Of a stretch of 64,000 bases of DNA, positions 1-64,000 are shown piece by piece. The translations under genes were made by a program, and so were the position numbers. Each line of letters starts with the position of its first letter. Within the stretch, counting starts at the first letter, position 1. Where the stretch lies: assembly GCA_023667845.1 (NCBI GenBank), contig JAMPIU010000050.1:62001-126000 (forward strand), written 5' to 3'. The stretch comes from Dehalobacter sp. Its GTDB lineage: Bacteria > Bacillota > Desulfitobacteriia > Desulfitobacteriales > Syntrophobotulaceae. The notes beneath the pieces were generated by a model, which saw nothing but the letters and a program-made list of their open reading frames with translations, was not told the DNA's origin and did no database searches.

Positions 1-134
1 CCGGTGTTTCTGAGGAAGTTGCCCGTGAAGCGTTAAGGCTCGCAGCTCATAAACTTCCGATTAAATGCAAGTTTGTCCGCAAAGAGGATCAGACTGAAGA
101 ACAGGTTGGAGGTGGCGCAGATGGCGAAGAATAA
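1..134 (+). CDS. rplP: 50S ribosomal protein L16, C-terminal part
   Basis: Only the 3' end lies in the window, read in the frame that starts at base 3 and stops with TAA at 132-134. The visible tail ([19 protein letters not shown], then CKFVRKED) is the end of bacterial L16, a large-subunit protein near the peptidyl transferase centre. It overlaps the start of rpmC by 14 bases, which suggests translational coupling, and its position directly before L29 is the standard spc/S10 operon order. Confidence 0.9.
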
Positions 135-321
135 GAATTTCCCTGATATGACCGATGAAGAGCTCCTGAAACAGATTGACGGGCTCAAAACGGAATTATT
201 CAATTTGCGTTTCCAATTAGCTACCGGACAACTTGATAACCCGATGCGGATCAAAGAGGTCCGTAAAGGGATCGCGAGAGGCAAAACCATTCTCCGTGAG
301 CGCGAGCTCAAACGTGCTTAA
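121..321 (+). CDS. rpmC: 50S ribosomal protein L29
   Basis: A 66-residue protein starting [18 protein letters not shown], with the two-helix L29 pattern ([17 protein letters not shown], then [14 protein letters not shown]). L29 sits at the polypeptide exit tunnel with L23. The ATG at 121 is chosen over the upstream in-frame start at 73 because it gives normal L29 length and has GGAGG at 109-113 inside the end of rplP. The gene sits between rplP and rpsQ, as in most bacteria. Confidence 0.95.
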
Positions 322-343
322 GGTAGGAAAGGAGGCAAAAACA

Positions 344-604
344 TTGGAAAGAACAATGCGCAAAACGCAATATGGCAAAGTTGTCAGCGATAAAATGGAT
401 AAAACGATTGTTGTTGCAATTGAAACCAGAAAAAAACATCCAATCTATCATAAAACAGTAAAGGTTACCAAAAAATATAAGGCGCATGATGAGAATAACG
501 AGGCTAAACTAGGGGATACCGTCCTGATTATGGAGACCAGACCGTTAAGCAAAGAAAAGAACTGGAGACTGGTCAAAGTTGTTGAAAAAGCGGTTATTCT
601 CTAA
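344..604 (+). CDS. rpsQ: 30S ribosomal protein S17
   Basis: An 86-residue S17, an OB-fold protein that binds 16S rRNA helix 11. Family signature stretches are [23 protein letters not shown] and [20 protein letters not shown]. The start is taken as TTG at 344, 8 bases after GGAAAGGAGG (327-336), giving [11 protein letters not shown]; an ATG lies four codons further on, and the upstream frame back to 233 overlaps rpmC too deeply to be real. Confidence 0.93.
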
Positions 605-646
605 GCCAAGGAAATATCAAGCAGCTAAGAAAGGAGGTTCCGCCCA

Positions 647-1015
647 ATGATTCAGGCTGAATCAACCCTTAAAGTGGGAGATAATACCGGAGCAAAAAAA
701 CTTTTATGTATCCGTGTGTTGGGTGGTTCTAAACGTCGTTACGCATCAATTGGTGATATCATCGTTGCTGCGGTTAAAGAAGCAACACCAGGCGGCGTTG
801 TCAAAAAAGGTGATGTTGTCAAAGCTGTTGTTGTCCGTACTACCAAAGAAATTAAAAGACCAGACGGTTCATATATTCGATTCTCCGAAAATGCGGCAGT
901 TATTATCAAAGATGACAAGAGTCCGAAAGGAACGCGTATTTTTGGACCTGTTGCCCGTGAACTCAGAGAAAAAGATTACATGAAAATCGTTTCGCTGGCA
1001 CCGGAAGTACTATAG
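647..1015 (+). CDS. rplN: 50S ribosomal protein L14
   Basis: A 122-residue protein beginning [19 protein letters not shown], the typical L14 N-terminus, and containing [21 protein letters not shown] and [14 protein letters not shown]. Length equals the family norm. L14 is at the subunit interface (bridge B5/B8). AAGGAGG lies 8-10 bases before the ATG. Gene order rpsQ-rplN-rplX is canonical. Confidence 0.97.
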
Positions 1016-1042
1016 AAAAAACCGGACGGAGGTGAATAAATA

Positions 1043-1387
1043 ATGTCCGCCGAAAGAACAAAAGTAAACGTCAGAAAAGGCGATATGGTCATGGTGATAA
1101 CCGGCAAGGACGCCGGAAAAAAAGGCAAGGTTCTTGAAGTTCTAACCCAGAAGGGCAGAGTTGTGGTCGAGAAGGTCAACGTTGTAAAGAAACATCAGAA
1201 ACCGACCAAAGATATGCCCCAAGGTGGAATTGTCGATAAAGAAGCTCCGATTCACAGCTCCAATGTGATGCTGTTTTGCACAGAATGTAATTCTGTCACC
1301 AGGAAGAGTGTTAAGATTACTGGAGAAGGTAAAGTAAGAGTCTGCAAGAATTGCGGACACAATTTGCCGGAAGAAAATAAGAAGTAA
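1043..1387 (+). CDS. rplX: 50S ribosomal protein L24
   Basis: A 114-residue L24, an early 23S rRNA assembly initiator. The N-terminal KOW motif is visible (GDMVMVITGKDAGKKGKV). The C-terminal part contains two CxxC pairs (CTEC and CKNC) spaced like a zinc ribbon, seen in some Firmicutes L24 proteins. GGAGGTG precedes the ATG. Confidence 0.95.
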   Translation: MSAERTKVNVRKGDMVMVITGKDAGKKGKVLEVLTQKGRVVVEKVNVVKKHQKPTKDMPQGGIVDKEAPIHSSNVMLFCTECNSVTRKSVKITGEGKVRVCKNCGHNLPEENKK

Positions 1388-1408
1388 TTCTGGAAGGGAG
1401 GTACTCTG

Positions 1409-1948
1409 GTGGCTCGCTTAAGAGATTATTATAAAAATGAGATAACCCCGGCTCTGCAGAAAAAATTTGATTATAAGAATATTATGCAAACACCGCGTTT
1501 GGAAAAAGTGGTTATCAATATAGGTTTGGGAGAAGCAATTCAAAATCCGAAAGCCATTGATTCCGCTGTAGATGATCTCATGACGATTACGGGTCAGAAA
1601 CCGGTCGTAACACGGGCGAAGAAGTCGATCGCAGCATTTAAGCTTCGTGCAGGCATGCCGATTGGCGTGAAGGTTACTTTAAGAGGTGACCGGATGTATG
1701 AGTTTGTTGACAGGCTGCTGAACGTAGCGCTTCCTCGTGTCAGAGATTTTCAGGGAGTATCCGCCAAGGCATTTGACGGCAGAGGCAATTATACCCTCGG
1801 CATTAAAGAGCAGCTCATTTTCCCGGAAATTAACTTTGACAAAATTGATAAAATTAGAGGTATGGATATCGTCTTTGTAACAACGGCCAATACGGATGAA
1901 GAAGCAAAAGAGCTGCTTAAAGCATTCAGAATGCCGTTTAAGGACTAG
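1409..1948 (+). CDS. rplE: 50S ribosomal protein L5
   Basis: A 179-residue L5, which binds 5S rRNA. Motifs include [28 protein letters not shown] and the C-terminal [19 protein letters not shown]. Start codon is GTG at 1409, preceded by GGGAGG at 1395-1400; this gives the family length of 179. Its place between rplX and rpsN is normal. Confidence 0.96.
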
Positions 1949-1968
1949 ATATGAAGGAGGCTTAAGAT

Positions 1969-2148
1969 ATGGCCAAGACGTCGATGATTGTTCGTCACCA
2001 ACCAAAATATTCTGTACGTGTGCATAACCGCTGCAAAATATGTGGCCGCCCGCATGCTTATATGAGGAAATTTGGAATATGCAGGATATGCTTCAGAGAA
2101 CTGGCTTATAAAGGCGAACTGCCTGGTGTAACGAAGGCTAGTTGGTAA
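1969..2148 (+). CDS. rpsN: 30S ribosomal protein S14, zinc-binding type
   Basis: A 59-residue protein ([16 protein letters not shown]...) with CKICGRPH and [12 protein letters not shown]. The two CxxC pairs make this the short zinc-containing S14 (type Z) rather than the long zinc-independent form. It ends with the conserved [16 protein letters not shown] at 1952-1959 sets the ATG at 1969. It is small but unmistakable, lying between L5 and S8 as expected. Confidence 0.95.
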
Positions 2149-2176
2149 GCATTATTGGAGAAAGGGGGAAATAAAA

Positions 2177-2578
2177 GTGTCAACAACATCAGATCCTATT
2201 GCCGATTTCCTGACACGGATCCGGAATGCCGGGATGGTTTACCACGATAAAGTAGAAATTCCTGCTTCAAGCATCAAGAAGGCTCTGGCCGAACTGCTGA
2301 AACAGGAAGGCTTTATCAAGGATTATGAATATATTGACGACAATAAACAGGGGGTCTTGAGATTATACCTCAAGTACGGCCCTAACCGGGAAAGAGTCAT
2401 TACCGGTTTGAAACGTATCAGTCGTCCCGGTTTAAGAGTTTATGCAAAAAAAGACCAGATTCCTAAGGTTTTAGGAGGCTTGGGCGTTGCTGTGATATCT
2501 ACCTCCAAAGGCATCATGCCTGACAGACAAGCACGCAGTGAAGGTTTGGGTGGAGAAGTTATCTGCTATATTTGGTAA
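2177..2578 (+). CDS. rpsH: 30S ribosomal protein S8
   Basis: A 133-residue S8 with [13 protein letters not shown] near the N-terminus and the C-terminal [24 protein letters not shown] that is diagnostic of S8. S8 binds 16S rRNA central domain and, in E. coli, represses the spc operon. Start codon is GTG at 2177 after AAAGGGGG. Confidence 0.96.
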
Positions 2579-2596
2579 AGGATGGAGGTGTAGAAT

Positions 2597-3139
2597 ATGT
2601 CTCGAATTGGTAGAAAAGCAATCACCATTCCAGGCGGGGTGGAAGTTAAACAAGAAGGTCAGGTCGTTACCGTTAAAGGCCCCAAAGGAACGCTTACCAG
2701 AGAATTCCGGCCTGAAATCGGTATTCAAGTAGAAGAAAAAACAATCAGCGTTACCCGTCCCAACGACGAACCTTTCTACCGTTCGCTTCACGGACTGACC
2801 CGCACCCTTCTTGCCAATATGGTGGAAGGTGTATCGAACGGGTTTAGCAAGAATTTGGACCTTGTCGGAGTAGGCTATCGTGCTGCTCTTTCAGGTAAAA
2901 AACTTGTGCTTACTGTCGGCAAATCTCATCCGGTTGAAATGGAACCCTATGAAGGGATTGAAATCGAAGTTCCTGCACCGAACAAGGTGATCATTAAAGG
3001 AATCGATAAGGAACAAGTCGGTAATTTTGCTGCAGATGTTCGTAAGCAACGTGAACCGGAACCGTATAAAGGTAAAGGGATTAAATACGAAAAAGAAGTC
3101 ATCCGCCGCAAGGAAGGTAAAACCGGCGGTAAGAAATAA
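2597..3139 (+). CDS. rplF: 50S ribosomal protein L6
   Basis: A 180-residue L6, with [17 protein letters not shown] at the start and the duplicated L6 fold; the second repeat ends in [23 protein letters not shown], the best-conserved L6 signature. L6 lies near the sarcin-ricin loop. ATG at 2597 follows GGATGGAGG. The C-terminal tail is lysine-rich. Confidence 0.97.
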
Positions 3140-3182
3140 GGTAAGGGCAAAATCTCTTGCCGCGTAGAAAGGATGAAAAAGC

Positions 3183-3551
3183 TTGATTAAAAAGAGTGAC
3201 CGCAGACAAATTTTAAAACATAAGCATAAAAGTGTCCGCAAAAGAATCCAGGGCACAGCCGAAAGACCGCGTATGGCAGTATTTAGAAGCTTAAATCATA
3301 TTTATGCCCAGGTTATCAACGATGACCTTGGAATCACCCTGGCTGCAGCTTCTTCTCTCGATGCTGAGTTTAAAGCAGCAGAGCTGTCCGGAGGAAACGT
3401 TGAGGGAGCTAAAAAAGTTGGTGAACTCATTGCAAAAGAAGCGCTGGATAAAGGAATCACCAAAGTGGTCTATGACCGCGGCGGCAGCCTATATCACGGT
3501 AGAGTTGCAGCTCTGGCCGAAGCCGCTAGAGAAACAGGACTTGACTTCTAA
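3183..3551 (+). CDS. rplR: 50S ribosomal protein L18
   Basis: A 122-residue L18 (5S rRNA binding) with [19 protein letters not shown] and [21 protein letters not shown], the usual C-terminus ending GLDF. The start is TTG at 3183 (MIKKSDRRQ), about 8 bases after AAAGGATG; no ATG gives a normal length. Confidence 0.95.
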
Positions 3552-3575
3552 TCTTTAGAAAAGGAGGGAAAATCA

Positions 3576-4073
3576 TTGTCAAATATCGATCCTAGTAAAC
3601 TGGAGCTCACCGAGAAAATTGTACACATTGCCCGTGTTGCTAAAGTTGTCAAAGGCGGAAGACGTTTCAGCTTCAGTGCTCTGGTTGTCGTCGGCGACGG
3701 CAATGGTATTGTCGGCGCAGGACTCGGAAAAGCAACCGAAGTTCCGGAGGCTATTCGTAAAGGCGTAGAAGATGCTAAAAAGAATCTGATTGCTGTACCT
3801 TTAAAAGGAACATCGATCCCGCATCCGATTCTCGGCCAATTTGGTGCCGGCGAGGTTCTGCTGAAACCCGCTGCCAAAGGTACCGGAGTTATTGCCGGTG
3901 GTCCGGTGCGTGCTGTACTCGAAGTAGCAGGGGTTAAAGATATACTCACAAAATCACTGGGATCTTCCAATGCTCATAACGTTGTCAATGCAACGATGGC
4001 CGGCCTCAAGGCGCTGAAGCGCGACGTCGACGTTGCCAAAGCCCGCGGTAAGGCAGTGGAAGAAATACTCTAA
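3576..4073 (+). CDS. rpsE: 30S ribosomal protein S5
   Basis: A 165-residue S5. The N-terminal double-stranded RNA binding fold is seen as [20 protein letters not shown] and [14 protein letters not shown], followed by [22 protein letters not shown]5 affects decoding accuracy. The start is TTG at 3576, 5 bases after AAGGAGGG. Unusually, the next gene is rplO rather than rpmD. Confidence 0.96.
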
Positions 4074-4111
4074 AATAATGTATCGCAGCACCAAGTAAGG
4101 AGGTGTCCATA

Positions 4112-4555
4112 TTGAAACTCCATGAACTCAAACCTGCAGAAGGTTCGACCAAATCACGCAAACGTGTTGGAAGAGGCAACGGCTCGGGACTTGGAAATAC
4201 AGCCGGCCGTGGTAACAAGGGTCAGAAAGCCCGTTCCGGCGGTGGTGTCCGTCCCGGATTCGAAGGTGGCCAAATGCCCATTACCCGCAGACTTCCGAAA
4301 CGCGGTTTTACAAATAATTTTAGAAAAGAATATGAGGTCATCAATGTATCCGATCTTGAAGAAAGATTTGAAAATGGTGAAGAAGTTACCATTGAAGCTT
4401 TATTTGAGACTGGACTCATCAATAAAGTCAAGGATGGTGTCAAAGTACTCGGAGACGGGGAATTGACCAAATCATTAACCGTAAAAGTTCATAAGGTAAG
4501 CAAAACAGCAGCAGAGAAGATTACTGCTGCCGGTGGAAAAGTAGAGGTGGAATAA
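4112..4555 (+). CDS. rplO: 50S ribosomal protein L15
   Basis: A 147-residue L15 with [21 protein letters not shown] and the glycine-rich [20 protein letters not shown] segment typical of the L15 N-terminal extension. TTG at 4112 is preferred: AAGGAGG (4097-4103) is 8 bases upstream, while the in-frame GTG at 4103 overlaps that site. L15 usually follows rpmD; here it directly follows rpsE. Confidence 0.95.
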
Positions 4556-4556
4556 A

Positions 4557-5846
4557 TTGATACTTGAAACCCTGAAGGATGCCTGGAAAGTTCCGAGCAT
4601 TAGAAAGAAAATAGGGTTCACCTTGCTTATGCTTCTGATCTTTAGGATTGGGTCTCACATCCCGATTCCGTTTATGGATCGTGAAGTGCTTCAAAACATG
4701 ATGGGCAGTGGAGGATTGTTTGATTTCTTCAACACATTCTCTGGTGGCTCCCTGAAACGCTTCTCTGTATTTTCATTAAGTATCATGCCCTATATCACTG
4801 CCTCCATCATTATTCAGCTCTTAACGGTCGTCATTCCTTATCTGGAAAGACTATCAAAAGAGGGCGATCAGGGCAGAAAAAAGATTGTTCAGTATACCCG
4901 CTATGGTACTGTTGTACTTGGCTTCATCAACGGTTTTGGACTGACCATCGGCTTAAGAGGTGCGCTTACGATTCCTCAAGAGTCGCTTAGGATTCTAATT
5001 TACATTATGATTGCAATCGTACTGACCGCAGGTACAGCTTTTCTGATGTGGCTGGGCGAACAGATCACCGAAAAAGGCATTGGCAATGGCATCTCACTCA
5101 TTATCTTTGCCGGTATTGTTGCTGGGATTCCAGATGCAATCAAGTACTTGGTTGGGCTGCTGCAGGTTGGCGAAATCGGTTGGATATCAATCGTAGGCTT
5201 AGTGGTTATTGCAGCGCTGATTATTGCCGCTGTTGTATTTATCCAGGAGGGCCAAAGAAGAATTCCGGTTCAATATGCCAAAAGAGTCGTCGGCCGCAAG
5301 CAATACGGTGGACAGAGCTCTCATATTCCGTTAAAAGTTAATCAGGCGGGCGTTATTCCGATTATTTTCGGTATTTCCTTAATGGCCTTTCCGGCAACCA
5401 TTGCGACCTGGCTCCCACAGGACTCAGCCTTCGCTCTTTTTGCCCAGAAATGGCTGCAAATGAATGGCTCAGCCTATTCAATACCGTACTTGATCATGTA
5501 TGCATTGCTCATTATTTTCTTTACCTATTTCTATACAGGAATTACCTTTAATCCTGTAGATGTCGCGGATAATCTTAAAAAGTACGGCGGTTTTATTCCT
5601 GGAATTCGTCCGGGTCGTCCGACTTCAGATTATTTGTTTAAAATCCTGAGCAGAGTGACTTTGGCAGGTGGGATATTCCTGGCACTGATTGCTGTTCTCC
5701 CCAGTCTGATCATGGGATTCACCGGAATAGATAACATCTATTTAGGTGGAACATCCCTGCTGATTGTGGTCAGCGTTGCTCTTGATACGATGAAACAGAT
5801 GGAGAATCAGCTGATGCAGCGTCACTATCAAGGATTTTTAAAGTAG
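4557..5846 (+). CDS. secY: Preprotein translocase subunit SecY
   Basis: A 429-residue channel protein of the Sec translocon with ten predicted membrane segments. Conserved segments include FRIGSHIPIPF in the N-terminal region, GNGISLIIFAGI, and the cytosolic loop QEGQRRIPVQYAKR, followed by HIPLKVNQAGVIP. It starts with TTG at 4557, one base after the rplO stop, so it is probably translationally coupled to L15. SecY-adk-map-infA is the classic continuation of the spc operon. Confidence 0.97.
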   Translation: MILETLKDAWKVPSIRKKIGFTLLMLLIFRIGSHIPIPFMDREVLQNMMGSGGLFDFFNTFSGGSLKRFSVFSLSIMPYITASIIIQLLTVVIPYLERLSKEGDQGRKKIVQYTRYGTVVLGFINGFGLTIGLRGALTIPQESLRILIYIMIAIVLTAGTAFLMWLGEQITEKGIGNGISLIIFAGIVAGIPDAIKYLVGLLQVGEIGWISIVGLVVIAALIIAAVVFIQEGQRRIPVQYAKRVVGRKQYGGQSSHIPLKVNQAGVIPIIFGISLMAFPATIATWLPQDSAFALFAQKWLQMNGSAYSIPYLIMYALLIIFFTYFYTGITFNPVDVADNLKKYGGFIPGIRPGRPTSDYLFKILSRVTLAGGIFLALIAVLPSLIMGFTGIDNIYLGGTSLLIVVSVALDTMKQMENQLMQRHYQGFLK

Positions 5847-5858
5847 GAGGCGATCGAG

Positions 5859-6500
5859 ATGAGAATGATACTCATGGGTCCTCCTGGAGCAGGAAAAGGA
5901 ACACAAGCCGATTTGCTCATTGAGCATTATCATATACCCCACATTTCAACTGGGGACATGTTCAGAGCCGCAATCAAGGAACAGACTGCCCTGGGAATGA
6001 AGGCCAAAGAATACATGGATGCCGGTGGCCTTGTCCCGGATGAAGTAACGATTGGGATTGTAGCCGACAGATTGGCTCAGGCTGATTGTCAAAATGGTTT
6101 CCTTCTGGACGGGTTTCCCCGTACGGCTGCCCAGGCGGATGCATTGGCGAAAATCTTAAGCGACATGAAAATTGCTCTGGACGGAGTTATCAACATTGAA
6201 CTGGGCGAAGCAGATCTCTTGGAACGGCTCACCGGAAGAAGGGTCTGCAAACAGTGCGGTGCAACCTTCCATACTGTCTTCAACGCTCCTAAACAACAGG
6301 ACGTTTGTGACAAGTGCGGTGGTGCACTCTACCAGAGAAGCGATGACACACTTGAAACAGCACAAAATCGGCTGAAGGTATATAATACACAGACTGAACC
6401 CCTGATTGCATATTATAACAACCAAGGCTTGCTCAAGAGAATTCAAGGGGATAAAGAAATTAAGCAGGTTTTCAGCGATGTTCTCAGCGTGTTGGAGTAA
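5859..6500 (+). CDS. adk: Adenylate kinase, zinc-lid type
   Basis: A 213-residue enzyme interconverting ATP + AMP and 2 ADP. The P-loop [11 protein letters not shown] is at residues 7-17, followed by the AMP-binding HISTGDMFR and LLDGFPRT. The lid domain carries CKQC and CDKC, four cysteines that bind zinc in many Gram-positive adenylate kinases. AGGAGG at 5845-5850 sets the ATG. Confidence 0.97.
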
Positions 6501-6506
6501 GAAGCC

Positions 6507-7259
6507 ATGATTGAACTGAAGAGTAAGGAACAGCTTGGCCGCATGCGGAAAGCTGGCCGGATCGTGGCAGAAACTCTGGAACTGATGCGGAAAATGGTTG
6601 CCCCGGGAGTAACTACGGAACAACTAGACAGAGCAGCGGAAGATTACATTGGCAAATGCAATGCGATTCCTGCCTTCAAAGGGTATAACGGCTTCCCCGC
6701 AACACTATGTACTTCGATTAATGAAGAAGTGGTGCATGGGATACCGGGTTTAAGGGCCCTGAAAAGTGGAGATATTATCAGTATTGATTGCGGGGCAATC
6801 ATTGACGGATACGTCGGTGATTCTGCGATCACACTGCCGGTAGGAGAAATCAGCAGGGAACTTCAAAATCTGCTGGCAGTGACTGAAGAATCTCTCCGGT
6901 GTGGAATTGCCCAGGCGCTGAAAGGTAACCGGCTGTTTGATATATCCTACGCTATTCAGACGTATGTAGAAGAGAATACAATGTCGGTCGTTCGGGACTA
7001 TGTAGGTCACGGAATCGGCAGAAAAATGCATGAAGAACCTCAAGTACCCAATTTTGGCAAACCCGGCAGGGGGCCGAGACTCGAGGTAGGAATGGTCCTG
7101 GCGATAGAACCAATGGTCAACTTAGGAGGCTATCAGGTTGAGACTCTTGAGAACCAGTGGACTGTAGTAACGAAAGATCGCCGAGCATCGGCGCATTTTG
7201 AACACACAGTGGCCATCACTGAAAATGGCCCGGAAATACTAACTCGAATTGAAGGCTGA
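6507..7259 (+). CDS. map: Methionine aminopeptidase, type I
   Basis: A 250-residue type Ia metallopeptidase that removes the initiator methionine. Metal ligands are visible: Asp in IDCGAIIDGYVGDSA (two Asp), His in GHGIGRKMHEEP, Glu in MVLAIEPMV and Glu in HTVAITENGPEIL. It starts six bases after the adk stop, without a strong separate ribosome binding site, so coupling with adk is likely. Confidence 0.97.
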   Translation: MIELKSKEQLGRMRKAGRIVAETLELMRKMVAPGVTTEQLDRAAEDYIGKCNAIPAFKGYNGFPATLCTSINEEVVHGIPGLRALKSGDIISIDCGAIIDGYVGDSAITLPVGEISRELQNLLAVTEESLRCGIAQALKGNRLFDISYAIQTYVEENTMSVVRDYVGHGIGRKMHEEPQVPNFGKPGRGPRLEVGMVLAIEPMVNLGGYQVETLENQWTVVTKDRRASAHFEHTVAITENGPEILTRIEG

Positions 7260-7297
7260 AGACCGGTAAATAAATGTCAAAGGAGGGATAGGCGCAA

Positions 7298-7516
7298 ATG
7301 TCAAAAGAAGATGTGATTGAGGTCGAAGGCAAAGTACTGGAACCATTGCCGAACGCAATGTTTACGGTAGAATTAAACAATGGTCATAAGGTACTGGCGC
7401 ATGTCTCCGGCAAGATTCGGATGCATTTTATCAGAATTTTGCCTGGAGATCGGGTCACGGTGGAGCTTTCTCCCTATGACTTGACCAGAGGAAGAATTGT
7501 ATACAGATTTAAGTAA
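7298..7516 (+). CDS. infA: Translation initiation factor IF-1
   Basis: A 72-residue single OB-fold protein ([20 protein letters not shown], then [20 protein letters not shown] and [12 protein letters not shown]), the exact length and sequence pattern of IF-1, which binds the 30S A site. AAAGGAGGG is upstream of the ATG. It lies between map and rpmJ as expected. Confidence 0.98.
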
Positions 7517-7536
7517 GGACAAGGGAGGAATCACAG

Positions 7537-7650
7537 GTGAAAGTAAGACCTTCTGTGAAACCGATTTGTGAAAAGTGTAAAATTATTAGACGGCACGGAA
7601 AAGTAATGGTTATTTGCGAAAATCCGAAACATAAGCAACGCCAGGGCTAG
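7537..7650 (+). CDS. rpmJ: 50S ribosomal protein L36
   Basis: A 37-residue protein starting with GTG at 7537 ([22 protein letters not shown]...). CEKC and the later C-x4-H (CENPKH) form the zinc site, so this is the zinc-binding paralogue of L36. It ends with KQRQG. GGGAGG (7523-7528) fixes the start. It is the last gene before a 204-base repeat-bearing spacer. Confidence 0.95.
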
Positions 7651-7790
7651 ATCGAGGATGAAGTTCGAGGTTCGAAGATCGATGATTAAGCATCAAAGAT
7701 CTAGCAGACAATACCGGACAACGAACTTAGAACATCGATTAGCAATATGTGCGGGTTGTCGCCTTTGGACCGATTAACACTAACAAAGTC
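7651..7790. repeat. Interspersed repeat with heptad units, copy 1
   Basis: The rpmJ-rpsM spacer opens with tandem heptads (GAAGTTC, GAGGTTC, GAAGATC, GATGATT at 7660-7687), followed by ATACCGGACAACGAACT at 7711-7727 and ATCGATTAGC. The rplQ-truA spacer holds the same parts in the same order, which is why both are called copies of one element. No reading frame is evident in either; the element is probably a non-coding repeat. Confidence 0.5.
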
Positions 7791-7854
7791 GGACGCTAAA
7801 TATGAAAATCAAGTAACTGGAACTAATTATCGAACATGGGGGTGTGAAATTTAG

Positions 7855-8226
7855 ATGGCACGTATCGCAGGGGTGGATATACCTCGGGACAAACGTGTTG
7901 AGGTTGCACTTACCTACATCTATGGTATCGGCAATTCTCAATCCAAAAAAATCCTGACAAAAACACAGATTAACCCTGACACCAGGGTCAAAGATCTTAC
8001 AGACGACGAAGTCGCCAAGATCAGGGAAACCATTGATAAAGAATACAAGGTCGAAGGCGATCTGCGTCGGGAAGTGTCCCTTAACATTAAAAGACTGATG
8101 GAAATCGGCAGTTATCGTGGCCTTCGCCATCGTCGTGGACTACCTGTGCGCGGACAGCGGACCAAAACCAATGCCCGTACACGCAAAGGTCCCGCAAGAG
8201 CAATTGGCGGAAAGAAGAAAAAGTAA
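7855..8226 (+). CDS. rpsM: 30S ribosomal protein S13
   Basis: A 123-residue S13 ([21 protein letters not shown]) with the helix-hairpin-helix region and the C-terminal [20 protein letters not shown], followed by a lysine-rich tail. S13 contacts the head of 16S rRNA and P-site tRNA. It opens the alpha-operon set rpsM-rpsK-rpsD-rpoA-rplQ. Confidence 0.97.
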
Positions 8227-8242
8227 AGGGGGGCATTGAAGC

Positions 8243-8632
8243 ATGGCTCGTAAAGTTGTTCGTACCAGAAAAAGAGAACGTAAAAATGTTGAAAGCGGCA
8301 TAGCACATATTAAGTCGACTTTTAATAATACGATTGTCACCATTACAGACACGACCGGAAACGCACTTTCCTGGTCCAGTTCCGGTTCTTTGGGTTTCAA
8401 AGGATCACGTAAAAGCACACCTTTTGCTGCGCAGATGGCTGCAGAGACAGCTGCCAAAGCAGCAATGGAGCATGGGCTCAAAATTGTTGAATGTTTTGTC
8501 AAAGGTCCAGGATCAGGCCGTGAAGCCGCAATCAGAGCATTGCAGGCGGCAGGTCTGGAAGTGAACCTTATTCGGGACGTAACTCCGGTACCGCATAACG
8601 GATGTCGGCCGCCCAAACGCAGAAGAGTATAG
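8243..8632 (+). CDS. rpsK: 30S ribosomal protein S11
   Basis: A 129-residue S11 with [32 protein letters not shown] and the conserved C-terminal [19 protein letters not shown]11 lies on the 30S platform at the E site. AAGGGGGG precedes the ATG; length is normal. Confidence 0.97.
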
Positions 8633-8644
8633 GGGGTGTAAAAC

Positions 8645-9274
8645 ATGGCTAAATATACAGAATCAGTATGTCGTCTGTGCCGGCGTGAGGGTCAGAAGTT
8701 ATTCCTGAAAGGGGATCGCTGCTATACCAATAAATGTGCTGTGGACCGTCGGGCGTATGCTCCGGGCATGCACGGACAGGCTAGAGGCAAAAAACCGACT
8801 GAGTACGGCATTCAGCTCAGAGAAAAGCAGAAAGTTCGGAGGATCTACGGCGTTCTTGAGAAACAGTTCCGTGGATATTTCGACAAAGCTGCCCGTCAAA
8901 AAGGTATGACCGGGGAAAATCTTCTCCGTTTATTGGAACGCCGTTTGGATAATGTTGTTTTCAGACTTGGCTTTGCTTCATCCAGACCCGAAGCACGTCA
9001 GCTTGTGACACATGGTCATATCACAATCAATGGCAAACGCGTCGATATTGCATCTTATCTCGTCAGCACTGGCGAGGCAATTTCGATTAAAGAAAGCAGC
9101 AGAGACAACAATAGAATCAAGGAAATGGCCGAATCCTTAAAGGATCGTGCTGTTCCTGCATGGTTAAGCCTGGATATCAACAGCATCACAGGGACTGTCA
9201 TCAACATGCCAACCCGTGAAGATATTCAGATTCCGATTGAAGAACATCTTATCGTAGAGAAATATTCTCGTTAA
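8645..9274 (+). CDS. rpsD: 30S ribosomal protein S4
   Basis: A 209-residue S4, primary 16S rRNA binding protein. The N-terminus has a zinc-type cysteine set (CRLC, then CYTNKC), while the S4 RNA-binding domain is [22 protein letters not shown] followed by [19 protein letters not shown] before the ATG is the likely ribosome binding site. Confidence 0.97.
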
Positions 9275-9304
9275 ACTTTTCCGGGAAAGAAGGGGTGCAT
9301 TCCG

Positions 9305-10252
9305 ATGCTTGAAATCGAAAAGCCCAATATTGAATGTGTTGAGAGATCTGAAGATAATACCTATGCCAAATTCATTATTGAACCCTTAGAGAGAGGCTAT
9401 GGCATTACCTTGGGGAATTCCCTGCGTCGTATCCTGCTTTCTTCTCTACCCGGGTCCGCGGTTACTTCAGTAAAAATAGAAGGCGTACTACACGAATTCT
9501 CAACCATTCCAGGAGTCTTGGAAGACGTAACTGAGATCATTCTCAATATTAAATCCCTCGCTCTCAAAGGCCATACGGATGAACCGCGCGTTCTGCGTTT
9601 GGAATGTGAAGGGGAACGGGTTGTTACCGCAAGAGACATTATCACCGGTCCCGATATTGAGATTCTCAATCCAGATTTGAAGATCGCCACGTTGGATAAA
9701 GACGGACGCCTCTTCATGGAAATGAACGTCGAACGTTCCCGCGGCTATGTCTCAGCTGAGAAGAATAAAAAAGCAGATCAGGTAATCGGCGTTATTCCTG
9801 TCGATTCCATCTTTACCCCAATTTATAAAGTCAACTATGCTGTAGAAGATACCCGGGTCGGTATGATGACTGACTTTGACAAGCTTACCCTGGAAGTATG
9901 GTCTAACGGCAGTATTACCCCGAAAGAGGCAACGAGTCTCGCAGCCAAGATTTTGAGCGAACATTTGAGGCTCTTTATCGGACTGAACGATAATCTGGGT
10001 AATGTTGAAATCATGGTGGAAAAAGAAGAAGAGGCCAAAGATAAGATTCTGGAAATGACCATTGAAGAACTGGATCTTTCCGTAAGATCTTATAATTGCC
10101 TGAAACGCGCCGGCATAAACAGCGTTGAAGAACTGACACAAAGAACTGAAGAAGATATGATCAAAGTACGCAATCTTGGGCGCAAATCTCTGGAAGAAGT
10201 CGAACACAAGCTCAGAGAACTTGGGCTGGGATTCCGTACTCCGGAAGATTAA
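9305..10252 (+). CDS. rpoA: RNA polymerase alpha subunit
   Basis: A 315-residue alpha subunit. The N-terminal dimerisation domain shows [27 protein letters not shown]; the C-terminal domain (from about residue 245) has the DNA- and activator-binding helices [17 protein letters not shown] and [12 protein letters not shown]. Length is normal. It is embedded in the ribosomal alpha operon between S4 and L17. Confidence 0.98.
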
Positions 10253-10272
10253 ACCTAAAGGGGGGATCACAG

Positions 10273-10614
10273 TTGGCATACCGTAAGCTTGGAGTTAACA
10301 TGAGCCGCAGAAGGGCTATGTTAAGAAATATTGTAACTTCCTTGCTGAAGCATGGAAAGATTGAGACAACAGAAGCAAGAGCAAAAGAACTGAATTCCCT
10401 GGCAGAGAAAATGATTACCCTGGGCAAAAGGGGTGACCTGGCTGCCAGACGTCAGGCGATGGAATTTTTGCTGGATGAGACGGTAGTAAAAGAGCTTTTT
10501 GATACAATAGCTCCGAAATATGCCGATAGGCAGGGTGGCTACACCAGAATCATGAAAAACGGCTATCGTCGTGGAGATGCTGCCGAAATGGTTTTAGTTG
10601 AGCTTGTGGACTAA
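10273..10614 (+). CDS. rplQ: 50S ribosomal protein L17
   Basis: A 113-residue L17 ([34 protein letters not shown], and the C-terminal [15 protein letters not shown]). Start is TTG at 10273, preceded by AAAGGGGGG. L17 sits near the exit tunnel. It is followed by a repeat-bearing spacer rather than the ecf transporter genes often found here in other Firmicutes. Confidence 0.96.
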
Positions 10615-10617
10615 GAT

Positions 10618-10800
10618 GAAGGCCTAATTTTGAAGTTCGAAGTTCGAGGTTCGGTGTTCGATCGCAGATAACGGAAGCCGGATACCAGGAATTGATTGAT
10701 ACCGGGTAACGAAACCAAATAAGCGTATCGATAACCATTAATCACACACATGAATCGTACCTCTGAACATTGACACATGTTCAGCTTCGAACTTCCTGTT
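10618..10800. repeat. Interspersed repeat with heptad units, copy 2
   Basis: Heptad units GAAGTTC, GAAGTTC, GAGGTTC and GGTGTTC fill 10632-10659; ATACCGGGTAACGAAAC follows at 10699-10715 and matches the copy at 7711. The distal end has CTTCGAACTTC (10785-10795), the exact reverse complement of the first bases of the heptad block (10632-10642), so the element has inverted ends about 150 bases apart. A smaller hairpin (CTGAACA/TGTTCAG) lies just inside the right end. Confidence 0.55.
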
Positions 10801-10860
10801 GGCTCTTTTGAAAACAAGCATACCGTCCAGTTCAATATTATAAGATTGCTGGAGAAAAAA

Positions 10861-11637
10861 ATGCGCAACATCCTTCTGCGATTAGCCTATGATGGTACAA
10901 ACTACCACGGATTCCAGCGCCAGCCAGAGGAACATGGACAAACTATCCAGGGAGAACTGGAAAAGGTCTGGAAGAAGCTTTTTGCCGAAGAAATAAAAAT
11001 CACAACAGCGGGCAGGACGGATACTGGTGTACACGCTGCCGGCCAAGTGATTAATTTCTGCTCAGAAGCGCGTATTCCGCAGGAGAAGATTCCTAAGGCC
11101 ATGAATAGTATTCTGCCGTATGATATCAGAATACGCGAGGCCAGGGATATGCCTGAAGATTTTAGTGCCAGGAAAAGCGCCAAGTGGAAGAGATACGATT
11201 ATAGAATCGATAACGGACGAATTCCTGACGTATTCAGAAGACTGTATTCTCTCCATGAGCCGTTGCAGCTGAATGTCAGCGCCATGCAAATGGCTGCTTC
11301 CCAGCTTGAAGGGAAACATGACTTCAGTGCATTTGCCGCTGCCGGGTCTTCGGCTAAAAGTTTTGTCCGGACACTGTACCGCTGTAAAGTATGTTGGCTG
11401 GATGAACAAATCGCTGTTACCTGTATTGGTGACGGGTTTCTATATAACATGGTAAGAATTATTGCCGGTACCTTGATGGATGCGGGTAAAGGCCGAACAC
11501 AGCCGGAAGAAATCCCTGAAGTACTAGCGTCCAGGGATCGAACCAAAGCAGGTGAAACTGCTCCGGCCAGAGGACTCACCTTGACCTATGTCAATTATGA
11601 CGCATCCAGTCCCGGTGAAATCTTTCCGGAACTTTAA
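10861..11637 (+). CDS. truA: tRNA pseudouridine(38-40) synthase TruA
   Basis: A 258-residue TruA, converting uridines 38-40 of the tRNA anticodon stem to pseudouridine. The catalytic aspartate is in GRTDTGVHAAGQV; RLAYDGTNYHGFQRQP at the N-terminus and GDGFLYNMVRIIAGTL near the C-terminus are family signatures. The ATG at 10861 (MRNILLRLAYDG) is chosen because the longer frame to 10777 runs into the repeat. Confidence 0.95.
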   Translation: MRNILLRLAYDGTNYHGFQRQPEEHGQTIQGELEKVWKKLFAEEIKITTAGRTDTGVHAAGQVINFCSEARIPQEKIPKAMNSILPYDIRIREARDMPEDFSARKSAKWKRYDYRIDNGRIPDVFRRLYSLHEPLQLNVSAMQMAASQLEGKHDFSAFAAAGSSAKSFVRTLYRCKVCWLDEQIAVTCIGDGFLYNMVRIIAGTLMDAGKGRTQPEEIPEVLASRDRTKAGETAPARGLTLTYVNYDASSPGEIFPEL

Positions 11638-11655
11638 GAAATAGGAAACCATAGG

Positions 11656-11684
11656 TTGACGAAAGACGTTATTTTAGTTAAAAT
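11656..11684 (+). promoter_or_regulatory. Sigma-A promoter for rplM-rpsI
   Basis: TTGACG at 11656-11661 and TAAAAT at 11679-11684 are separated by exactly 17 bases. The promoter gives a leader of about 110 bases before rplM. The leader has short inverted motifs but I cannot show that it is the known L13 leader RNA. Confidence 0.7.
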
Positions 11685-11802
11685 TTTTAAGTAGTCTTTT
11701 ACCGAAACGTGAATGAGCCCGTCACGTCCGGTGATGATATAACGAACTCAAAAATCGTACATGAAAACATGATGGACGCGATTAAAAATGGAGGGAACCA
11801 AC

Positions 11803-12237
11803 ATGACCACCACGCAATTTGCGAAAGCCCATGAGGTGGACCGTAAATGGTTAGTCATTGACGCAGCCGGTGTTTCTTTGGGAAGAGTGGCAGCTGAAGC
11901 CGCCCGCTTGCTCAGAGGAAAACATAAGCCGATATTTACCCCGAACGTTGACACAGGTGATTTTGTCATTATCGTCAATGCAGATAAAACGTTGATTACC
12001 GGCAATAAACTGGATAAGAAAATGTATCGCTGGCATACCGGTTATCCAGGCGGACTGAAAGAAATGACCTACCGAGTGCTGATGAGCAAAGCCCCCGAAA
12101 AAGCTATGGAACATGCTGTAAAAGGAATGCTTCCTCACAACAAACTTGGTGCACAGATGTATAAGAAACTTAAAGTATACTCGGGACCGGAACATCCGCA
12201 TCAGGCCCAAAAAGCAGAAGTATGGAATATGAAATAG
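11803..12237 (+). CDS. rplM: 50S ribosomal protein L13
   Basis: A 144-residue L13 with [29 protein letters not shown] and [12 protein letters not shown], both L13 signatures. ATG at 11803 is preferred over that at 11788 because GGAGGG (11790-11795) sits 7 bases upstream of it. It forms the usual two-gene operon with rpsI and has its own promoter. Confidence 0.96.
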
Positions 12238-12255
12238 TTGGAAGGAGGTAAAAGC

Positions 12256-12651
12256 ATGTCAGCACAGCTTCAGTATCAAGGTACAGGCAGAAGGAAAAAT
12301 GCAGTTGCCCGGGTCAGACTTCTGGCCGGTAACGGAAAATATACGATTAACGACAGAGACCTAAGTGAATACTTCGGCAAGAAAACTTTAGAGATGATTG
12401 TTCAGCAGCCCTTAGAAGTTACTGAAACTTTAGGGAAATACGATTTAATTGCCAGAGTTCACGGCGGCGGTACAACCGGCCAGGCCGGTGCCCTTAGAAT
12501 GGGTATTGCCAGAGCTTTGCTTAAAGCAGATGAAAGTCTTCGTCCGGCTTTAAAACGCGCAGGTTTTCTTACCCGTGACCCGCGTATGAAAGAGCGTCGC
12601 AAATACGGACTCAAAAAAGCCCGCAAAGCGCCTCAATTCTCGAAACGTTAA
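12256..12651 (+). CDS. rpsI: 30S ribosomal protein S9
   Basis: A 131-residue S9 ([38 protein letters not shown]) with the conserved C-terminal [12 protein letters not shown] whose last residues contact P-site tRNA. The ATG at 12256 follows AAGGAGG (12243-12249). A strong terminator lies 16 bases after the stop. Confidence 0.97.
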
Positions 12652-12667
12652 TATCAGACAAACAACA

Positions 12668-12698
12668 AATCCCTCAACTAAAGGTTGGGGGATTTTTT
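12668..12698 (+). terminator. Rho-independent terminator of rplM-rpsI
   Basis: An 11-base stem (AATCCCTCAAC with GTTGGGGGATT, one G-T pair) around a 5-base loop, followed by a run of T residues. Confidence 0.9.
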
Positions 12699-13015
12699 AT
12701 AGGCATTATATTTGGAAATTAATCTGCAACGCGGTAGATACTCTTTTATTATTTGGTTATCGTTTGGTTATTGTTGTCTGGTTGAAGGAATAAAATTTAT
12801 TCAATAAAAATTCTGTTAATAAACCATTGAAAACAGTATGACCAAGTAAGGCAACCCAAGGCGAAAACACTTCTAGGTTTTACAGGTGGCATAATTGCCA
12901 AAAATCACTGAACATGCTGACAGGCAAATCTTATCCAATCAAAGGTCACTGAAATCATTCCCTTCTGAATAATTCACTACCCTTCACCATAGATATAGGT
13001 GAGAGGGGGAAGACC
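12699..13015. other. Non-coding gap between rpsI and cwlD
   Basis: About 317 bases without a convincing reading frame. It holds a loose inverted repeat just before cwlD (CACC..TATAGGTG around 12978-12995) and the cwlD ribosome binding site GAGAGGGGG. No riboswitch or clear sigma-A promoter was recognised; a sporulation-sigma promoter could be present but I cannot demonstrate it. Confidence 0.5.
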
Positions 13016-13795
13016 ATGACTAAACAACCAAATTATTCATGGATCAGCGGACTGAAGCGCAGACAGAGAATGCTAAGACTAAAGATCATACTGGCATCAA
13101 GCATTCTCGTTCTTCTGGCCGTAACCGGAATTTTTCTCAGCCAGAAAACAGTAGCGCATGCCGCCAAGGATGTTCCCGGATGGAGCTGGATACTCGGCGG
13201 GGTAACCATTTCGATCGATGCCGGTCATGGCGGGGTTGATCCTGGGGCTGTTGGCGTCAATAAAACCCTGGAGAAGGATGTGAACCTGCAGGTTTCTAAA
13301 AGGCTGCAGGTACTGTTCACCCAGGCCGGAAGCAAAGTTGTGATGCTAAGGGAGCAGGACCGGGATTTTGGGACTTCTTTAAGCTTGCTTCAACGCAAAA
13401 GAGAGGACTTGGCCTACCGGATTCAAACCGCTATGGAATCCCAGGCTAAAATATATCTGAGTATTCATGCCAATAGTTTTTCCGATCAAAGACAACATGG
13501 CCCGCAAGTGTTTTACCATCCGGAATCCGAGGGAGGAAAACTGCTGGCTGAAAGTATACAGCAAAGTTTGAATAAAGTCGGAACAAAAAAACGGGAAGCA
13601 AAAGCGAACCAAAGCTATTTTATCCTCAAGAATACGGATATGGTGGCCGTGACGATTGAAGTCGGTTTTCTGTCCAATCCGGAAGAAGAAAAGAAATTAA
13701 ACGAAAGTGCTTATCAGCAGCAGCTGGCCATGGCTATTTTCGAAGGAGTGGGCAATTATCTGGCCAAGGAACAGCCGGTGGCGGCAGCCGATTAA
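13016..13795 (+). CDS. cwlD: N-acetylmuramoyl-L-alanine amidase, CwlD-like
   Basis: A 259-residue Amidase_3 family enzyme with a basic N-terminus and one membrane segment (about residues 22-42), so membrane-anchored or exported. Zinc-site motifs are IDAGHGGVDPGAVG, the metal-ligand His in SIHANSF and the catalytic Glu in VAVTIEVGFLSNPEE. In spore formers CwlD helps make cortex muramic-delta-lactam, needed for germination. The location after rplM-rpsI matches the Bacillus cwlD neighbourhood, which supports the specific assignment; the family alone would also fit a vegetative amidase. Confidence 0.8.
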   Translation: MTKQPNYSWISGLKRRQRMLRLKIILASSILVLLAVTGIFLSQKTVAHAAKDVPGWSWILGGVTISIDAGHGGVDPGAVGVNKTLEKDVNLQVSKRLQVLFTQAGSKVVMLREQDRDFGTSLSLLQRKREDLAYRIQTAMESQAKIYLSIHANSFSDQRQHGPQVFYHPESEGGKLLAESIQQSLNKVGTKKREAKANQSYFILKNTDMVAVTIEVGFLSNPEEEKKLNESAYQQQLAMAIFEGVGNYLAKEQPVAAAD

Positions 13796-13978
13796 TCCTG
13801 AAATCATCATCTTAACAATAAATAAAGGAAGATACGTAATTAATCCCGAATATATCAGATAATCACTTTGGAAGCTGCAACGCACCTGACCTTTCAAGTC
13901 TCGTGCTTAACGCCATTTCAAATCTATTTCAAAGAGTAAAAAATTGAAAGAAGAATTGTCTATTTTGCCCGGAAGCAT

Positions 13979-14011
13979 TGTTTATAAATTGTTTAGATTC
14001 TGTTTACGGAT
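13979..14011 (+). promoter_or_regulatory. Three direct repeats, likely response-regulator site
   Basis: TGTTTA occurs at 13979, 13990 and 14001, an exact 11-base period. Tandem direct repeats spaced about one helical turn are typical for OmpR/PhoB-family regulators, and such a regulator is encoded 4.5 kb downstream in the same cluster. A possible -10 (TAAAAT, 14029-14034) lies just downstream with no matching -35, as expected for an activated promoter. Confidence 0.5.
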
Positions 14012-14077
14012 ATTCAAGATATTGGGAGTAAAATAAGATCAGGAAGCTTTCCAATATTTGAAAAGGAGTAAGTGAAG

Positions 14078-15331
14078 ATGAGAATATCTAAAAAAGCGGT
14101 GCTGCCGGTAGTCTTTACCGTCGGGATTCTGTTGTTTGCGACGACTGCACTGGCGGACATTGTCAGCAAAAGCGGCTATGATACGCTTAAGGACGGCTTG
14201 AAGCAAAGCGCAGCGAGCTGTTCAGAGAAATTTAACAACTTTACCCTGGATTATTCATTTGCCATAAAGTATAACGGTGAAATCATCAGTTCCCAGAGCG
14301 ATGTCAAAAAATTTGACCGGCTGAATGGGGCGACCGAGGACAGCTCCCGCAGTCTGAGTCAGGACGGAAAGGTTTCCGATTCTTATTATTATACGGATAA
14401 GAACACCTGGATCAATGGTACGGATATCGGCACCGGCAATGAAGCCTATTACTATACCGAATATACCCAAGAGCGCGAAACGGATGTATTTGACAATCCT
14501 TTTAAACAGGATGAAGCGGAAGATGTTGAGAAGATTGTGGATGCGGTTGTCGGCAGTTTGAAGGACCATGTGGTCGTTCAGGAGAATGCCGATGGCAGCA
14601 AAGCGCTTTCTGGTTCCCTGTCTGAAGTACAGATTCCGGCTTTGGTCAACGCGGTGGCCTCCCTTCAGGTCAAACAGGCTCTTTCGGGACAAAACAGCTA
14701 TAGTGCCAGAATCCCTGTACTAACGCAGGATATCTATGTGAAACAAATTGAAGGGTCGGCCACAGTTAATTCCGACGGTCTCTTGGATTATATTCTGGCA
14801 ACAGTGATATTATCCGGAAAGGACGCACAGGAGCAGGTCCATGAAATTACGATGGAAACGCTTGTTAAATTAACGGATATCAATGAAACAATTGTTCAGA
14901 AGCCGGACCTTAGCGGCAAAAAAGTTCAGAGAACAACAGAAAGAACCAGCGCCGGACCTCAGATCTCCAATCCTGAAAAGTTTATCGGGACATTTAAAAA
15001 CGATATTATCATTGAGCAAGACGGTAAATTTGTCAAGATTGGCGAACGCATTCTGAAAATTGCCCATGTTGAGAGCGCAAATATTGCCGGAGAATATTCC
15101 GAGAAATACAGAGAAGGCTTTGAGACGTATGCTCAGAATGCTCTGACCTTTACGTTTGACGCCACAACTTCCAATCAGACAAAATCGGATGCCATGTTTG
15201 AATTCAGAGATAATGACGGATCGAACCGGTCCGGAAGCATCTATCTGGATGAAGTAAATGCCAAGGTGTATTTCAACTTGAACATATCCAGCGGGTCTTA
15301 CGATTCCGTCTTCTCGCCTGTTCTGGAATGA
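14078..15331 (+). CDS. Exported protein of unknown function
   Basis: A 417-residue protein with a clear signal peptide (MRISKKAVLPVVFTVGILL, cleavage likely after TALA). The mature part is acidic and rich in Ser, Thr, Asn and Tyr, with no cysteine beyond the one at about residue 50 and no membrane segment. I do not recognise a named domain. It starts a cluster with an ABC transporter, a histidine kinase, a response regulator and an L,D-transpeptidase, so a role in the cell envelope or as a substrate or sensor of that module is inferred. ATG at 14078 lies 9 bases after AAAGGAG. Confidence 0.75.
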   Translation: MRISKKAVLPVVFTVGILLFATTALADIVSKSGYDTLKDGLKQSAASCSEKFNNFTLDYSFAIKYNGEIISSQSDVKKFDRLNGATEDSSRSLSQDGKVSDSYYYTDKNTWINGTDIGTGNEAYYYTEYTQERETDVFDNPFKQDEAEDVEKIVDAVVGSLKDHVVVQENADGSKALSGSLSEVQIPALVNAVASLQVKQALSGQNSYSARIPVLTQDIYVKQIEGSATVNSDGLLDYILATVILSGKDAQEQVHEITMETLVKLTDINETIVQKPDLSGKKVQRTTERTSAGPQISNPEKFIGTFKNDIIIEQDGKFVKIGERILKIAHVESANIAGEYSEKYREGFETYAQNALTFTFDATTSNQTKSDAMFEFRDNDGSNRSGSIYLDEVNAKVYFNLNISSGSYDSVFSPVLE

Positions 15332-15406
15332 ACAGATGCAATGTTAGATGATAGATAAGGAATAACAAGTAACAAAACGAATAACAAATAGCAATAACTT
15401 TAAATT

Positions 15407-15435
15407 GGAGCTGCCGGGGAATCCCGGCAGGCTCC
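15407..15435 (+). terminator. GC-rich hairpin between exported protein and ABC genes
   Basis: GGAGCTGCCGGG pairs with CCCGGCAGGCTCC (one bulged base) around a GAAT loop. No T-run follows, so it may act as an mRNA-processing or stability hairpin rather than a true terminator, tuning expression of the downstream ABC genes. Confidence 0.5.
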
Positions 15436-15461
15436 TTGCAGTGCACAATGGGGGCAATTAT

Positions 15462-16187
15462 ATGGAAAAAGTGATTGAAATATGCAGCCTGACCAAACTG
15501 TATAAAAACGGCCGGGGCATTGACGATATCAATCTGGAAATTGATCAGGGGGATATTTTTGGTTTTCTTGGGCCAAACGGTGCAGGAAAAACAACGGCAA
15601 TGAAGATCATGACCGGATTGATCCGGCCGGACCGCGGTGACGTCAGGATTTTCGGGCATAGTATTACCGAATCATATGAGAAGGCCATGGCGGAAGTTGG
15701 CTGTATTATTGAAATTGCTGACTCTTATCCGTTCTTGACCGCTTATGAAAACTTAAGGCAGCGTGCCCGGTGTTACCCGGGAGTCGATGACCACAGAATT
15801 GATGAGGTTCTGGAGCTTACCGGTATGATCAAATACAAACAGGAAAAACCCAGGAAGTTCTCCCTAGGCATGAAGCAACGCTTGGGTTTAGCTGCGGCTA
15901 TTCTGGCCAGGCCCAAAGTTTTGATCCTGGATGAGCCATTGAACGGACTCGATGTCGAGGGGATGATTGATGTCCGTAATCTCATTAAGCAGATGGCTGA
16001 ACAGGAAGGAACCACCTTTTTTATTTCAAGCCATCTGATCCATGATGTTGAACTTACCTGCAGCAGAATCGGGGTCATCGTCAACGGAAAGATGCTCAAT
16101 GTGGACAGCACGGAAAAGATTCTGCAAAATTACGCCACGTTGGAGAATTACTTTGTCAGTGAGGTGGAACGCAATGGCCGCGTATAA
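15462..16187 (+). CDS. ABC transporter ATP-binding protein
   Basis: A 241-residue ATPase of the BcrA/CcmA-type exporters. Walker A GPNGAGKTT, signature FSLGMKQRLGLAAAIL, Walker B VLILDEPLNGLD and the H-loop (ISSHLIHDVE) are all intact. ATG at 15462 (MEKVIEICSLTKLY) is preferred over upstream in-frame starts that would run through the hairpin. It overlaps the permease gene by 14 bases, so the two are translated together. Confidence 0.92.
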   Translation: MEKVIEICSLTKLYKNGRGIDDINLEIDQGDIFGFLGPNGAGKTTAMKIMTGLIRPDRGDVRIFGHSITESYEKAMAEVGCIIEIADSYPFLTAYENLRQRARCYPGVDDHRIDEVLELTGMIKYKQEKPRKFSLGMKQRLGLAAAILARPKVLILDEPLNGLDVEGMIDVRNLIKQMAEQEGTTFFISSHLIHDVELTCSRIGVIVNGKMLNVDSTEKILQNYATLENYFVSEVERNGRV

Positions 16188-16926
16188 AGCTGCTTTGATC
16201 AATGAAATTGAAAAGCTGTACAAAAAGAAAAAAGCCCTGGTTGCGCTGATTATCTCACTGGTTGTGATTGTACTGGGGCAGCTGGCCGTCGTTGGTGTCA
16301 GAACCGGCTTTGGTGTAAGAGGCACCGGCAGCGTGGAATTTCCCGTACTGGTTTTGTCGGTCGTCGTCAATACGATTCTGCCGCTGTTTACAGCGCTCGT
16401 TGCCATTGACTGTTTTTCCGGGGAGTTCTCCCATAACCTGATGCGCGTCACGCTGACCAGGCCGGTCAGCAGGCTGAAAATCTATACGGCCAAAGTCACG
16501 GCCATTGCGGTCTTTATTCTGGCCAACCTGCTGATCTTAATGGTCTTTTCCATGCTGGCCGGTTTTCTGTTTAATGCCAATTCCGCTACGCTTACCGCTG
16601 TAGCGAGAACCGTGCTCGTTTATGTGATCAGCTTGTTTCCGCTGTTTACATTGGCCCTAGGGATTGTGTTTTTGGCCAATATTCTAAAGAGCGGCACGTC
16701 GGTATTTTTTGTTGCAATTATTGTTTTTCTGGCCATCAAGGCTTTTGGTATTTTCTTTTCCGAGTACTCAAGCCTGTTGGTTACCACACAGCTCGACTGG
16801 TACAATTTGTGGCTGGCCAATTCTTTGCCGCTGGCGAAGATTGGCCGGGAGTTTTGTCTGATGCTTGGCTACGCACTGATGTTTTTTGCAGCGGGGTTTT
16901 ATTTGTTTGATAAAAAAGAGTTCTAG
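16174..16926 (+). CDS. ABC-2 type permease
   Basis: A 250-residue integral membrane protein with about six hydrophobic segments, starting MAAYKAALINEIEKLYKKKK. The pattern (cytoplasmic basic start, first membrane helix, large loop, GEFSHNLMRVTLTRPVSR before the second) resembles ABC-2/NatB-type permeases used in bacitracin-type resistance or lipid and peptide export. It is partner to the overlapping ATPase; the substrate cannot be read from sequence. Confidence 0.85.
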   Translation: MAAYKAALINEIEKLYKKKKALVALIISLVVIVLGQLAVVGVRTGFGVRGTGSVEFPVLVLSVVVNTILPLFTALVAIDCFSGEFSHNLMRVTLTRPVSRLKIYTAKVTAIAVFILANLLILMVFSMLAGFLFNANSATLTAVARTVLVYVISLFPLFTLALGIVFLANILKSGTSVFFVAIIVFLAIKAFGIFFSEYSSLLVTTQLDWYNLWLANSLPLAKIGREFCLMLGYALMFFAAGFYLFDKKEF

Positions 16927-16979
16927 ATTTCAGAATTTGCTTAAAAATGATGCTAAATGACTGAATAAGAGGACCGGCA

Positions 16980-18455
16980 ATGAATCTTAAGAAGCGTTTA
17001 ATTGCAGCAAATGCAGCTACCGTGGCGATTCCGGTGCTGATTACAGCACTGGTCGCCATGGCTTATCTGTTTATATACAGCAAACTATATGGCAATATAT
17101 ATTCCTGGGAAAGCTACCAGCGGGCCTCTCAGATTGAAGCAGTACTGATGGATACAGAAAGACTGATCCAGCAGGAGAGTCCCGACGCGATTGCCGATGA
17201 AAAGTTCCAGCGGCTGTTGCGCCAGAAAATAGCCGAAATCGGAGGCGAACTGATCATCCTGAAGGATGATAGCATGATCTATACCTCGCTGGATGCACCG
17301 GGAATTGGCAAAATTGAGCTGGCTAAGGCCTTGGAAGCAGGACAAAACAAGCCTGGCAAGGAAAGCATTGTGATCAGTGGTCAGTCCTTTACGGTTCAGA
17401 TTATTGGGCAGGATCCTGCAGATACTGCTGGGGGAACCGTGCTGCTGCTCGTTCCGCCGGATCAGGCAGCTAACGGCCTGATTCAGTTCCTCATTGTGAT
17501 CGGCCTGACGTTCCTTTGCTCTTTCATTGTTACGAACATCCTGATCTCCTATCAGTTTTCGCGGGCGGTTTTGCAGCCACTGAATCATCTACAACATGCT
17601 GCAGATGAGATCCGGACCGGCAACCTGGACTGCCAGATTGCCGAAGAAGGTGACCGGGAGATTGAAGCATTGTGCCGGGACCTTGAGCTTATGCGCCTTA
17701 AGCTCAAGGAATCGATCCATACCCAGCTGAAATACGAAGACAACAGAAAAATGCTGATATCCAGCATATCCCATGATCTAAAGACTCCCGTTACTTCGAT
17801 TAAGGGTTATGTTGAAGGCATTTTGGATGGCGTCGCAAATACCCCGGAAAAAACGGAGAAATATTTGAAAACCATCTATGTAAAGGCTGAGCAGGTTGAT
17901 AAGATGATTGATGATTTGCTGCTCTACGCCAAACTTGATCTAAACCAGATTCCGTTTAATTTTGAAAGGACCGATGTTCAGGAATTCATTAAAAGCTGCT
18001 TGCTGGAAAGTGAACCTGAACTCGGAAACAATAGAATTCACACGGAAATGTTCAGTGATCTGACCCAAAAGCGCTGCGTTTTTCTTGATCGGGAACGAAT
18101 GAAAAGAATTATTATGAATATTCTGGACAACTCTCGTAAGTATATGGACAAAGATGAGGCGGTAATAAGGGTTCTGCTCAGGGAGACTCCTTCCAGTATT
18201 ATTATGGAGTTTCAGGACAATGGGTGTGGAGTCAGTGAAAAGGATCTGCCGTATATTTTTGACCGGTTTTATCGTTCCGATCAGGCCAGAACAGGGATTG
18301 AGGGAAGCGGCCTCGGACTTGCGATTGCCAAACAGGTCGTCGAGGGGCATCAGGGGATTATCTGGGCAATGTCCCACGGCAAGGAAGGAATGAGTATTCT
18401 GATTTCACTGGCCTATCTTAAAGACGAGTACCATGTCAACTCTAAGTCTACATGA
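16980..18455 (+). CDS. Two-component sensor histidine kinase
   Basis: A 491-residue membrane kinase. The first membrane helix is at about residues 13-34, an extracytoplasmic sensor of about 130 residues follows, then a second helix (about 163-188), a HAMP linker (PLNHLQHAADEIRTGNLD), HisKA with phospho-acceptor His265 in SISHDLKTPVTSIKGYVEG, and HATPase_c with N-box ILDNSRKYM, DNGCGVSEKDLPYIFDRF and GSGLGLAIAKQVV. It is paired with the response regulator 27 bases downstream. Confidence 0.94.
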   Translation: MNLKKRLIAANAATVAIPVLITALVAMAYLFIYSKLYGNIYSWESYQRASQIEAVLMDTERLIQQESPDAIADEKFQRLLRQKIAEIGGELIILKDDSMIYTSLDAPGIGKIELAKALEAGQNKPGKESIVISGQSFTVQIIGQDPADTAGGTVLLLVPPDQAANGLIQFLIVIGLTFLCSFIVTNILISYQFSRAVLQPLNHLQHAADEIRTGNLDCQIAEEGDREIEALCRDLELMRLKLKESIHTQLKYEDNRKMLISSISHDLKTPVTSIKGYVEGILDGVANTPEKTEKYLKTIYVKAEQVDKMIDDLLLYAKLDLNQIPFNFERTDVQEFIKSCLLESEPELGNNRIHTEMFSDLTQKRCVFLDRERMKRIIMNILDNSRKYMDKDEAVIRVLLRETPSSIIMEFQDNGCGVSEKDLPYIFDRFYRSDQARTGIEGSGLGLAIAKQVVEGHQGIIWAMSHGKEGMSILISLAYLKDEYHVNSKST

Positions 18456-18482
18456 AGAAAACCATCCAAAACGAGGACTGTT

Positions 18483-19181
18483 ATGAAAAAAATTCTGATT
18501 ATTGAAGATGATCTGAATATTGCGGAACTGCAACAAGATTACCTGGAAGTGGAAGGTTTTGCAGCCGACATTTGTACGGATGGTTCTGCCGGTCTGAAGC
18601 AGTTCCAGGAAAACGGCTATGATCTTCTAATCCTTGATATCATGCTTCCGGGTCTGGATGGTCTGGAGATTCTGCGCAGTCTAAGAGATGAAAAAGAGGT
18701 CCCTGTGATTCTGGTATCTGCTAAAAAAGAGGAAATCGACAAAATCAAAGGCTTTAATCTCGGAGCGGATGATTATATCACGAAACCCTTCAGCCCCGGT
18801 GAACTTATCGCCAGGGTCAAAGCGCATCTGCAGAATTATGAAAAACTGAAGAAGAAATTCAGCGAAAAGCAGATAAGCAACAACGCTGTTGTGATCCGTG
18901 GACTCAGGATCGAGAAAGAAGCCCGCAGGGTCTATATCCATAACCGGGAAGCCAATCTCGCCCAGAAAGAATTTGAGCTGCTTTTATATCTGGCCAAGCA
19001 TCCCAACCGGGTATTCGGCAGAGACGAATTATTCGAAAAGGTCTGGGGACTTGAGGCGCTCGGTGATTCCGCTACGGTCACGGTTCATATCGCCCGGCTG
19101 CGTGATAAAATTGAAAGCGACCCTTCCAACCCGCAATATATCGAAACGGTCTGGGGAGCGGGCTATCGGTTCAGGGTTTAA
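18483..19181 (+). CDS. OmpR/PhoB-family response regulator
   Basis: A 232-residue regulator. The receiver has the acidic pair Glu8-Asp9, phospho-acceptor Asp52 (LLILDIMLPGLDG) and the conserved Lys in DDYITKPFSPGE. The C-terminal winged helix (about 130-232) shows ARRVYIHNREANLAQKEFELL and SATVTVHIARLRDKIE...YIETVWGAGYRF. It is the partner of the upstream kinase. The 11-base repeats before the exported-protein gene are a plausible target. Confidence 0.95.
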   Translation: MKKILIIEDDLNIAELQQDYLEVEGFAADICTDGSAGLKQFQENGYDLLILDIMLPGLDGLEILRSLRDEKEVPVILVSAKKEEIDKIKGFNLGADDYITKPFSPGELIARVKAHLQNYEKLKKKFSEKQISNNAVVIRGLRIEKEARRVYIHNREANLAQKEFELLLYLAKHPNRVFGRDELFEKVWGLEALGDSATVTVHIARLRDKIESDPSNPQYIETVWGAGYRFRV

Positions 19182-19230
19182 TAAGAACATCAGAAATGAA
19201 TCCATTATGCAGCAAAGGAAGAAGATCATT

Positions 19231-19908
19231 TTGAAAAGAAAACAATCTAAAATCGCACTTGCCACGGTAGTTATATTATTTATTGTTGCCGGGTTAATGA
19301 GCTTTCTGGGCGGATCTGAAGTAGTCAGTGTGTTTTCTCGGTACAATTCTAATCAGCACCAGACAACCCCGCAAGATAACCAGACTTCTTATCATAACCA
19401 ACAGAATGGAACGGCTGAAAACAGCGGTGGGAATAACCAGGGTGCAGAAAATGATCAGAAAGCTGAAGCGAAGCAGCAGGAATCCGCGAACGGACAGCAG
19501 GATCAAACGGCCAAATCTCAGGAAACCCAACAAAGTGACTACAGGATTGATGTTGATGTGACCGAACAAATTGTCCGGATCTATTATCAGGGTTCTGAAA
19601 TTAAACAATTCACAGCGTCGACAGGCGCCAATAATTTGACTCCGCTGGGGGATTTTGAAATTCAAAACCGCGGCGAATGGTTTTTCTCCGAAAAATACCA
19701 GCAGGGTGCCAAATACTGGGTCTCTTTCAAAGACTGGGGTGTGTACCTTTTCCATTCTGTCCCGATGGATAAACAGAAAAAAATGATTGCCGAAGAAGCG
19801 GCCAAACTTGGTACACCGGCTTCTCATGGCTGTATCAGGCTAGAAGTGGAAAACGCCAAATGGATTTATGATAACATACCGCAGGGAACGAAGGTGCATA
19901 TTCATTAA
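19231..19908 (+). CDS. L,D-transpeptidase (YkuD family), membrane-anchored
   Basis: A protein of about 225 residues with an N-terminal membrane segment (IALATVVILFIVAGLMSF), a long Gln/Asn-rich low-complexity linker, and a C-terminal YkuD domain ending in the active-site motif SHGCIRLE, which carries the catalytic Cys. Such enzymes make 3-3 peptidoglycan cross-links or attach proteins. TTG at 19231 has AAAGGA 11 bases upstream; the ATG at 19207 (eight codons earlier) has no such site, so the start is uncertain. It closes the envelope module. Confidence 0.88.
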   Translation: MKRKQSKIALATVVILFIVAGLMSFLGGSEVVSVFSRYNSNQHQTTPQDNQTSYHNQQNGTAENSGGNNQGAENDQKAEAKQQESANGQQDQTAKSQETQQSDYRIDVDVTEQIVRIYYQGSEIKQFTASTGANNLTPLGDFEIQNRGEWFFSEKYQQGAKYWVSFKDWGVYLFHSVPMDKQKKMIAEEAAKLGTPASHGCIRLEVENAKWIYDNIPQGTKVHIH

Positions 19909-19945
19909 TGTTATGATGATGCCGAAATACTGTTGTAAGATCTCA

Positions 19946-19978
19946 AATACTTTTCGCATAACGGAGAGTATTTTTTTT
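19946..19978 (+). terminator. Rho-independent terminator of the envelope module
   Basis: A 10-base stem (AATACTTTTC with GGAGAGTATT, two G-T pairs), 7-base loop, then eight T residues. Confidence 0.85.
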
Positions 19979-20088
19979 GGAAAAAGACGGAATGTATAGT
20001 AAGATAAACTGAGAGAATAGATAGAAAAATTGATCAGAATAATTTAAAAGAAGTATTGGAGAAAAGTAAAAATTTAAGGACTTAGGTA

Positions 20089-20123
20089 TTGAATAATTAT
20101 TCACGTAAGTGTATAATTATTAA
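20089..20123 (+). promoter_or_regulatory. argC promoter with overlapping ARG boxes
   Basis: TTGAAT (20089-20094) and TATAAT (20112-20117) are 17 bases apart. TGAATAATTATTCA (20090-20103) is a perfect palindrome fitting the ARG-box consensus TGAATwwwwATTCA, and TGTATAATTATTAA (20110-20123) is a weaker second box 20 bases along. ArgR binding would cover both promoter elements, giving arginine repression. Confidence 0.8.
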
Positions 20124-20175
20124 AATAAATTATTAATAAACTAAACGCTGCATTATCGTTACAGGAGGGATATGG

Positions 20176-21204
20176 ATGATTAAAGTTGGAATTCTTGGAG
20201 CAACCGGCTATACAGGGCAGGAACTGCTTCGTTTATTAAATAACCATCCGGAGGTCACGCTGGCGTATTTAGGCTCTTCTACATCTGCGGGAAAGCGTAT
20301 TTCAGATATTTGCCCTCACCTTCAGGAAAGTCTGGAAAACGTGCTGGAGGCAGAGGAGATACCTGATGTCGACGTGGTGTTTATGGCGCTGCCGCATGGC
20401 ATAGCAGCGGCCAGAGCCAGGGAATTGATGGAACGCGGCATAAAAATCGTGGATCTTGGAGCCGACTTCAGACTTAAAGACGTCCAGGAGTATGAAAATT
20501 GGTATAAGGTTAAGCATGCTGATCCAGCTTTGCTGCCAGAGGCTGTCTACGGACTGCCTGAACTATACAGAAATGAAATTGCGGGGAAAGCCCTTGTGGC
20601 AAATCCGGGCTGTTATCCCACAGCATCTCAGCTAGCGCTGGTACCGCTACTCCGGACAGGACTGCTTGATCCGACCGGCATCATCATCGATGCCAAGTCG
20701 GGTGTCTCAGGAGCAGGCCGCGGGATTGTCCAGAACCTTCATTATTCCGAAGTGAATGAGAATTTTAAAGCTTACAGTGTTGGTGTGCATCGCCACACAC
20801 CGGAGATCGAGCAGCAGCTAAGCGGTGCGGCGGATGCGAAAGTCGTGATTAGTTTTACCCCACATCTCGTGCCAATGACCCGAGGCATACTGGCTACCAT
20901 CTATGCCGGTGTCAAGAGCGGCATAACGGAGCAGGAACTGTGGGATTGCTGGCAGCAAGCTTACGAGAAGGAACCGTTTATTCATGTGATGCCGGAAAGA
21001 GAGTGGCCCCAAACGAAATATACGTATGGGAGCAACCACGCATTCCTTCAGCTAAGATATGACCAGCGGACCGGCAGGGTCGTCCTGGTTTCCGTCATTG
21101 ACAATTTGGTCAAAGGAGCATCTGGCCAGGCCATCCAGAATATGAACATCCTGTTTGATCTGCCGGAAACGACTGGGCTTCAAACCACTGCGCTCTGGCC
21201 ATAG
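20176..21204 (+). CDS. argC: N-acetyl-gamma-glutamyl-phosphate reductase
   Basis: A 342-residue enzyme making N-acetylglutamate semialdehyde with NADPH, the third arginine step. The Rossmann motif GILGATGYTGQELLRLL is at the N-terminus and the catalytic Cys is in ANPGCYPTASQLAL. Also visible are DAKSGVSGAGR and HRHTPEIEQ. AGGAGGG lies 8 bases upstream of the ATG at 20176. It begins the argCJBD operon. Confidence 0.97.
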   Translation: MIKVGILGATGYTGQELLRLLNNHPEVTLAYLGSSTSAGKRISDICPHLQESLENVLEAEEIPDVDVVFMALPHGIAAARARELMERGIKIVDLGADFRLKDVQEYENWYKVKHADPALLPEAVYGLPELYRNEIAGKALVANPGCYPTASQLALVPLLRTGLLDPTGIIIDAKSGVSGAGRGIVQNLHYSEVNENFKAYSVGVHRHTPEIEQQLSGAADAKVVISFTPHLVPMTRGILATIYAGVKSGITEQELWDCWQQAYEKEPFIHVMPEREWPQTKYTYGSNHAFLQLRYDQRTGRVVLVSVIDNLVKGASGQAIQNMNILFDLPETTGLQTTALWP

Positions 21205-21272
21205 GGAGACAAATGGACGTTTCTTTTGTCCCCAAACTTCTAGAGACAGAAAAGATCTAAGGAGGAATAAAA

Positions 21273-22520
21273 ATGACGGATGAATTGTATCCTTGGCAAG
21301 AAATAAATGGCGGGATTTCCGCACCGCTTGGATTTTATGCCTGCGGGGTCAAAGCGGGCATAAAACATAAAGACAAATACGACCTGGCGCTGATCTTATC
21401 TGAGATCCCGGCCAGTGCGGCAGGGATGTTCACGCGCAATGTCGTGAAGGCCCATCCGCTGGTACTCACCAAGAAACATCTTGCAGACGGCAAAGCGCAG
21501 GCTGTTATTGTCAACAGCGGTAATGCCAATGCCTGTATGGGCGAGATTGGTGACAACGCTGCCACGGAGATGGCCAGGGTGACCGCAACAGAGCTCGCTC
21601 TTGCTCCGGAAGATATCCTGGTATCGTCCACAGGGGTAATCGGGCAGGAACTGCCGCTGGCTAAAGTCATCCCAGGGATCAGGCTGGCCGCAAAGGAAGT
21701 TCAGGCACTTAAGGGAAAAGTCTCCGCAAGTGAAAAAACTGAATACGCCCACCAGGCGGCGTTGGCTATTATGACCACAGACACGGTTTGCAAAGAACTC
21801 GCTTTAGAACTGCAGTGCGCCCAAGGAGCTATAAAGCTTGGCATCATGGCTAAAGGCTCGGGCATGATCCATCCTAATATGGGAACGATGCTATGTTTTA
21901 TTACGACAGATGCGCAGGTTGCGCAGGATAAGCTGAAAGGGCTGTTGAAGGCAGTAACGGATGAAAGCTTTAATATGGTAACCGTGGATGGCGACACCAG
22001 TACGAACGATATGGTCGTGATCTTGGCCAACGGATTATCGGGGGTTGCGCCGGAAGGTCAGGAATGGGAGAACTTTTCTGCCATGCTCCGGGAAGCCTGC
22101 TGTACGATGGCCAAAGCGATTGCAAGAGACGGCGAAGGGGCCAGCAAGTTTCTGGAAGTGAAAGTCGCAGGGGCCGCATCATTGGAAGCAGCTAGAATGA
22201 TTGCCCGCAGTGTCTGTTCCTCTAATTTGGTGAAATCTGCCATGTATGGCGAAGATGCCAATTGGGGAAGGATTCTGGCTGCAGCAGGATACTCAGGGGC
22301 CAACTTTAATCCAAACAAAGCGCATATCTACCTGAACGGGTTGCAGGTCGCTGCACACGGACAGGGCCTGCCATTTTCCGAGACGGAAGCTTCGGTTTTG
22401 CTGAAGAATACAGACATTAAGGTCGACGTCGTTCTGGGTGACGGAAACGAACAGGCTGTGGCCTGGGGCTGTGATCTTACACATAAGTATATCGACATCA
22501 ACGCTGATTACCGGACGTAA
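21273..22520 (+). CDS. argJ: Bifunctional ornithine acetyltransferase/N-acetylglutamate synthase
   Basis: A 415-residue ArgJ, which recycles the acetyl group from N-acetylornithine to glutamate; bifunctional members also use acetyl-CoA. The autocleavage site is in GMIHPNMGTMLCFITTD, where the Thr of GTML becomes the nucleophile of the beta chain. FNMVTVDGDTSTNDM and NWGRILAAAGYSG are conserved. With no argA or argE gene in the cluster, the cyclic pathway is implied. Confidence 0.96.
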   Translation: MTDELYPWQEINGGISAPLGFYACGVKAGIKHKDKYDLALILSEIPASAAGMFTRNVVKAHPLVLTKKHLADGKAQAVIVNSGNANACMGEIGDNAATEMARVTATELALAPEDILVSSTGVIGQELPLAKVIPGIRLAAKEVQALKGKVSASEKTEYAHQAALAIMTTDTVCKELALELQCAQGAIKLGIMAKGSGMIHPNMGTMLCFITTDAQVAQDKLKGLLKAVTDESFNMVTVDGDTSTNDMVVILANGLSGVAPEGQEWENFSAMLREACCTMAKAIARDGEGASKFLEVKVAGAASLEAARMIARSVCSSNLVKSAMYGEDANWGRILAAAGYSGANFNPNKAHIYLNGLQVAAHGQGLPFSETEASVLLKNTDIKVDVVLGDGNEQAVAWGCDLTHKYIDINADYRT

Positions 22521-22637
22521 TAATATCAGCGTAATTAGTGATCATTGAATATGGATGTTAGTTACTGGTAATTATCTGTTAAACACTTGAGTTTTCTAGA
22601 GACACCTTATGAAGAGGAGTAAAGGAGGCGCATCAAA

Positions 22638-23540
22638 ATGGAAGATTTCAGTGCGAAGATCAGCAATTTAGATAAAGCCAATATTCTGATTGAAGCCTTG
22701 CCGTATATTCAAAAATTCTCCGGGTCTACCGTTGTGATCAAATATGGCGGGCATGCCATGATTGATCAGGAGCTTAAAGAAAAGGTCATGCTCGATATCC
22801 TGCTGCTGCATACGGTTGGTATCCGTCCGGTTATTGTTCACGGAGGGGGACCGGAAATCAATACGATGCTGAAGCGTGTCGGCAAAGAAAGCACGTTTGT
22901 GCAGGGCTTAAGGGTTACGGATAAAGAGACCATGGAAATTGCAGCGATGGTCCTGGTCGGAAAGCTGAACACGGAGATTGTTTCGATGCTAAACAGCTTT
23001 GGCGGAAAGGCAGTAGGGCTGAACGGCCAGGATGCCAAACTGCTCGTCGCCGAGAAGAAACCGATGCAATTGGCCAATGAACAAGGATTGGTCGAGGAAA
23101 TCGATCTTGGGTATGTCGGTGAGATCAAGAAGGTTACGCCGGGGATCATTACCAGCCTTTTGGATCAGGGATATATTCCGATTATTTCACCGCTGGCCGG
23201 TGGAGATGATGGTGAAAGCTATAATGTAAATGCCGATACGGCTGCCGGAACCATCGCCGGATCCTTAAAAGCTGACAAATTCCTGCTTTTGACCGATGTC
23301 AAGGGAATTATGAGAGATATCAATGATCGGGAGTCTCTTATTTCCGTTATCCCGAAGGAAGATGTACCGGCAATGATGACGGAAGGGATCTTTAAAGGCG
23401 GAATGATACCGAAAGTAGAATGTGCAGTAAACGCGCTGGAACAGGGAACAGGTACCGTTCATATCCTGGACGGCAGACAGCCGCATGCGATTTTGCTGGA
23501 GTTGTTTACTGACGGTGGGATCGGGACGATGATTAAATAA
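22638..23540 (+). CDS. argB: Acetylglutamate kinase
   Basis: A 300-residue amino-acid kinase phosphorylating N-acetylglutamate. Motifs are [10 protein letters not shown] near the N-terminus, [10 protein letters not shown], and the C-terminal [15 protein letters not shown]. The roughly 25-residue N-terminal helix ([17 protein letters not shown]) before the kinase fold is the one associated with arginine-sensitive hexameric enzymes, so feedback inhibition by arginine is likely. AAAGGAGG precedes the ATG. Confidence 0.96.
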
Positions 23541-23583
23541 ACGGAGAATATTCAATAAATTGTATTATAGAGAAGAAGGGTCG

Positions 23584-24807
23584 ATGGTCGATATGAATAT
23601 AGAGCTGAATACGGAACAAATGATCGCGATGGGCAAAGAAAATGTCATGAATACGTATGGCCGTTTGCCAATGGCGTTAGTCAAAGGATCCGGATCGCTG
23701 GTCTGGGACAGTGACGGCAAGCAATATCTGGACTTTGTCGCGGGTCTGGCTGTAACCTCACTCGGGCATGCCAATCCGGAGATCGTGGAAACCATCCGCG
23801 AACAGGCCGGAGAGATCCTGCATACTTCCAATCTGTACTGGATCCCTGGGCAGGTCAAACTCGCGAAGATGCTGACGGACAATTCGTTCGCGGATAAAGT
23901 ATTCTTCTGCAACAGCGGAGCGGAGGCCAACGAAGCTGCCATCAAACTGGTGAGGAAGTATGCCAAGGAGCATTTTGGGGCTGAAAAAATTCAGATCGTA
24001 TCCCTGAAGAATTCGTTCCATGGCAGGACGCTGGCAACGATAACAGCCACAGGCCAAGCCAAGTACCAGAAGGGATATGAGCCGCTGCCGGAAGGATTCT
24101 CCTATGTCACGCTGAATGATATGAGCGAATTGGAACGGGCCATCAATGAAAAGACTGCCGCTGTAATGATCGAACCTGTGCAAGGGGAAGGCGGTGTCCA
24201 ACCTGTTTCGCGTGAGTTTCTGCAAAGAGCCAGGGAATTATGCGATAAGTATGGGGCGTTGCTGATCTTTGATGAAGTCCAGTGCGGACTGGGCAGGACC
24301 GGAAAACTGTTTGCCTATGAGTGGTCCGGCGTAAAGCCGGATATCCTGACGCTGGCCAAAGCGCTGGGCAATGGGGTGCCGATTGGTGCGATGCTCGCAG
24401 CAGACAACGCAGCAGCTTCTTTCCAGCCGGGAGACCATGCTTCGACTTTCGGAGGCAACCATCTGGTCTCGGCTGTCGGCTGCAAAGTGATGGAGATCAT
24501 GACCCGGGAAGATTTTCTGACCGGGGTCGAGAACAAGGGGTATTATTTCCAGGATAAGCTGCAGAAGCTTGCTGAAAAATTTGATTTGCCCGGTAAGGTC
24601 AGGGGGCTCGGACTGATGGTCGGCCTGCCTATTGAAGAAAAAGGACCCGAGATTGTGAGCGACTGCTGTGCAAACGGACTGCTGATCAACTGTGTCGGAG
24701 GCAAGACCCTGCGTTTCCTGCCGCCGCTTACAGTCACGTTTGACGAAATTGACCGGGCAATGGAAATTCTGGAGCAGGCCTTTCAAAGGAGCTTTGGCGT
24801 GAAGTAA
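23584..24807 (+). CDS. argD: Acetylornithine aminotransferase
   Basis: A class III PLP aminotransferase of about 407 residues. The lysine that binds PLP is in LTLAKALGNGVPIGAML; FCNSGAEANEAAIKLVRKYA and LLIFDEVQCGLGRTGK are typical. It converts N-acetylglutamate semialdehyde to N-acetylornithine. ATG 23584, ATG 23593 or an upstream TTG at 23560 could each be the start; 23584 is a compromise because GAAGGG is just before it. It ends the operon. Confidence 0.93.
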   Translation: MVDMNIELNTEQMIAMGKENVMNTYGRLPMALVKGSGSLVWDSDGKQYLDFVAGLAVTSLGHANPEIVETIREQAGEILHTSNLYWIPGQVKLAKMLTDNSFADKVFFCNSGAEANEAAIKLVRKYAKEHFGAEKIQIVSLKNSFHGRTLATITATGQAKYQKGYEPLPEGFSYVTLNDMSELERAINEKTAAVMIEPVQGEGGVQPVSREFLQRARELCDKYGALLIFDEVQCGLGRTGKLFAYEWSGVKPDILTLAKALGNGVPIGAMLAADNAAASFQPGDHASTFGGNHLVSAVGCKVMEIMTREDFLTGVENKGYYFQDKLQKLAEKFDLPGKVRGLGLMVGLPIEEKGPEIVSDCCANGLLINCVGGKTLRFLPPLTVTFDEIDRAMEILEQAFQRSFGVK

Positions 24808-24843
24808 GAACAGATAATAAAAACCAACAGATTAAAATGAATG

Positions 24844-24897
24844 AAAAGGGAGGGCGTAACCAAACTCTATCAAAGTTCCGTTACGCCCTCCTTTTTA
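24844..24897. terminator. Bidirectional terminator after argD
   Basis: A 16-base perfect stem (AAAGGGAGGGCGTAAC and its complement at 24880-24895) with T-run on the right and A-run on the left, so it can stop transcription from argD and from the opposing strand. Confidence 0.92.
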
Positions 24898-25097
24898 TGA
24901 TTTTCAGGGATCAAGCTGTCGATACTTAAAGGGAACGTTAAACCGATTCTATTTCCCAGATTTACCCATATAACTATTAATTACTTCAGATATTGGAGAC
25001 TCGCTCTTGGTAGCCTGAGTTCAGTTACAGCCCCTTTGTTTAGGTTTAAGACTGTTGTAATTACACTAGTTAAATAGAAGACGTTAATTCCCAAAGG

Positions 25098-25985
25098 TTA
25101 ATCACTATCTGTATCAGCGTAGAACACTAGCGTAAAATAGCTGGTTGTCTGAGTCATATCGTTTTGCAGGAGTATACCGGAATTTGTGTTGCCCAAAACG
25201 TGAAAAGCCCGGATTCCTTGTTTCTCGGCCAGCCGGAAAGATGCGGCAAGCGATGCGGGAGAATCCAGGTAATCATTGCCCAGCCTGAAGAGGGCAGGAT
25301 AATTAAATTCCTGCATATATTTCAAGGTTTCGCGGTCTTTGCCTTGGGCCTCGACCCGGGTCAGATAATGCGAAAAGTCAACCGATGAGATCAGAACCGT
25401 ATGTTCATTCAGACAGGGCTCTAGTCCGGTAAGCAGCGTATTGACTTCCTGAAGGGTGACATCATGATGCAGAATGAGCGGTACAATCTTTGCTTTGGGA
25501 AGATAATGCTTAATAAGCGGTGCCAGAGAGCCAATGGAATGTTCCGAAGAGAGGGTTCCCTCATCTCTGCTTGCCAGGCTGTTTTTAAGCAGAAGGGTGA
25601 CCGTCGGCTGATCCGTTTCGACAAGGCCTTCAGGAGTCTCCCAGTTATCCAGACCTGTAATAATCCGGTTCCCGTTGTTAAGATGATTTGGGCCCACCAG
25701 GATGATTAGGCCTGGCTCCTGCGCGGCAAGTATTTGCATCAGATCGTTAATTAGGCGGGCAGCTGTCAGATGATGAGGCATCACGGCACTTACGATTCTC
25801 TTATCTGCTTTGGACGGTACAGCAGGCTGGTCGGCCAAGATAGCATTTAATTCCTCCCGGGTGATAAAACCGGAATGGGAGGAAACGGATATCCTGCCGT
25901 CACCGGAGGATTTTTCCGTTAGGCTTGTTCCGCCGCATCCGGACAGGAGTAAGAAAGAAAAGCATAATAATAGTAAGGCAGTCAT
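25098..25985 (-). CDS. Memo-family lipoprotein (AmmeMemoRadiSam system protein B-like)
   Basis: A 295-residue protein with a lipobox-type start (LLLSGCGG, Cys at about residue 17) and a Memo domain: AVMPHHLTAA, ILVGPNHLNNGN, SSEHSIGSLAPLIKHYLP and LISSVDFSHYLT. Memo proteins resemble class III extradiol dioxygenases and bind metal through His residues; their bacterial function is not settled. No AmmA or radical-SAM partner is nearby. It follows the alpha-2-macroglobulin-like gene after 62 bases in the same direction. No obvious ribosome binding site is seen at this ATG. Confidence 0.8.
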   Translation of the reverse strand: MTALLLLCFSFLLLSGCGGTSLTEKSSGDGRISVSSHSGFITREELNAILADQPAVPSKADKRIVSAVMPHHLTAARLINDLMQILAAQEPGLIILVGPNHLNNGNRIITGLDNWETPEGLVETDQPTVTLLLKNSLASRDEGTLSSEHSIGSLAPLIKHYLPKAKIVPLILHHDVTLQEVNTLLTGLEPCLNEHTVLISSVDFSHYLTRVEAQGKDRETLKYMQEFNYPALFRLGNDYLDSPASLAASFRLAEKQGIRAFHVLGNTNSGILLQNDMTQTTSYFTLVFYADTDSD

Positions 25986-26047
25986 GTTTAAGACGGTTTT
26001 ACATAAAACGAAGCAGCGAATATTCGTAATAGGTCATGCCCCCATTT

Positions 26048-29000
26048 TTATTTGATCACAATCCTGGATAGGCTGCCGCTTGTGTAAACGATACTGTTCT
26101 TAATGTTGCTCAAAACGGGTGCTTCGCAGTTGAATTCACCAGGTGAGATGACTCGTGCCAGATACGTAATCGTGCCTTTGTCCTTGCTGACGTGGAAGAC
26201 CAGCTTTTGGCCGTTGACTTCTGTCGGATAATCCCAGTGATTTTTGGCAGTTGGGTCTTCATTGTAATTTTCGGGACGTGGGATAAGAGCAAGACCGGCA
26301 GGAAGCACATCCACAATTTCATAAAGCCCCTGGGGCGCTTTATCGCCGATGTTATAGCTTAACACGACCTGGACGAGGTTCTGGCGATTGAAGGTATTTG
26401 TCTCCGTACTGCCGACGCGGTAGGTACGACTGATCTCAAGATCGGTATTTTCTGATCCTTCTCCGGCCTGAATCGGAACGTTGTAGCAGCTCACCATGCC
26501 AATCTTGCCTTTGATCCTGGTGAATGATATCTCCGTCAAATCCTCAGGAAGAATGGTCAGTTTAAAGAAGTTCATATTTCTTAAGATTTTGGTCTCTTTT
26601 TTTCCGTTTAGTTCATAGGTAAAGCTTACCGGCGAAGAGGCCATATACTGAAGGTTGTAGCGGAGTATTTCCAGCTGCTCGAGCGTATTCAAAATATCTT
26701 TGCCCGGATTCTCAAGCAGATACTGGTAAAGCTTGTTTTTTTCCGGCTGGTCCAGGCGTGCTGCCAGAAGTGCCATCCGGGTTGTAGCCAGAATCATATC
26801 ATCCTGATCGCTTCCTACGTTGATTCGCAGTACGGAACCGAGGTCCTGCTGATAAGTGCTGAGCAATTCCTTATAAACCTGTTTGGCGTAGGCTCCATCC
26901 CCGGTTTCCAGCAGAGCCAGAGCCAGGTTGATCTTTGCTTCCGCAGACAGATCTTCCTTCTGCATATAGCTGTCAATCTGCAGAAGAACAGGCTCTCCCA
27001 GGGAAGCGAGCCCGAGAAGAATCACACTTTCATCTTCTGCCGCAGGTGTCTGACTCCCCTGATTTCCTTGATCTCCCTCTTTTCCTGCTTCTCCTGTGTC
27101 TTCAGCTTCCAGAATTCTGTAAAAATAGCGGATTAAGGCCTGATCATCAAAGACACCTGGGGCAGCGGAAGCGACCATTGCCGACAAGGCCGGATCACTT
27201 TCTCCATAAGAGAGGATGCTGATTCCACCGTCGGGCCGCTGACAAGGGAGCAGAGAATCCCGATCCTCCCTATCTCCAACCAGAGGGATATTAGATTCGG
27301 GACTGTCGGAGAAGTACTTTTTCAAAAGCTTGGTGGCTTCCTGGGCGGCAAGCTTTTGCTCGAGGCGGCTTCCATTATTCCAGATCAGCTGGTAAAGACC
27401 CCGGAGGTACTGGCTCTTCTCAGAATCACTGAAGATCACTGTCGTTGGTTCTTCAGAAGAACCCTTGAGTCCCTGGCCTTCCGTTAAAAGACTTCGGTCC
27501 GACACAATCCTCTGCTGAAACGATTTCACTGCGGTAAATTCCTTGGTCAGTGTGTCAGTAAGGCCATTCTGACTGCCGGATACGGTCAGACGGTAAGTAC
27601 CTGCTTCGAGGGCCGGCAGCTTCCAATCTGCAGCAGAAAATGCTGTATCGCTTTGACGCCAGGTCTGTTCCTTCCCGCTGGGACTGATTAGTTTCATGGT
27701 ATAAGAAACATTTTGGCTGTTTTTGAGTTTTTCACCATAAGAGCGTGTAAGGACGACTGGAGAATCTCCTGCTAGATAATGGCTGTTCAGTGTCACTTCG
27801 ACAAAGAACGGCAGACGTATCGGAAGCTGCGAGGTACCGCTACCAGCCTGAAGATTCTGAGTAAAAGCCTGGTAGGTAACCCGCCAGGATGTCAGATTGT
27901 CCGGCAGGGTGAAGTCCGTTGAGGCATTCCCGCCACTGTCGGTTTGCAGCGTGGTGAAGAGTACGGTATCCCGAAAATCACTACGTCCCGAACCGCCCTC
28001 CCCGCCAGACTCGGCAAAACCATAGAAATCGGGGTGATAATGGGACTTTCTGGTTATCAGTGTCAGATACTGATTATCACCATAGAGGCTGTTTAAAAGG
28101 TCAACACTCTGGTTTTGCAGGCTGAATAGGGCTTCATCAACAAGATTCAGATTAATCTGGGCCCTTTTAACAGGGGCATTGTTGCTGTCGGTCACTTTAA
28201 GGCTTAAGTGAACCTTATCGCCGGGCCGATATTCAGTCTTATCCGATTGTACCGCGACATTCAGTTTTTTTGTTTGGCTTGCAAACGATATCATGACGCT
28301 GCTCGCTTCATAGTAGCTGTTCCCGTCGAAATAGACCCCGCCTACGGTAACATTCGGAATGTATAAATCGGTAAACAAAAAGCTGTACTTAGGGGTAGTG
28401 CTTACCTGGTAGGCATCAATGACTTTTTGACCGTGGTAGAATAAAATATTTCTTCCGGCAGGATTTAAAACTTGGTTATTGACCATCATGGACACCTGAA
28501 CTTGGTCCCCAGGATTATAACCGTCAATACCAGGTGTTCCCTGCAGGAAGTAATAAGCGTTATCCGGCTGAGGATCCTGTTTGCTGATAGTTAATTGTCT
28601 TGTAAAGGATCGGCCATCACTGTCCTGTGCTGTAAGATAGAGATTGTAGGATTCCTTCGGATCAATTTGACCTGTATATTTCAGCATTCCGTCAGAAGCT
28701 GTTGTTAGTGCAAACTCACTGACCAGTTTTGTGGCATAGTCATAATTATAAGATTTGACTACTTTTTTACTGATGAAATCATAGTACTGACCTGTTTCGG
28801 TTCTTGTAACGACTTCCTGGTAGAGCTTAGCTTTCACCGGGGCATTGGCAACCGGTCCCTGAAGATAGTTCTCTTCAGAAGCAAATTCTCCATTGTTTAG
28901 CTTGGTCAAATCAACAGATGATAATTTGGCGGAGAGGGTATAGGTATCTTTCTGGCGGATCGCTTGGCCGTTGATGTAGACTTTGCTTTTAAAGACAAGC

Positions 29001-31018
29001 AATTCAGCGTAATTGTAGATTTCACCTGCTTCGGGAAGGGTGGCGTTGGCCGCACATGTCTGGAAATCGTAGTCCGTATAATTCTCTGCATGAGCCTTGC
29101 CGGTATAGGAAAGTATCGCCGTTCCTTTGGCATCGGTAGTCAGGTCACCTTCCTGATCAGACAAAAAGTAGTGCAAAGACAGACTTGGGACAGGCGTGCT
29201 TTCAAAGAAGGCGGCTGAGAACTGAAAATTCACCTTCTCTCCAGCGAAGATGGCTTTCTTATCTTGAGTCAATGTTACTTGATAGGCCGGTTTTTGGTAG
29301 TTTTCTACGGAAAAGCTTCGTGAGAGCAGCTGAACATCGCCAGATTTAACCTGCAGTTCATAGTAACCGGGTTTTAGAACGGGAAGTTTGATTTGACCCT
29401 GAAAACAATCATCTTTTACTGCGGTCTCCTGGGTCAGGACCGGGGAAATCTCACCCCCCGGGTAGTAAGCGCCGTCATAACTATACACTTCAATCGTGAG
29501 ATCACGAAGCGGTTCAATCCGGCTGCCCTGCGTACTGTTCCCGGATCGCGGTGCAGCGATTCCCCAGAAGTTCAACGTATCCCCAGGCTTATAAAGGGCT
29601 CGGTCCAAATAGAGATACTTCCAGTAATCCGACGGATTGATCTGGCCGGTGTTACTTTCTTCATACCAGGTCTCTATAGGGACGAGGATTTCTTTGCCTC
29701 CCTGCCGGATCCAGGCATAGCTTCTCTGCTCGCCGGACAGCTTTTGCTTGATCAGAACCGTACCGGATTTATCCGTACTGGCAGTAATCTTCTTATTTTC
29801 AAGACTGACAGTGGCTTCGGCAACGGATGTTTTGGTCTGCAGATCATTAACCCAAAAGAGGCTTTCATCCTGTCCCTGGGCAAGGTAGACGGCAAGATCG
29901 GTTACCTGGAACCAGACTTGCCTGACGGATTCGTCTGCCTGGAATTCTGCGGAATAGTACCCTGCTTCCAGCGTTTCTGGGAGCATGATGTATTGATTGT
30001 AAGGGTCTGTCTTCAGAAATTCGGTGTCATATTCAGCCAGTATGTAGGCTGACGGTAATTTTTCGAGATAATGGTTCCAGGTATAGTAGGACCAATCAGG
30101 CAGCACATCCCGTTTCGAGAGAGAGGCTTGAAAGCTTTGGTGATCCGGATAGCGGTAAAGGTTGATATGAAGCGGAGGCGTGTCTATGATTTGACCTCCC
30201 AAATACGTATTGTTGGTAAAATATACGGAAAATGCAGGCTGCTCACTGGTGCTGAATTCGGTCAGACTTGTGTTCAGATCAAACGTAAAAGGAGGATTGT
30301 TCTGTTCAACCGTCCCGGTCTCAAAGCTGAAACGATAGTCTTCGAACAAGGTTTCCGTCGTACCGGGGAGTACAAAGCCTTTGTTGAGCGTGACTGTGTA
30401 GACGGTGGCCGGTTGCAGTGCTTCCGGCGTAAATACCAGCGTTTTTTTATGCTTTTCGAAAGCCCCCTTCACCTCGGGTGAGATACTGAAATAATCCTTC
30501 AGGCTGCTAATTTCATAGTTGTCGGAAGAGAAAGTCAATTCAATTCCTGTGTCTACCGGAACAGAGGTGCTTTTATCTCCGGGAAGGGAACGAAGCACCT
30601 GAAAGGATGCTTTGGTCTGGAAGGCCCAGCTGAGGTTTTCCTTTCCCGATGCTTCCGGATCAAAGGCCAGACGATAAATCGTATTCGGTGCTAATTCTCC
30701 CTCGGGAATAATTTTATAGCTCTTGCCGTTATTCTGTTTATCCAAGGTGTAGGAAAATTTCGGACTAAGCTTGAGCGATGCCTTTACTGTTTTTTCAGTC
30801 AGGCTTTCTTTGCTGGTAAGTAAAAAGGTCGTCGTGGTATCAACCCCGAGCTGATCAAAGTCAACCGCAGTAATAGCGATATCCGAGGCCAAAACTGTTC
30901 TGTCATTCAGACGGAAAAAGTCAAATCCGTAAAAAATGCTGATAGCCATCACAAGAACTAAGGCGATGCCGATTGACTTTTTCCAACTCATCAAGTTCCT
31001 GAAATTCTTTGCCATCAA
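26048..31018 (-). CDS. Alpha-2-macroglobulin family protein, thioester-less
   Basis: A 1656-residue exported protein with a single N-terminal membrane segment (about residues 15-35). Two Ig-like Big_5 type domains follow (PNTIYRLAFDPEA; PVDTGIELTFS), then MG domains (RALYKPGDTLNFWGIA near 475), the A2M core near 1010 (DTVLFTTLQTD, LPDNLTSWRVTYQAF) after a Gly/Ser-rich stretch that could be a bait region, and an alpha-alpha barrel. At the usual thioester site the sequence is NNGSRLEQKLA, so the reactive Cys is absent. Bacterial A2Ms are thought to trap proteases at the cell surface. Confidence 0.88.
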   Translation of the reverse strand: MMAKNFRNLMSWKKSIGIALVLVMAISIFYGFDFFRLNDRTVLASDIAITAVDFDQLGVDTTTTFLLTSKESLTEKTVKASLKLSPKFSYTLDKQNNGKSYKIIPEGELAPNTIYRLAFDPEASGKENLSWAFQTKASFQVLRSLPGDKSTSVPVDTGIELTFSSDNYEISSLKDYFSISPEVKGAFEKHKKTLVFTPEALQPATVYTVTLNKGFVLPGTTETLFEDYRFSFETGTVEQNNPPFTFDLNTSLTEFSTSEQPAFSVYFTNNTYLGGQIIDTPPLHINLYRYPDHQSFQASLSKRDVLPDWSYYTWNHYLEKLPSAYILAEYDTEFLKTDPYNQYIMLPETLEAGYYSAEFQADESVRQVWFQVTDLAVYLAQGQDESLFWVNDLQTKTSVAEATVSLENKKITASTDKSGTVLIKQKLSGEQRSYAWIRQGGKEILVPIETWYEESNTGQINPSDYWKYLYLDRALYKPGDTLNFWGIAAPRSGNSTQGSRIEPLRDLTIEVYSYDGAYYPGGEISPVLTQETAVKDDCFQGQIKLPVLKPGYYELQVKSGDVQLLSRSFSVENYQKPAYQVTLTQDKKAIFAGEKVNFQFSAAFFESTPVPSLSLHYFLSDQEGDLTTDAKGTAILSYTGKAHAENYTDYDFQTCAANATLPEAGEIYNYAELLVFKSKVYINGQAIRQKDTYTLSAKLSSVDLTKLNNGEFASEENYLQGPVANAPVKAKLYQEVVTRTETGQYYDFISKKVVKSYNYDYATKLVSEFALTTASDGMLKYTGQIDPKESYNLYLTAQDSDGRSFTRQLTISKQDPQPDNAYYFLQGTPGIDGYNPGDQVQVSMMVNNQVLNPAGRNILFYHGQKVIDAYQVSTTPKYSFLFTDLYIPNVTVGGVYFDGNSYYEASSVMISFASQTKKLNVAVQSDKTEYRPGDKVHLSLKVTDSNNAPVKRAQINLNLVDEALFSLQNQSVDLLNSLYGDNQYLTLITRKSHYHPDFYGFAESGGEGGSGRSDFRDTVLFTTLQTDSGGNASTDFTLPDNLTSWRVTYQAFTQNLQAGSGTSQLPIRLPFFVEVTLNSHYLAGDSPVVLTRSYGEKLKNSQNVSYTMKLISPSGKEQTWRQSDTAFSAADWKLPALEAGTYRLTVSGSQNGLTDTLTKEFTAVKSFQQRIVSDRSLLTEGQGLKGSSEEPTTVIFSDSEKSQYLRGLYQLIWNNGSRLEQKLAAQEATKLLKKYFSDSPESNIPLVGDREDRDSLLPCQRPDGGISILSYGESDPALSAMVASAAPGVFDDQALIRYFYRILEAEDTGEAGKEGDQGNQGSQTPAAEDESVILLGLASLGEPVLLQIDSYMQKEDLSAEAKINLALALLETGDGAYAKQVYKELLSTYQQDLGSVLRINVGSDQDDMILATTRMALLAARLDQPEKNKLYQYLLENPGKDILNTLEQLEILRYNLQYMASSPVSFTYELNGKKETKILRNMNFFKLTILPEDLTEISFTRIKGKIGMVSCYNVPIQAGEGSENTDLEISRTYRVGSTETNTFNRQNLVQVVLSYNIGDKAPQGLYEIVDVLPAGLALIPRPENYNEDPTAKNHWDYPTEVNGQKLVFHVSKDKGTITYLARVISPGEFNCEAPVLSNIKNSIVYTSGSLSRIVIK

Positions 31019-31364
31019 TTAACCATCCTTTCGACACAATACGATGGTATTGTCAGTTTAATATTATATCTAGAAGTATCTGATAACAGATTAGCGTGTT
31101 TAACAACATATTAGACGTAATTAATCGATAATTCTATACATCTGACAAATATCCTTTTTATGGATGCAGCACTTTGTTTACGGATTTGCAGCTGCCTGTG
31201 CCGCTGCACGCCATACTATGTTTATGCAAGAACACTCTTTTGTAGACCACGCTCGTTTAGATTTGAGAAAAAAGAATTTTGGTTGTAGACTATTAAAGAT
31301 ATAGGTCGAAAGGGTTGGAACGATTCTGGAGAAAACAGATTGAGATTAGACCGGAGGAAGAAAC
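31019..31364. promoter_or_regulatory. Divergent intergenic region between A2M-like and NifU-like genes
   Basis: 346 bases with no reading frame. On the minus strand TATAAT lies at about 31064-31069, and the perfect inverted repeat ACAATAC-GATG-GTATTGT (31036-31053) sits between it and the A2M start, in the 5' leader. TGTTTACGGAT near 31170, the same 11-mer as one repeat at 14001, occurs once. No recognised riboswitch. Confidence 0.45.
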
Positions 31365-31745
31365 GTGGATTATTCGGATAAAGTTATTGAACATTTTATG
31401 TGCCCACAAAATGTGGGCAGCATGCCTGATGCAGATGCCGAGGGAATCTTTGGAGATGTGTCCTGCGGAGATTCGCTGACGATCTATCTGAAAGTAAAGG
31501 ATGGTATCCTGACGGATATCAGTTACCTAGTGTTTGGCTGTGCCGCGGCGGTAGCAGCAAGCAGCATGTTTACGGTTTTAGTGAAAGGGAAAAGTATTGA
31601 GGAGGCTTTAAACATAGGCGGCAGAGACGTTTTCGACGCGCTGGATGGCCTGCCGGCAAGTAAAGTCCATTGTTCTGTGCTGGGTCCCCAGGCCCTGAAA
31701 AAAGCTATCGAAGACTATGAATCTAAAAGAAAAGATCAGAGCTAA
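31365..31745 (+). CDS. NifU/IscU-like iron-sulfur scaffold protein
   Basis: A 126-residue protein of the NifU N-terminal type. Three conserved cluster ligands are visible in GDVSCGDSL, FGCAAAVAAS and KVHCSVLGPQAL, and the N-terminus (DYSDKVIEHFMCPQNVG) is typical. It probably assembles or transfers Fe-S clusters. GTG at 31365 follows GGAGGAAG. No NifS/IscS gene is beside it. Confidence 0.92.
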   Translation: MDYSDKVIEHFMCPQNVGSMPDADAEGIFGDVSCGDSLTIYLKVKDGILTDISYLVFGCAAAVAASSMFTVLVKGKSIEEALNIGGRDVFDALDGLPASKVHCSVLGPQALKKAIEDYESKRKDQS

Positions 31746-31892
31746 AAGTGTCGAAAATCTTGCCAAAATGGCAGAAATATGATGAAATTTTTGATTGTTT
31801 ACGATATGATAATAAATAGTTTCAATAATAATGCCTGCAATCATGATGTCTGCATCATATACAGAACGCCATAGGTGAAAGGATTTGAAAGT

Positions 31893-33083
31893 ATGAAGCT
31901 GTCCCAGCGCATTCTGGGCATGAAGCCGTCTGCTACGTTGGCTGTTGATGCCAAAGCCAAAGAACTAAAGAGTCAGGGGAAGAATGTTATTTCGTTTGGA
32001 TCCGGGGAACCAGATTTTGTGTCCCCGCCGTCCGCTTTCAAGTATGCGGCGGAAGCGATGGAAAAAGGAAAAACTCATTACACATCAACACCTGGGGTTC
32101 CTGAGCTTCGTCAAGAAATTTGTGCTTATTACCGAAAGGAATTTGGTCTGAAATTTGATCCGGGACAGGTAGTCGTTGGTCCGGGAGCCAAACCTTGCAT
32201 ATATGAAGCGCTGGCAGCGATCGTTGATCCAGGGGATGAGATTGTCCTGCTTGCACCCGCTTGGGTAAGCTATATCGAACAGATCCATCTTGTAGATGGG
32301 AAACCGGTGATCGTGGAAACAGAAGATAGTGGTTTTGTACCAAGATTGGACCGCGTGGAAGCCGCAATTACGGACAGAACCATCGCACTTTTGCTGAACT
32401 CTCCATCCAATCCGACAGGGGTCCTATTTGACGAGAAGACCGTTAGAGGCCTTGCTGAGATCGCCCAAAAGCATGATCTCTGGCTGATTTGGGATGAGAT
32501 TTATGAGAAGCTGGTTTATGGCCAGAACAAACATATTAATCCGCTGCAGCTTATGCCGGAGCTGGCTTCCCGGACAATTATCATTAACGGGGTGAGCAAA
32601 GCCTATGCGATGACAGGTTGGCGGATCGGTTATTCGATTGCCCCGCTCGAGTTATCATCCAAGATCAATTCGTTTCAAAGCCATCTGACCTCGAATGCCT
32701 GCTCCATTGCCCAATGGGCCGCGGTCGGGGCGATGCGGGAAAGCGGGGAAGATGTGCTGAGAATGAAGGCAGCTTTTAGTGACAGACGGGATCTGATCTG
32801 CGGACTTTTGCGTGAAATGCCGCATATCTCCTTTCCGGAACCTGAAGGTGCCTTTTATGTTTTTGTAAACATTAAGAACTGTATCGGCATGTCCTTTGAA
32901 GGACAGAAGATCAAAGATGATATCGGATTCTGTAATAGGCTGCTTGATTCCGAACTAGTTGCCGTCGTACCCGGCAGTGCTTTCCTGGCGCCGGGATATT
33001 TACGGATCTCCTATGCAAGTTCTCCGGAACAGATAACCGAAGGTATGAGAAGGCTGCATCGTTTTCTGGATAAGCTGAAATAG
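31893..33083 (+). CDS. Class I/II pyridoxal-phosphate aminotransferase (aspartate aminotransferase-like)
   Basis: A 396-residue aminotransferase. The PLP lysine is in IIINGVSKAYAMTGWRIGY, with LNSPSNPTGV and the C-terminal RISYA of the Iγ subgroup. Likely substrates are aspartate and 2-oxoglutarate, but family members differ. ATG 31893 (MKLSQRILGMKPSATL) has AAAGGA 9 bases upstream; the GTG at 31875 would overlap that site. A terminator follows. Confidence 0.9.
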   Translation: MKLSQRILGMKPSATLAVDAKAKELKSQGKNVISFGSGEPDFVSPPSAFKYAAEAMEKGKTHYTSTPGVPELRQEICAYYRKEFGLKFDPGQVVVGPGAKPCIYEALAAIVDPGDEIVLLAPAWVSYIEQIHLVDGKPVIVETEDSGFVPRLDRVEAAITDRTIALLLNSPSNPTGVLFDEKTVRGLAEIAQKHDLWLIWDEIYEKLVYGQNKHINPLQLMPELASRTIIINGVSKAYAMTGWRIGYSIAPLELSSKINSFQSHLTSNACSIAQWAAVGAMRESGEDVLRMKAAFSDRRDLICGLLREMPHISFPEPEGAFYVFVNIKNCIGMSFEGQKIKDDIGFCNRLLDSELVAVVPGSAFLAPGYLRISYASSPEQITEGMRRLHRFLDKLK

Positions 33084-33188
33084 TTGAGGTGCTTTCTTTT
33101 GATAACAGTCTAAAGCTATTATCAGCGTCATATCGGTTTAGAGTGACTTCTGTCTAGGGGCTTACCTCGACATTTGACATAGAGCCAC

Positions 33189-33234
33189 AAAAAGATACTG
33201 CCAATAGTATAAAACTATCAGCAGTATCTTTTTT
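33189..33234. terminator. Bidirectional terminator between convergent genes
   Basis: A 13-base perfect stem (AAAAAGATACTGC, 33189-33201, with its complement 33221-33233), flanked by A and T runs. It serves the aminotransferase (+) and the hydrogenase operon (-). Confidence 0.9.
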
Positions 33235-33265
33235 GATTTAAAGTTACGCTTTAAGCGCTTTATGC

Positions 33266-33766
33266 CTATTCGGCAGGCGGAATAGCCAGGAAGCTGGATG
33301 CGGCATTAATCTGAGCAAACTCTTTGAACATTTGTTCCTTGAGTCGCGGGAAAACCGCCTTAATCTCCTCGGACAGGTCCATGCCCCATTCAAGACTTTT
33401 CGGTTGAACACCGTAGATCAGGGTTTGGGGAGTATTACCCAGAATGTCTGCCAGTGCGAGAACTTCCAGAATGCCCACCTGATGAAACGATACTTGGTAC
33501 TTCTCCGGGAAAACCCGGATATCTTCCGGACAGAACCGGAAGACACTGCCGGGCTCTGTCTGGGCATTGATCGCATCCACAATGATCAGGAAATCGGTTT
33601 CCTTGATCAGATGGACCAGTTCCAGACCGGCTGTTCCGCCTTCTAACAGCTCGACGTTGTCAGGCAGTTCCTCGGGCTTAAATTCATTCAGGAACTGAAC
33701 GCCTAAGCCTTCGTCACTTAGTAAAACGTTGCCTACGCCCATCAGCATAATTTTTGGTGGAGTCAT
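33266..33766 (-). CDS. hyaD: Hydrogenase maturation endopeptidase (HyaD/HupD family)
   Basis: A 166-residue protease that trims the C-terminus of the [NiFe] large subunit after nickel insertion. Family motifs: GVGNVLLSDEGLGVQ with the metal-binding Glu, DAINAQTEPG with Asp, and the later His in VSFHQVG. It is the last gene of the hydrogenase operon; its substrate is encoded three genes upstream on the same strand. Confidence 0.94.
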   Translation of the reverse strand: MTPPKIMLMGVGNVLLSDEGLGVQFLNEFKPEELPDNVELLEGGTAGLELVHLIKETDFLIIVDAINAQTEPGSVFRFCPEDIRVFPEKYQVSFHQVGILEVLALADILGNTPQTLIYGVQPKSLEWGMDLSEEIKAVFPRLKEQMFKEFAQINAASSFLAIPPAE

Positions 33767-33824
33767 ACGTGAAAGTCCTTTCCTATAAAGTTTCGTAAAA
33801 TAAAGCTAGTGATAGAATGAAGAT

Positions 33825-33893
33825 AGTACCTTGTCAACCCTAATATAATAATCTGCTAACAGAATAGATAAGGTTTAGGGTTGACTTGGTACT
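33825..33893. repeat. 19-base inverted repeat inside the hydrogenase operon
   Basis: AGTACCTTGTCAACCCTAA (33825-33843) and its near-complement (33875-33893) differ at only two positions and enclose 31 bases. It lies between the cytochrome b and protease genes. No T-run follows on either side, so an mRNA stability or processing role is more likely than termination. Confidence 0.7.
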
Positions 33894-33939
33894 AACTTTA
33901 CTTTTAGTGGTAATAATGCTTAGTACAATTTTTAGCGTA

Positions 33940-34563
33940 TCAGCTCTTCACAGCTGTCTGATCTGTCTTTCCTGCTTTTTGTTTTTCTCTCTTACCGGTC
34001 TTACCGAAAAACATCAAGCCAAGCTGATCCATAGCTTCGGTAAACACCAGATAAAGGTGGGCAACGATGAACAGGATTAAGACCCACATACAAACATAGT
34101 GAAGACCTCTGACAGCTGCCAGGCTTCCGAGGGCTTCGGTAGCTCCCGGGAACTTCATCGGCAGATACAGGATGATTCCGGTAATCGCCTGAAACGCGAT
34201 AAGAAACGGAATAGCAATATATGCTAATTTCTGCATCGGATTGTACTTGCCGGTTTTTGGATGTTCCTTGCTGATAAACAGATAGTATTTGATCTGAGGG
34301 ATAAAGGTCTTCAGATCGAGCTTGTTAAGGAAAAACTCCTTGTAATCTTTATGTTTGCCGAAAAAGGAGTAGTACAAACGTACAATCCCGTTAATCACCA
34401 AAATATACATAAAGATAAAGTGAAGATTCCTAACAACGTTCATATTGATTCCCTGAGCCGGTGAGTGGATGATAAAGCCGGTCGGGATCAAAATCGCAAA
34501 AGAAATTAAGTTGATCCAGTGGGTGATCCGTTGAAACAACGGATGATCAGACGCTTTGACCAT
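33940..34563 (-). CDS. hyaC: Hydrogenase cytochrome b subunit
   Basis: A 207-residue membrane protein of the Ni/Fe-hydrogenase b-type cytochrome family, with four hydrophobic segments. Candidate haem ligands are His in QRITHWINL, NLHFIFMYI and RGLHYVCMWVLILFIVAHLY. It passes electrons from the periplasmic-side hydrogenase to the quinone pool. The start is ATG 34563 (MVKASDHPLF), 20 bases after the large-subunit stop; the longer frame would overlap hyaB. The tail is Lys/Thr-rich. Confidence 0.92.
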   Translation of the reverse strand: MVKASDHPLFQRITHWINLISFAILIPTGFIIHSPAQGINMNVVRNLHFIFMYILVINGIVRLYYSFFGKHKDYKEFFLNKLDLKTFIPQIKYYLFISKEHPKTGKYNPMQKLAYIAIPFLIAFQAITGIILYLPMKFPGATEALGSLAAVRGLHYVCMWVLILFIVAHLYLVFTEAMDQLGLMFFGKTGKREKQKAGKTDQTAVKS

Positions 34564-34583
34564 TTTACGTTCCCTCTCTTTCC

Positions 34584-36149
34584 TTAGAAGCCAATATGGT
34601 ATTTCTTGATTTCGTTGCTTTTCGGATCGATTAGGTGAATTGCACAAGCCAGACACGGGTCATAGGAACGGATTACACGGACTACATTAATCGGATTGTC
34701 CGGATCCGGTACCGGTACCCCGATCATGGATTTGTCAACCGGGCCTAAAACGCCGTTTCCATCTATCGGTGAAAAGTTCCAAGTCGAGGGGACGACCATT
34801 TGGTAATTTGATGTTTTATGGTCTTCAACTTTAATCCAGTGGCCGAGCGACCCGCGGGCAACCTCAATCAAGCCTGCGCCCTGACCGCTTTCGGGGATTT
34901 CCCAATGATCGGTATCATGGATCTTAAAGTTCGACTTGCCCATTTCGGCAATGAGGGAATCGACCCATTCGAGCATTTTCTTAGCCATAAGAATGGTTTC
35001 CACCGCCCGGGCGGCATGACGGGCAACAGCGCCGGGTTTGATGCTGTATTTCGTAATAACGTCCATAAGCACTTTCGGCTGCATGACGAGCATACGGGCG
35101 AGCGGTCCGACTTCCATCGGTTTGCCTTCATAGCGCGGTGCTTTGACATAGGTATAGGCGTCCTTCTTATCCAAGTCAATAACCGTGTCTTCCTCATAAG
35201 GAGTTCTGCCTTTGTCGCTCTTGTACCAGGCATGCGTGATATCTTCCGTGATTTTGTCGATGCTGAACGGATGAACGGTCGCCAGGTTATTGTCGAGAAT
35301 GATACCCGATGTAAATAACAAGTCTTTCCCTTCTGCATCTCCGGCAAAGCCGCCATAAGACATGTAATTGCCATGACTGCCGCCAACGCCGGCCTGGGCT
35401 AGAGGCAGAAGCGGCCCGGTTCCGAAGGTCAGGACATCCTGGAGGTAGACATTTTCAACGAAGGCGATCTGCTCCATCAGCATAGAACGGTATTGAAAGA
35501 CTTGCTCCAGTGTCGGCAGTATCGTGACGCCGCCAACTACGATCGAGGATTGGTGCGGTTGTTTGCCGGCAAATATTGCGGACATTTTCTTGGCTTTTGC
35601 CTGCATTTCCAAGGCTTTCAGGTAATGCGCAACAGCCATCGTAACAAGTTCAGGATCGTTGACACAATATTGATCGGGGTTGTAACGCGGCGTCAGAGGC
35701 GCTGTATCGTTAGCTGCAACCAGTTTCAAAATTTTGTCCTTAACGCCCTTCAAGCCAGCATCATTGCCTTTGTATTGGGCAATCGCCATGACATCCAAAT
35801 AATCCAGAGCAGACAGATGATAGAAATGGAGCGGGTGGTCATGCAAGAGCGTTGCGCCGTAAATCAGATTCCGAATAAGGCGGCCGCCGTAGGGGACTTC
35901 AGCACCAAAAGCGGCGTCCAAAGCCAGCGCGGAAGCTAAGCCATGTACTGTTGAGCAAACGCCGCAGGCACGTTCTGTAACATAACTGGCATCTCTGGGA
36001 TCGCGACCGACAACCAGGTTTTCAAGACCCCTGTACATGGTGCCTATGACACGGGAGTTAGAGACGAAACCATTTTCGATCTCTACTTCTATTTTCAAGT
36101 GGCCTTCAATACGGGTAATTGGATCAATGACAATTTTTTGTGCAGACAT
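34584..36149 (-). CDS. hyaB: [NiFe] hydrogenase large subunit
   Basis: A 521-residue catalytic subunit of a group 1 uptake hydrogenase. The active-site motifs are ERACGVCSTVHGLAS (N-terminal CxxC) and YDPCLACAIH (C-terminal CxxC then His). After that His come 16 residues (LIDPKSNEIKKYHIGF), the peptide removed by the HyaD-type protease. It starts three bases after the small-subunit stop, with GAGGAGGAG just upstream. Confidence 0.97.
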   Translation of the reverse strand: MSAQKIVIDPITRIEGHLKIEVEIENGFVSNSRVIGTMYRGLENLVVGRDPRDASYVTERACGVCSTVHGLASALALDAAFGAEVPYGGRLIRNLIYGATLLHDHPLHFYHLSALDYLDVMAIAQYKGNDAGLKGVKDKILKLVAANDTAPLTPRYNPDQYCVNDPELVTMAVAHYLKALEMQAKAKKMSAIFAGKQPHQSSIVVGGVTILPTLEQVFQYRSMLMEQIAFVENVYLQDVLTFGTGPLLPLAQAGVGGSHGNYMSYGGFAGDAEGKDLLFTSGIILDNNLATVHPFSIDKITEDITHAWYKSDKGRTPYEEDTVIDLDKKDAYTYVKAPRYEGKPMEVGPLARMLVMQPKVLMDVITKYSIKPGAVARHAARAVETILMAKKMLEWVDSLIAEMGKSNFKIHDTDHWEIPESGQGAGLIEVARGSLGHWIKVEDHKTSNYQMVVPSTWNFSPIDGNGVLGPVDKSMIGVPVPDPDNPINVVRVIRSYDPCLACAIHLIDPKSNEIKKYHIGF

Positions 36150-36152
36150 TCC

Positions 36153-37232
36153 TTACTCCTCCTCATGTCCATGGTCTTTTTTGCCTAAACGGCCTGTTGC
36201 TGCCGTAGCTGCGAGATGAACAGCAACGCCTGCTACAGCAACGCCTCCGATAACCTTACCGGCTGTATCGACATTGATCGGCCCAGTGCCGGGAAGTTCA
36301 AAGATTTCCTGTTTGTCATAAAGAGGGCTAAAGACTTTAAAGAATCCTGCCTCTGAACAGCCGGAACACGGTGAACCGGCGTTGATGCAGAAGTTGGTAT
36401 TGTCGTTGTACCAAACCTGTGCGCAGTCGGTATACGTCTTCGGGCCTTTGCAGCCTTTCAGGATTAGACAATAGTCTTTTTGGGCCGGATCGTTCCAGTC
36501 TTTCAGATAATTTCCGGCTTCAAATTGTCCGCGGCGCGGGCAGTTGTCATGAAGCAGCTTACCGTAGAAAACGACCGGCCGGGCCTGATCATCGAGCGGC
36601 GGAACCGTACCATAGGTCAAGTAGTAAACAATCGTTCCGAGCATGGTGGCCGGTTTGACCGGACAGCATGGAAGATTGATGACAGGAGTTGAAATGTTGT
36701 TTTGTTTCAACAGTTCACGGACGCCGACAGCGTCAACCTCACAGGCTCCGGGAATTCCGGCGCCATCGGTTGCGCAGCTGCCGACAGCAATAATGGCTTT
36801 AGCTTTCTTGGAAGCTTCCAGGACGGTTTCCCGGAAAGGTTTGCCGCCCACCATGCAATACCTGTCTTCCTTTGAGGGAATAGCTCCTTCGACGACGAGC
36901 ACAAAGTTTTCTTTCAGGGCCTCCAGATAAGCTTCCTCGGCCTTATAGCCGGAAGCTGCCATAATGGTCTCATGATAACGGATCGAAAGCATATCCAGGA
37001 CCACTTCAGCCGCTGACGGATTCAGTGTTGCCAAAAGTGACTCGGAACAGCCTGTGCATTCCATTCCATGAAGCCAGATTACCGGCGGTTTTTCCAAGGC
37101 AGTCTCAACAGCCTGAGTGACCTTGGGAGATACTGCAGCAGGGAGACCCAAAGCTGCCGTAGTCGCAGCCATCAATTTCAAAAAGCCGCGTCGGGATACT
37201 CCTCTTGCTGCCAGAGCATCAAATGTGTTCAT
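36153..37232 (-). CDS. hyaA: [NiFe] hydrogenase small subunit, Tat-exported
   Basis: A 359-residue iron-sulfur subunit. The twin-arginine signal is SRRGFLKLMAATTAALGL. Proximal cluster ligands begin with HGMECTGCSES, followed by Cys in VGSCAT and NLPCCPV; distal and medial ligands lie in HDNCPRRG, LKGCKGP and SPCSGCSE. A C-terminal hydrophobic helix (VIGGVAVAGVAVHLAA) anchors it in the membrane. ATG at 37232 follows GGAGGAGG by 9 bases. It heads the operon behind a sigma-54 promoter. Confidence 0.96.
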   Translation of the reverse strand: MNTFDALAARGVSRRGFLKLMAATTAALGLPAAVSPKVTQAVETALEKPPVIWLHGMECTGCSESLLATLNPSAAEVVLDMLSIRYHETIMAASGYKAEEAYLEALKENFVLVVEGAIPSKEDRYCMVGGKPFRETVLEASKKAKAIIAVGSCATDGAGIPGACEVDAVGVRELLKQNNISTPVINLPCCPVKPATMLGTIVYYLTYGTVPPLDDQARPVVFYGKLLHDNCPRRGQFEAGNYLKDWNDPAQKDYCLILKGCKGPKTYTDCAQVWYNDNTNFCINAGSPCSGCSEAGFFKVFSPLYDKQEIFELPGTGPINVDTAGKVIGGVAVAGVAVHLAATAATGRLGKKDHGHEEE

Positions 37233-37410
37233 TCTGCAATTCCTCCTCCACATGTCCAAAAAATAAAATTCTTACTTAAATATAAAATAGGATAAAAATT
37301 ATAAATATTTAGATAATACATTTTCGTAAAAATATATTATTGCAGTGAGCAATATACCGAAAAAAATCATCCAAATATATATAAAGTTTATCTATTTTCC
37401 AAATTAATAA

Positions 37411-37428
37411 ATGCAAGAAGCGTGCCAA
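37411..37428 (-). promoter_or_regulatory. Sigma-54 promoter of the hydrogenase operon
   Basis: On the minus strand TTGGCACG-CTTC-TTGCAT fits the -24/-12 consensus TGGCACG-N4-TTGCA at every defined base, with correct spacing. Transcription would begin near 37400, giving a leader of about 170 bases before hyaA. Control by RpoN and an enhancer-binding protein is implied. Confidence 0.85.
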
Positions 37429-37520
37429 AATATAAAACGGCTGAAAAGTTTGCAATAAGCCAACACGAAAAAGTCATAGCTAGATCAAAATTATTAAAAT
37501 AGACAAAATATTTATCTTTC

Positions 37521-37537
37521 TGATACAGATTGTATCA
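37521..37537. promoter_or_regulatory. Palindrome upstream of the sigma-54 promoter
   Basis: TGATACA-GAT-TGTATCA is a perfect 7-base inverted repeat with a 3-base spacer, centred about 115 bases upstream of the -12 element, the usual distance of an enhancer-binding-protein site. No T-run follows it on either strand. Confidence 0.5.
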
Positions 37538-37584
37538 TCTGGAGAGACAAAAGGCCTTCAAAAAACAACTTAAGGTCAATGTAA

Positions 37585-37881
37585 TCAGTAAAGATGTTCT
37601 TGCAATTTAAATTCCGGGTAATTCAAAGTGCCGTTATTCATTCCATAAATACCATAAAACATGATACAGATGACGATAATGATCCAAACAATCATTTTCA
37701 TCATGGAGTTCTTGTTAATCAATAAACTGACACCGGCACCAATCAATAGCAGAGGCCAGAGCTTCCTGAGTGATAGGAAAAAAGTCCCGATGATCGAAAA
37801 CGAAAAAACATCAAGATTACTAAGGAGCCAGATTACACCGACCAGAATGATCACCGCACCCAGGGCAATGTTTTTTTTCAT
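37585..37881 (-). CDS. Small membrane protein, LiaI/LiaF-TM-like
   Basis: A 98-residue protein with three or four hydrophobic segments (ALGAVIILVGVIWLLSNL, LWPLLLIGAGVSLL, IVWIIIVICIMFY). The IxLGxxxLL..N.....WP.xLI pattern matches the LiaI-LiaF-like transmembrane region family. The ATG at 37881 overlaps the PspC-gene stop (TGATG), so the pair is translationally coupled. Such pairs act in envelope stress responses; its exact role is unknown. Confidence 0.8.
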   Translation of the reverse strand: MKKNIALGAVIILVGVIWLLSNLDVFSFSIIGTFFLSLRKLWPLLLIGAGVSLLINKNSMMKMIVWIIIVICIMFYGIYGMNNGTLNYPEFKLQEHLY

Positions 37882-38294
37882 CAATGATCTCTCCTCGCAA
37901 ACAATACGTAAACGCCAACGGCAATCAAACCTATGGGTAGCAGGATGTCAATGTCGAACCAGTCGAAGAGTCTGTCTGACAAAAATACAGTACCAACAAT
38001 GATCAGCGAAATGCCAAATACTTTAAGGCTTTTGTCCTTATTGATGGCCTGATTATGATCATTATTTGGAATATCTGCCGAGTCGGCATAGTTCTGAGAA
38101 CTGCCGAATGAGCCAAAAGGTTTTTGAGGAATCACTACCCAGCAGACGAGATAGGCAAGAATTCCGATCCCAGCAAAAAATGCGAGCAGCCAGATAATCC
38201 GTACAATCGTAGGATCTATTTCAAAATATTCCGCAATTCCAGAGCAGACCCCTGCAATCACTTTGTTTTGAGACCGATAGATTTGTTTACCCAT
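37881..38294 (-). CDS. PspC-domain membrane protein
   Basis: A 137-residue protein whose first 60 residues are a PspC domain (IYRSQNKVIAGVCSGIAEYFEIDPTIVRIIWLLAF, split here as QNKVIAGVCSGIAEYF and DPTIVRIIWLLAF). A linker rich in Asn and Asp leads to two C-terminal membrane helices of LiaF-like type. PspC proteins sense membrane stress. It is coupled to the LiaI-like gene downstream. Confidence 0.88.
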   Translation of the reverse strand: MGKQIYRSQNKVIAGVCSGIAEYFEIDPTIVRIIWLLAFFAGIGILAYLVCWVVIPQKPFGSFGSSQNYADSADIPNNDHNQAINKDKSLKVFGISLIIVGTVFLSDRLFDWFDIDILLPIGLIAVGVYVLFARRDH

Positions 38295-38560
38295 GACCCA
38301 TCCCCCTTAATCCAATTCAAAAGGAACTTCCTTGATGATTTAGCTTTTTCACGGAATCGAAAAGTCATTTTTTCATAAATCTATGGATTCTCATCATTTA
38401 TATTCCAGCGGTTCTATTTTGAGAGCTCCATCTGTTCTGGGTAATAATATTCCATTGTGATTTCATAAGACTATATTAACACGAAGGACAGAATGTGGGT
38501 AGAAAAATTTATATTATTTTTCTAATAACTTCAGACGGTAAGGTAGACAATGAATAATAA

Positions 38561-38605
38561 CCCCCTCAGATGGAAAAATAATTCTGCTGAATTTGTTTGA
38601 GGGGG
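38561..38605 (+). promoter_or_regulatory. Hairpin that can cover the activase ribosome binding site
   Basis: CCCCCTCA (38561-38568) and TGAGGGGG (38598-38605) are perfectly complementary around a 29-base loop. The right arm is the only Shine-Dalgarno-like sequence before the 1424-residue activase, so pairing would block its translation. Confidence 0.55.
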
Positions 38606-41600
38606 AATGTAATCTGGATTCGCATCATCACAGAATCACTGACAAAGATAAGAATAACCTTCATGTTGGGATAGACATAGGTTCCACCACTGTTAAAATC
38701 GCTGTCTTAAATAAGGAAGGCGTTCTGTTGTTCAGCCGGTATACCCGGCATTATTCGGATATCTGGAGCACGTTGCAAAGGCTGGTGGCTGAAGCCGGTC
38801 AGAAATATGCGGCATTTTCGCTGACGGTAGCAATTACAGGTTCAGGCGGACTGGCTGTGGCTGAACATCTGGACATTTCATTTATTCAGGAGGTCATTGC
38901 CGGAAGCAAAGCAGTGGATCGTTATCTGCCAGGAACGGATGTTGTCATTGAGCTTGGCGGAGAAGATGCCAAGATAACCTTTTTTGACAAGGGGTTTGAT
39001 CAGCGGATGAACGGGATCTGTGCGGGAGGAACCGGTGCTTTTATTGATCAAATGGCTGTCCTGTTAAAGACGGATGCGGCTGGTCTGGATGCGCTGGCTG
39101 CCCATAGCCGGGTCATCTATCCGATTGCCGCCCGATGCGGGGTTTTTGCCAAAACGGATATTCAACCTCTCTTAAATGAAGGAGTCCGCAAGGAGGACAT
39201 TGCAGCTTCGATCTTTCAGGCGGTTGTAAATCAGACCATCGGAGGGCTTGCCTGCGGACATAAAATTAAAGGGAAAGTTGGCTTCCTCGGAGGACCACTT
39301 CACTTCCTGCCGCAGCTGCGAGTTCGGTTTCAGGAAACGTTGGGGCTGAAGGATGAAGATATGATTGTGCCGGGAAATTCCGAAGTTTATGTAGCTATCG
39401 GAGCGGCCCTCGCCTCTGCTCAGGATAAAGATATTACATTTGAACAGCTTGGTCAAAAATTGAAAACAGACAAAAAAAAGCTTCAGTATGAAACAGCTAG
39501 ACTTGATCCTCTTTTTGCAGATGAAGAGGAATACCGCGCGTTTGTAAGGCGGCATGCCCAAAATATTGTCAGCACAAATCAGCTGGAGATGTACCAGGGC
39601 CAATGTTTTTTAGGTCTGGATGTAGGATCTACCACGACAAAAGCTGTTTTGATCGATCCGCAAGGCGCCCTTCTTTATTCCGCCTATACTAATAATGAAG
39701 GCAACCCTTTGGCTTCAGCAGTCAATATTCTGAAAGAACTGTACAGCAGGCTCCCGGAAAACACGAAAATTGCTTATTCTGCCGTGACTGGCTACGGAGA
39801 AAAACTGACTCAGGCAGCTCTTTTTTTTGATATGGGGGAAGTCGAGACCATTGCTCATTACACAGCTGCCAATCATTTTCTGCCTGGAGTCAACCTGATT
39901 CTGGACATCGGCGGACAGGATATGAAATGCCTCAAAGTAAAAAACGGTGTAATTGAAAATATTATGCTAAATGAAGCCTGTTCATCCGGCTGCGGTTCTT
40001 TTATTGAAACATTTGCGAGGTCACTGGAAATGAATGTGGCGGATTTTGCCCGCAAAGGACTTTTGGCTCAAAATCCTGCCGATTTAGGATCGAGATGTAC
40101 CGTTTTCATGAATTCCAAAGTAAAACAGGCCCAAAAAGAAGGCATGACGGTCGCGGATATTTCGGCAGGATTATCCTACTCCGTGATCAAAAACGCGCTC
40201 TATAAAGTAATTAAGTTAAAAAGCTCTGAGGAATTTGGTGAAAAGGTTATTGTCCAGGGAGGGACTTTCTTGAATGATGCTGTGGTTCGCAGCCTGGAAC
40301 GGACCATTGGCCGAGAAGTCGTCCGTCCGGACATTGCCGGCCTCATGGGTGCCTTTGGTGCGGCCCTCTTGGCCGGGAACGCCTGGCGGGAGGGAGTGGT
40401 TACGTCGCTGCTTTCCCCAGATCAAATCAATAACTTTTCGGTGGAAGTCAGCGCAGCCCGCTGCGAAAACTGTCAGAACCACTGTTTACTTACGGTCAAC
40501 TGTTTCGGTGACGGGCGCAGGCACATTACAGGAAACCGCTGTGAAAAAGGATCGGAACGCGATCAAACAGATGAAATTCCGGATCTCTATGCCTATAAAC
40601 TGAACAGGATCTTTCATTATACGCCGCTGGCCAAAGAAAAAGCAGTCAGAGGAACCATCGGGATCCCAAGGGTTTTAAATATGTTCGAGAATTATCCTTT
40701 TTGGTTTACCTTTTTCACCCGTCTTGGTTTCCGGGTCGAGCTGTCGCCGGTTTCCACCCGGAAGGTTTATGAGGCGGGCATGGAGACAATTTCTTCCGAT
40801 ACCGTTTGTTATCCTGCCAAACTTGTTCACGGTCATATCGTGTCATTGATTAAACAAGGCGTGAAACTCATATTTTATCCCTGCATACCGAAGGAGAGAA
40901 AAGAAATAGCCGGGGCGGACAACTGCTTTAATTGCCCGGTAATCAACGCTTATCCGGAAGTGATCAAAGCCAACATGGACGAGTTGAAGCAAAGCGGTGT
41001 CCAATTCTGGAATCCTTTTCTGCCGTATGAAGATAAAAAAAAGCTTAGTAAGAGATTGTATGAAGAACTGAAACATTCAGGCATTACCCTTGCAGAAATC
41101 ATCCAGGCCGTCGACGTAGCCTGGAATGAAGATCTGAATTTCAAACGGGATATCCGCAAAAAAGGAGAAGAGGTCTTGCAATGGCTTGCAGAAACAGGAA
41201 ATCGCGGGATTGTCCTTTCCGGCAGGCCTTACCATCTGGATCAGGAAGTTAACCACGGCATACCTAAAGTCATCACGGCCCTCGGAATGGCAGTGCTTAC
41301 AGAGGATTCGGTAGCCCATCTCGGAAAAGTCATCAGGCCACTCCGGGTTCTGGACCAGTGGATGTATCATTCCCGACTTTACGAAGCAGCAGATTTTGTT
41401 GCCGGAAGACCGGAGCTAGAGCTTGTCCAGTTAAACTCATTCGGCTGCGGGCCGGATTCGATTGCTGCGGAACAAGCCCAGGAAATTTTACATAAAGCCG
41501 GTAAAATCTATACCATGATTAAAATAGATGAGGTCAGCAATCTGGGTGCAGTCAGAATAAGGCTTCGCTCGCTTAAAGCTGCGATGGATGCCAGAATAAA

Positions 41601-42867
41601 ACATGATCATCCTATAGAGGGCCCGGCAAAGGGGCCAAATGCCGTTCATAGACCAATATTTACCAAGGAAATGCGTAAAACACATACCATTCTTGCTCCG
41701 CAGATGGCGCCGATCCATTTTGAATTTGCCCAGGAGGTCGCCCGTTCGGAGGGGTACCGTTTTGAAGTACTGGCTATAGTTGAAAAAGAGGATATTGAAG
41801 AAGGCTTGAAATATGTTAACAATGATTCCTGTTACCCTTCGGTTATTATTATCGGGCAGCTGTTAAGGGCGTTAAAATCCGGAAGATACGATCTGAACAA
41901 CACCTCGGTCATTATAACCCAGACTGGGGGACCCTGCCGGGCCAGCAATTATTTGGGGCTATTAAAGAAAGCGCTTCAGGTCTCAGGACTGGAGCACATT
42001 CCGATACTCTCGCTTAATGTCGCAGGCTTGGAGAAAAACCCCGGATTTAAGTTAACAGTCTCCATGGCGGTTAAAGCAATCATGGCCATGCTCTACGGAG
42101 ACCTGCTGATGAAGGTTTTCTACCGGGTAAGGCCTTATGAAACAAATGCGGGAACAGCGGATCAGCTTCTGAGAAAGTGGATAGATATCTGCAAGATCAA
42201 TGTTGCCAATGGAGACCGCAGCTTATTTCGTGAAAATCTGAAGGGAATTGTTCAGGACTTTGAAAATATTGAGATTATTCAGCAGAGAAAACCACGGGTT
42301 GGACTGGTCGGGGAGATCCTCGTAAAATTTCACCCTGCGGCGAATAACAACATGGCCGAGTTTATTGAGAAAGAAGGTGCAGAAATGGTAGTTCCGGGAT
42401 TGATGGAGTTTTTCCTTTACTGCTGCTACGGGAAGGAATTTAACTACAGATATCTTGCCGGTAAGCGATCTTCCAGAGTCATCGGAAATCTGTTGGTCAA
42501 GTATACGGAAAGCTATCGTGAAGATTTAAGGGCTGCCTTAAAGAATAGTAAAAGATTCGATATCCCGCCGACGATTCAGGAGATGGCGGAAAGTGTCAAA
42601 CCATTCCTTTCCCTGGGCAACCAAACCGGAGAGGGTTGGCTGCTGACTGCGGAAATGGTGGAACTAATCAAAAGTGGCGCCAATAATATTATCTGCATGC
42701 AGCCGTTTGCCTGTCTGCCAAATCATATTACCGGCAAAGGAATGATTAAGACCCTGAAAGATCAGTATCCCCAAACCAATATCGTTGCCGTGGATTATGA
42801 TCCCGGAGCCAGTGAAGTGAACCAGATCAACCGGATTAAGCTGATGCTGGAGAGAGCTTTTGGCTGA
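38593..42867 (+). CDS. Giant acyl-CoA dehydratase/benzoyl-CoA-reductase-type activase
   Basis: A protein of about 1424 residues. Two BadF/BadG/HgdC-type ATPase domains are in tandem: the first begins [14 protein letters not shown] with the cluster-ligand motif [13 protein letters not shown], the second begins [14 protein letters not shown] with [17 protein letters not shown]2229-like part ([29 protein letters not shown]) and a C-terminal HgdB-like part with Cys-rich [11 protein letters not shown]-like [12 protein letters not shown] follow. Such proteins energise radical dehydratases or reductases by ATP-driven electron transfer; the target here is unknown. The start is unclear: TTG 38593, or CTG 38614 which fits the ribosome binding site. 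Confidence 0.88.
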
Positions 42868-42998
42868 ATCTTTCGGTCTATTCTACCTATTGTTTTAAGT
42901 GCCTGTTTTTATAAATTTAAGTATCTTATCCTCGGCCCTTGTGCTAATATAGTGTGGGAAGATTTCACCAGGTTATGATAAAGGAGGAGGTAAAGACT

Positions 42999-43616
42999 GT
43001 GTCAAAAAAAGAAAACGACTTTTTTGTACTTATGAAGGAAAACGCGCAGCTTATTTGCGAAAGCTCGCTGGTATTAAAAGAAGCAGTTAAGGATCCTACC
43101 ACTTTCCCGGTTAAGATGAAGGAACTCATTGATTTGGAACACCGTGCCGACGACATCACCAACAAGATCATTGATAACCTGAATAAGACACTGGTGACGC
43201 CAATGGACAGGGAAGACCTCTACTCGTTGGCGACAAACATGGATGATATCATTGACTTTATTCAAGGTGCCTTGGAACGGATGATTATGTATAAAGCGAC
43301 GCCGCCCCACTCCGGGGTTGAGGAGCTGATTCGGGTTCTGGATGACTGTATTCATATTATTAAAATATCTGTGGACAACCTTCCCAATATTCGCACCAAA
43401 TTAAATCTTATTCTTGAAAACACAGAAAAAATTCATAAACTGGAAAGCGAGGGAGATCGTTTATACCGGAGTGAAGTAGGCAAGCTGTTTGAAAATGAAA
43501 GCAATCCGATTGAAATCATTAAATGGAAAGAAATACTGGAACATCTGGAAGACGCCACGGACCGTTGTGAAGATCTTGCGCTTGTAATAAAAGGGGTCGT
43601 ATTAAAATATGTCTAG
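42999..43616 (+). CDS. PhoU-like DUF47 protein (Pit accessory protein)
   Basis: A 205-residue all-helical protein of the DUF47/TIGR00153 family, with ELIDLEHRADDITNKIIDNLNKTLVTPMDREDLY-type motif (seen here as LEHRADDITNKI and TPMDREDLYSLA) and LEDATDRCEDLALVIKG. These proteins partner Pit phosphate transporters. GTG at 42999 lies 8 bases after AAGGAGGAGG. It overlaps the pit gene by 8 bases. Confidence 0.93.
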   Translation: MSKKENDFFVLMKENAQLICESSLVLKEAVKDPTTFPVKMKELIDLEHRADDITNKIIDNLNKTLVTPMDREDLYSLATNMDDIIDFIQGALERMIMYKATPPHSGVEELIRVLDDCIHIIKISVDNLPNIRTKLNLILENTEKIHKLESEGDRLYRSEVGKLFENESNPIEIIKWKEILEHLEDATDRCEDLALVIKGVVLKYV

Positions 43617-44619
43617 TCTGCATATTGCATTATTCGTTGTCGTACTATTTGCGTTGGCATTTGATTTTATCAACGGATTTCATGATACTGCCAATGCCAT
43701 AGCCACTTCGGTTTCGACAAGAGCGCTTACGCCAAGAACCGCAATCATTATGGCCGCGGTACTCAATTTTATCGGCGCGATGTACAGCACAGGGGTTGCC
43801 AAGACCATTGCAAAGGACATTGTCGATGTGAACAGTGTTACTTCCGAAGTGATGATCGCCGCACTGATCGGAGCGATTTTCTGGAATCTTTTGACATGGT
43901 ATTTTGGTATTCCGAGCAGTTCTTCCCACGCAATTATTGGGGGAATCCTCGGAGCCGGGATCGCTGCAGCGGGACTCGGTGTTGTCCAGGGGGCCGGCAT
44001 CAAGAAAATTATCTTGGCGCTGCTGTGCTCGCCGCTCGTCGGCATGGGACTCGGTTATCTGATCATGACCATTCTATATTACCTGTTCCGCAATAAAGCG
44101 CCGATGAAAACGAACAGTATCTTCCGGAGGCTGCAGATGGTTTCAGCCGCACTCCTTGCGTTTAACCATGGTTCCAATGACGCACAGAAATCCATGGGTA
44201 TTATCACGCTGGCGCTTGTCGCCGTTGGGGTACAGTCGACAATGGATGTTCCGCTCTGGGTAAAGCTCCTGTGCGGATTAGCCATTGCTTGTGGTACAGC
44301 AGTGGGTGGTTGGAGAATCATTCATACCCTTGGTGCTAAAATCTTTAAAATTGAGCCGATCAACGGATTTGCCGCAGATTTGTCATCCTCGATCGTTATC
44401 TGGGTAGCGACGGCGTTTCCGGGTCTCCATCTGCCGGTCAGTACCACGCACGTGGTATCCGGTTCCATTATGGGAGTAGGCGCAGCCAAACGTATTTCGG
44501 CCGTGCGCTGGGGCGTTGCGCAGCAGATGCTGATTGCCTGGTGTCTGACGATTCCTTCCACAGCAATCGTCGCAGCTCTGTCTTATCATCTGATTACACT
44601 CGTGGAGAGAATTCTCTGA
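43609..44619 (+). CDS. pit: Low-affinity phosphate transporter, PiT family
   Basis: A 336-residue transporter with about ten membrane segments. The duplicated PiT signature is visible as FINGFHDTANAIA near the N-terminus and FNHGSNDAQKSMG in the second half; PSSSSHAIIGGI and PVSTTHVVSGSIMG are the paired inner motifs. It moves metal-phosphate with protons or sodium. It is coupled by overlap to the PhoU-like gene. Confidence 0.95.
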   Translation: MSSLHIALFVVVLFALAFDFINGFHDTANAIATSVSTRALTPRTAIIMAAVLNFIGAMYSTGVAKTIAKDIVDVNSVTSEVMIAALIGAIFWNLLTWYFGIPSSSSHAIIGGILGAGIAAAGLGVVQGAGIKKIILALLCSPLVGMGLGYLIMTILYYLFRNKAPMKTNSIFRRLQMVSAALLAFNHGSNDAQKSMGIITLALVAVGVQSTMDVPLWVKLLCGLAIACGTAVGGWRIIHTLGAKIFKIEPINGFAADLSSSIVIWVATAFPGLHLPVSTTHVVSGSIMGVGAAKRISAVRWGVAQQMLIAWCLTIPSTAIVAALSYHLITLVERIL

Positions 44620-44794
44620 TCAAATATTCTAACGTAAGATACTGGTATTCTGCATCTTATGTCGAACAGATTCCAGCTGACGTTATAGATGCTTTTGAAC
44701 AAGCAGGTAAATAGACCGTGGATTCAGTCTTCTTTTAATCCTCAGGAGGGTAAAGGTTACTCGTCTGGGGATAGCTTCTTTTTCATCAGGGCTA

Positions 44795-44823
44795 TTGAAT
44801 AATTATGCATGATGAGGTATAAT
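44795..44823 (+). promoter_or_regulatory. argF promoter with overlapping ARG box
   Basis: TTGAAT (44795-44800) and TATAAT (44818-44823) are again 17 bases apart, the same geometry as argC. TGAATAATTATGCA (44796-44809) is a one-mismatch ARG box over the -35; a weaker half site covers the -10. Confidence 0.75.
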
Positions 44824-44863
44824 AATGCAATATTGCGTATTATTGAGATGAAGGAGAATAATG

Positions 44864-45808
44864 ATGGTTCAATTAAACAAAGACAAGTTTAAAGGCAGAG
44901 ATTTTATTACACTGAATGCTTTCACAGCAGAAGAAATCTCATATATGGTTGACGTCGCCATGGAATTGAAGGCTGAGAGAAATGCCGGGATTTCCCACCC
45001 TGTCCTGCAGGGAAAGGTTTTGGCGATGATCTTTACCAAATCTTCGACGAGAACCAGAGTGGCATTTGAGGCCGGTATTTATCAGCTTGGCGGCTCCGGA
45101 ATGTTCCTGAGCGCCCGCGATATCCAGCTGGGCCGCGGTGAACCGATCCAGGATACAGCAAGGGTCTTGTCCAGGATGGTCGACGGCATTATGATCAGAA
45201 CGTTCAGCCACCAGGAGGTTCTCGATCTTGCCGAGCATTCCTCCGTGCCGGTTATCAATGGCCTGAGCGATTTTCTGCATCCGACACAGATTCTGGCTGA
45301 CCTTTTGACTATTAAAGAAACAAAAGGCAAGATTCAGGGACTGAAATTAACCTATATCGGTGACAGCAATAATGTGGCAAATTCCCTGCTGCTTGGCGGC
45401 AGCAAGATGGGCATGAACATTGTGATTGCCTCACCTCAGGGATACCAGCCGGTTCCGGAAATTATGGATCTGGCTTGGAAGAATGCATCTCTCAGCGGAA
45501 GTACGGTGCAGGTCGTCGAAGATCCTGTGGCGGCTGCCAGGGGAGCGGATATTCTCTATACCGATGTCTGGGCCAGTATGGGACAAGAAGAAGAAAGCGA
45601 AATCAGGAAGAAAATTTTTGCGCCGTACCAGATCAATGACGAGGTGCTTGGGGCAGCTCATCCTGAAGCGATCGTCATGCACTGTCTGCCTGCCCACCGC
45701 GGAGAAGAGATCACCGACAAAGTGATTGAAGGTCCTCAATCCGTGGTATTCCAGGAGGCTGAAAACCGGCTTCATGCCCATAAAGCGATTATGGCGCTGG
45801 TCATGTAA
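44864..45808 (+). CDS. argF: Ornithine carbamoyltransferase
   Basis: A 314-residue enzyme forming citrulline from ornithine and carbamoyl phosphate. The carbamoyl-phosphate loop is KSSTRTRVAFE, HPTQILADL follows, and the ornithine-site motif is MHCLPAHRGEEI. ATG 44864 is 7 bases after AAGGAG; the adjacent ATG 44861 is also possible. It heads argF-argG-argH. Confidence 0.96.
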   Translation: MVQLNKDKFKGRDFITLNAFTAEEISYMVDVAMELKAERNAGISHPVLQGKVLAMIFTKSSTRTRVAFEAGIYQLGGSGMFLSARDIQLGRGEPIQDTARVLSRMVDGIMIRTFSHQEVLDLAEHSSVPVINGLSDFLHPTQILADLLTIKETKGKIQGLKLTYIGDSNNVANSLLLGGSKMGMNIVIASPQGYQPVPEIMDLAWKNASLSGSTVQVVEDPVAAARGADILYTDVWASMGQEEESEIRKKIFAPYQINDEVLGAAHPEAIVMHCLPAHRGEEITDKVIEGPQSVVFQEAENRLHAHKAIMALVM

Positions 45809-45834
45809 TAATTATAAAATAAAGGAGACAGCGT

Positions 45835-47040
45835 ATGGCTAAAGTAGTACTTGCCTATTCAGGCGGACTGGATACGTCCATCATTATTCCATGGCTGAAA
45901 GAAAACTATGGCTATGAGGTTGTCGCGATGGCGGCAGATTTGGGACAGGGAGAGGAACTGGAACCTCTTCATGAGAAGGCTGCTAAAACCGGAGCCACCA
46001 AATTGTATATTGAAGATTTGAGAGAAGAATTCATTACGGATTTCATTTATCCGACACTTCAGGCTGGAGCCGTGTATGAAGGCAAATATCTTCTGGGAAC
46101 ATCCTTTGCGCGTCCGCTTATTGCCAGAAGGCTTGTGGAGATTGCCGAAAAAGAAGGCGCAGTTGCTGTTGCGCATGGCGCGACAGGGAAAGGCAACGAT
46201 CAGGTCCGCTTTGAACTGGCTGTCAAAGCACTGAATCCTGATCTGAAAATTATTGCTCCGTGGAGAGAGTGGGACATCAAATCGCGGGATGATGCGATTG
46301 ATTATGCCAAAGAACGCGGAATCCCTATCCCGGTTACCAAGGACAGACCGTACAGCATGGACCGTAACCTGTGGCATTTAAGCCATGAAGGTGGTGACCT
46401 CGAGGATCCCTGGAATGAACCGAAGGATGATCTCTATCTACTCGGGGTTTCTCCGATGCAGGCGCCGGACCAGGCCGCGTATGTGCTGATCAATTTTGAG
46501 AAGGGCATACCGGTCGCTGTCGATGGAGAGAAGCTTGCACCGATTCAGCTGATCGAGAAATTGAATGCCCTGGGCGGTAAGAATGGGATCGGGATTGTCG
46601 ACATGGTCGAAAACAGGCTTGTCGGGATGAAGTCGCGCGGGGTATATGAGACCCCCGGCGGGACAATTCTCTATGCCGCGCATCAGGCGCTGGAACTGTT
46701 GACCCTTGACCGTCAGACCCTGCATTATAAGGAACAAATTGCGCTGAAATATGCGGAGATGGTCTACGATGGTGTCTGGTATTCACCGCTGAGAGAAGCA
46801 CTCGATGCGTTTGTAAAAGTTACACAGAAAAATGTTACCGGAACCGTCAGGATGAGACTGTATAAAGGAAACTGTACACCGGTAGGGATAAAATCCCCTT
46901 ATTCACTGTATAATGAAGAATTCGCAACGTTTGGCGAAGATGCAGTCTACAACCAGAAAGACGCAGAAGGCTTTATTAATCTGTTTGGACTGCCTCTTAA
47001 AGTCCGCGCTTTAATGGAGAGAAAATCAGGCTTACGTTAA
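45835..47040 (+). CDS. argG: Argininosuccinate synthase
   Basis: A 401-residue ATP-dependent ligase joining citrulline and aspartate. The N-type P-loop is [30 protein letters not shown] and the C-terminal [12 protein letters not shown] are conserved. AAGGAG is upstream of the ATG. It follows argF after 26 bases. Confidence 0.98.
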
Positions 47041-47081
47041 TCATGATACGCAACGGTGCGCGAGCATAGATTTGCGGGCAT

Positions 47082-47131
47082 AGAACACAAGGATGTCAAT
47101 TGTCTAAGCACATTGCGCATTCTTGTGTTCT
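47082..47131. repeat. Hairpin in the argG-argH spacer
   Basis: AGAACACAAGGATG (47082-47095) pairs with CATTCTTGTGTTCT (47118-47131), one G-T pair. A second outer pair (ACGCAAC near 47047, GTTGCGT near 47138) would enclose it. No T-run follows, so partial attenuation or mRNA processing is possible. Confidence 0.6.
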
Positions 47132-47185
47132 GTCATATTGTTGCGTTATACTATACTTAATTTTGATTCGGAAGGAGTTAAATCA

Positions 47186-48568
47186 ATGAAACTTTGGGGA
47201 GGACGTTTTGAGAAAGACACCGATTCCCTGGTCGAAGATTTCCACTCATCGATCTCATTCGACCGGCGCCTCTATAAATTTGATATTATGGGCAGCATCG
47301 CTCATGCCGGAATGCTCGGCAAAATAGGTATCCTGTCAGCCGAAGAAACGGAGAAAATAATAGGGGGACTGGAATGCATTCTGGCGGATATTCAGGCGGG
47401 AAGGGTTGAATTTGAAGTCGGAGCCGAAGACATCCATATGAACGTTGAGAAACTACTTACGGAGAGAATCGGTGATGCCGGTAAAAAGCTCCATACCGGC
47501 CGCAGCCGGAATGATCAGGTTGCGCTGGATTTTCGGCTGTTCTTAAGAGAAGAAATCGACAACACCAAAGATCTCCTCACTGCGCTGCTGGAAACCTTGC
47601 TTGACTTGTGTTCCAAACATCTTAAGACTTGGATGCCCGGATATACCCATCTGCAAAAGGCCCAGCCGATCACCCTGAGCCATCATCTTATGGCCTATGT
47701 CCAAATGTTTTTGCGCGATCTGGGACGGTTCGGAGATACTCGCAAGAGACTGAACCTCTCCCCGCTCGGATCGGGCGCGCTGGCGGGTACGACCTTTGCT
47801 TTGCGTCGGGAAGAAGTAGCTGCTGAACTGAATTTTGACGGCGTCACGCTCAACAGTTTAGACGGCGTCAGCGATAGAGATTTTGCTTTGGAATTCCTGG
47901 CAGCGGCATCTATCATGATGATGCATCTGAGCAGGCTGTGTGAAGAACTGATCATCTGGTCGAGCGGCGAATTCTGTTTCGTTTCGATTGATGATGCCTA
48001 TGCCACCGGATCGAGTATTATGCCGCAGAAGAAAAATCCTGATGTCGCAGAACTCGTCAGAGGGAAAACCGGCAGGGTGTATGGGGATCTCATAACACTG
48101 CTCACCGTTATGAAAGGACTTCCTCTGGCTTATAACAAAGATATGCAGGAAGACAAGGAATGTGTGTTTGATGCTGTGGACACCATCCAAAAATCGCTGC
48201 TGGTCATCCGACCGATGCTGGCTACCATGAAAGTGAATGCCGATATTATGGCAAGGGAAGCTAAGAAGGGCTTTACCAATGCCACAGATTTGGCTGATTA
48301 TCTGGCTAAGAAGAATGTTCCTTTCCGCGAAGCCCATGCGATTGTGGGCAGGCTGGTACTGGAATGTTCCCACAGGGGTTGTTCGTTGGAGGATCTGACG
48401 CTGGAAGAACTGAAAACAGTATCCGAATTCTTCGAGGAAGATCTTTATGAGGCTATTTCTCTTCAAACCTGCGTTCAGAAGAGGAGCGTTACCGGAGGTC
48501 CTGCACCGGAGGTTGTTCAGACAGCGATACAGTTTAGTAAAGAAAATCTGGATCAACTCAGGTGGTAA
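47186..48568 (+). CDS. argH: Argininosuccinate lyase
   Basis: A 460-residue fumarase/aspartase superfamily enzyme releasing arginine and fumarate. The signature GSSIMPQKKNPDVAELVRG is intact; HTGRSRNDQVALDFRL and YTHLQKAQPITL are also diagnostic. ATG 47186 (MKLWGGRFEKDTD) follows AAGGAG; the longer frame into the spacer is discarded. Confidence 0.97.
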   Translation: MKLWGGRFEKDTDSLVEDFHSSISFDRRLYKFDIMGSIAHAGMLGKIGILSAEETEKIIGGLECILADIQAGRVEFEVGAEDIHMNVEKLLTERIGDAGKKLHTGRSRNDQVALDFRLFLREEIDNTKDLLTALLETLLDLCSKHLKTWMPGYTHLQKAQPITLSHHLMAYVQMFLRDLGRFGDTRKRLNLSPLGSGALAGTTFALRREEVAAELNFDGVTLNSLDGVSDRDFALEFLAAASIMMMHLSRLCEELIIWSSGEFCFVSIDDAYATGSSIMPQKKNPDVAELVRGKTGRVYGDLITLLTVMKGLPLAYNKDMQEDKECVFDAVDTIQKSLLVIRPMLATMKVNADIMAREAKKGFTNATDLADYLAKKNVPFREAHAIVGRLVLECSHRGCSLEDLTLEELKTVSEFFEEDLYEAISLQTCVQKRSVTGGPAPEVVQTAIQFSKENLDQLRW

Positions 48569-48921
48569 AAAACAATTAAGAAAACAATCAAGTGTAAATT
48601 TAGCACGAATAATGGTACATTTTGCTGCCTTCAGAGTATTAATCAAGAAATTTTAAGAATATGTTAAGAATATGTAATTAGAATGTAAAAATTGTGAAAA
48701 TAACAAATAGCCGGCGATGCTGAAATGACGGTACATAGCAAAGAATGCTGACAGAATCCAACGGTCATCTTAAAATTTTGTGGATAAAAATGTGGATATT
48801 GTGGATTAAGTTAAAAGAATGGGTTTTAAAAAAATATAAAATTTAAATTTTATGTCTAAACTTTTGATAAATATTTGAATGATCATTAAACTATTGTGAA
48901 ATAAAAAAGGAGGCCGTACCG
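48569..48921. other. AT-rich spacer with DnaA-box cluster before nadE
   Basis: 353 bases without a gene. TGTGGATAA (48779-48787, a perfect DnaA box), TGTGGATAT (48791-48799) and TGTGGATTA (48800-48808) lie in tandem in one orientation, followed by about 60 very AT-rich bases. The rest shows no terminator or clear promoter. Confidence 0.6.
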
Positions 48922-49695
48922 GTGTGGAGTACTGAAGAAATACTGGAACGCCAAAAGCAGGTTGTGGAATGGCTGCGCGAGAAAAACACTGAGGCAAATA
49001 CCAAAGGTTTGGTCTGCGGAATTTCCGGCGGTGTAGATTCTGCGGTGGTGGCAGCTTTATGCAAAAAAGCATTTCCTGATTACTGCCTTGGTGTGATCAT
49101 GCCATGCCAATCAAATCCTGCGGATCGCGAGGATGCCTATTTGATTGCAGAGACCCTTGGGATGGAAGTGATCGAGATTGATCTCGGGGAAGCGCATGCA
49201 GCCATTTATGACCAGATGAAGACCGCTTTAAAAGCTAATCAGACGCCTCTGAATATTCAGCAAGCAGGACAAGGGAACCTTAAAGCACGGCTCCGTATGT
49301 CTACGCTGTATACGGTAGCCAATATCAGGGAGTATCTGGTTGTCGGGACAGACAATGCCCCTGAGAGCTATACCGGATATTTTACGAAATATGGGGATGG
49401 CGGCGTGGACCTCCTGCCGATCAGCTCACTTACCAAGACGGAAGTAAGAGCCTGGGCAAGGGCACTGGGCCTGCCGGAAAAAATAGCTTCCAGAACACCG
49501 ACTGCTGGTCTTTGGCAGGGACAGACCGATGAGGGAGAGATGGGTTTTTCCTATGATCTTATCGATAAATATCTTTTGGGAGAAAAGATTCCTGACGATG
49601 TTGTCGCCAAAATCGAAAGACTGCATAAAATGAGTGAGCATAAACGGCAATTGCCCCCAACCATCGAATTAGAAAAACCGGAGAGGTTGGATTAG
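48922..49695 (+). CDS. nadE: NAD synthetase, ammonia-dependent type
   Basis: A 257-residue enzyme amidating nicotinate adenine dinucleotide. The ATP pyrophosphatase loop is ISGGVDSAVVAAL; LVVGTDNAPESYTGYFTKYGDG and PTAGLWQGQTDEGEMG are NadE signatures. There is no glutaminase domain, so ammonia is the likely donor. GTG at 48922 follows AAGGAGG by 8 bases. Its stop abuts the next ATG. Confidence 0.95.
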   Translation: MWSTEEILERQKQVVEWLREKNTEANTKGLVCGISGGVDSAVVAALCKKAFPDYCLGVIMPCQSNPADREDAYLIAETLGMEVIEIDLGEAHAAIYDQMKTALKANQTPLNIQQAGQGNLKARLRMSTLYTVANIREYLVVGTDNAPESYTGYFTKYGDGGVDLLPISSLTKTEVRAWARALGLPEKIASRTPTAGLWQGQTDEGEMGFSYDLIDKYLLGEKIPDDVVAKIERLHKMSEHKRQLPPTIELEKPERLD

Positions 49696-50274
49696 ATGAA
49701 ACTACGGATCGGATTAGATATAGACGGCGTCGTCGCGGACAGTTTTCCTGTGTTCACAGAAGAACTCAACAGGCAATACGGCAAAAATATTATGGAAATT
49801 GACAATGATGATATGTCGAAAATCTACGACGTTGACTGGAATGAACTTGACACCTTTTTTGACAAAAATATGGAAGTTCTCTTCTCAACACCGGAGCCGG
49901 TCAAAGGGTCAGTCGAGAGCATCGTTTCCTTAACAGAAGCAGGGCATGAAATCATTTATGTGACAGCCAGAAAGCCGGGAGCTGAGGAACTAATCACAAA
50001 AAAATGGCTTGAAGAAAAACAAATCCCCCCGGGTGAAAAGATATTCACAGGGGGGCTTAGCAAGACCATTGCGGTCAAGGAACACGGTATTGATGTGTTC
50101 GTCGATGACTTTATTTCCAATTCAGTGGAGATCGTTTCCATGGGCATTCCGGTGCTACTGATGGATGCGCCTTATAACCGCGGAAATCTTCCGGAAGGTG
50201 TCATCCGCTGTTATGACTGGAATGACGTTGTATGTCATATTGAGCAATTCAGCAGGAACGGTATTCGCCGGTGA
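49696..50274 (+). CDS. HAD-superfamily nucleotidase-like protein (NT5C-like)
   Basis: A 192-residue HAD hydrolase. DxD nucleophile motif is GLDIDGVVADSFP; motif II is YVTARKPGAEE and the acidic motif is FVDDFISNS. The arrangement matches putative 5'-nucleotidases. It starts on the base after the nadE stop, so a link to nucleotide or NAD turnover is plausible but inferred. Confidence 0.8.
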   Translation: MKLRIGLDIDGVVADSFPVFTEELNRQYGKNIMEIDNDDMSKIYDVDWNELDTFFDKNMEVLFSTPEPVKGSVESIVSLTEAGHEIIYVTARKPGAEELITKKWLEEKQIPPGEKIFTGGLSKTIAVKEHGIDVFVDDFISNSVEIVSMGIPVLLMDAPYNRGNLPEGVIRCYDWNDVVCHIEQFSRNGIRR

Positions 50275-50332
50275 AGAATATTTTTTTACTTAACGCGCGT
50301 GCCATATCTATGCAAGTTTACGAATAATAAGA

Positions 50333-51100
50333 TCAAATCTTGAAGAACAGGTATTCCTCGTAAGTGAGATGCTGTTCATAGAGTTTCGTGGCCAGGTCTT
50401 GTCCGATATAGCGAAGATGCCAAGGTTCGTAGGTATATTCCGTCAGGTATTCTTTGCCCTTCGGGTAGCGGATGATAAAACCGAAACGATGAGCGTTATC
50501 TTTCAGCCAGACATATTCGTCCGTATCTCCAAATGTCTCTTCCAGACCGAAGTTAACGCTCTGGCAGGATACATCCATTGCCAGGCCGGTTTGGTGTTCA
50601 CTTTCACCGGGTCTCGCACTGATTTGGTTGGCTTTTTCCTCGGTTCCGTACCGCCGGGTAAAACTCGCAAATAAATCCTGCTGCGTTTGATAGGAGCGGT
50701 AGCCTGATACACCATAAAGTATTACACCATTTTCTTTCGCAGCAGAAAATAATTCCTCGAGCTTCGCAGCAGCTTCCTGACGCAGCATTCTTTTCTCAGC
50801 TTTTTCCTCAAAAGTAAAAGAAATGTTGACTTCAACCAGATCCGGTGGAACATAATCGGAGGGAAGCTGATTTTGTTTATTCACTAAAACAGCGATGCTG
50901 GCAACATCGTGATAATTTATCGCCTCCTTACTCGCAGCGCCGATTCTTAGCATAAAGGTATCAATCGGAACGTTTTCTGCGGATGTTTGCGAACCCTGAG
51001 AATCAGGGGAAGCATCAGGAATGCTCATTTGAATACAACCGCTTATGAAAAAAATCCCAAATAGAATGACAAGCAAAGAAAAAATCAACTTATTTTTCAT
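50333..51100 (-). CDS. D,D-carboxypeptidase lipoprotein (VanY/LdcB-like, M15B)
   Basis: A 255-residue lipoprotein (lipobox FISGC, Cys near residue 22). The peptidase domain has the zinc motif SEHQTGLAMDVS and YEPWHLRYIG with the catalytic Glu and His ligand. It removes terminal D-alanine, or processes muropeptides, outside the membrane. GGAGAAA precedes the ATG. Confidence 0.92.
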   Translation of the reverse strand: MKNKLIFSLLVILFGIFFISGCIQMSIPDASPDSQGSQTSAENVPIDTFMLRIGAASKEAINYHDVASIAVLVNKQNQLPSDYVPPDLVEVNISFTFEEKAEKRMLRQEAAAKLEELFSAAKENGVILYGVSGYRSYQTQQDLFASFTRRYGTEEKANQISARPGESEHQTGLAMDVSCQSVNFGLEETFGDTDEYVWLKDNAHRFGFIIRYPKGKEYLTEYTYEPWHLRYIGQDLATKLYEQHLTYEEYLFFKI

Positions 51101-51152
51101 CGGTTTCTCCTGTATGAATCATTGAAGTTACTCAGCGGTCAGGAAACAGCGC

Positions 51153-52508
51153 TCAAGAGACCAAGTTTTGCCCTACTTTGTAAATATCACCCGCTCCGAG
51201 CGTAATAACGAGATCGCCTTCTTCCAGGGTTTGGTCAAGATAAGAACTGATTTCGTCAAGCGTTGGAAAATAACGGGTGGTAATTCCTTTTTCTTTCATC
51301 AAGTCGGCAAGTTTTGCTGAAGAGATCGGGTTGACTCCGGCTTTTTTTTCGCGCGCCGAGGAAAAAATTTCTGCCAGCAAAACCTCATCGGCATCCTGAA
51401 AGGCCTGAGAAAACTCATAAAAAAGTTTTTCAGTCCGGCTGAAGGTATGAGGCTGAAATACTGCCCGGATTCTTCTGTCGGGGTAGGAAAGCCTTGCTCC
51501 GTCCAGGGTCGTTTGGATTTCTGTCGGGTGATGGGCATAATCGTCAACAATAACTGCCCCGTGTTTTGTGCCAAGACGTTCGAATCTTCTTTTGGTACCA
51601 TTAAAGCCGCTCAGCGCCTGAAGCACGGTATCCAACGATATTCCGAGCCGAGAAGTCAGGGCTATGGCAGCTAGGGCATCCAGAATGTTATGTTTTCCTG
51701 AAACAGTCAAATGCAGCTTACCTATATTTTTTTTATTCATCATCACATCGAAACAGCTTCCGTCATTATCGAAAACAACGTTTGCAGCGCTGACATCAGC
51801 ATCGGCCGAGAAACCAAAAGTTGTAACCGTTGCTCTGGTCTTAATCCTATCTATATTCGGATCGTCATGCCAGATAATCAGATTACCCTCAGCAGGCAGC
51901 TTGCAGGCGAGTTCGGAAAAAGCGCAGACCACATCATCCAAATCCTTAAAATAATCGGGATGATCCAGTTCCATATTGGTAATAATCAGGTGCTCGGGAG
52001 AGTAATTTAAGAAGTGCCTCCGGTATTCGCAGGATTCGGCTAAAAAGAGTTCTCCCTGACCGGCATGGGCGTTGCCGCCAATACAGGGCACGTCGCTGCC
52101 TACGACAATCGTAGGGTCCAAACCTGCATCAAGCAGGATTTTTCCAGCCATGGCAGTTGTCGTAGTCTTGCCGTGAGTCCCAGTTACACAGACTCCTTTT
52201 TTCTTGGACATCAGTTTGCTCAGAAATTGAGGGTAAGTCAGTACCGGTATGTTAAGCTCTTTGGCCCGGCTAATCTCAGGGTGACTGTCGCAGTAAGCGG
52301 CAGAGGTGACAACCAAATCAGCGCCGACAACATTCTCTGGGTCAAAGTTCAGGACCTCAATGCCTGCCTTCTCTAATACAACGTCTGTAAAAAATCTTTG
52401 CGGCACATCGGATCCGGTAATCACGGCATCTTCTATCAACGGTGTAATCTGGGCAAGGGCGCTCATCCCGGTTCCTTTTATGCCAACAAAATGAATATGT
52501 AATTGCAA
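51153..52508 (-). CDS. murC: UDP-N-acetylmuramate--L-alanine ligase
   Basis: A 451-residue Mur ligase adding L-alanine to UDP-MurNAc. Seen are HFVGIKGTGMSALAQ, the P-loop VTGTHGKTTTTAMAG and VDDYAHHPTEI, which point to MurC rather than MurD/E/F or Mpl. The start is TTG at 52508 (MQLHIHFVG), 9 bases after AAGGAA; the longer frame to 52592 has no ribosome binding site. It stands alone, away from a dcw cluster. Confidence 0.92.
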   Translation of the reverse strand: MQLHIHFVGIKGTGMSALAQITPLIEDAVITGSDVPQRFFTDVVLEKAGIEVLNFDPENVVGADLVVTSAAYCDSHPEISRAKELNIPVLTYPQFLSKLMSKKKGVCVTGTHGKTTTTAMAGKILLDAGLDPTIVVGSDVPCIGGNAHAGQGELFLAESCEYRRHFLNYSPEHLIITNMELDHPDYFKDLDDVVCAFSELACKLPAEGNLIIWHDDPNIDRIKTRATVTTFGFSADADVSAANVVFDNDGSCFDVMMNKKNIGKLHLTVSGKHNILDALAAIALTSRLGISLDTVLQALSGFNGTKRRFERLGTKHGAVIVDDYAHHPTEIQTTLDGARLSYPDRRIRAVFQPHTFSRTEKLFYEFSQAFQDADEVLLAEIFSSAREKKAGVNPISSAKLADLMKEKGITTRYFPTLDEISSYLDQTLEEGDLVITLGAGDIYKVGQNLVS

Positions 52509-52789
52509 TGTGCATCTTTCCTTCCGGTATTCTATTCCTATTACATTATACCCAAATATCTTGAAAAAGGTATCTGTCAATACGTAAATCAAAGATATTC
52601 TTCCTGAAAACAGTTAACATGAGAATTAGAGCTGTTCAGCCTTCCAACAATGCCATTAACCTCAAATCGGTAGGGAAAAGCCGCATTTAATATTATAATA
52701 CAAATACGACTAAAATATAAGATTTATACGCATTTTACAGCTTAGTCTATAACTGCAATGTTTTGTCACAAGAAGGGAGGAAAAACGCA

Positions 52790-53155
52790 ATGTCCGGATA
52801 TGCAGCACTACCTGACTTTGAAATCTTAAATGGCCGGGAGCTTGACGGTCTTATCGTTAATGATAAATTTGTAAGTTATTACCAAGTAGAGTCTGCTCTT
52901 TATAATTATCCCAAAGTGTTCGAAGCAGGTGTCATCGTTAACAGCCAGGATGGTGAAAGCGTGATCCTCAAAGTATATCTTGCGCTCGAAGATTCTTTTT
53001 CGGCGAAGGAAGAAAGAGAACAATACTGCTCGGCGGTAGAACAGTACATCAGAAACAGTTTTTCATTTAAAATGCCCATCCGGGTTTTAATTCGTGAAAA
53101 ACTACCAATGACCAGATCTGGGAAAATCCTACGCTCTGTTCTTCGCGATTATTAA
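52790..53155 (+). CDS. Stand-alone acyl-CoA synthetase C-terminal domain protein
   Basis: A 121-residue protein that matches only the AMP-binding C-terminal subdomain of the acyl-CoA synthetase family: it starts at the hinge (EILNGRELDGLIV, compare GRxDD), continues with VESALYNYPKVFEAGVIV, and ends with TRSGKILRSVLRDY, which contains the lysine that catalyses adenylation. The large N-terminal domain is absent on either side. AAGGGAGG lies 9 bases upstream, so this is a planned start, not a remnant. Function unknown. Confidence 0.85.
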   Translation: MSGYAALPDFEILNGRELDGLIVNDKFVSYYQVESALYNYPKVFEAGVIVNSQDGESVILKVYLALEDSFSAKEEREQYCSAVEQYIRNSFSFKMPIRVLIREKLPMTRSGKILRSVLRDY

Positions 53156-53188
53156 GATAAAATATTTATAATTGAACCAAATTTAAAC

Positions 53189-53219
53189 CAAAAAAAGACC
53201 TTCTTATAAATTGAAGGTC
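53189..53219 (-). terminator. Terminator for the MFS gene
   Basis: On the minus strand GACCTTC and GAAGGTC enclose 9 bases and are followed by a run of T. It lies about 390 bases beyond the MFS stop, so the transcript would include the structured region at 53454-53550. Confidence 0.65.
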
Positions 53220-53453
53220 AAAAAATGAGACTAAATGAGTAAAACGAAGACAATATAATAATAATCATAAAATACACAAAAATCAATAAATAATATAACC
53301 AGATTATCCATCTTAAACCATAATACCGACGAAATTGTGGTTTGATTTATAACTGGAAAAAATTAATATTTTGATTTAAATAAAACAATCGAGAATCAAC
53401 AAATCAAAATCAACCTGCGAATATTATTGTCTGAAGCTGCAAAAGATAGTATT

Positions 53454-53550
53454 GGGAAAAGGGAAATACCGTAAGGTAAATAACCTTTTTCGAAGGCTAT
53501 CCGCCCTGTAGCGGAAACAGATACCCGGTCAGTTAAGCTACCGGGTATCT
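53454..53550 (+). ncRNA. Candidate structured RNA of unknown class
   Basis: Three consecutive hairpins are visible on the plus strand. The first has an outer stem (GGAAAAGG with CCTTTTTC), an A-rich internal loop and an inner stem TACC-GTAA-GGTA capped by a GNRA tetraloop. The second is CCGC-CCTGTA-GCGG. The third is GATACCCGGT with ACCGGGTATC around ten bases. The rest of the 454-base gap between convergent genes is AT-rich and empty. I do not recognise a riboswitch class. Confidence 0.45.
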
Positions 53551-53609
53551 TCATGATCACCATGTACGGCCTAATGCCGCAGTGTCATGGATAACAAGGA
53601 GCACAAACT

Positions 53610-55025
53610 TTATGCCTGATTATTATTGACGTGGATTTTACCGCGGGAGAAAGAGAAGAAAATACCAACAGCACAAAGGCAGGCTGAGATCAGAAAAGCA
53701 AGGCGAATACTCTGTATAAATTGCGGATAGTTTTCAGGGGTAATCTGGTTTTTGCCGACAAATATGGAAATCAGCAGCGTAGCTGTAGCCATACTCAGCA
53801 TCTGACCGAGAACCCTCATCACAGATACTGAGGCGGAGGCAATCCCGTAATAATGCTTATCTACGGAACTCATGACTGCATTGGTATTGGGAGAAGAGAA
53901 TAAGGCAAATCCAATACCCAGCACCATCAAAGCAGCGATGATCAGGAACAGAGAAGTATGCGGGCCGATAAAGGAAAGAAGAAACAAGCCTGCGGCTGTT
54001 CCAGCCATGCCCAAAGAGGCAATATTGGCAGGTTCTTTTTTATCGGAAATACGTCCGGCCAAAGGGGAAATTAAAGACTGGATAATAGGTTGGATGATCA
54101 GGATGATTCCGGCATGTTCTGAAGACATACCCTGGACGTACTGCAGATATAGACTCAGAAGAAAAGTTACGGAGTACGATCCAGCATAATTGATCAATGC
54201 TGCGACGTTGGAAAAAGCAAAAACCCGGTTATCCTGAAAAAGCCTGATTTCTAACACGGGATTCGGGACCTTGAGCTGGCGTTTCACAAAGAAAACAAAA
54301 CAAACAATGCTGAAGAGGATCAGGATAATCCCGAGAATATCGGGTAAAATGCTCGAACCATAGATAAGCGCAATCAGGGTAACGGCGAAGATCATACTGC
54401 CTGGAATATCCAGTTTATCATTTTTGGCATCGGCCCAATCGCTCTTGACATATGTAATCGTTAAAACCGTGATCAGGACCCCCAAAGGAACCAATACCAA
54501 AAAAATGCTTCTCCAGCCCCAATACTCGGTTAAGAATCCGCCTAGAAAAGGCCCGACAGCAAGTCCTACATATATGGCTGAAACATTAAAGCCCAGGGCT
54601 TTGCCGCGTTCCTGTGGTGGAAAGACCGAGGTGATCAGCGCCATTCCCGCAGTTGCGATCATCGATGCACTAATTCCCTGCAGGACTCTCATCACGATTA
54701 ATAGTTCAATATTTGGGACAAAACCTGAGATTAACGTAAATGCAGTAAATGAAATTATCCCCCATTTATAAAGCCTGGTCCGGCCAAGGATGTCGGCGAG
54801 TTTGCCGATAGGAAGAAGAAACACAGCCGAAGACAACAGGAAAGATGTCGCAATCCAGCTTAAAACGACAGCATCTGCTGCAAATTCCTTTTGAATTGCA
54901 GGCAGCGCGATATTGATCGATGAAATCATAAATGGAGTCAGAAAAGAACCTGCGGTTGCCATAAACAAAAGGGTGCGCTTAACCGTTTTGCTGTCATCGT
55001 GGGTGTGGTCATGACGTTCGTTCAT
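53610..55025 (-). CDS. MFS drug exporter, DHA2 (EmrB/QacA) family
   Basis: A 471-residue transporter with 14 membrane segments predicted. Motif A appears as GKLADILGRTRLYKWG, and motif C-like GLAVGPFLGGFLTEYWGWRSIF. It opens with a His/Asp-rich cytoplasmic stretch (MNERHDHTHDD). ATG at 55025 is 7 bases after AAAAGGAG; the frame extends further but without a ribosome binding site. Proton-driven efflux is likely, substrate unknown. Confidence 0.93.
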   Translation of the reverse strand: MNERHDHTHDDSKTVKRTLLFMATAGSFLTPFMISSINIALPAIQKEFAADAVVLSWIATSFLLSSAVFLLPIGKLADILGRTRLYKWGIISFTAFTLISGFVPNIELLIVMRVLQGISASMIATAGMALITSVFPPQERGKALGFNVSAIYVGLAVGPFLGGFLTEYWGWRSIFLVLVPLGVLITVLTITYVKSDWADAKNDKLDIPGSMIFAVTLIALIYGSSILPDILGIILILFSIVCFVFFVKRQLKVPNPVLEIRLFQDNRVFAFSNVAALINYAGSYSVTFLLSLYLQYVQGMSSEHAGIILIIQPIIQSLISPLAGRISDKKEPANIASLGMAGTAAGLFLLSFIGPHTSLFLIIAALMVLGIGFALFSSPNTNAVMSSVDKHYYGIASASVSVMRVLGQMLSMATATLLISIFVGKNQITPENYPQFIQSIRLAFLISACLCAVGIFFSFSRGKIHVNNNQA

Positions 55026-55197
55026 AAATACTCCTTTTTGGTACATTTTTTGACCCTTGTTCCTTTTATTAAAACAAAAACACAAGTCCTAAATTATTAT
55101 AAATGATTGTTTCTAAATCGTAAATTAATGTTTTGATGTATAAATTTTACATTTTAACGACATCCTATTAATAATTAACTTTTTAAGGAGGTTGTAC

Positions 55198-55431
55198 ATG
55201 AATATCTGGCAGAAGATTGCCCTTGCAATTATTATCATCGGGGCCATTAACTGGGGAATGATTGGCTTTTTCCAATTTGATCTTGTCAATGCCCTCCTCG
55301 GGGGGATCAGTCCGCTCCCTCCGAGAATCGTCTATGCGCTGGTCGGACTCAGCGGCCTGTATTGCATCACACTCTTATTCGTACCGAATCGCGAATATGA
55401 GAGAGAAGGACGGATCCAGCATAATCCTTAA
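55198..55431 (+). CDS. DUF378 small membrane protein (YuzA-like)
   Basis: A 77-residue protein with two membrane helices (IALAIIIIGAINWGMIGFF and IVYALVGLSGLYCITLLF). The GAINWGMIGFFQFDLV motif is typical of DUF378. ATG 55198 lies six bases after AAGGAGG. Function unknown. Confidence 0.9.
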   Translation: MNIWQKIALAIIIIGAINWGMIGFFQFDLVNALLGGISPLPPRIVYALVGLSGLYCITLLFVPNREYEREGRIQHNP

Positions 55432-55457
55432 CGAGTCGGCAAAATTACTTAATAAGT

Positions 55458-55504
55458 CCGACAGGAAAAAGGAACCGAGTATCTCGGTTCCTTTTTCCTG
55501 TCGG
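55458..55504. terminator. Bidirectional terminator with 22-base stem
   Basis: A perfect 22-base stem (55458-55479 with 55483-55504) and a three-base loop (TAT), containing internal A and T runs. It separates the convergent DUF378 and PrsW-like genes. Confidence 0.85.
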
Positions 55505-55552
55505 GTTTTAGTCTGCATTTACAATGGTGACAGGACATAGGTGTACAGTCTT

Positions 55553-56326
55553 TTATTCAGCAGGTTGTCGGGCGGGAATTTTTTGGTATTTTTCCCTTGA
55601 TTCTTTGTAATACCTGTTAAGTTTCCTAAGATTAACCGTCCACAGGTAAATGATATACGGTAAAAACAGCGTAAGCAGAATCGGAATTTCCGACATCAGA
55701 ATAAAGTCAAAAAAACCGTGAAGCAGGATAGGAACATATAAGGATTTTCTGAGGTAAGCTCTTTCAAGATGAGGATGATTGGAGAACTTTGCCAGGGAAA
55801 GGTAGTATCCCATCGTCACACCAAGCAGCACGTGGGTCGGCACTGAGAATATTCCTCTGGAAAGGCCTACATACGGGTTGGCTGAAAAGTTTACAAGGAC
55901 ATACATGATGTTCTCGACTGTTGCGAAGCCAAGCGCGGCAAATACGGCATAGACAATTCCGTCTAGTTTTTCATCAAACGCCGGATTCCGATAGACTGTC
56001 CGCAGGACGACTGCCCTTTTGAAAAATTCTTCGGTCAATCCCGCAACGACAAAGGCATTGAAAAAAGCTGCCGCTACCCCGGTAAAGATGTTCACGGATG
56101 TCAGAAATTTTTCAAACAGCACGATCGGGATGACTGCCAGCGCTCCCAGGATAAAAACTTTTATAAGAAGATACAAAGGCTCTTTATCGAAACGGTCGGT
56201 ATAATAGACTGCCAGGGCTAGAGCAATGACCGGAGTAAGTGCAATTACCAATATTCGCAGATCTAATAGCAAAAAGACCACATCCTTTTTTGTAAGTTTA
56301 TCTCCTGTGAAGTACATCTTCAACAT
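55553..56326 (-). CDS. prsW: PrsW-family intramembrane metalloprotease
   Basis: A protein of up to 257 residues with seven or eight membrane helices. Active-site motifs are GLTEEFFKR (EExxK), FSVPTHVLLG and LLHGFFDFIL, as in PrsW, which cleaves an anti-sigma factor in Bacillus. The start is uncertain: the ATG at 56326 has no clear ribosome binding site, and a TTG about 17 codons in has AAAGGA upstream. No anti-sigma gene is adjacent. Confidence 0.85.
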   Translation of the reverse strand: MLKMYFTGDKLTKKDVVFLLLDLRILVIALTPVIALALAVYYTDRFDKEPLYLLIKVFILGALAVIPIVLFEKFLTSVNIFTGVAAAFFNAFVVAGLTEEFFKRAVVLRTVYRNPAFDEKLDGIVYAVFAALGFATVENIMYVLVNFSANPYVGLSRGIFSVPTHVLLGVTMGYYLSLAKFSNHPHLERAYLRKSLYVPILLHGFFDFILMSEIPILLTLFLPYIIYLWTVNLRKLNRYYKESREKYQKIPARQPAE

Positions 56327-56426
56327 GTAAGCAGCCTGAATATGTTAAATTTTATTATTTGCAGCCGGAGCATTAAACATTCCTTATAAATTTTCTCATT
56401 TTCCCACATTTTTGATTATTTTACCC

Positions 56427-56455
56427 TTAACAAATTATTTTTCTTATGTTATACT
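56427..56455 (+). promoter_or_regulatory. Promoter of the tRNA-Thr gene
   Basis: TTAACA (56427-56432) and TATACT (56450-56455) with a 17-base spacer, 26 bases upstream of the tRNA. Confidence 0.65.
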
Positions 56456-56481
56456 GTTAAAGCTTATGGGTTACCAAACAT

Positions 56482-56556
56482 GCCGATGTGGCTCAGGGGT
56501 AGAGCAGCTCACTCGTAATGAGCAGGTCGTCGGTTCGATTCCGACCATCGGCTCCA
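56482..56556 (+). tRNA. tRNA-Thr, anticodon CGT
   Basis: A complete cloverleaf. The acceptor stem pairs GCCGATG with CATCGGC, followed by T and an encoded CCA. The anticodon stem GCTCA/TGAGC holds loop CTCGTAA, giving anticodon CGT (codon ACG). The T arm is GTCGG-TTCGATT-CCGAC. An integrase gene points at its 3' end, so the 3' part probably serves as the attachment site. Confidence 0.95.
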
Positions 56557-56567
56557 CAAGAAACATA

Positions 56568-56600
56568 GACACCGCAAGGGTTTGCGGTGTCTTTTGCTTT
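56568..56600 (+). terminator. Terminator after tRNA-Thr
   Basis: GACACCGCAA and TTGCGGTGTC enclose GGGT and are followed by TTTTGCTTTT. Confidence 0.85.
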
Positions 56601-56609
56601 TATATTTTC

Positions 56610-56645
56610 TTCTGCAATCACTTAACTTCTGCAACTCTTCTGCAA
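56610..56645. repeat. Three TTCTGCAA direct repeats at the integrase 3' end
   Basis: TTCTGCAA occurs at 56610, 56627 and 56638 in the same orientation. They lie between the tRNA and the integrase coding end, where arm-type integrase sites are found in many tRNA-integrated elements. The last repeats also encode the integrase C-terminus. Confidence 0.5.
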
Positions 56646-58073
56646 CGTAATTATTTTTTCGTTTTTTTCATCCTTTGGCGGCTTCTTCTTCCTTAGATGG
56701 CCGTCAATTTTTGTTGCTGCCTGTTCTTTGAGTTTTCTCCGAACCCGGGTATATATTTTTGTTGTTCGGATATCTGTATGGCCTAAAATTTCTTGAATAA
56801 CTCTGAGATCTTCGCCGTCTTCCAAAAGTATTGTAGCGTAAGTATGCCGAAGGGCATAAAGCTTAACAGGGGGGATTTCGCATCTTTTTAAACAAGCTTG
56901 GAACGATCGGTAAAAGTTCCGGTAATCAACTGACTCTCCTGTTGGAGTTGCAAAGACATAACCTTGATTGTTGTATTGGTCTCCGGCAAGGAGCCTTTCT
57001 TTGATCTGTTTGATCCGATGTAGCCTCAATGCAGCGGCTACTCTTTTGGCTAATACAAGAGTTCTTTTACTCTTTTTAGTCTTAGCTTCTTGGCTTATAA
57101 CCTTTGTCTTCCTTTCATCATCCGGATCTTCATTTAGTACTCTTTCCCGCGTCTCCTCTATACTAATGGTCCTGTCTTTAATATCAACCAGTGGCCATTT
57201 TAAAGCTATCATTTCCCCTGGGCGCATTCCGGATCCTATAAGGAGAATAAAGCCGGCATAATAGCGATAGTTCATAATCTCTGTCAAAAATTTACTCATC
57301 TCGTCATCAGTTAATGTCTGGGTTTCTTCAGAATCTAGCGAAGGTACATCAATACCGTCAGCAGGATTAGAAGAAATCTTTTTGAGTTTTTTAGCCTTTT
57401 CGAGAATACTGTGGATTATTCGATGAGCCTTAATGATCGTGGCCGAAGATAAGTATATTTTTAGCTTTTGGGTACTGACTTGATGAAAGTCGGCTATTTT
57501 TTGGATTGAGTAGACATCTGGAATTTCCAAATTCTTTTCCCAAGAAAGATATACGTCTAAATCAATTTTAATAGCTTTGGATATATCTTCTTCGCTTAAA
57601 TCTTTTTCGTTTCGTAACGTTCTTAGTATCTTGCCAATCCTTTTATCTTTGCGAGGAGCCTTTTCCATGTTATTTATCATCAACTGAATTAAGCATGGAT
57701 CCTGCTCGAGCTCATATAAAGTGTAATCACCTAATGCTGGGAAAATATGATTGCGAAGTTCAGTCTCATATCCACGCCAGGTTGTATCTTTAATTTTTGA
57801 ATAATTCTTTTTCCAAGTTGTCGTCCAGTCCCGTAGAGTAATTTTAGAAGGATGAATATATTTATTCTTATTCACTTTATCAAGTGCTTCGGTAATTTTA
57901 TCTGCAACTTCTTTTCTGGTTTTTCCTGTAAATGTAGGCCGATAGGGTTTCCCTGTATTAGGGTTTTTCCCAGGGAGGGTAATTTGTCCTTTATATCCGT
58001 ATTCATAGGCCCAGATCGTACCCTCGTTGTTGCCCCTTTTTCTCTTTTTCTTTTTCTTTTCAATGTCAGTCAT
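56622..58073 (-). CDS. int: Tyrosine integrase with embedded HTH domain
   Basis: A 483-residue tyrosine recombinase. An N-terminal AP2-like arm-binding domain (about 15-70) follows a Lys/Arg-rich start; the SAM-like core-binding domain is split (about 75-140 and 209-240) by residues 145-208, which read as a Cro/CI-type helix-turn-helix (GKILRTLRNEKDLSEEDISK, YLSWEKNLEIPD). Catalytic residues are Arg284 (GSGMRPGEM), Arg409 (YALRHT), His432 (LGHTDI) and nucleophile Tyr441; the usual His of box II is Tyr406. It lies 27 bases after the repressor gene and points to tRNA-Thr. Confidence 0.93.
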   Translation of the reverse strand: MTDIEKKKKKRKRGNNEGTIWAYEYGYKGQITLPGKNPNTGKPYRPTFTGKTRKEVADKITEALDKVNKNKYIHPSKITLRDWTTTWKKNYSKIKDTTWRGYETELRNHIFPALGDYTLYELEQDPCLIQLMINNMEKAPRKDKRIGKILRTLRNEKDLSEEDISKAIKIDLDVYLSWEKNLEIPDVYSIQKIADFHQVSTQKLKIYLSSATIIKAHRIIHSILEKAKKLKKISSNPADGIDVPSLDSEETQTLTDDEMSKFLTEIMNYRYYAGFILLIGSGMRPGEMIALKWPLVDIKDRTISIEETRERVLNEDPDDERKTKVISQEAKTKKSKRTLVLAKRVAAALRLHRIKQIKERLLAGDQYNNQGYVFATPTGESVDYRNFYRSFQACLKRCEIPPVKLYALRHTYATILLEDGEDLRVIQEILGHTDIRTTKIYTRVRRKLKEQAATKIDGHLRKKKPPKDEKNEKIITLQKSCRS

Positions 58074-58100
58074 GGAATACGCCTCCTTGTTAAATACAGC

Positions 58101-59033
58101 TTATATTTTTCCTCTGAATTCAACTACTTTCCCCAATATCATTACTGGGAGAGTCTCAATTTCTTTGTTTGAATAAAACTTTGTAGGATATGCCGTATTC
58201 CATGCCTGGAGAGTTATACCTGTTTCAGCCTTGTGTATTTGTTTAACGGTAGCTGACTCTCCGTTGATTAAAACAATCCCGATATCTCCGCTATCAATAT
58301 CAGGTTGTTTTTTTATAATGAGAATATCGCCCTTCTTAATTCGGGGCTCCATTGAATCGCCTTTAACCTTTAATCCAAAGTATTCGCCATTTTTTGCTAG
58401 CTCGATAGGAATATCTTCGTATCCGAGAATATCTTCGTGGGCCTCAAGGGGGAGACCGGCGACTATCTCTCCTAAGACAGGTATTTTTGTATAAGGTTTA
58501 AATTCTAAAGGTGTAATGTTTTCAGATATGCTTTTCAGAAAGAAATGACTATTAGGAATTTCTTTAAGAGTTTCATCAGGGAGAATGAATTTTGGGACTA
58601 TTATTGGCAGATCTGAATCAACTATCTCAAATAGAGCTTTAACGAGTTCTTGTTGTTGCCAGGAATCCATTAAGTCGAAAGAAGATTGATTTTGGACTAT
58701 ATCACCAATCTTTTTTGCGGATGCTTTTTCTTCTTCTGATAGGATCTTCATATTCGCTGTAAGATACATAATAATCTTAGGGAAATAGTATTCCATAAAG
58801 TTTTTAAAGGATTTTCTGGTAACGAAAGGCAACTCAAGGATTGACTCGCCAGCTAAATTATCAAGAGAAACGCCGAAGTATTTAGCAAGAACTTTTAAAT
58901 ATTCAAGGCCTGGGCTCGCAATATTGTTCTCCCAAGAACTATAGCGAGCTCTTTTAATATTCAAATCATTTGCAACTTGGTCCTGGGTTAATTTTTTCTT
59001 CTCTCGGAGTCTAACTAATATTTCACCGATCAT
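58101..59033 (-). CDS. CI-like phage repressor with S24 peptidase domain
   Basis: A 310-residue repressor. Residues 1-60 are a Cro/CI helix-turn-helix (LREKKKLTQDQVANDLNIKR, YSSWENNIASPGLEY). The C-terminal LexA/S24 domain has Ser227 (KGDSMEPRI) and Lys264 (ATVKQIH) with a likely self-cleavage site Ala192-Gly193 (GEIVAGLPLE), so RecA-stimulated induction is expected. The roughly 100-residue helical linker is longer than in lambda CI. It and int form one operon. AAGGAGG precedes the ATG. Confidence 0.93.
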   Translation of the reverse strand: MIGEILVRLREKKKLTQDQVANDLNIKRARYSSWENNIASPGLEYLKVLAKYFGVSLDNLAGESILELPFVTRKSFKNFMEYYFPKIIMYLTANMKILSEEEKASAKKIGDIVQNQSSFDLMDSWQQQELVKALFEIVDSDLPIIVPKFILPDETLKEIPNSHFFLKSISENITPLEFKPYTKIPVLGEIVAGLPLEAHEDILGYEDIPIELAKNGEYFGLKVKGDSMEPRIKKGDILIIKKQPDIDSGDIGIVLINGESATVKQIHKAETGITLQAWNTAYPTKFYSNKEIETLPVMILGKVVEFRGKI

Positions 59034-59056
59034 AAAACGGAGCCTCCTTACATTTT

Positions 59057-59109
59057 GATAATATTTTTATCAAAAACTACTTGACGATAATATTTTTATC
59101 AAATATAAT
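59057..59109. promoter_or_regulatory. Repressor/cro divergent control region with two operators
   Basis: GATAATATTTTTATC occurs twice, at 59057-59071 and 59086-59100. A strong rightward promoter (TTGACG 59081-59086, 17 bases, TATAAT 59104-59109) has its spacer covered by the second copy, while the first lies between it and the repressor start. The leftward promoter is weak, as expected for a repressor maintenance promoter. Confidence 0.8.
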
Positions 59110-59130
59110 TTACCAGAGAGGTGAAAATGA

Positions 59131-59364
59131 GTGAGTGCAAAAAGAGAATATTTTTCAGAATGCAGAAAGAAAAAAGGTACCCAAGGACAAGTAGCCTTGG
59201 AAGTTGGGATATCTAAAGTTTATTTAAGAATGATTGAGAATGGCACTTTCATGCCTGGTCGTGATTTGATGTTCAGATTATGTAACTACTTCGGAGAACC
59301 ATTAGAAAAACTATTCCCAGACTTAAGCAGTAAGTGTGAAGACAGATACAAAGCGATAAAATAA
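59131..59364 (+). CDS. Cro-like HTH regulator
   Basis: A 77-residue single-domain XRE protein: CRKKKGTQGQVALEVGISKVYLRMIENGTFMPGRD is the helix-turn-helix (quoted in parts: GTQGQVALEVGISK and YLRMIENGTFMPG). It is divergent from the CI-like gene under the strong promoter. Start is GTG 59131. An operator copy overlaps its stop codon. Confidence 0.8.
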   Translation: MSAKREYFSECRKKKGTQGQVALEVGISKVYLRMIENGTFMPGRDLMFRLCNYFGEPLEKLFPDLSSKCEDRYKAIK

Positions 59365-59471
59365 TTATCTCAAGTCAATTATATGCGATAATTATTTTAT
59401 CGTCAATACCATTTTAAATATTTGAACTTTGGCTCGGTGTTTTTTTACTCTTTAATGATAATATTATTATC
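59355..59471. promoter_or_regulatory. Second operator cluster, three sites
   Basis: GATAAAATAATTATC (59355-59369), GATAATTATTTTATC (59387-59401) and GATAATATTATTATC (59457-59471) share the pattern GATAA-N5-TTATC with the two upstream sites. They lie between the cro-like and excisionase-like genes and could control the early genes to the right. Confidence 0.75.
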
Positions 59472-59519
59472 AATTTATCATTTTTTTTATACATAACAAG
59501 TGGAGGAGATGAAATATTC

Positions 59520-59774
59520 ATGGAACCAGCGAAGCTAATTGAATTCCCGAATCAAAAAAGAACTGAAACATTATTAACGGCGCAGCAAGCATCCCAAGAG
59601 TTTGGGATAGGTAGGAATAGGATATATGAACTCGCTCACACCGTTCCTAAAACAGGATTTCCGGCTCTTTGGTTTGGCCCAAAAACGGTTAAGTTTCCGC
59701 GTGAAGCACTTCGCGAATGGCTAGGAAGCGAACGTGGGAGACAGGCGCTGTTTCAGGCAATGAAATCAAGATGA
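59520..59774 (+). CDS. Excisionase-like / HTH_17 DNA-binding protein
   Basis: An 84-residue protein with a MerR-like winged-helix pattern: LLTAQQASQEFGIGRNRIYELAH, then FPALWFGPKTVKFPREALREWL (quoted in parts: TAQQASQEFGIGRNRIY; VKFPREALREWL). Such proteins often act as excisionases or early regulators in integrative elements. GGAGGAG is 11 bases before the ATG. Confidence 0.75.
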   Translation: MEPAKLIEFPNQKRTETLLTAQQASQEFGIGRNRIYELAHTVPKTGFPALWFGPKTVKFPREALREWLGSERGRQALFQAMKSR

Positions 59775-59846
59775 CTTGTTTTGTGGCTATTGCCTAGGAA
59801 CCAATCTGGGCGATCGGCACCGGCAAGAAAGGAAGGGGTTCATTTT

Positions 59847-60005
59847 ATGGCCAAGCGCAAACGAAACCGCAATCGGGAAAGATTGCAAACCATTATAGCA
59901 ACCAAAACAAGTTGCTTCATTGAACGCAGGACAGCCCAGGAGCACGACAAAGAGCGCAGCAATAAACTCATTGAGCTGCTTTATATAAATGGAATGCTGA
60001 AATAG
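59847..60005 (+). CDS. Small basic phage protein, unknown
   Basis: A 52-residue protein starting MAKRKRNRNRERLQ and ending LIELLYINGMLK. It is strongly basic at the start. ATG 59847 lies 8 bases after GGAAGGGG. No family recognised; possibly nucleic-acid binding by composition. Confidence 0.55.
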   Translation: MAKRKRNRNRERLQTIIATKTSCFIERRTAQEHDKERSNKLIELLYINGMLK

Positions 60006-60024
60006 GAAGGAGGTAAAAAATGAG

Positions 60025-60384
60025 ATGGCACAGACAAAAGAAGTCAACATCATGGAACTCGCAAAAGGGGCAATCCTGGAACAGATTGATCATGCTATGA
60101 AGCTGGTCATGGAGAATATCCTTGATCCGAATACTGAGGTTAAGACTCCCCGAAAACTCACAATCAATCTGACTTTCAAGCCAGACGAAAGCAGGGAGAT
60201 CGTAAACTGCTCTGCGCAGGCCAAGCCGACACTGGCCCCGATCAAACCGATTGTTACCAACATTATTGTTGAAGCAGATCGTGAAGGAAATCCGATGGCT
60301 GCTGAGCTTACCAGGGATAATCCAAATCAGGTCACAATGTTTGCCGAATCTGAGGAACAAAAAGTTATTAGAATTGCTAAATAA
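60025..60384 (+). CDS. Phage early protein (type often annotated 'replication terminator protein')
   Basis: A 119-residue protein (MAQTKEVNIMELAKGAILEQ) with ENILDPNTEVKTPRKLTINL and AQAKPTLAPIKP. From memory this pattern (ENIxDPNT..., then AKxxLAP) matches a family in Firmicutes phages that databases label replication terminator protein; I know of no proof of that function. ATG 60025 lies 11 bases after AAGGAGG. It is followed 27 bases later by the next phage gene. Confidence 0.65.
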   Translation: MAQTKEVNIMELAKGAILEQIDHAMKLVMENILDPNTEVKTPRKLTINLTFKPDESREIVNCSAQAKPTLAPIKPIVTNIIVEADREGNPMAAELTRDNPNQVTMFAESEEQKVIRIAK

Positions 60385-60411
60385 ATTTGCACTAGGAGGA
60401 AAGAAACCAAA

Positions 60412-61131
60412 ATGATTAAAGAAGCGCTTCAATATATCCTTTCCCTAAAAGCACCGGAGATTTTTGAACATGATGGCATGACATTTGCCGATAAGTCTCT
60501 AAACAAGATTCCGGAAATTATTCCGCATGGGCTGCAGACAAGGAGCCTCGCAAGCTTGGTTAACCTGGTCTCCGGAGAGATTGGACATAAAAGACTTGCT
60601 GACAGAAAAATAATTATTCATGTGAAAAGCCCTACGGAGATTTCTGTCAGTTCTTCATTCGGCGCAAATCTTGATCGTTACGAACTGTACTCAGCGGTGG
60701 CTGAAGTTCCCCATATTGTGTTAGGAAAATTTGTTGACTTCGAAGCCATGAATATTCAGTTAAAGAGCTGTTTCCTGGAAACACCATCCCGGGATGATCT
60801 CATTGCCTACCTAGGAAATATCCAAGAGGATGCAGTTAAAACAAGTTCTGATGACGGATTTTCCCAGACTACTGCTGTAAAAACCGGAATCGCTTCCGTC
60901 TCAATGGTCCCTCTTAAGCCGATTGTTCTCTTGGCGCCATATCGTACATTCATCGAAGTAGATCAACCAAGAAGTGAATTTCTTGTTCGCCTACAGACAG
61001 GTTCAGGTGTTGCACTCTTTGAGGCTGATGGTGGAGCTTGGAGAATTCAGGCAAGAAAGAACATCAAGGAATATTTTTCAGAAGAATTCGAAGATCTTAT
61101 CGAAGAAAATCGGATCATTATTACCGAATAA
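60412..61131 (+). CDS. Phage protein of unknown function
   Basis: A 239-residue acidic protein (MIKEALQYILSLKAPEIFEH). Its place between the preceding early protein and recombination-type genes, and a mixed alpha/beta look, are loosely like the DUF2303/YfdQ family, but I cannot confirm this. AGGAGG is upstream of the ATG. The 60 bases after it include a GC-rich hairpin (AGCTCCGG / CCGGGGCT) near 61170-61200. Confidence 0.7.
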   Translation: MIKEALQYILSLKAPEIFEHDGMTFADKSLNKIPEIIPHGLQTRSLASLVNLVSGEIGHKRLADRKIIIHVKSPTEISVSSSFGANLDRYELYSAVAEVPHIVLGKFVDFEAMNIQLKSCFLETPSRDDLIAYLGNIQEDAVKTSSDDGFSQTTAVKTGIASVSMVPLKPIVLLAPYRTFIEVDQPRSEFLVRLQTGSGVALFEADGGAWRIQARKNIKEYFSEEFEDLIEENRIIITE

Positions 61132-61258
61132 CCATGCCGGAGTATGTCGGCAAAAAAACAGGACAAAGAAAAAAGCTCCGGTCATTGCACTGGCCGGGGC
61201 TCCGCTAAAAAAACTTATCTTAAAACTAATTATATGAGGATTGGGGGATTTTGTAAAC

Positions 61259-61780
61259 ATGGATATCAGACAATTCATGCGAGATATGGAGAAAAGCTCC
61301 AAAGAAACCTTTGAAAATATGCGGGAAATTGTATTTGAAGCAGTCTATGATTCAGTCCAATTCAGCCGCAAGGAAATTGAGAAGCAGCTGGATGTAGAAG
61401 GTTTTTCCAGAAATATCATAGCCATTCCGGAGAAGATCCGGGTCCAGAAAGAGATCTGCAAACAAACCCGTACTACCTTTGAAGAAGCCAAAAGCAACCT
61501 GGTTAACGCTGAGTCGATGATTGCCGCGGTGATCGCAGCAGAAACAACCGATGCCGGGAAACAAAAATTTTCTAATGATACGACCCGCCGGGCGGAGTTG
61601 GAGATCCGGAAGAAGCATAATTTTGAGTACCAGCAGGCCTGGGGTCCGTACAAGGAAACCTTGGACGAGATGGATGCTGAGCAGTTCAAACTGGAGCAGC
61701 TCTACGATGAGTTAAAAGCCTATCAGGTAGTCGGTGGTGTGCTGGCGGCAAGACTGAGTTTGATGCGGCTGGAAGTGTAG
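61259..61780 (+). CDS. Coiled-coil phage protein, unknown
   Basis: A 173-residue charged protein, almost entirely helical by composition, starting MDIRQFMRDMEKSSKE with likely coiled-coil stretches. ATG 61259 is 10 bases after GGGGGA; an in-frame TTG at 61241 lies inside that site. Family not recognised. Confidence 0.7.
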   Translation: MDIRQFMRDMEKSSKETFENMREIVFEAVYDSVQFSRKEIEKQLDVEGFSRNIIAIPEKIRVQKEICKQTRTTFEEAKSNLVNAESMIAAVIAAETTDAGKQKFSNDTTRRAELEIRKKHNFEYQQAWGPYKETLDEMDAEQFKLEQLYDELKAYQVVGGVLAARLSLMRLEV

Positions 61781-61783
61781 GGA

Positions 61784-62074
61784 ATGCCTGAAATATTTTT
61801 GCGTGTGACAATGCCAGATCAAAGCAAATGGGACGTTCCGGCAAAAATTATTGCTGACAATAGGGCTGCGTATTATGCCAAAATCGATCCAGAAACCACC
61901 TATGAGGAAGAATTCGAGTTCACCATGACAGATGATCATGAATTGCGTGATTGGGCAGCCAACAACATGGATTGGGATGAAGTAAGCGAACACGCCGAAA
62001 AAGTCATTGAAGAAACCAGCATTGACTTTCAAGAAGGCTGGTTGAACGGTGAAAAAGTGGTAATCGAAAAATAG
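61784..62074 (+). CDS. Small acidic phage protein, unknown
   Basis: A 96-residue protein (MPEIFLRVTMPDQSKWDVPA) rich in Asp and Glu. It begins four bases after the previous stop, so coupled translation is likely. No family recognised. Confidence 0.65.
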   Translation: MPEIFLRVTMPDQSKWDVPAKIIADNRAAYYAKIDPETTYEEEFEFTMTDDHELRDWAANNMDWDEVSEHAEKVIEETSIDFQEGWLNGEKVVIEK

Positions 62075-62095
62075 TAAACGGAGGAGAAAAACATT

Positions 62096-62827
62096 ATGAC
62101 AGAACAAAACGCTTTGATAATTCCAGGAGTAGACACCACCGGTCTGACTGAGGCTGAAAAACAAGAACTTGCGGTCGTGTTAGGCCAGAACTTTGAGGAA
62201 AGCAGGGACGGAATCGACTTTCGTCCCCAGAGATACAAAATAAATAAAGATGCTCAGGTCTTTGTCGATCCTTTCGGAAATTCCATTGATGAACTCGTAG
62301 CCGCTGTGCTTTATAAGCAAAAGGTTCGTGGCTGCTGGGAGGAAGGAAATAAGACTCCTTTATGCTCTTCTTTCGATGCCATAGAAGGCATTGATGGAGA
62401 CGGGAACAGAAGAAAATGCGCCAGTTGCCCCCAGAATGCTTGGGGTTCAGGGAAAAAGGGCAAAGGGAAAGCATGCAAAGAAATGAGACGTCTTTTCTTA
62501 ATGACTCAAAATAACGCTCTTCCTATTCAGATTTCTTTCCCGCCGACTTCTATTTCTCCAATTGATAATTTCTTCTCGGCCAGGCTGACAAACCGGATCC
62601 CTGACATTGCCAAAGAAGTTAAGTTCTCTCTTACAAAGCAGACCAATGACGGATTTGACTTTGCAGTGGCGATAATGAAGAACGGTAAGGACTTTTCTGC
62701 CACTGAAATGCTTGATTTAAATAGGCTTCGCAGTAAGTTCGTTGAAGGCTGGAAGCATATTGCGATTGATGATGACGAGTATATGCAGGGCGCAGAAAGC
62801 GGTGTTGATGATGGACAGCCTTATTAA
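62096..62827 (+). CDS. Cysteine-rich phage early protein
   Basis: A 243-residue protein with five cysteines between residues 80 and 127 (GCWEEG, PLCSSF, KCASCPQNAWGSG, KACKEMRR). The CxxCPxNxxGS...KACKxxRR pattern resembles a family found next to recombination genes in Gram-positive phages and could bind zinc or an iron-sulfur cluster. GGAGGAG precedes the ATG. It overlaps the next gene. Confidence 0.7.
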   Translation: MTEQNALIIPGVDTTGLTEAEKQELAVVLGQNFEESRDGIDFRPQRYKINKDAQVFVDPFGNSIDELVAAVLYKQKVRGCWEEGNKTPLCSSFDAIEGIDGDGNRRKCASCPQNAWGSGKKGKGKACKEMRRLFLMTQNNALPIQISFPPTSISPIDNFFSARLTNRIPDIAKEVKFSLTKQTNDGFDFAVAIMKNGKDFSATEMLDLNRLRSKFVEGWKHIAIDDDEYMQGAESGVDDGQPY

Positions 62828-64000
62828 AAGGATAGGGTCTATCAAAATAGCCAACTTCCAATCACATAAGAGCACTTTAATTGATTTTGCCAATCATGGT
62901 CTGACGGTCATTACCGGGCCGTCAGACTCCGGCAAGTCTGCAGTGATCCGTGCGCTGCGCTGGGTGTTTTACAATGTCCCGCAGGGCAGCGACTTCATAA
63001 CCGTTGGGGAAGATAAATGCGTTGTGTCAGTGATCTTTGAAGGCGGTACCGTAGTAGAGAGGATCAGAACCCGTGGTGGGATTAACCGCTATACCGTTGA
63101 TGGCCAAGTTTTTGAGGGGTTCGGTACCGGAGTTCCTATAGAAGTCCAAGAGGCTACAGGGATCCGGAAGCTGCAAATCGGAGACATTCATTTTATGCTC
63201 AATCTTTCTGAGCAGCTAGACGGACCGTTTTTAGGCAAGTCCGTACCTGGATCAGCTCGGGCAAAGGTACTGGGTAAACTTGCCGGTACAGAAGAAATCG
63301 ATTTTGCCGGCAAGGAAGTTGGAACTGATCTGTATAGGGCTAATAGGCAAAAAGAAGGTATCACCAAAGATATTGAATCAAACCTTAAGGCTTTGGATGA
63401 GTATTCATGGATCCCAGACAGGGAAAGGCAGCTTGCCACTTTACAAATCATAATCGAGAACACTAAACGCAATCAGAGGTCTGTTGAAACCCTTCAGGAT
63501 CTATCTCGGCAATATCGGGACCTTTCACAGCAAGCGGTCAATCTGCAAACCACACTTAAGAGATTGTTACCAATTGATCAGGGACTAAACGCAGTGGATA
63601 TTGCTCAAATTGAGATCCACAAAAGGAATAACCTCACTTCTCTATACCAAGATTACGAGAAAGTTATGGATCTGACATCAGAGTCTATCTGCATGCTTGA
63701 AGATCTCAAAGAAATTGAGTCAGCAAATAATTGTCTAGTTGCTGCTCAGGAAAAATTAACGAAAGGGAAAACGCTACTTAATTGCTGGAACCGGTATTTA
63801 CTGATTGATCTCCAAAAAGATGCTAACCAAGTAAAAATCAGAGGACTGGCAAATCAATATGAAGCTGTTTTCCCTTTGTTGCAAGCTGCGGCTGAATCTG
63901 CCGAGACAGCCACTAAGGTGAGTAATATATACGAATTGTATAGTCAGGCTAATCATGGAGTTGTATCTATGAGGAAAACAGTTGAATGCCTATTAAGTCT
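62811..64000 (+). CDS. SMC/Rad50-like ATPase, truncated by the window edge
   Basis: An open frame of 396 codons without stop before the right edge. The N-terminus is ABC-ATPase like: IKIANFQSHKSTLIDF, then Walker A GPSDSGKSA at residues 36-44, a Q-loop region, and long helical stretches that should form coiled coil. This matches SbcC/Rad50-type subunits encoded in phages, usually with an SbcD-like nuclease next. ATG 62811 (or 62808) overlaps the previous gene by about 17 bases. Confidence 0.85.
   Translation, partial: MDSLIKRIGSIKIANFQSHKSTLIDFANHGLTVITGPSDSGKSAVIRALRWVFYNVPQGSDFITVGEDKCVVSVIFEGGTVVERIRTRGGINRYTVDGQVFEGFGTGVPIEVQEATGIRKLQIGDIHFMLNLSEQLDGPFLGKSVPGSARAKVLGKLAGTEEIDFAGKEVGTDLYRANRQKEGITKDIESNLKALDEYSWIPDRERQLATLQIIIENTKRNQRSVETLQDLSRQYRDLSQQAVNLQTTLKRLLPIDQGLNAVDIAQIEIHKRNNLTSLYQDYEKVMDLTSESICMLEDLKEIESANNCLVAAQEKLTKGKTLLNCWNRYLLIDLQKDANQVKIRGLANQYEAVFPLLQAAAESAETATKVSNIYELYSQANHGVVSMRKTVECLLS

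Follow-up and report, generated by a model that had tools for sequence, protein, structure and literature searches.

A structured small RNA family with a forespore-type promoter motif in Dehalobacter and its relatives

Small RNAs tied to sporulation have been described in firmicutes. CsfG of Bacillus is an intergenic small RNA of the forespore that carries conserved pyrimidine-rich stretches in its loops and for which the cited excerpts give no known mRNA target (PMC3574147, PMC9147052); the Rfam model RF00516, 'ylbH', represents the reverse complement of CsfG, according to the excerpt of PMC3574147. In Clostridioides difficile, SpoX and SpoY base-pair with spo0A at the onset of sporulation, as stated in the excerpt of PMC10267692. 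Here we describe a previously uncatalogued RNA family, known from one bacterial family, of which one member lies in a 64,000-nucleotide stretch of Dehalobacter sp. DNA (hereafter, the window), where an initial annotation, made from the letters alone, had marked a structured RNA candidate. No paper on this RNA was found in the open-licence literature.

Location and fold of the RNA

The RNA gene is located, as the initial annotation had it, between two convergent genes, in a gap of 454 nt. The GC content rises from 0.20-0.26 upstream to 0.46-0.50 across the RNA. The features of the locus are:

52790-53155, plus strand: AMP-binding_C gene, upstream of the RNA
53454..53552, plus strand: small RNA gene of about 97 nt, supported by the fold, covariance models R1 and R2, covariation and conservation
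53455..53491, plus strand: P1, with the stem 53455-53462/53484-53491, an asymmetric internal loop and an inner hairpin (53467-53478) capped by GUAA (GNRA)
53492..53499, plus strand: conserved single-stranded linker GAAGGCUA, consensus NAAGGYUN in alignments A5 and A6
53500..53515, plus strand: P2, with the stem 53500-53504/53511-53515 (U-CCGC/GCGG-A) and the near-invariant loop CCUGUA
about 53519..53550, plus strand: 3' hairpin, a probable terminator, followed in the window copy by a poor U-tract
53610-55085, minus strand: MFS gene, convergent with the AMP-binding_C gene

The promoter and the base of P1 set the inferred 5' end of the gene, and the terminal hairpin sets its 3' end. The segment 53440-53560 (121 nt) folds with a minimum free energy of -45.4 kcal/mol (z of -6.01; none of 200 shuffles was equally stable), and the fold confirms the three hairpins of the initial annotation, with P1 possessing both the internal loop and the GNRA cap. 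No other part is nearly as stable as the 3' hairpin, which supplies much of the fold energy; once it is removed, the window copy has a z of -2.1, and values over the 15 copies identified (see below) range from -0.6 to -3.4. Because folding energy at a z of -2.1 is insufficient on its own, the case for the RNA rests on conservation and covariation. An additional outer stem, AUAG/CUAU, closing P1 in the window copy was rejected, since G011 has lost it and the -10 region makes up its 5' side.

Two further elements surround the locus. Directly after the RNA, at 53560-53602, the window contains a copy of a dispersed palindromic repeat with a core like GCCATGGATGGCCTAATGCCGCAGTGCCATGGATGGCA, for which several further matching places were detected in G003, G012, G001, G002 and G004. 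On the minus strand, at 53192-53223, a GACCUUC/GAAGGUC hairpin followed by seven T resembles a terminator; minus-strand readthrough past the MFS gene would stop there and would thus be antisense to the entire small RNA.

Distribution, covariation and genomic neighborhood

The checks proposed by the initial annotation included an Infernal/Rfam scan and a covariation search in relatives. At the Rfam gathering thresholds, the sole match in the entire window is a tRNA and the RNA locus belongs to no known family; with E values up to 10, nothing meaningful was detected at the locus.

Homologs were found, in contrast, throughout much of one bacterial family. An initial DNA search covered 21 genomes and detected the region in 9, among them that of the window. 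Covariance model R1, built from 8 sequences, was run on 73 genomes of the order and gave one match in each of 14 genomes, every one of which belongs to the family, represented by 25 genomes. Model R2 (14 sequences), run with laxer filters, recovered the same 14 and weakly matched G010 as well (E 0.003; a score of 27.4 bits once the filters are switched off). The G010 sequence lies beside the same Mpl gene; its promoter reads GTATT-N17-AAAAATA and its linker AAAGG, and it has two hairpins, CCGC-UCUGUU-GCGG and a terminal one. Given the Mpl synteny, promoter, linker and two hairpins, it was taken as a diverged ortholog.

Beyond the family, a search of 82 genomes of the class with the RNA model yielded one extra weak match (G074, E 7e-4), which is unconvincing and runs over the end of an open reading frame, where there is a terminator-like hairpin. 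It was left out of the counts, as were loose R2 matches with E values of 0.01-1, mostly antisense at the same gene. Among 398 genomes of the phylum, searched with strict filters, matches were confined to the four closest genomes; as strict filters overlooked G010, remote relatives may have been missed in this search. A motif scan of 84,980 species genomes returned 19 records, of which 9, from Peptococcaceae/Gracilibacter, are true copies (64-114 bits). The other 10 come from unrelated genera and were set aside, the best of them, preselected by the motif, scoring 28.8 bits (Akkermansiaceae, L041). The motif scan of viral contigs produced 0 matches.

Within the family, the absence of the RNA from G005 and G009 probably reflects assembly gaps, G005 lacking a good Mpl match and the G009 contig ending within Mpl. 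In g16, represented by three SASP-bearing genomes, Mpl is present and the RNA is undetectable, which looks like a true absence, with the upstream stretch short in two of the three genomes (only 535 nt are assembled upstream of Mpl in G072).

The RNA is tightly constrained. Across the four most similar genomes, variation touches 4 of the 89 columns of the RNA, compared with 25.6% (5') and 21.4% (3') of the flank columns that are variable or gapped; in the promoter region of the four closest genomes, 5 of 39 columns vary, by eye none of them in either box. Covariation is clear as well. In the model-fitted alignment A7, 91.6% of 406 cells are paired and 11 of 30 pairs show double changes, against a shuffle mean of 6.1 (0 of 500 shuffles as high) and 1-3 in slid controls. 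Similar values come from A6, a MAFFT alignment that is not structure-fitted: 91.2% paired and 9 of 28 pairs with double changes (shuffle mean 5.2, with 5 of 500 as high; 1-4 in slid controls). Compensatory changes are apparent in the outer stem of P1 and in the inner P1 pair, which is A-U in 10 homologs, G-C in 3 and G-U in 1; covarying examples further include the outer pair of P2 (U-A in 11 of 14 rows, A-U in 3 of 14) and several pairs of the 3' hairpin, whereas each inner pair of P2 is kept in 13 or 14 of the 14 rows. Pairing is poorest in the outer stem of P1 (82.1% and 75.9%), in part because of a bulge that is poorly placed by the alignments.

This pattern of variation bears on the possibility of a short coding gene for a small peptide, which we consider hardly tenable. 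Short reading frames do occur in some copies, but the variation tracks the stems, and across the 15 copies no frame of at least 12 codons with a ribosome-binding site was detected and no frame is common to all.

The RNA stays near Mpl, which is found within 14 of the 15 stretches analyzed (the G012 contig is too short), and the adjacent genes on either side vary in kind and strand. Across the 15 neighborhoods, no same-strand gene directly downstream is conserved, and a riboswitch is therefore unlikely. More generally, a cis-acting element of a downstream gene, be it a riboswitch, leader or attenuator, is very improbable and already largely refuted: although a plus-strand gene is present 121-255 nt downstream in some genomes (G003, G008, G010, G011, G012, G061 and G063), it differs by genus (DUF378, cluster c11, cluster c13), the next gene is on the opposite strand in the others (G000, G001, G002, G004, G006, G062, G064 and G065), the strong 3' hairpin precedes any gene, and no riboswitch model of Rfam matches.

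The initial annotation had offered two readings, a small RNA or the 3' region of the MFS mRNA. The former gains from the covariation, the negative Rfam search, a conserved promoter of its own (see below) and the lack of a conserved downstream gene; the latter is not supported, with the MFS gene on the minus strand and several homologs lacking an adjacent MFS gene. The variable neighbors and the lack of a shared reading frame with a ribosome-binding site likewise argue against both a cis leader and an MFS 3' UTR. A fragment of the 3' UTR, or the terminator, of any neighboring mRNA, with no function of its own, is improbable too. The dominance of the 3' hairpin in the fold and the G006 copy, which abuts the convergent MFS gene, would fit such an origin, but conservation is highest in P1 and P2, which covary independently, the upstream plus-strand gene, AMP-binding_C in the window, is not constant among homologs, and the RNA has its own promoter.

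The terminal hairpin is present in 14 of the 15 copies; a run of four or more T comes after it in some homologs, and a clear T-run in G008, G011, G012, G061, G062, G063 and G065, though not in the window copy, where no terminator-like site was scored. The exception is the G006 copy (L026, G006:C1:3965-4045), in which the end of the convergent MFS gene occupies the place of the hairpin.

Promoter motif and link to sporulation

The promoter and the link to sporulation are additions to what the initial annotation had observed. Upstream of the RNA, the window contains:

53419..53423, plus strand: -35 element GAATA of the forespore type (sigmaG/F-like); GNATA in 14 of 15 copies, GTATT in G010
53442..53448, plus strand: -10 element AAAGATA, 18 nt after the -35 element; NANNMTA in every one of the 15 copies, with a spacing of 17 or 18 nt

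The relaxed motif GNAT[A/T]-N17/18-NANNMTA is found in all 15 copies, ending 2-10 nt before a reference point 44 nt ahead of P2, or in 12 of 12 once four near-identical genomes are counted as one; it was framed after the RNA alignment had been viewed, the independent part of the evidence being spoVT and the controls. In these controls, the relaxed motif occurs in 9 of 122 ORF upstreams and in 6% of 6000 shuffles (0.95% at about the same place). The strict motif is present in 10 of the 15 copies, compared with 1 of 122 control ORF upstreams and 1.1% of shuffles. The window copy, GAATA-N18-AAAGATA, matches the relaxed form only, and its -10 element fits the consensus less well than most.

The positive control, spoVT, is a late forespore gene in B. 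subtilis. In 20 of 20 family genomes, it is preceded by GAATA-N18-TATACTA. By eye, a related arrangement recurs in many SASP promoters, GTATT-N17-CAAACTA being one example; an unsupervised motif search of 30 SASP upstreams, however, returned the ribosome-binding site in the first run and a mixed motif in another register in the second. Because these runs did not recover the pattern in the register of the RNA, the spoVT promoters were used as the yardstick. The spoIIR upstreams showed no clear uniform match to the relaxed pattern. Between the start codon and a point about 70 nt upstream of it, the spoVT promoter region (L103-L122) hardly varies among the 20 genomes, a conservation beyond the needs of a promoter alone.

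With a GNATA-like -35 element, a 17-18 nt spacer and a NANNMTA -10 element, as in spoVT, the promoter of the RNA is a predicted member of the sigmaG/sigmaF regulon, sigmaF and sigmaG being indistinguishable here.

The RNA occurs in genomes with sporulation genes. SASP genes are present in 20 of the 25 family genomes, SpoVT scores above the cut-off in 20 and SpoIIR was detected in 19, the additional genome without it being G006 (77% complete). SASP and SpoVT are encoded by every one of the 15 genomes with the RNA, and all five genomes of genus g4 lack SASP, SpoIIR, SpoVT above the cut-off and the RNA. The association yields a Fisher p of 0.009, or 0.0017 when G010 is included and the two genomes with assembly gaps are excluded, neither value being corrected for ancestry; as the five negative genomes represent one genus, the link amounts to one evolutionary event. 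The three g16 genomes, SASP-bearing and RNA-negative, count against it. Syntrophobotulus glycolicus is reported to sporulate (PMC3156405), and spores are not reported for Dehalobacter (PMC3910700, PMC4751268). The latter sits oddly with a role in the spore and counts against it.

A stand-alone regulatory small RNA unlinked to sporulation, for which the GNATA/-10 match would be an ordinary AT-rich vegetative promoter, has to be weighed, and we regard it as unlikely. The RNA itself is independent of how the promoter is read, copies with TATAATA (G008) or AATAATA as the -10 element look sigmaA-like, and Dehalobacter is not reported to form spores (PMC3910700, PMC4751268). However, no sigma-70 site was scored ahead of the RNA in the window, the -35 element in 14 of 15 copies is GNATA rather than TTGACA and is held at a fixed spacing, as in the spoVT of the family, and the genus without sporulation genes is also the one without the RNA.

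Possible role and comparison with known small RNAs

From the sequence comparisons, we consider it probable that the locus encodes a stand-alone small RNA made mainly in the forespore by polymerase carrying sigmaG, possibly also sigmaF. Transcription would start from the GNATA-type promoter and stop at the 3' hairpin, which, together with the bulged GNRA stem, probably stabilizes the product. Contact with a partner most likely runs through two exposed and near-invariant segments, the AAGG linker and the CCUGUA loop; the partner would be either an mRNA, bound by base pairing in trans, or an RNA-binding protein. An mRNA partner, if there is one, would be a sporulation or germination mRNA, probably contacted near its ribosome-binding site. 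When 14 genomes were searched for perfect 11-nt complements of the P2 loop, 12 of the 19 matches fell on the RNA gene itself and the remaining 7 on unrelated places, with no shared target, which excludes a simple perfect-match target though not pairing through ordinary short seeds.

More tentatively, the RNA may be a forespore regulator that is specific to the family and on which selection still acts in Dehalobacter. The late forespore program of these organohalide respirers would then be functional, even though spores have never been reported, and the invariant CCUGUA loop and AAGG linker might point to a partner common to the family, an mRNA or a protein, of the spore during its development or germination. 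The constrained RNA and its intact forespore-type promoter suggest a spore program that is working or was only recently lost, and the RNA could serve as a marker transcript for testing it.

The 6S RNA (RF00013) of the same genome is also a stand-alone structured RNA, but the RNA described here has no RF00013 match, and a separate 6S gene scores above the Rfam cut-off elsewhere in the genome. SpoX and SpoY resemble it as sporulation-tied small RNAs of an anaerobic firmicute; judging from the cited excerpt, however, they act early, on spo0A, whereas here the promoter is of the late forespore type and no target was found.

CsfG is the nearest in kind. As far as the excerpts describe it, CsfG is likewise a stand-alone intergenic RNA, it is controlled by forespore sigma factors, as the forespore-type motif in 15 of 15 copies suggests for the present RNA, and both have conserved pyrimidine-rich loop stretches and no mRNA target assigned. 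The two differ in that there is no match of sequence or model between them, the present RNA consisting of P1 with its GNRA hairpin, P2 with the CCUGUA loop and the 3' hairpin. RF00516 exceeds its cut-off in 0 of the 25 family genomes and has no match at the RNA locus. The best RF00516 match reaches 26.3 bits against a cut-off of 50 (L147, G003:C1:2276378-2276481). We therefore rate the RNA as not a detectable homolog of CsfG and as a putative new family of the forespore small RNA kind, which perhaps works like CsfG and which adds to the very few known forespore small RNAs a covariation-supported family with a defined promoter, distribution and neighborhood.
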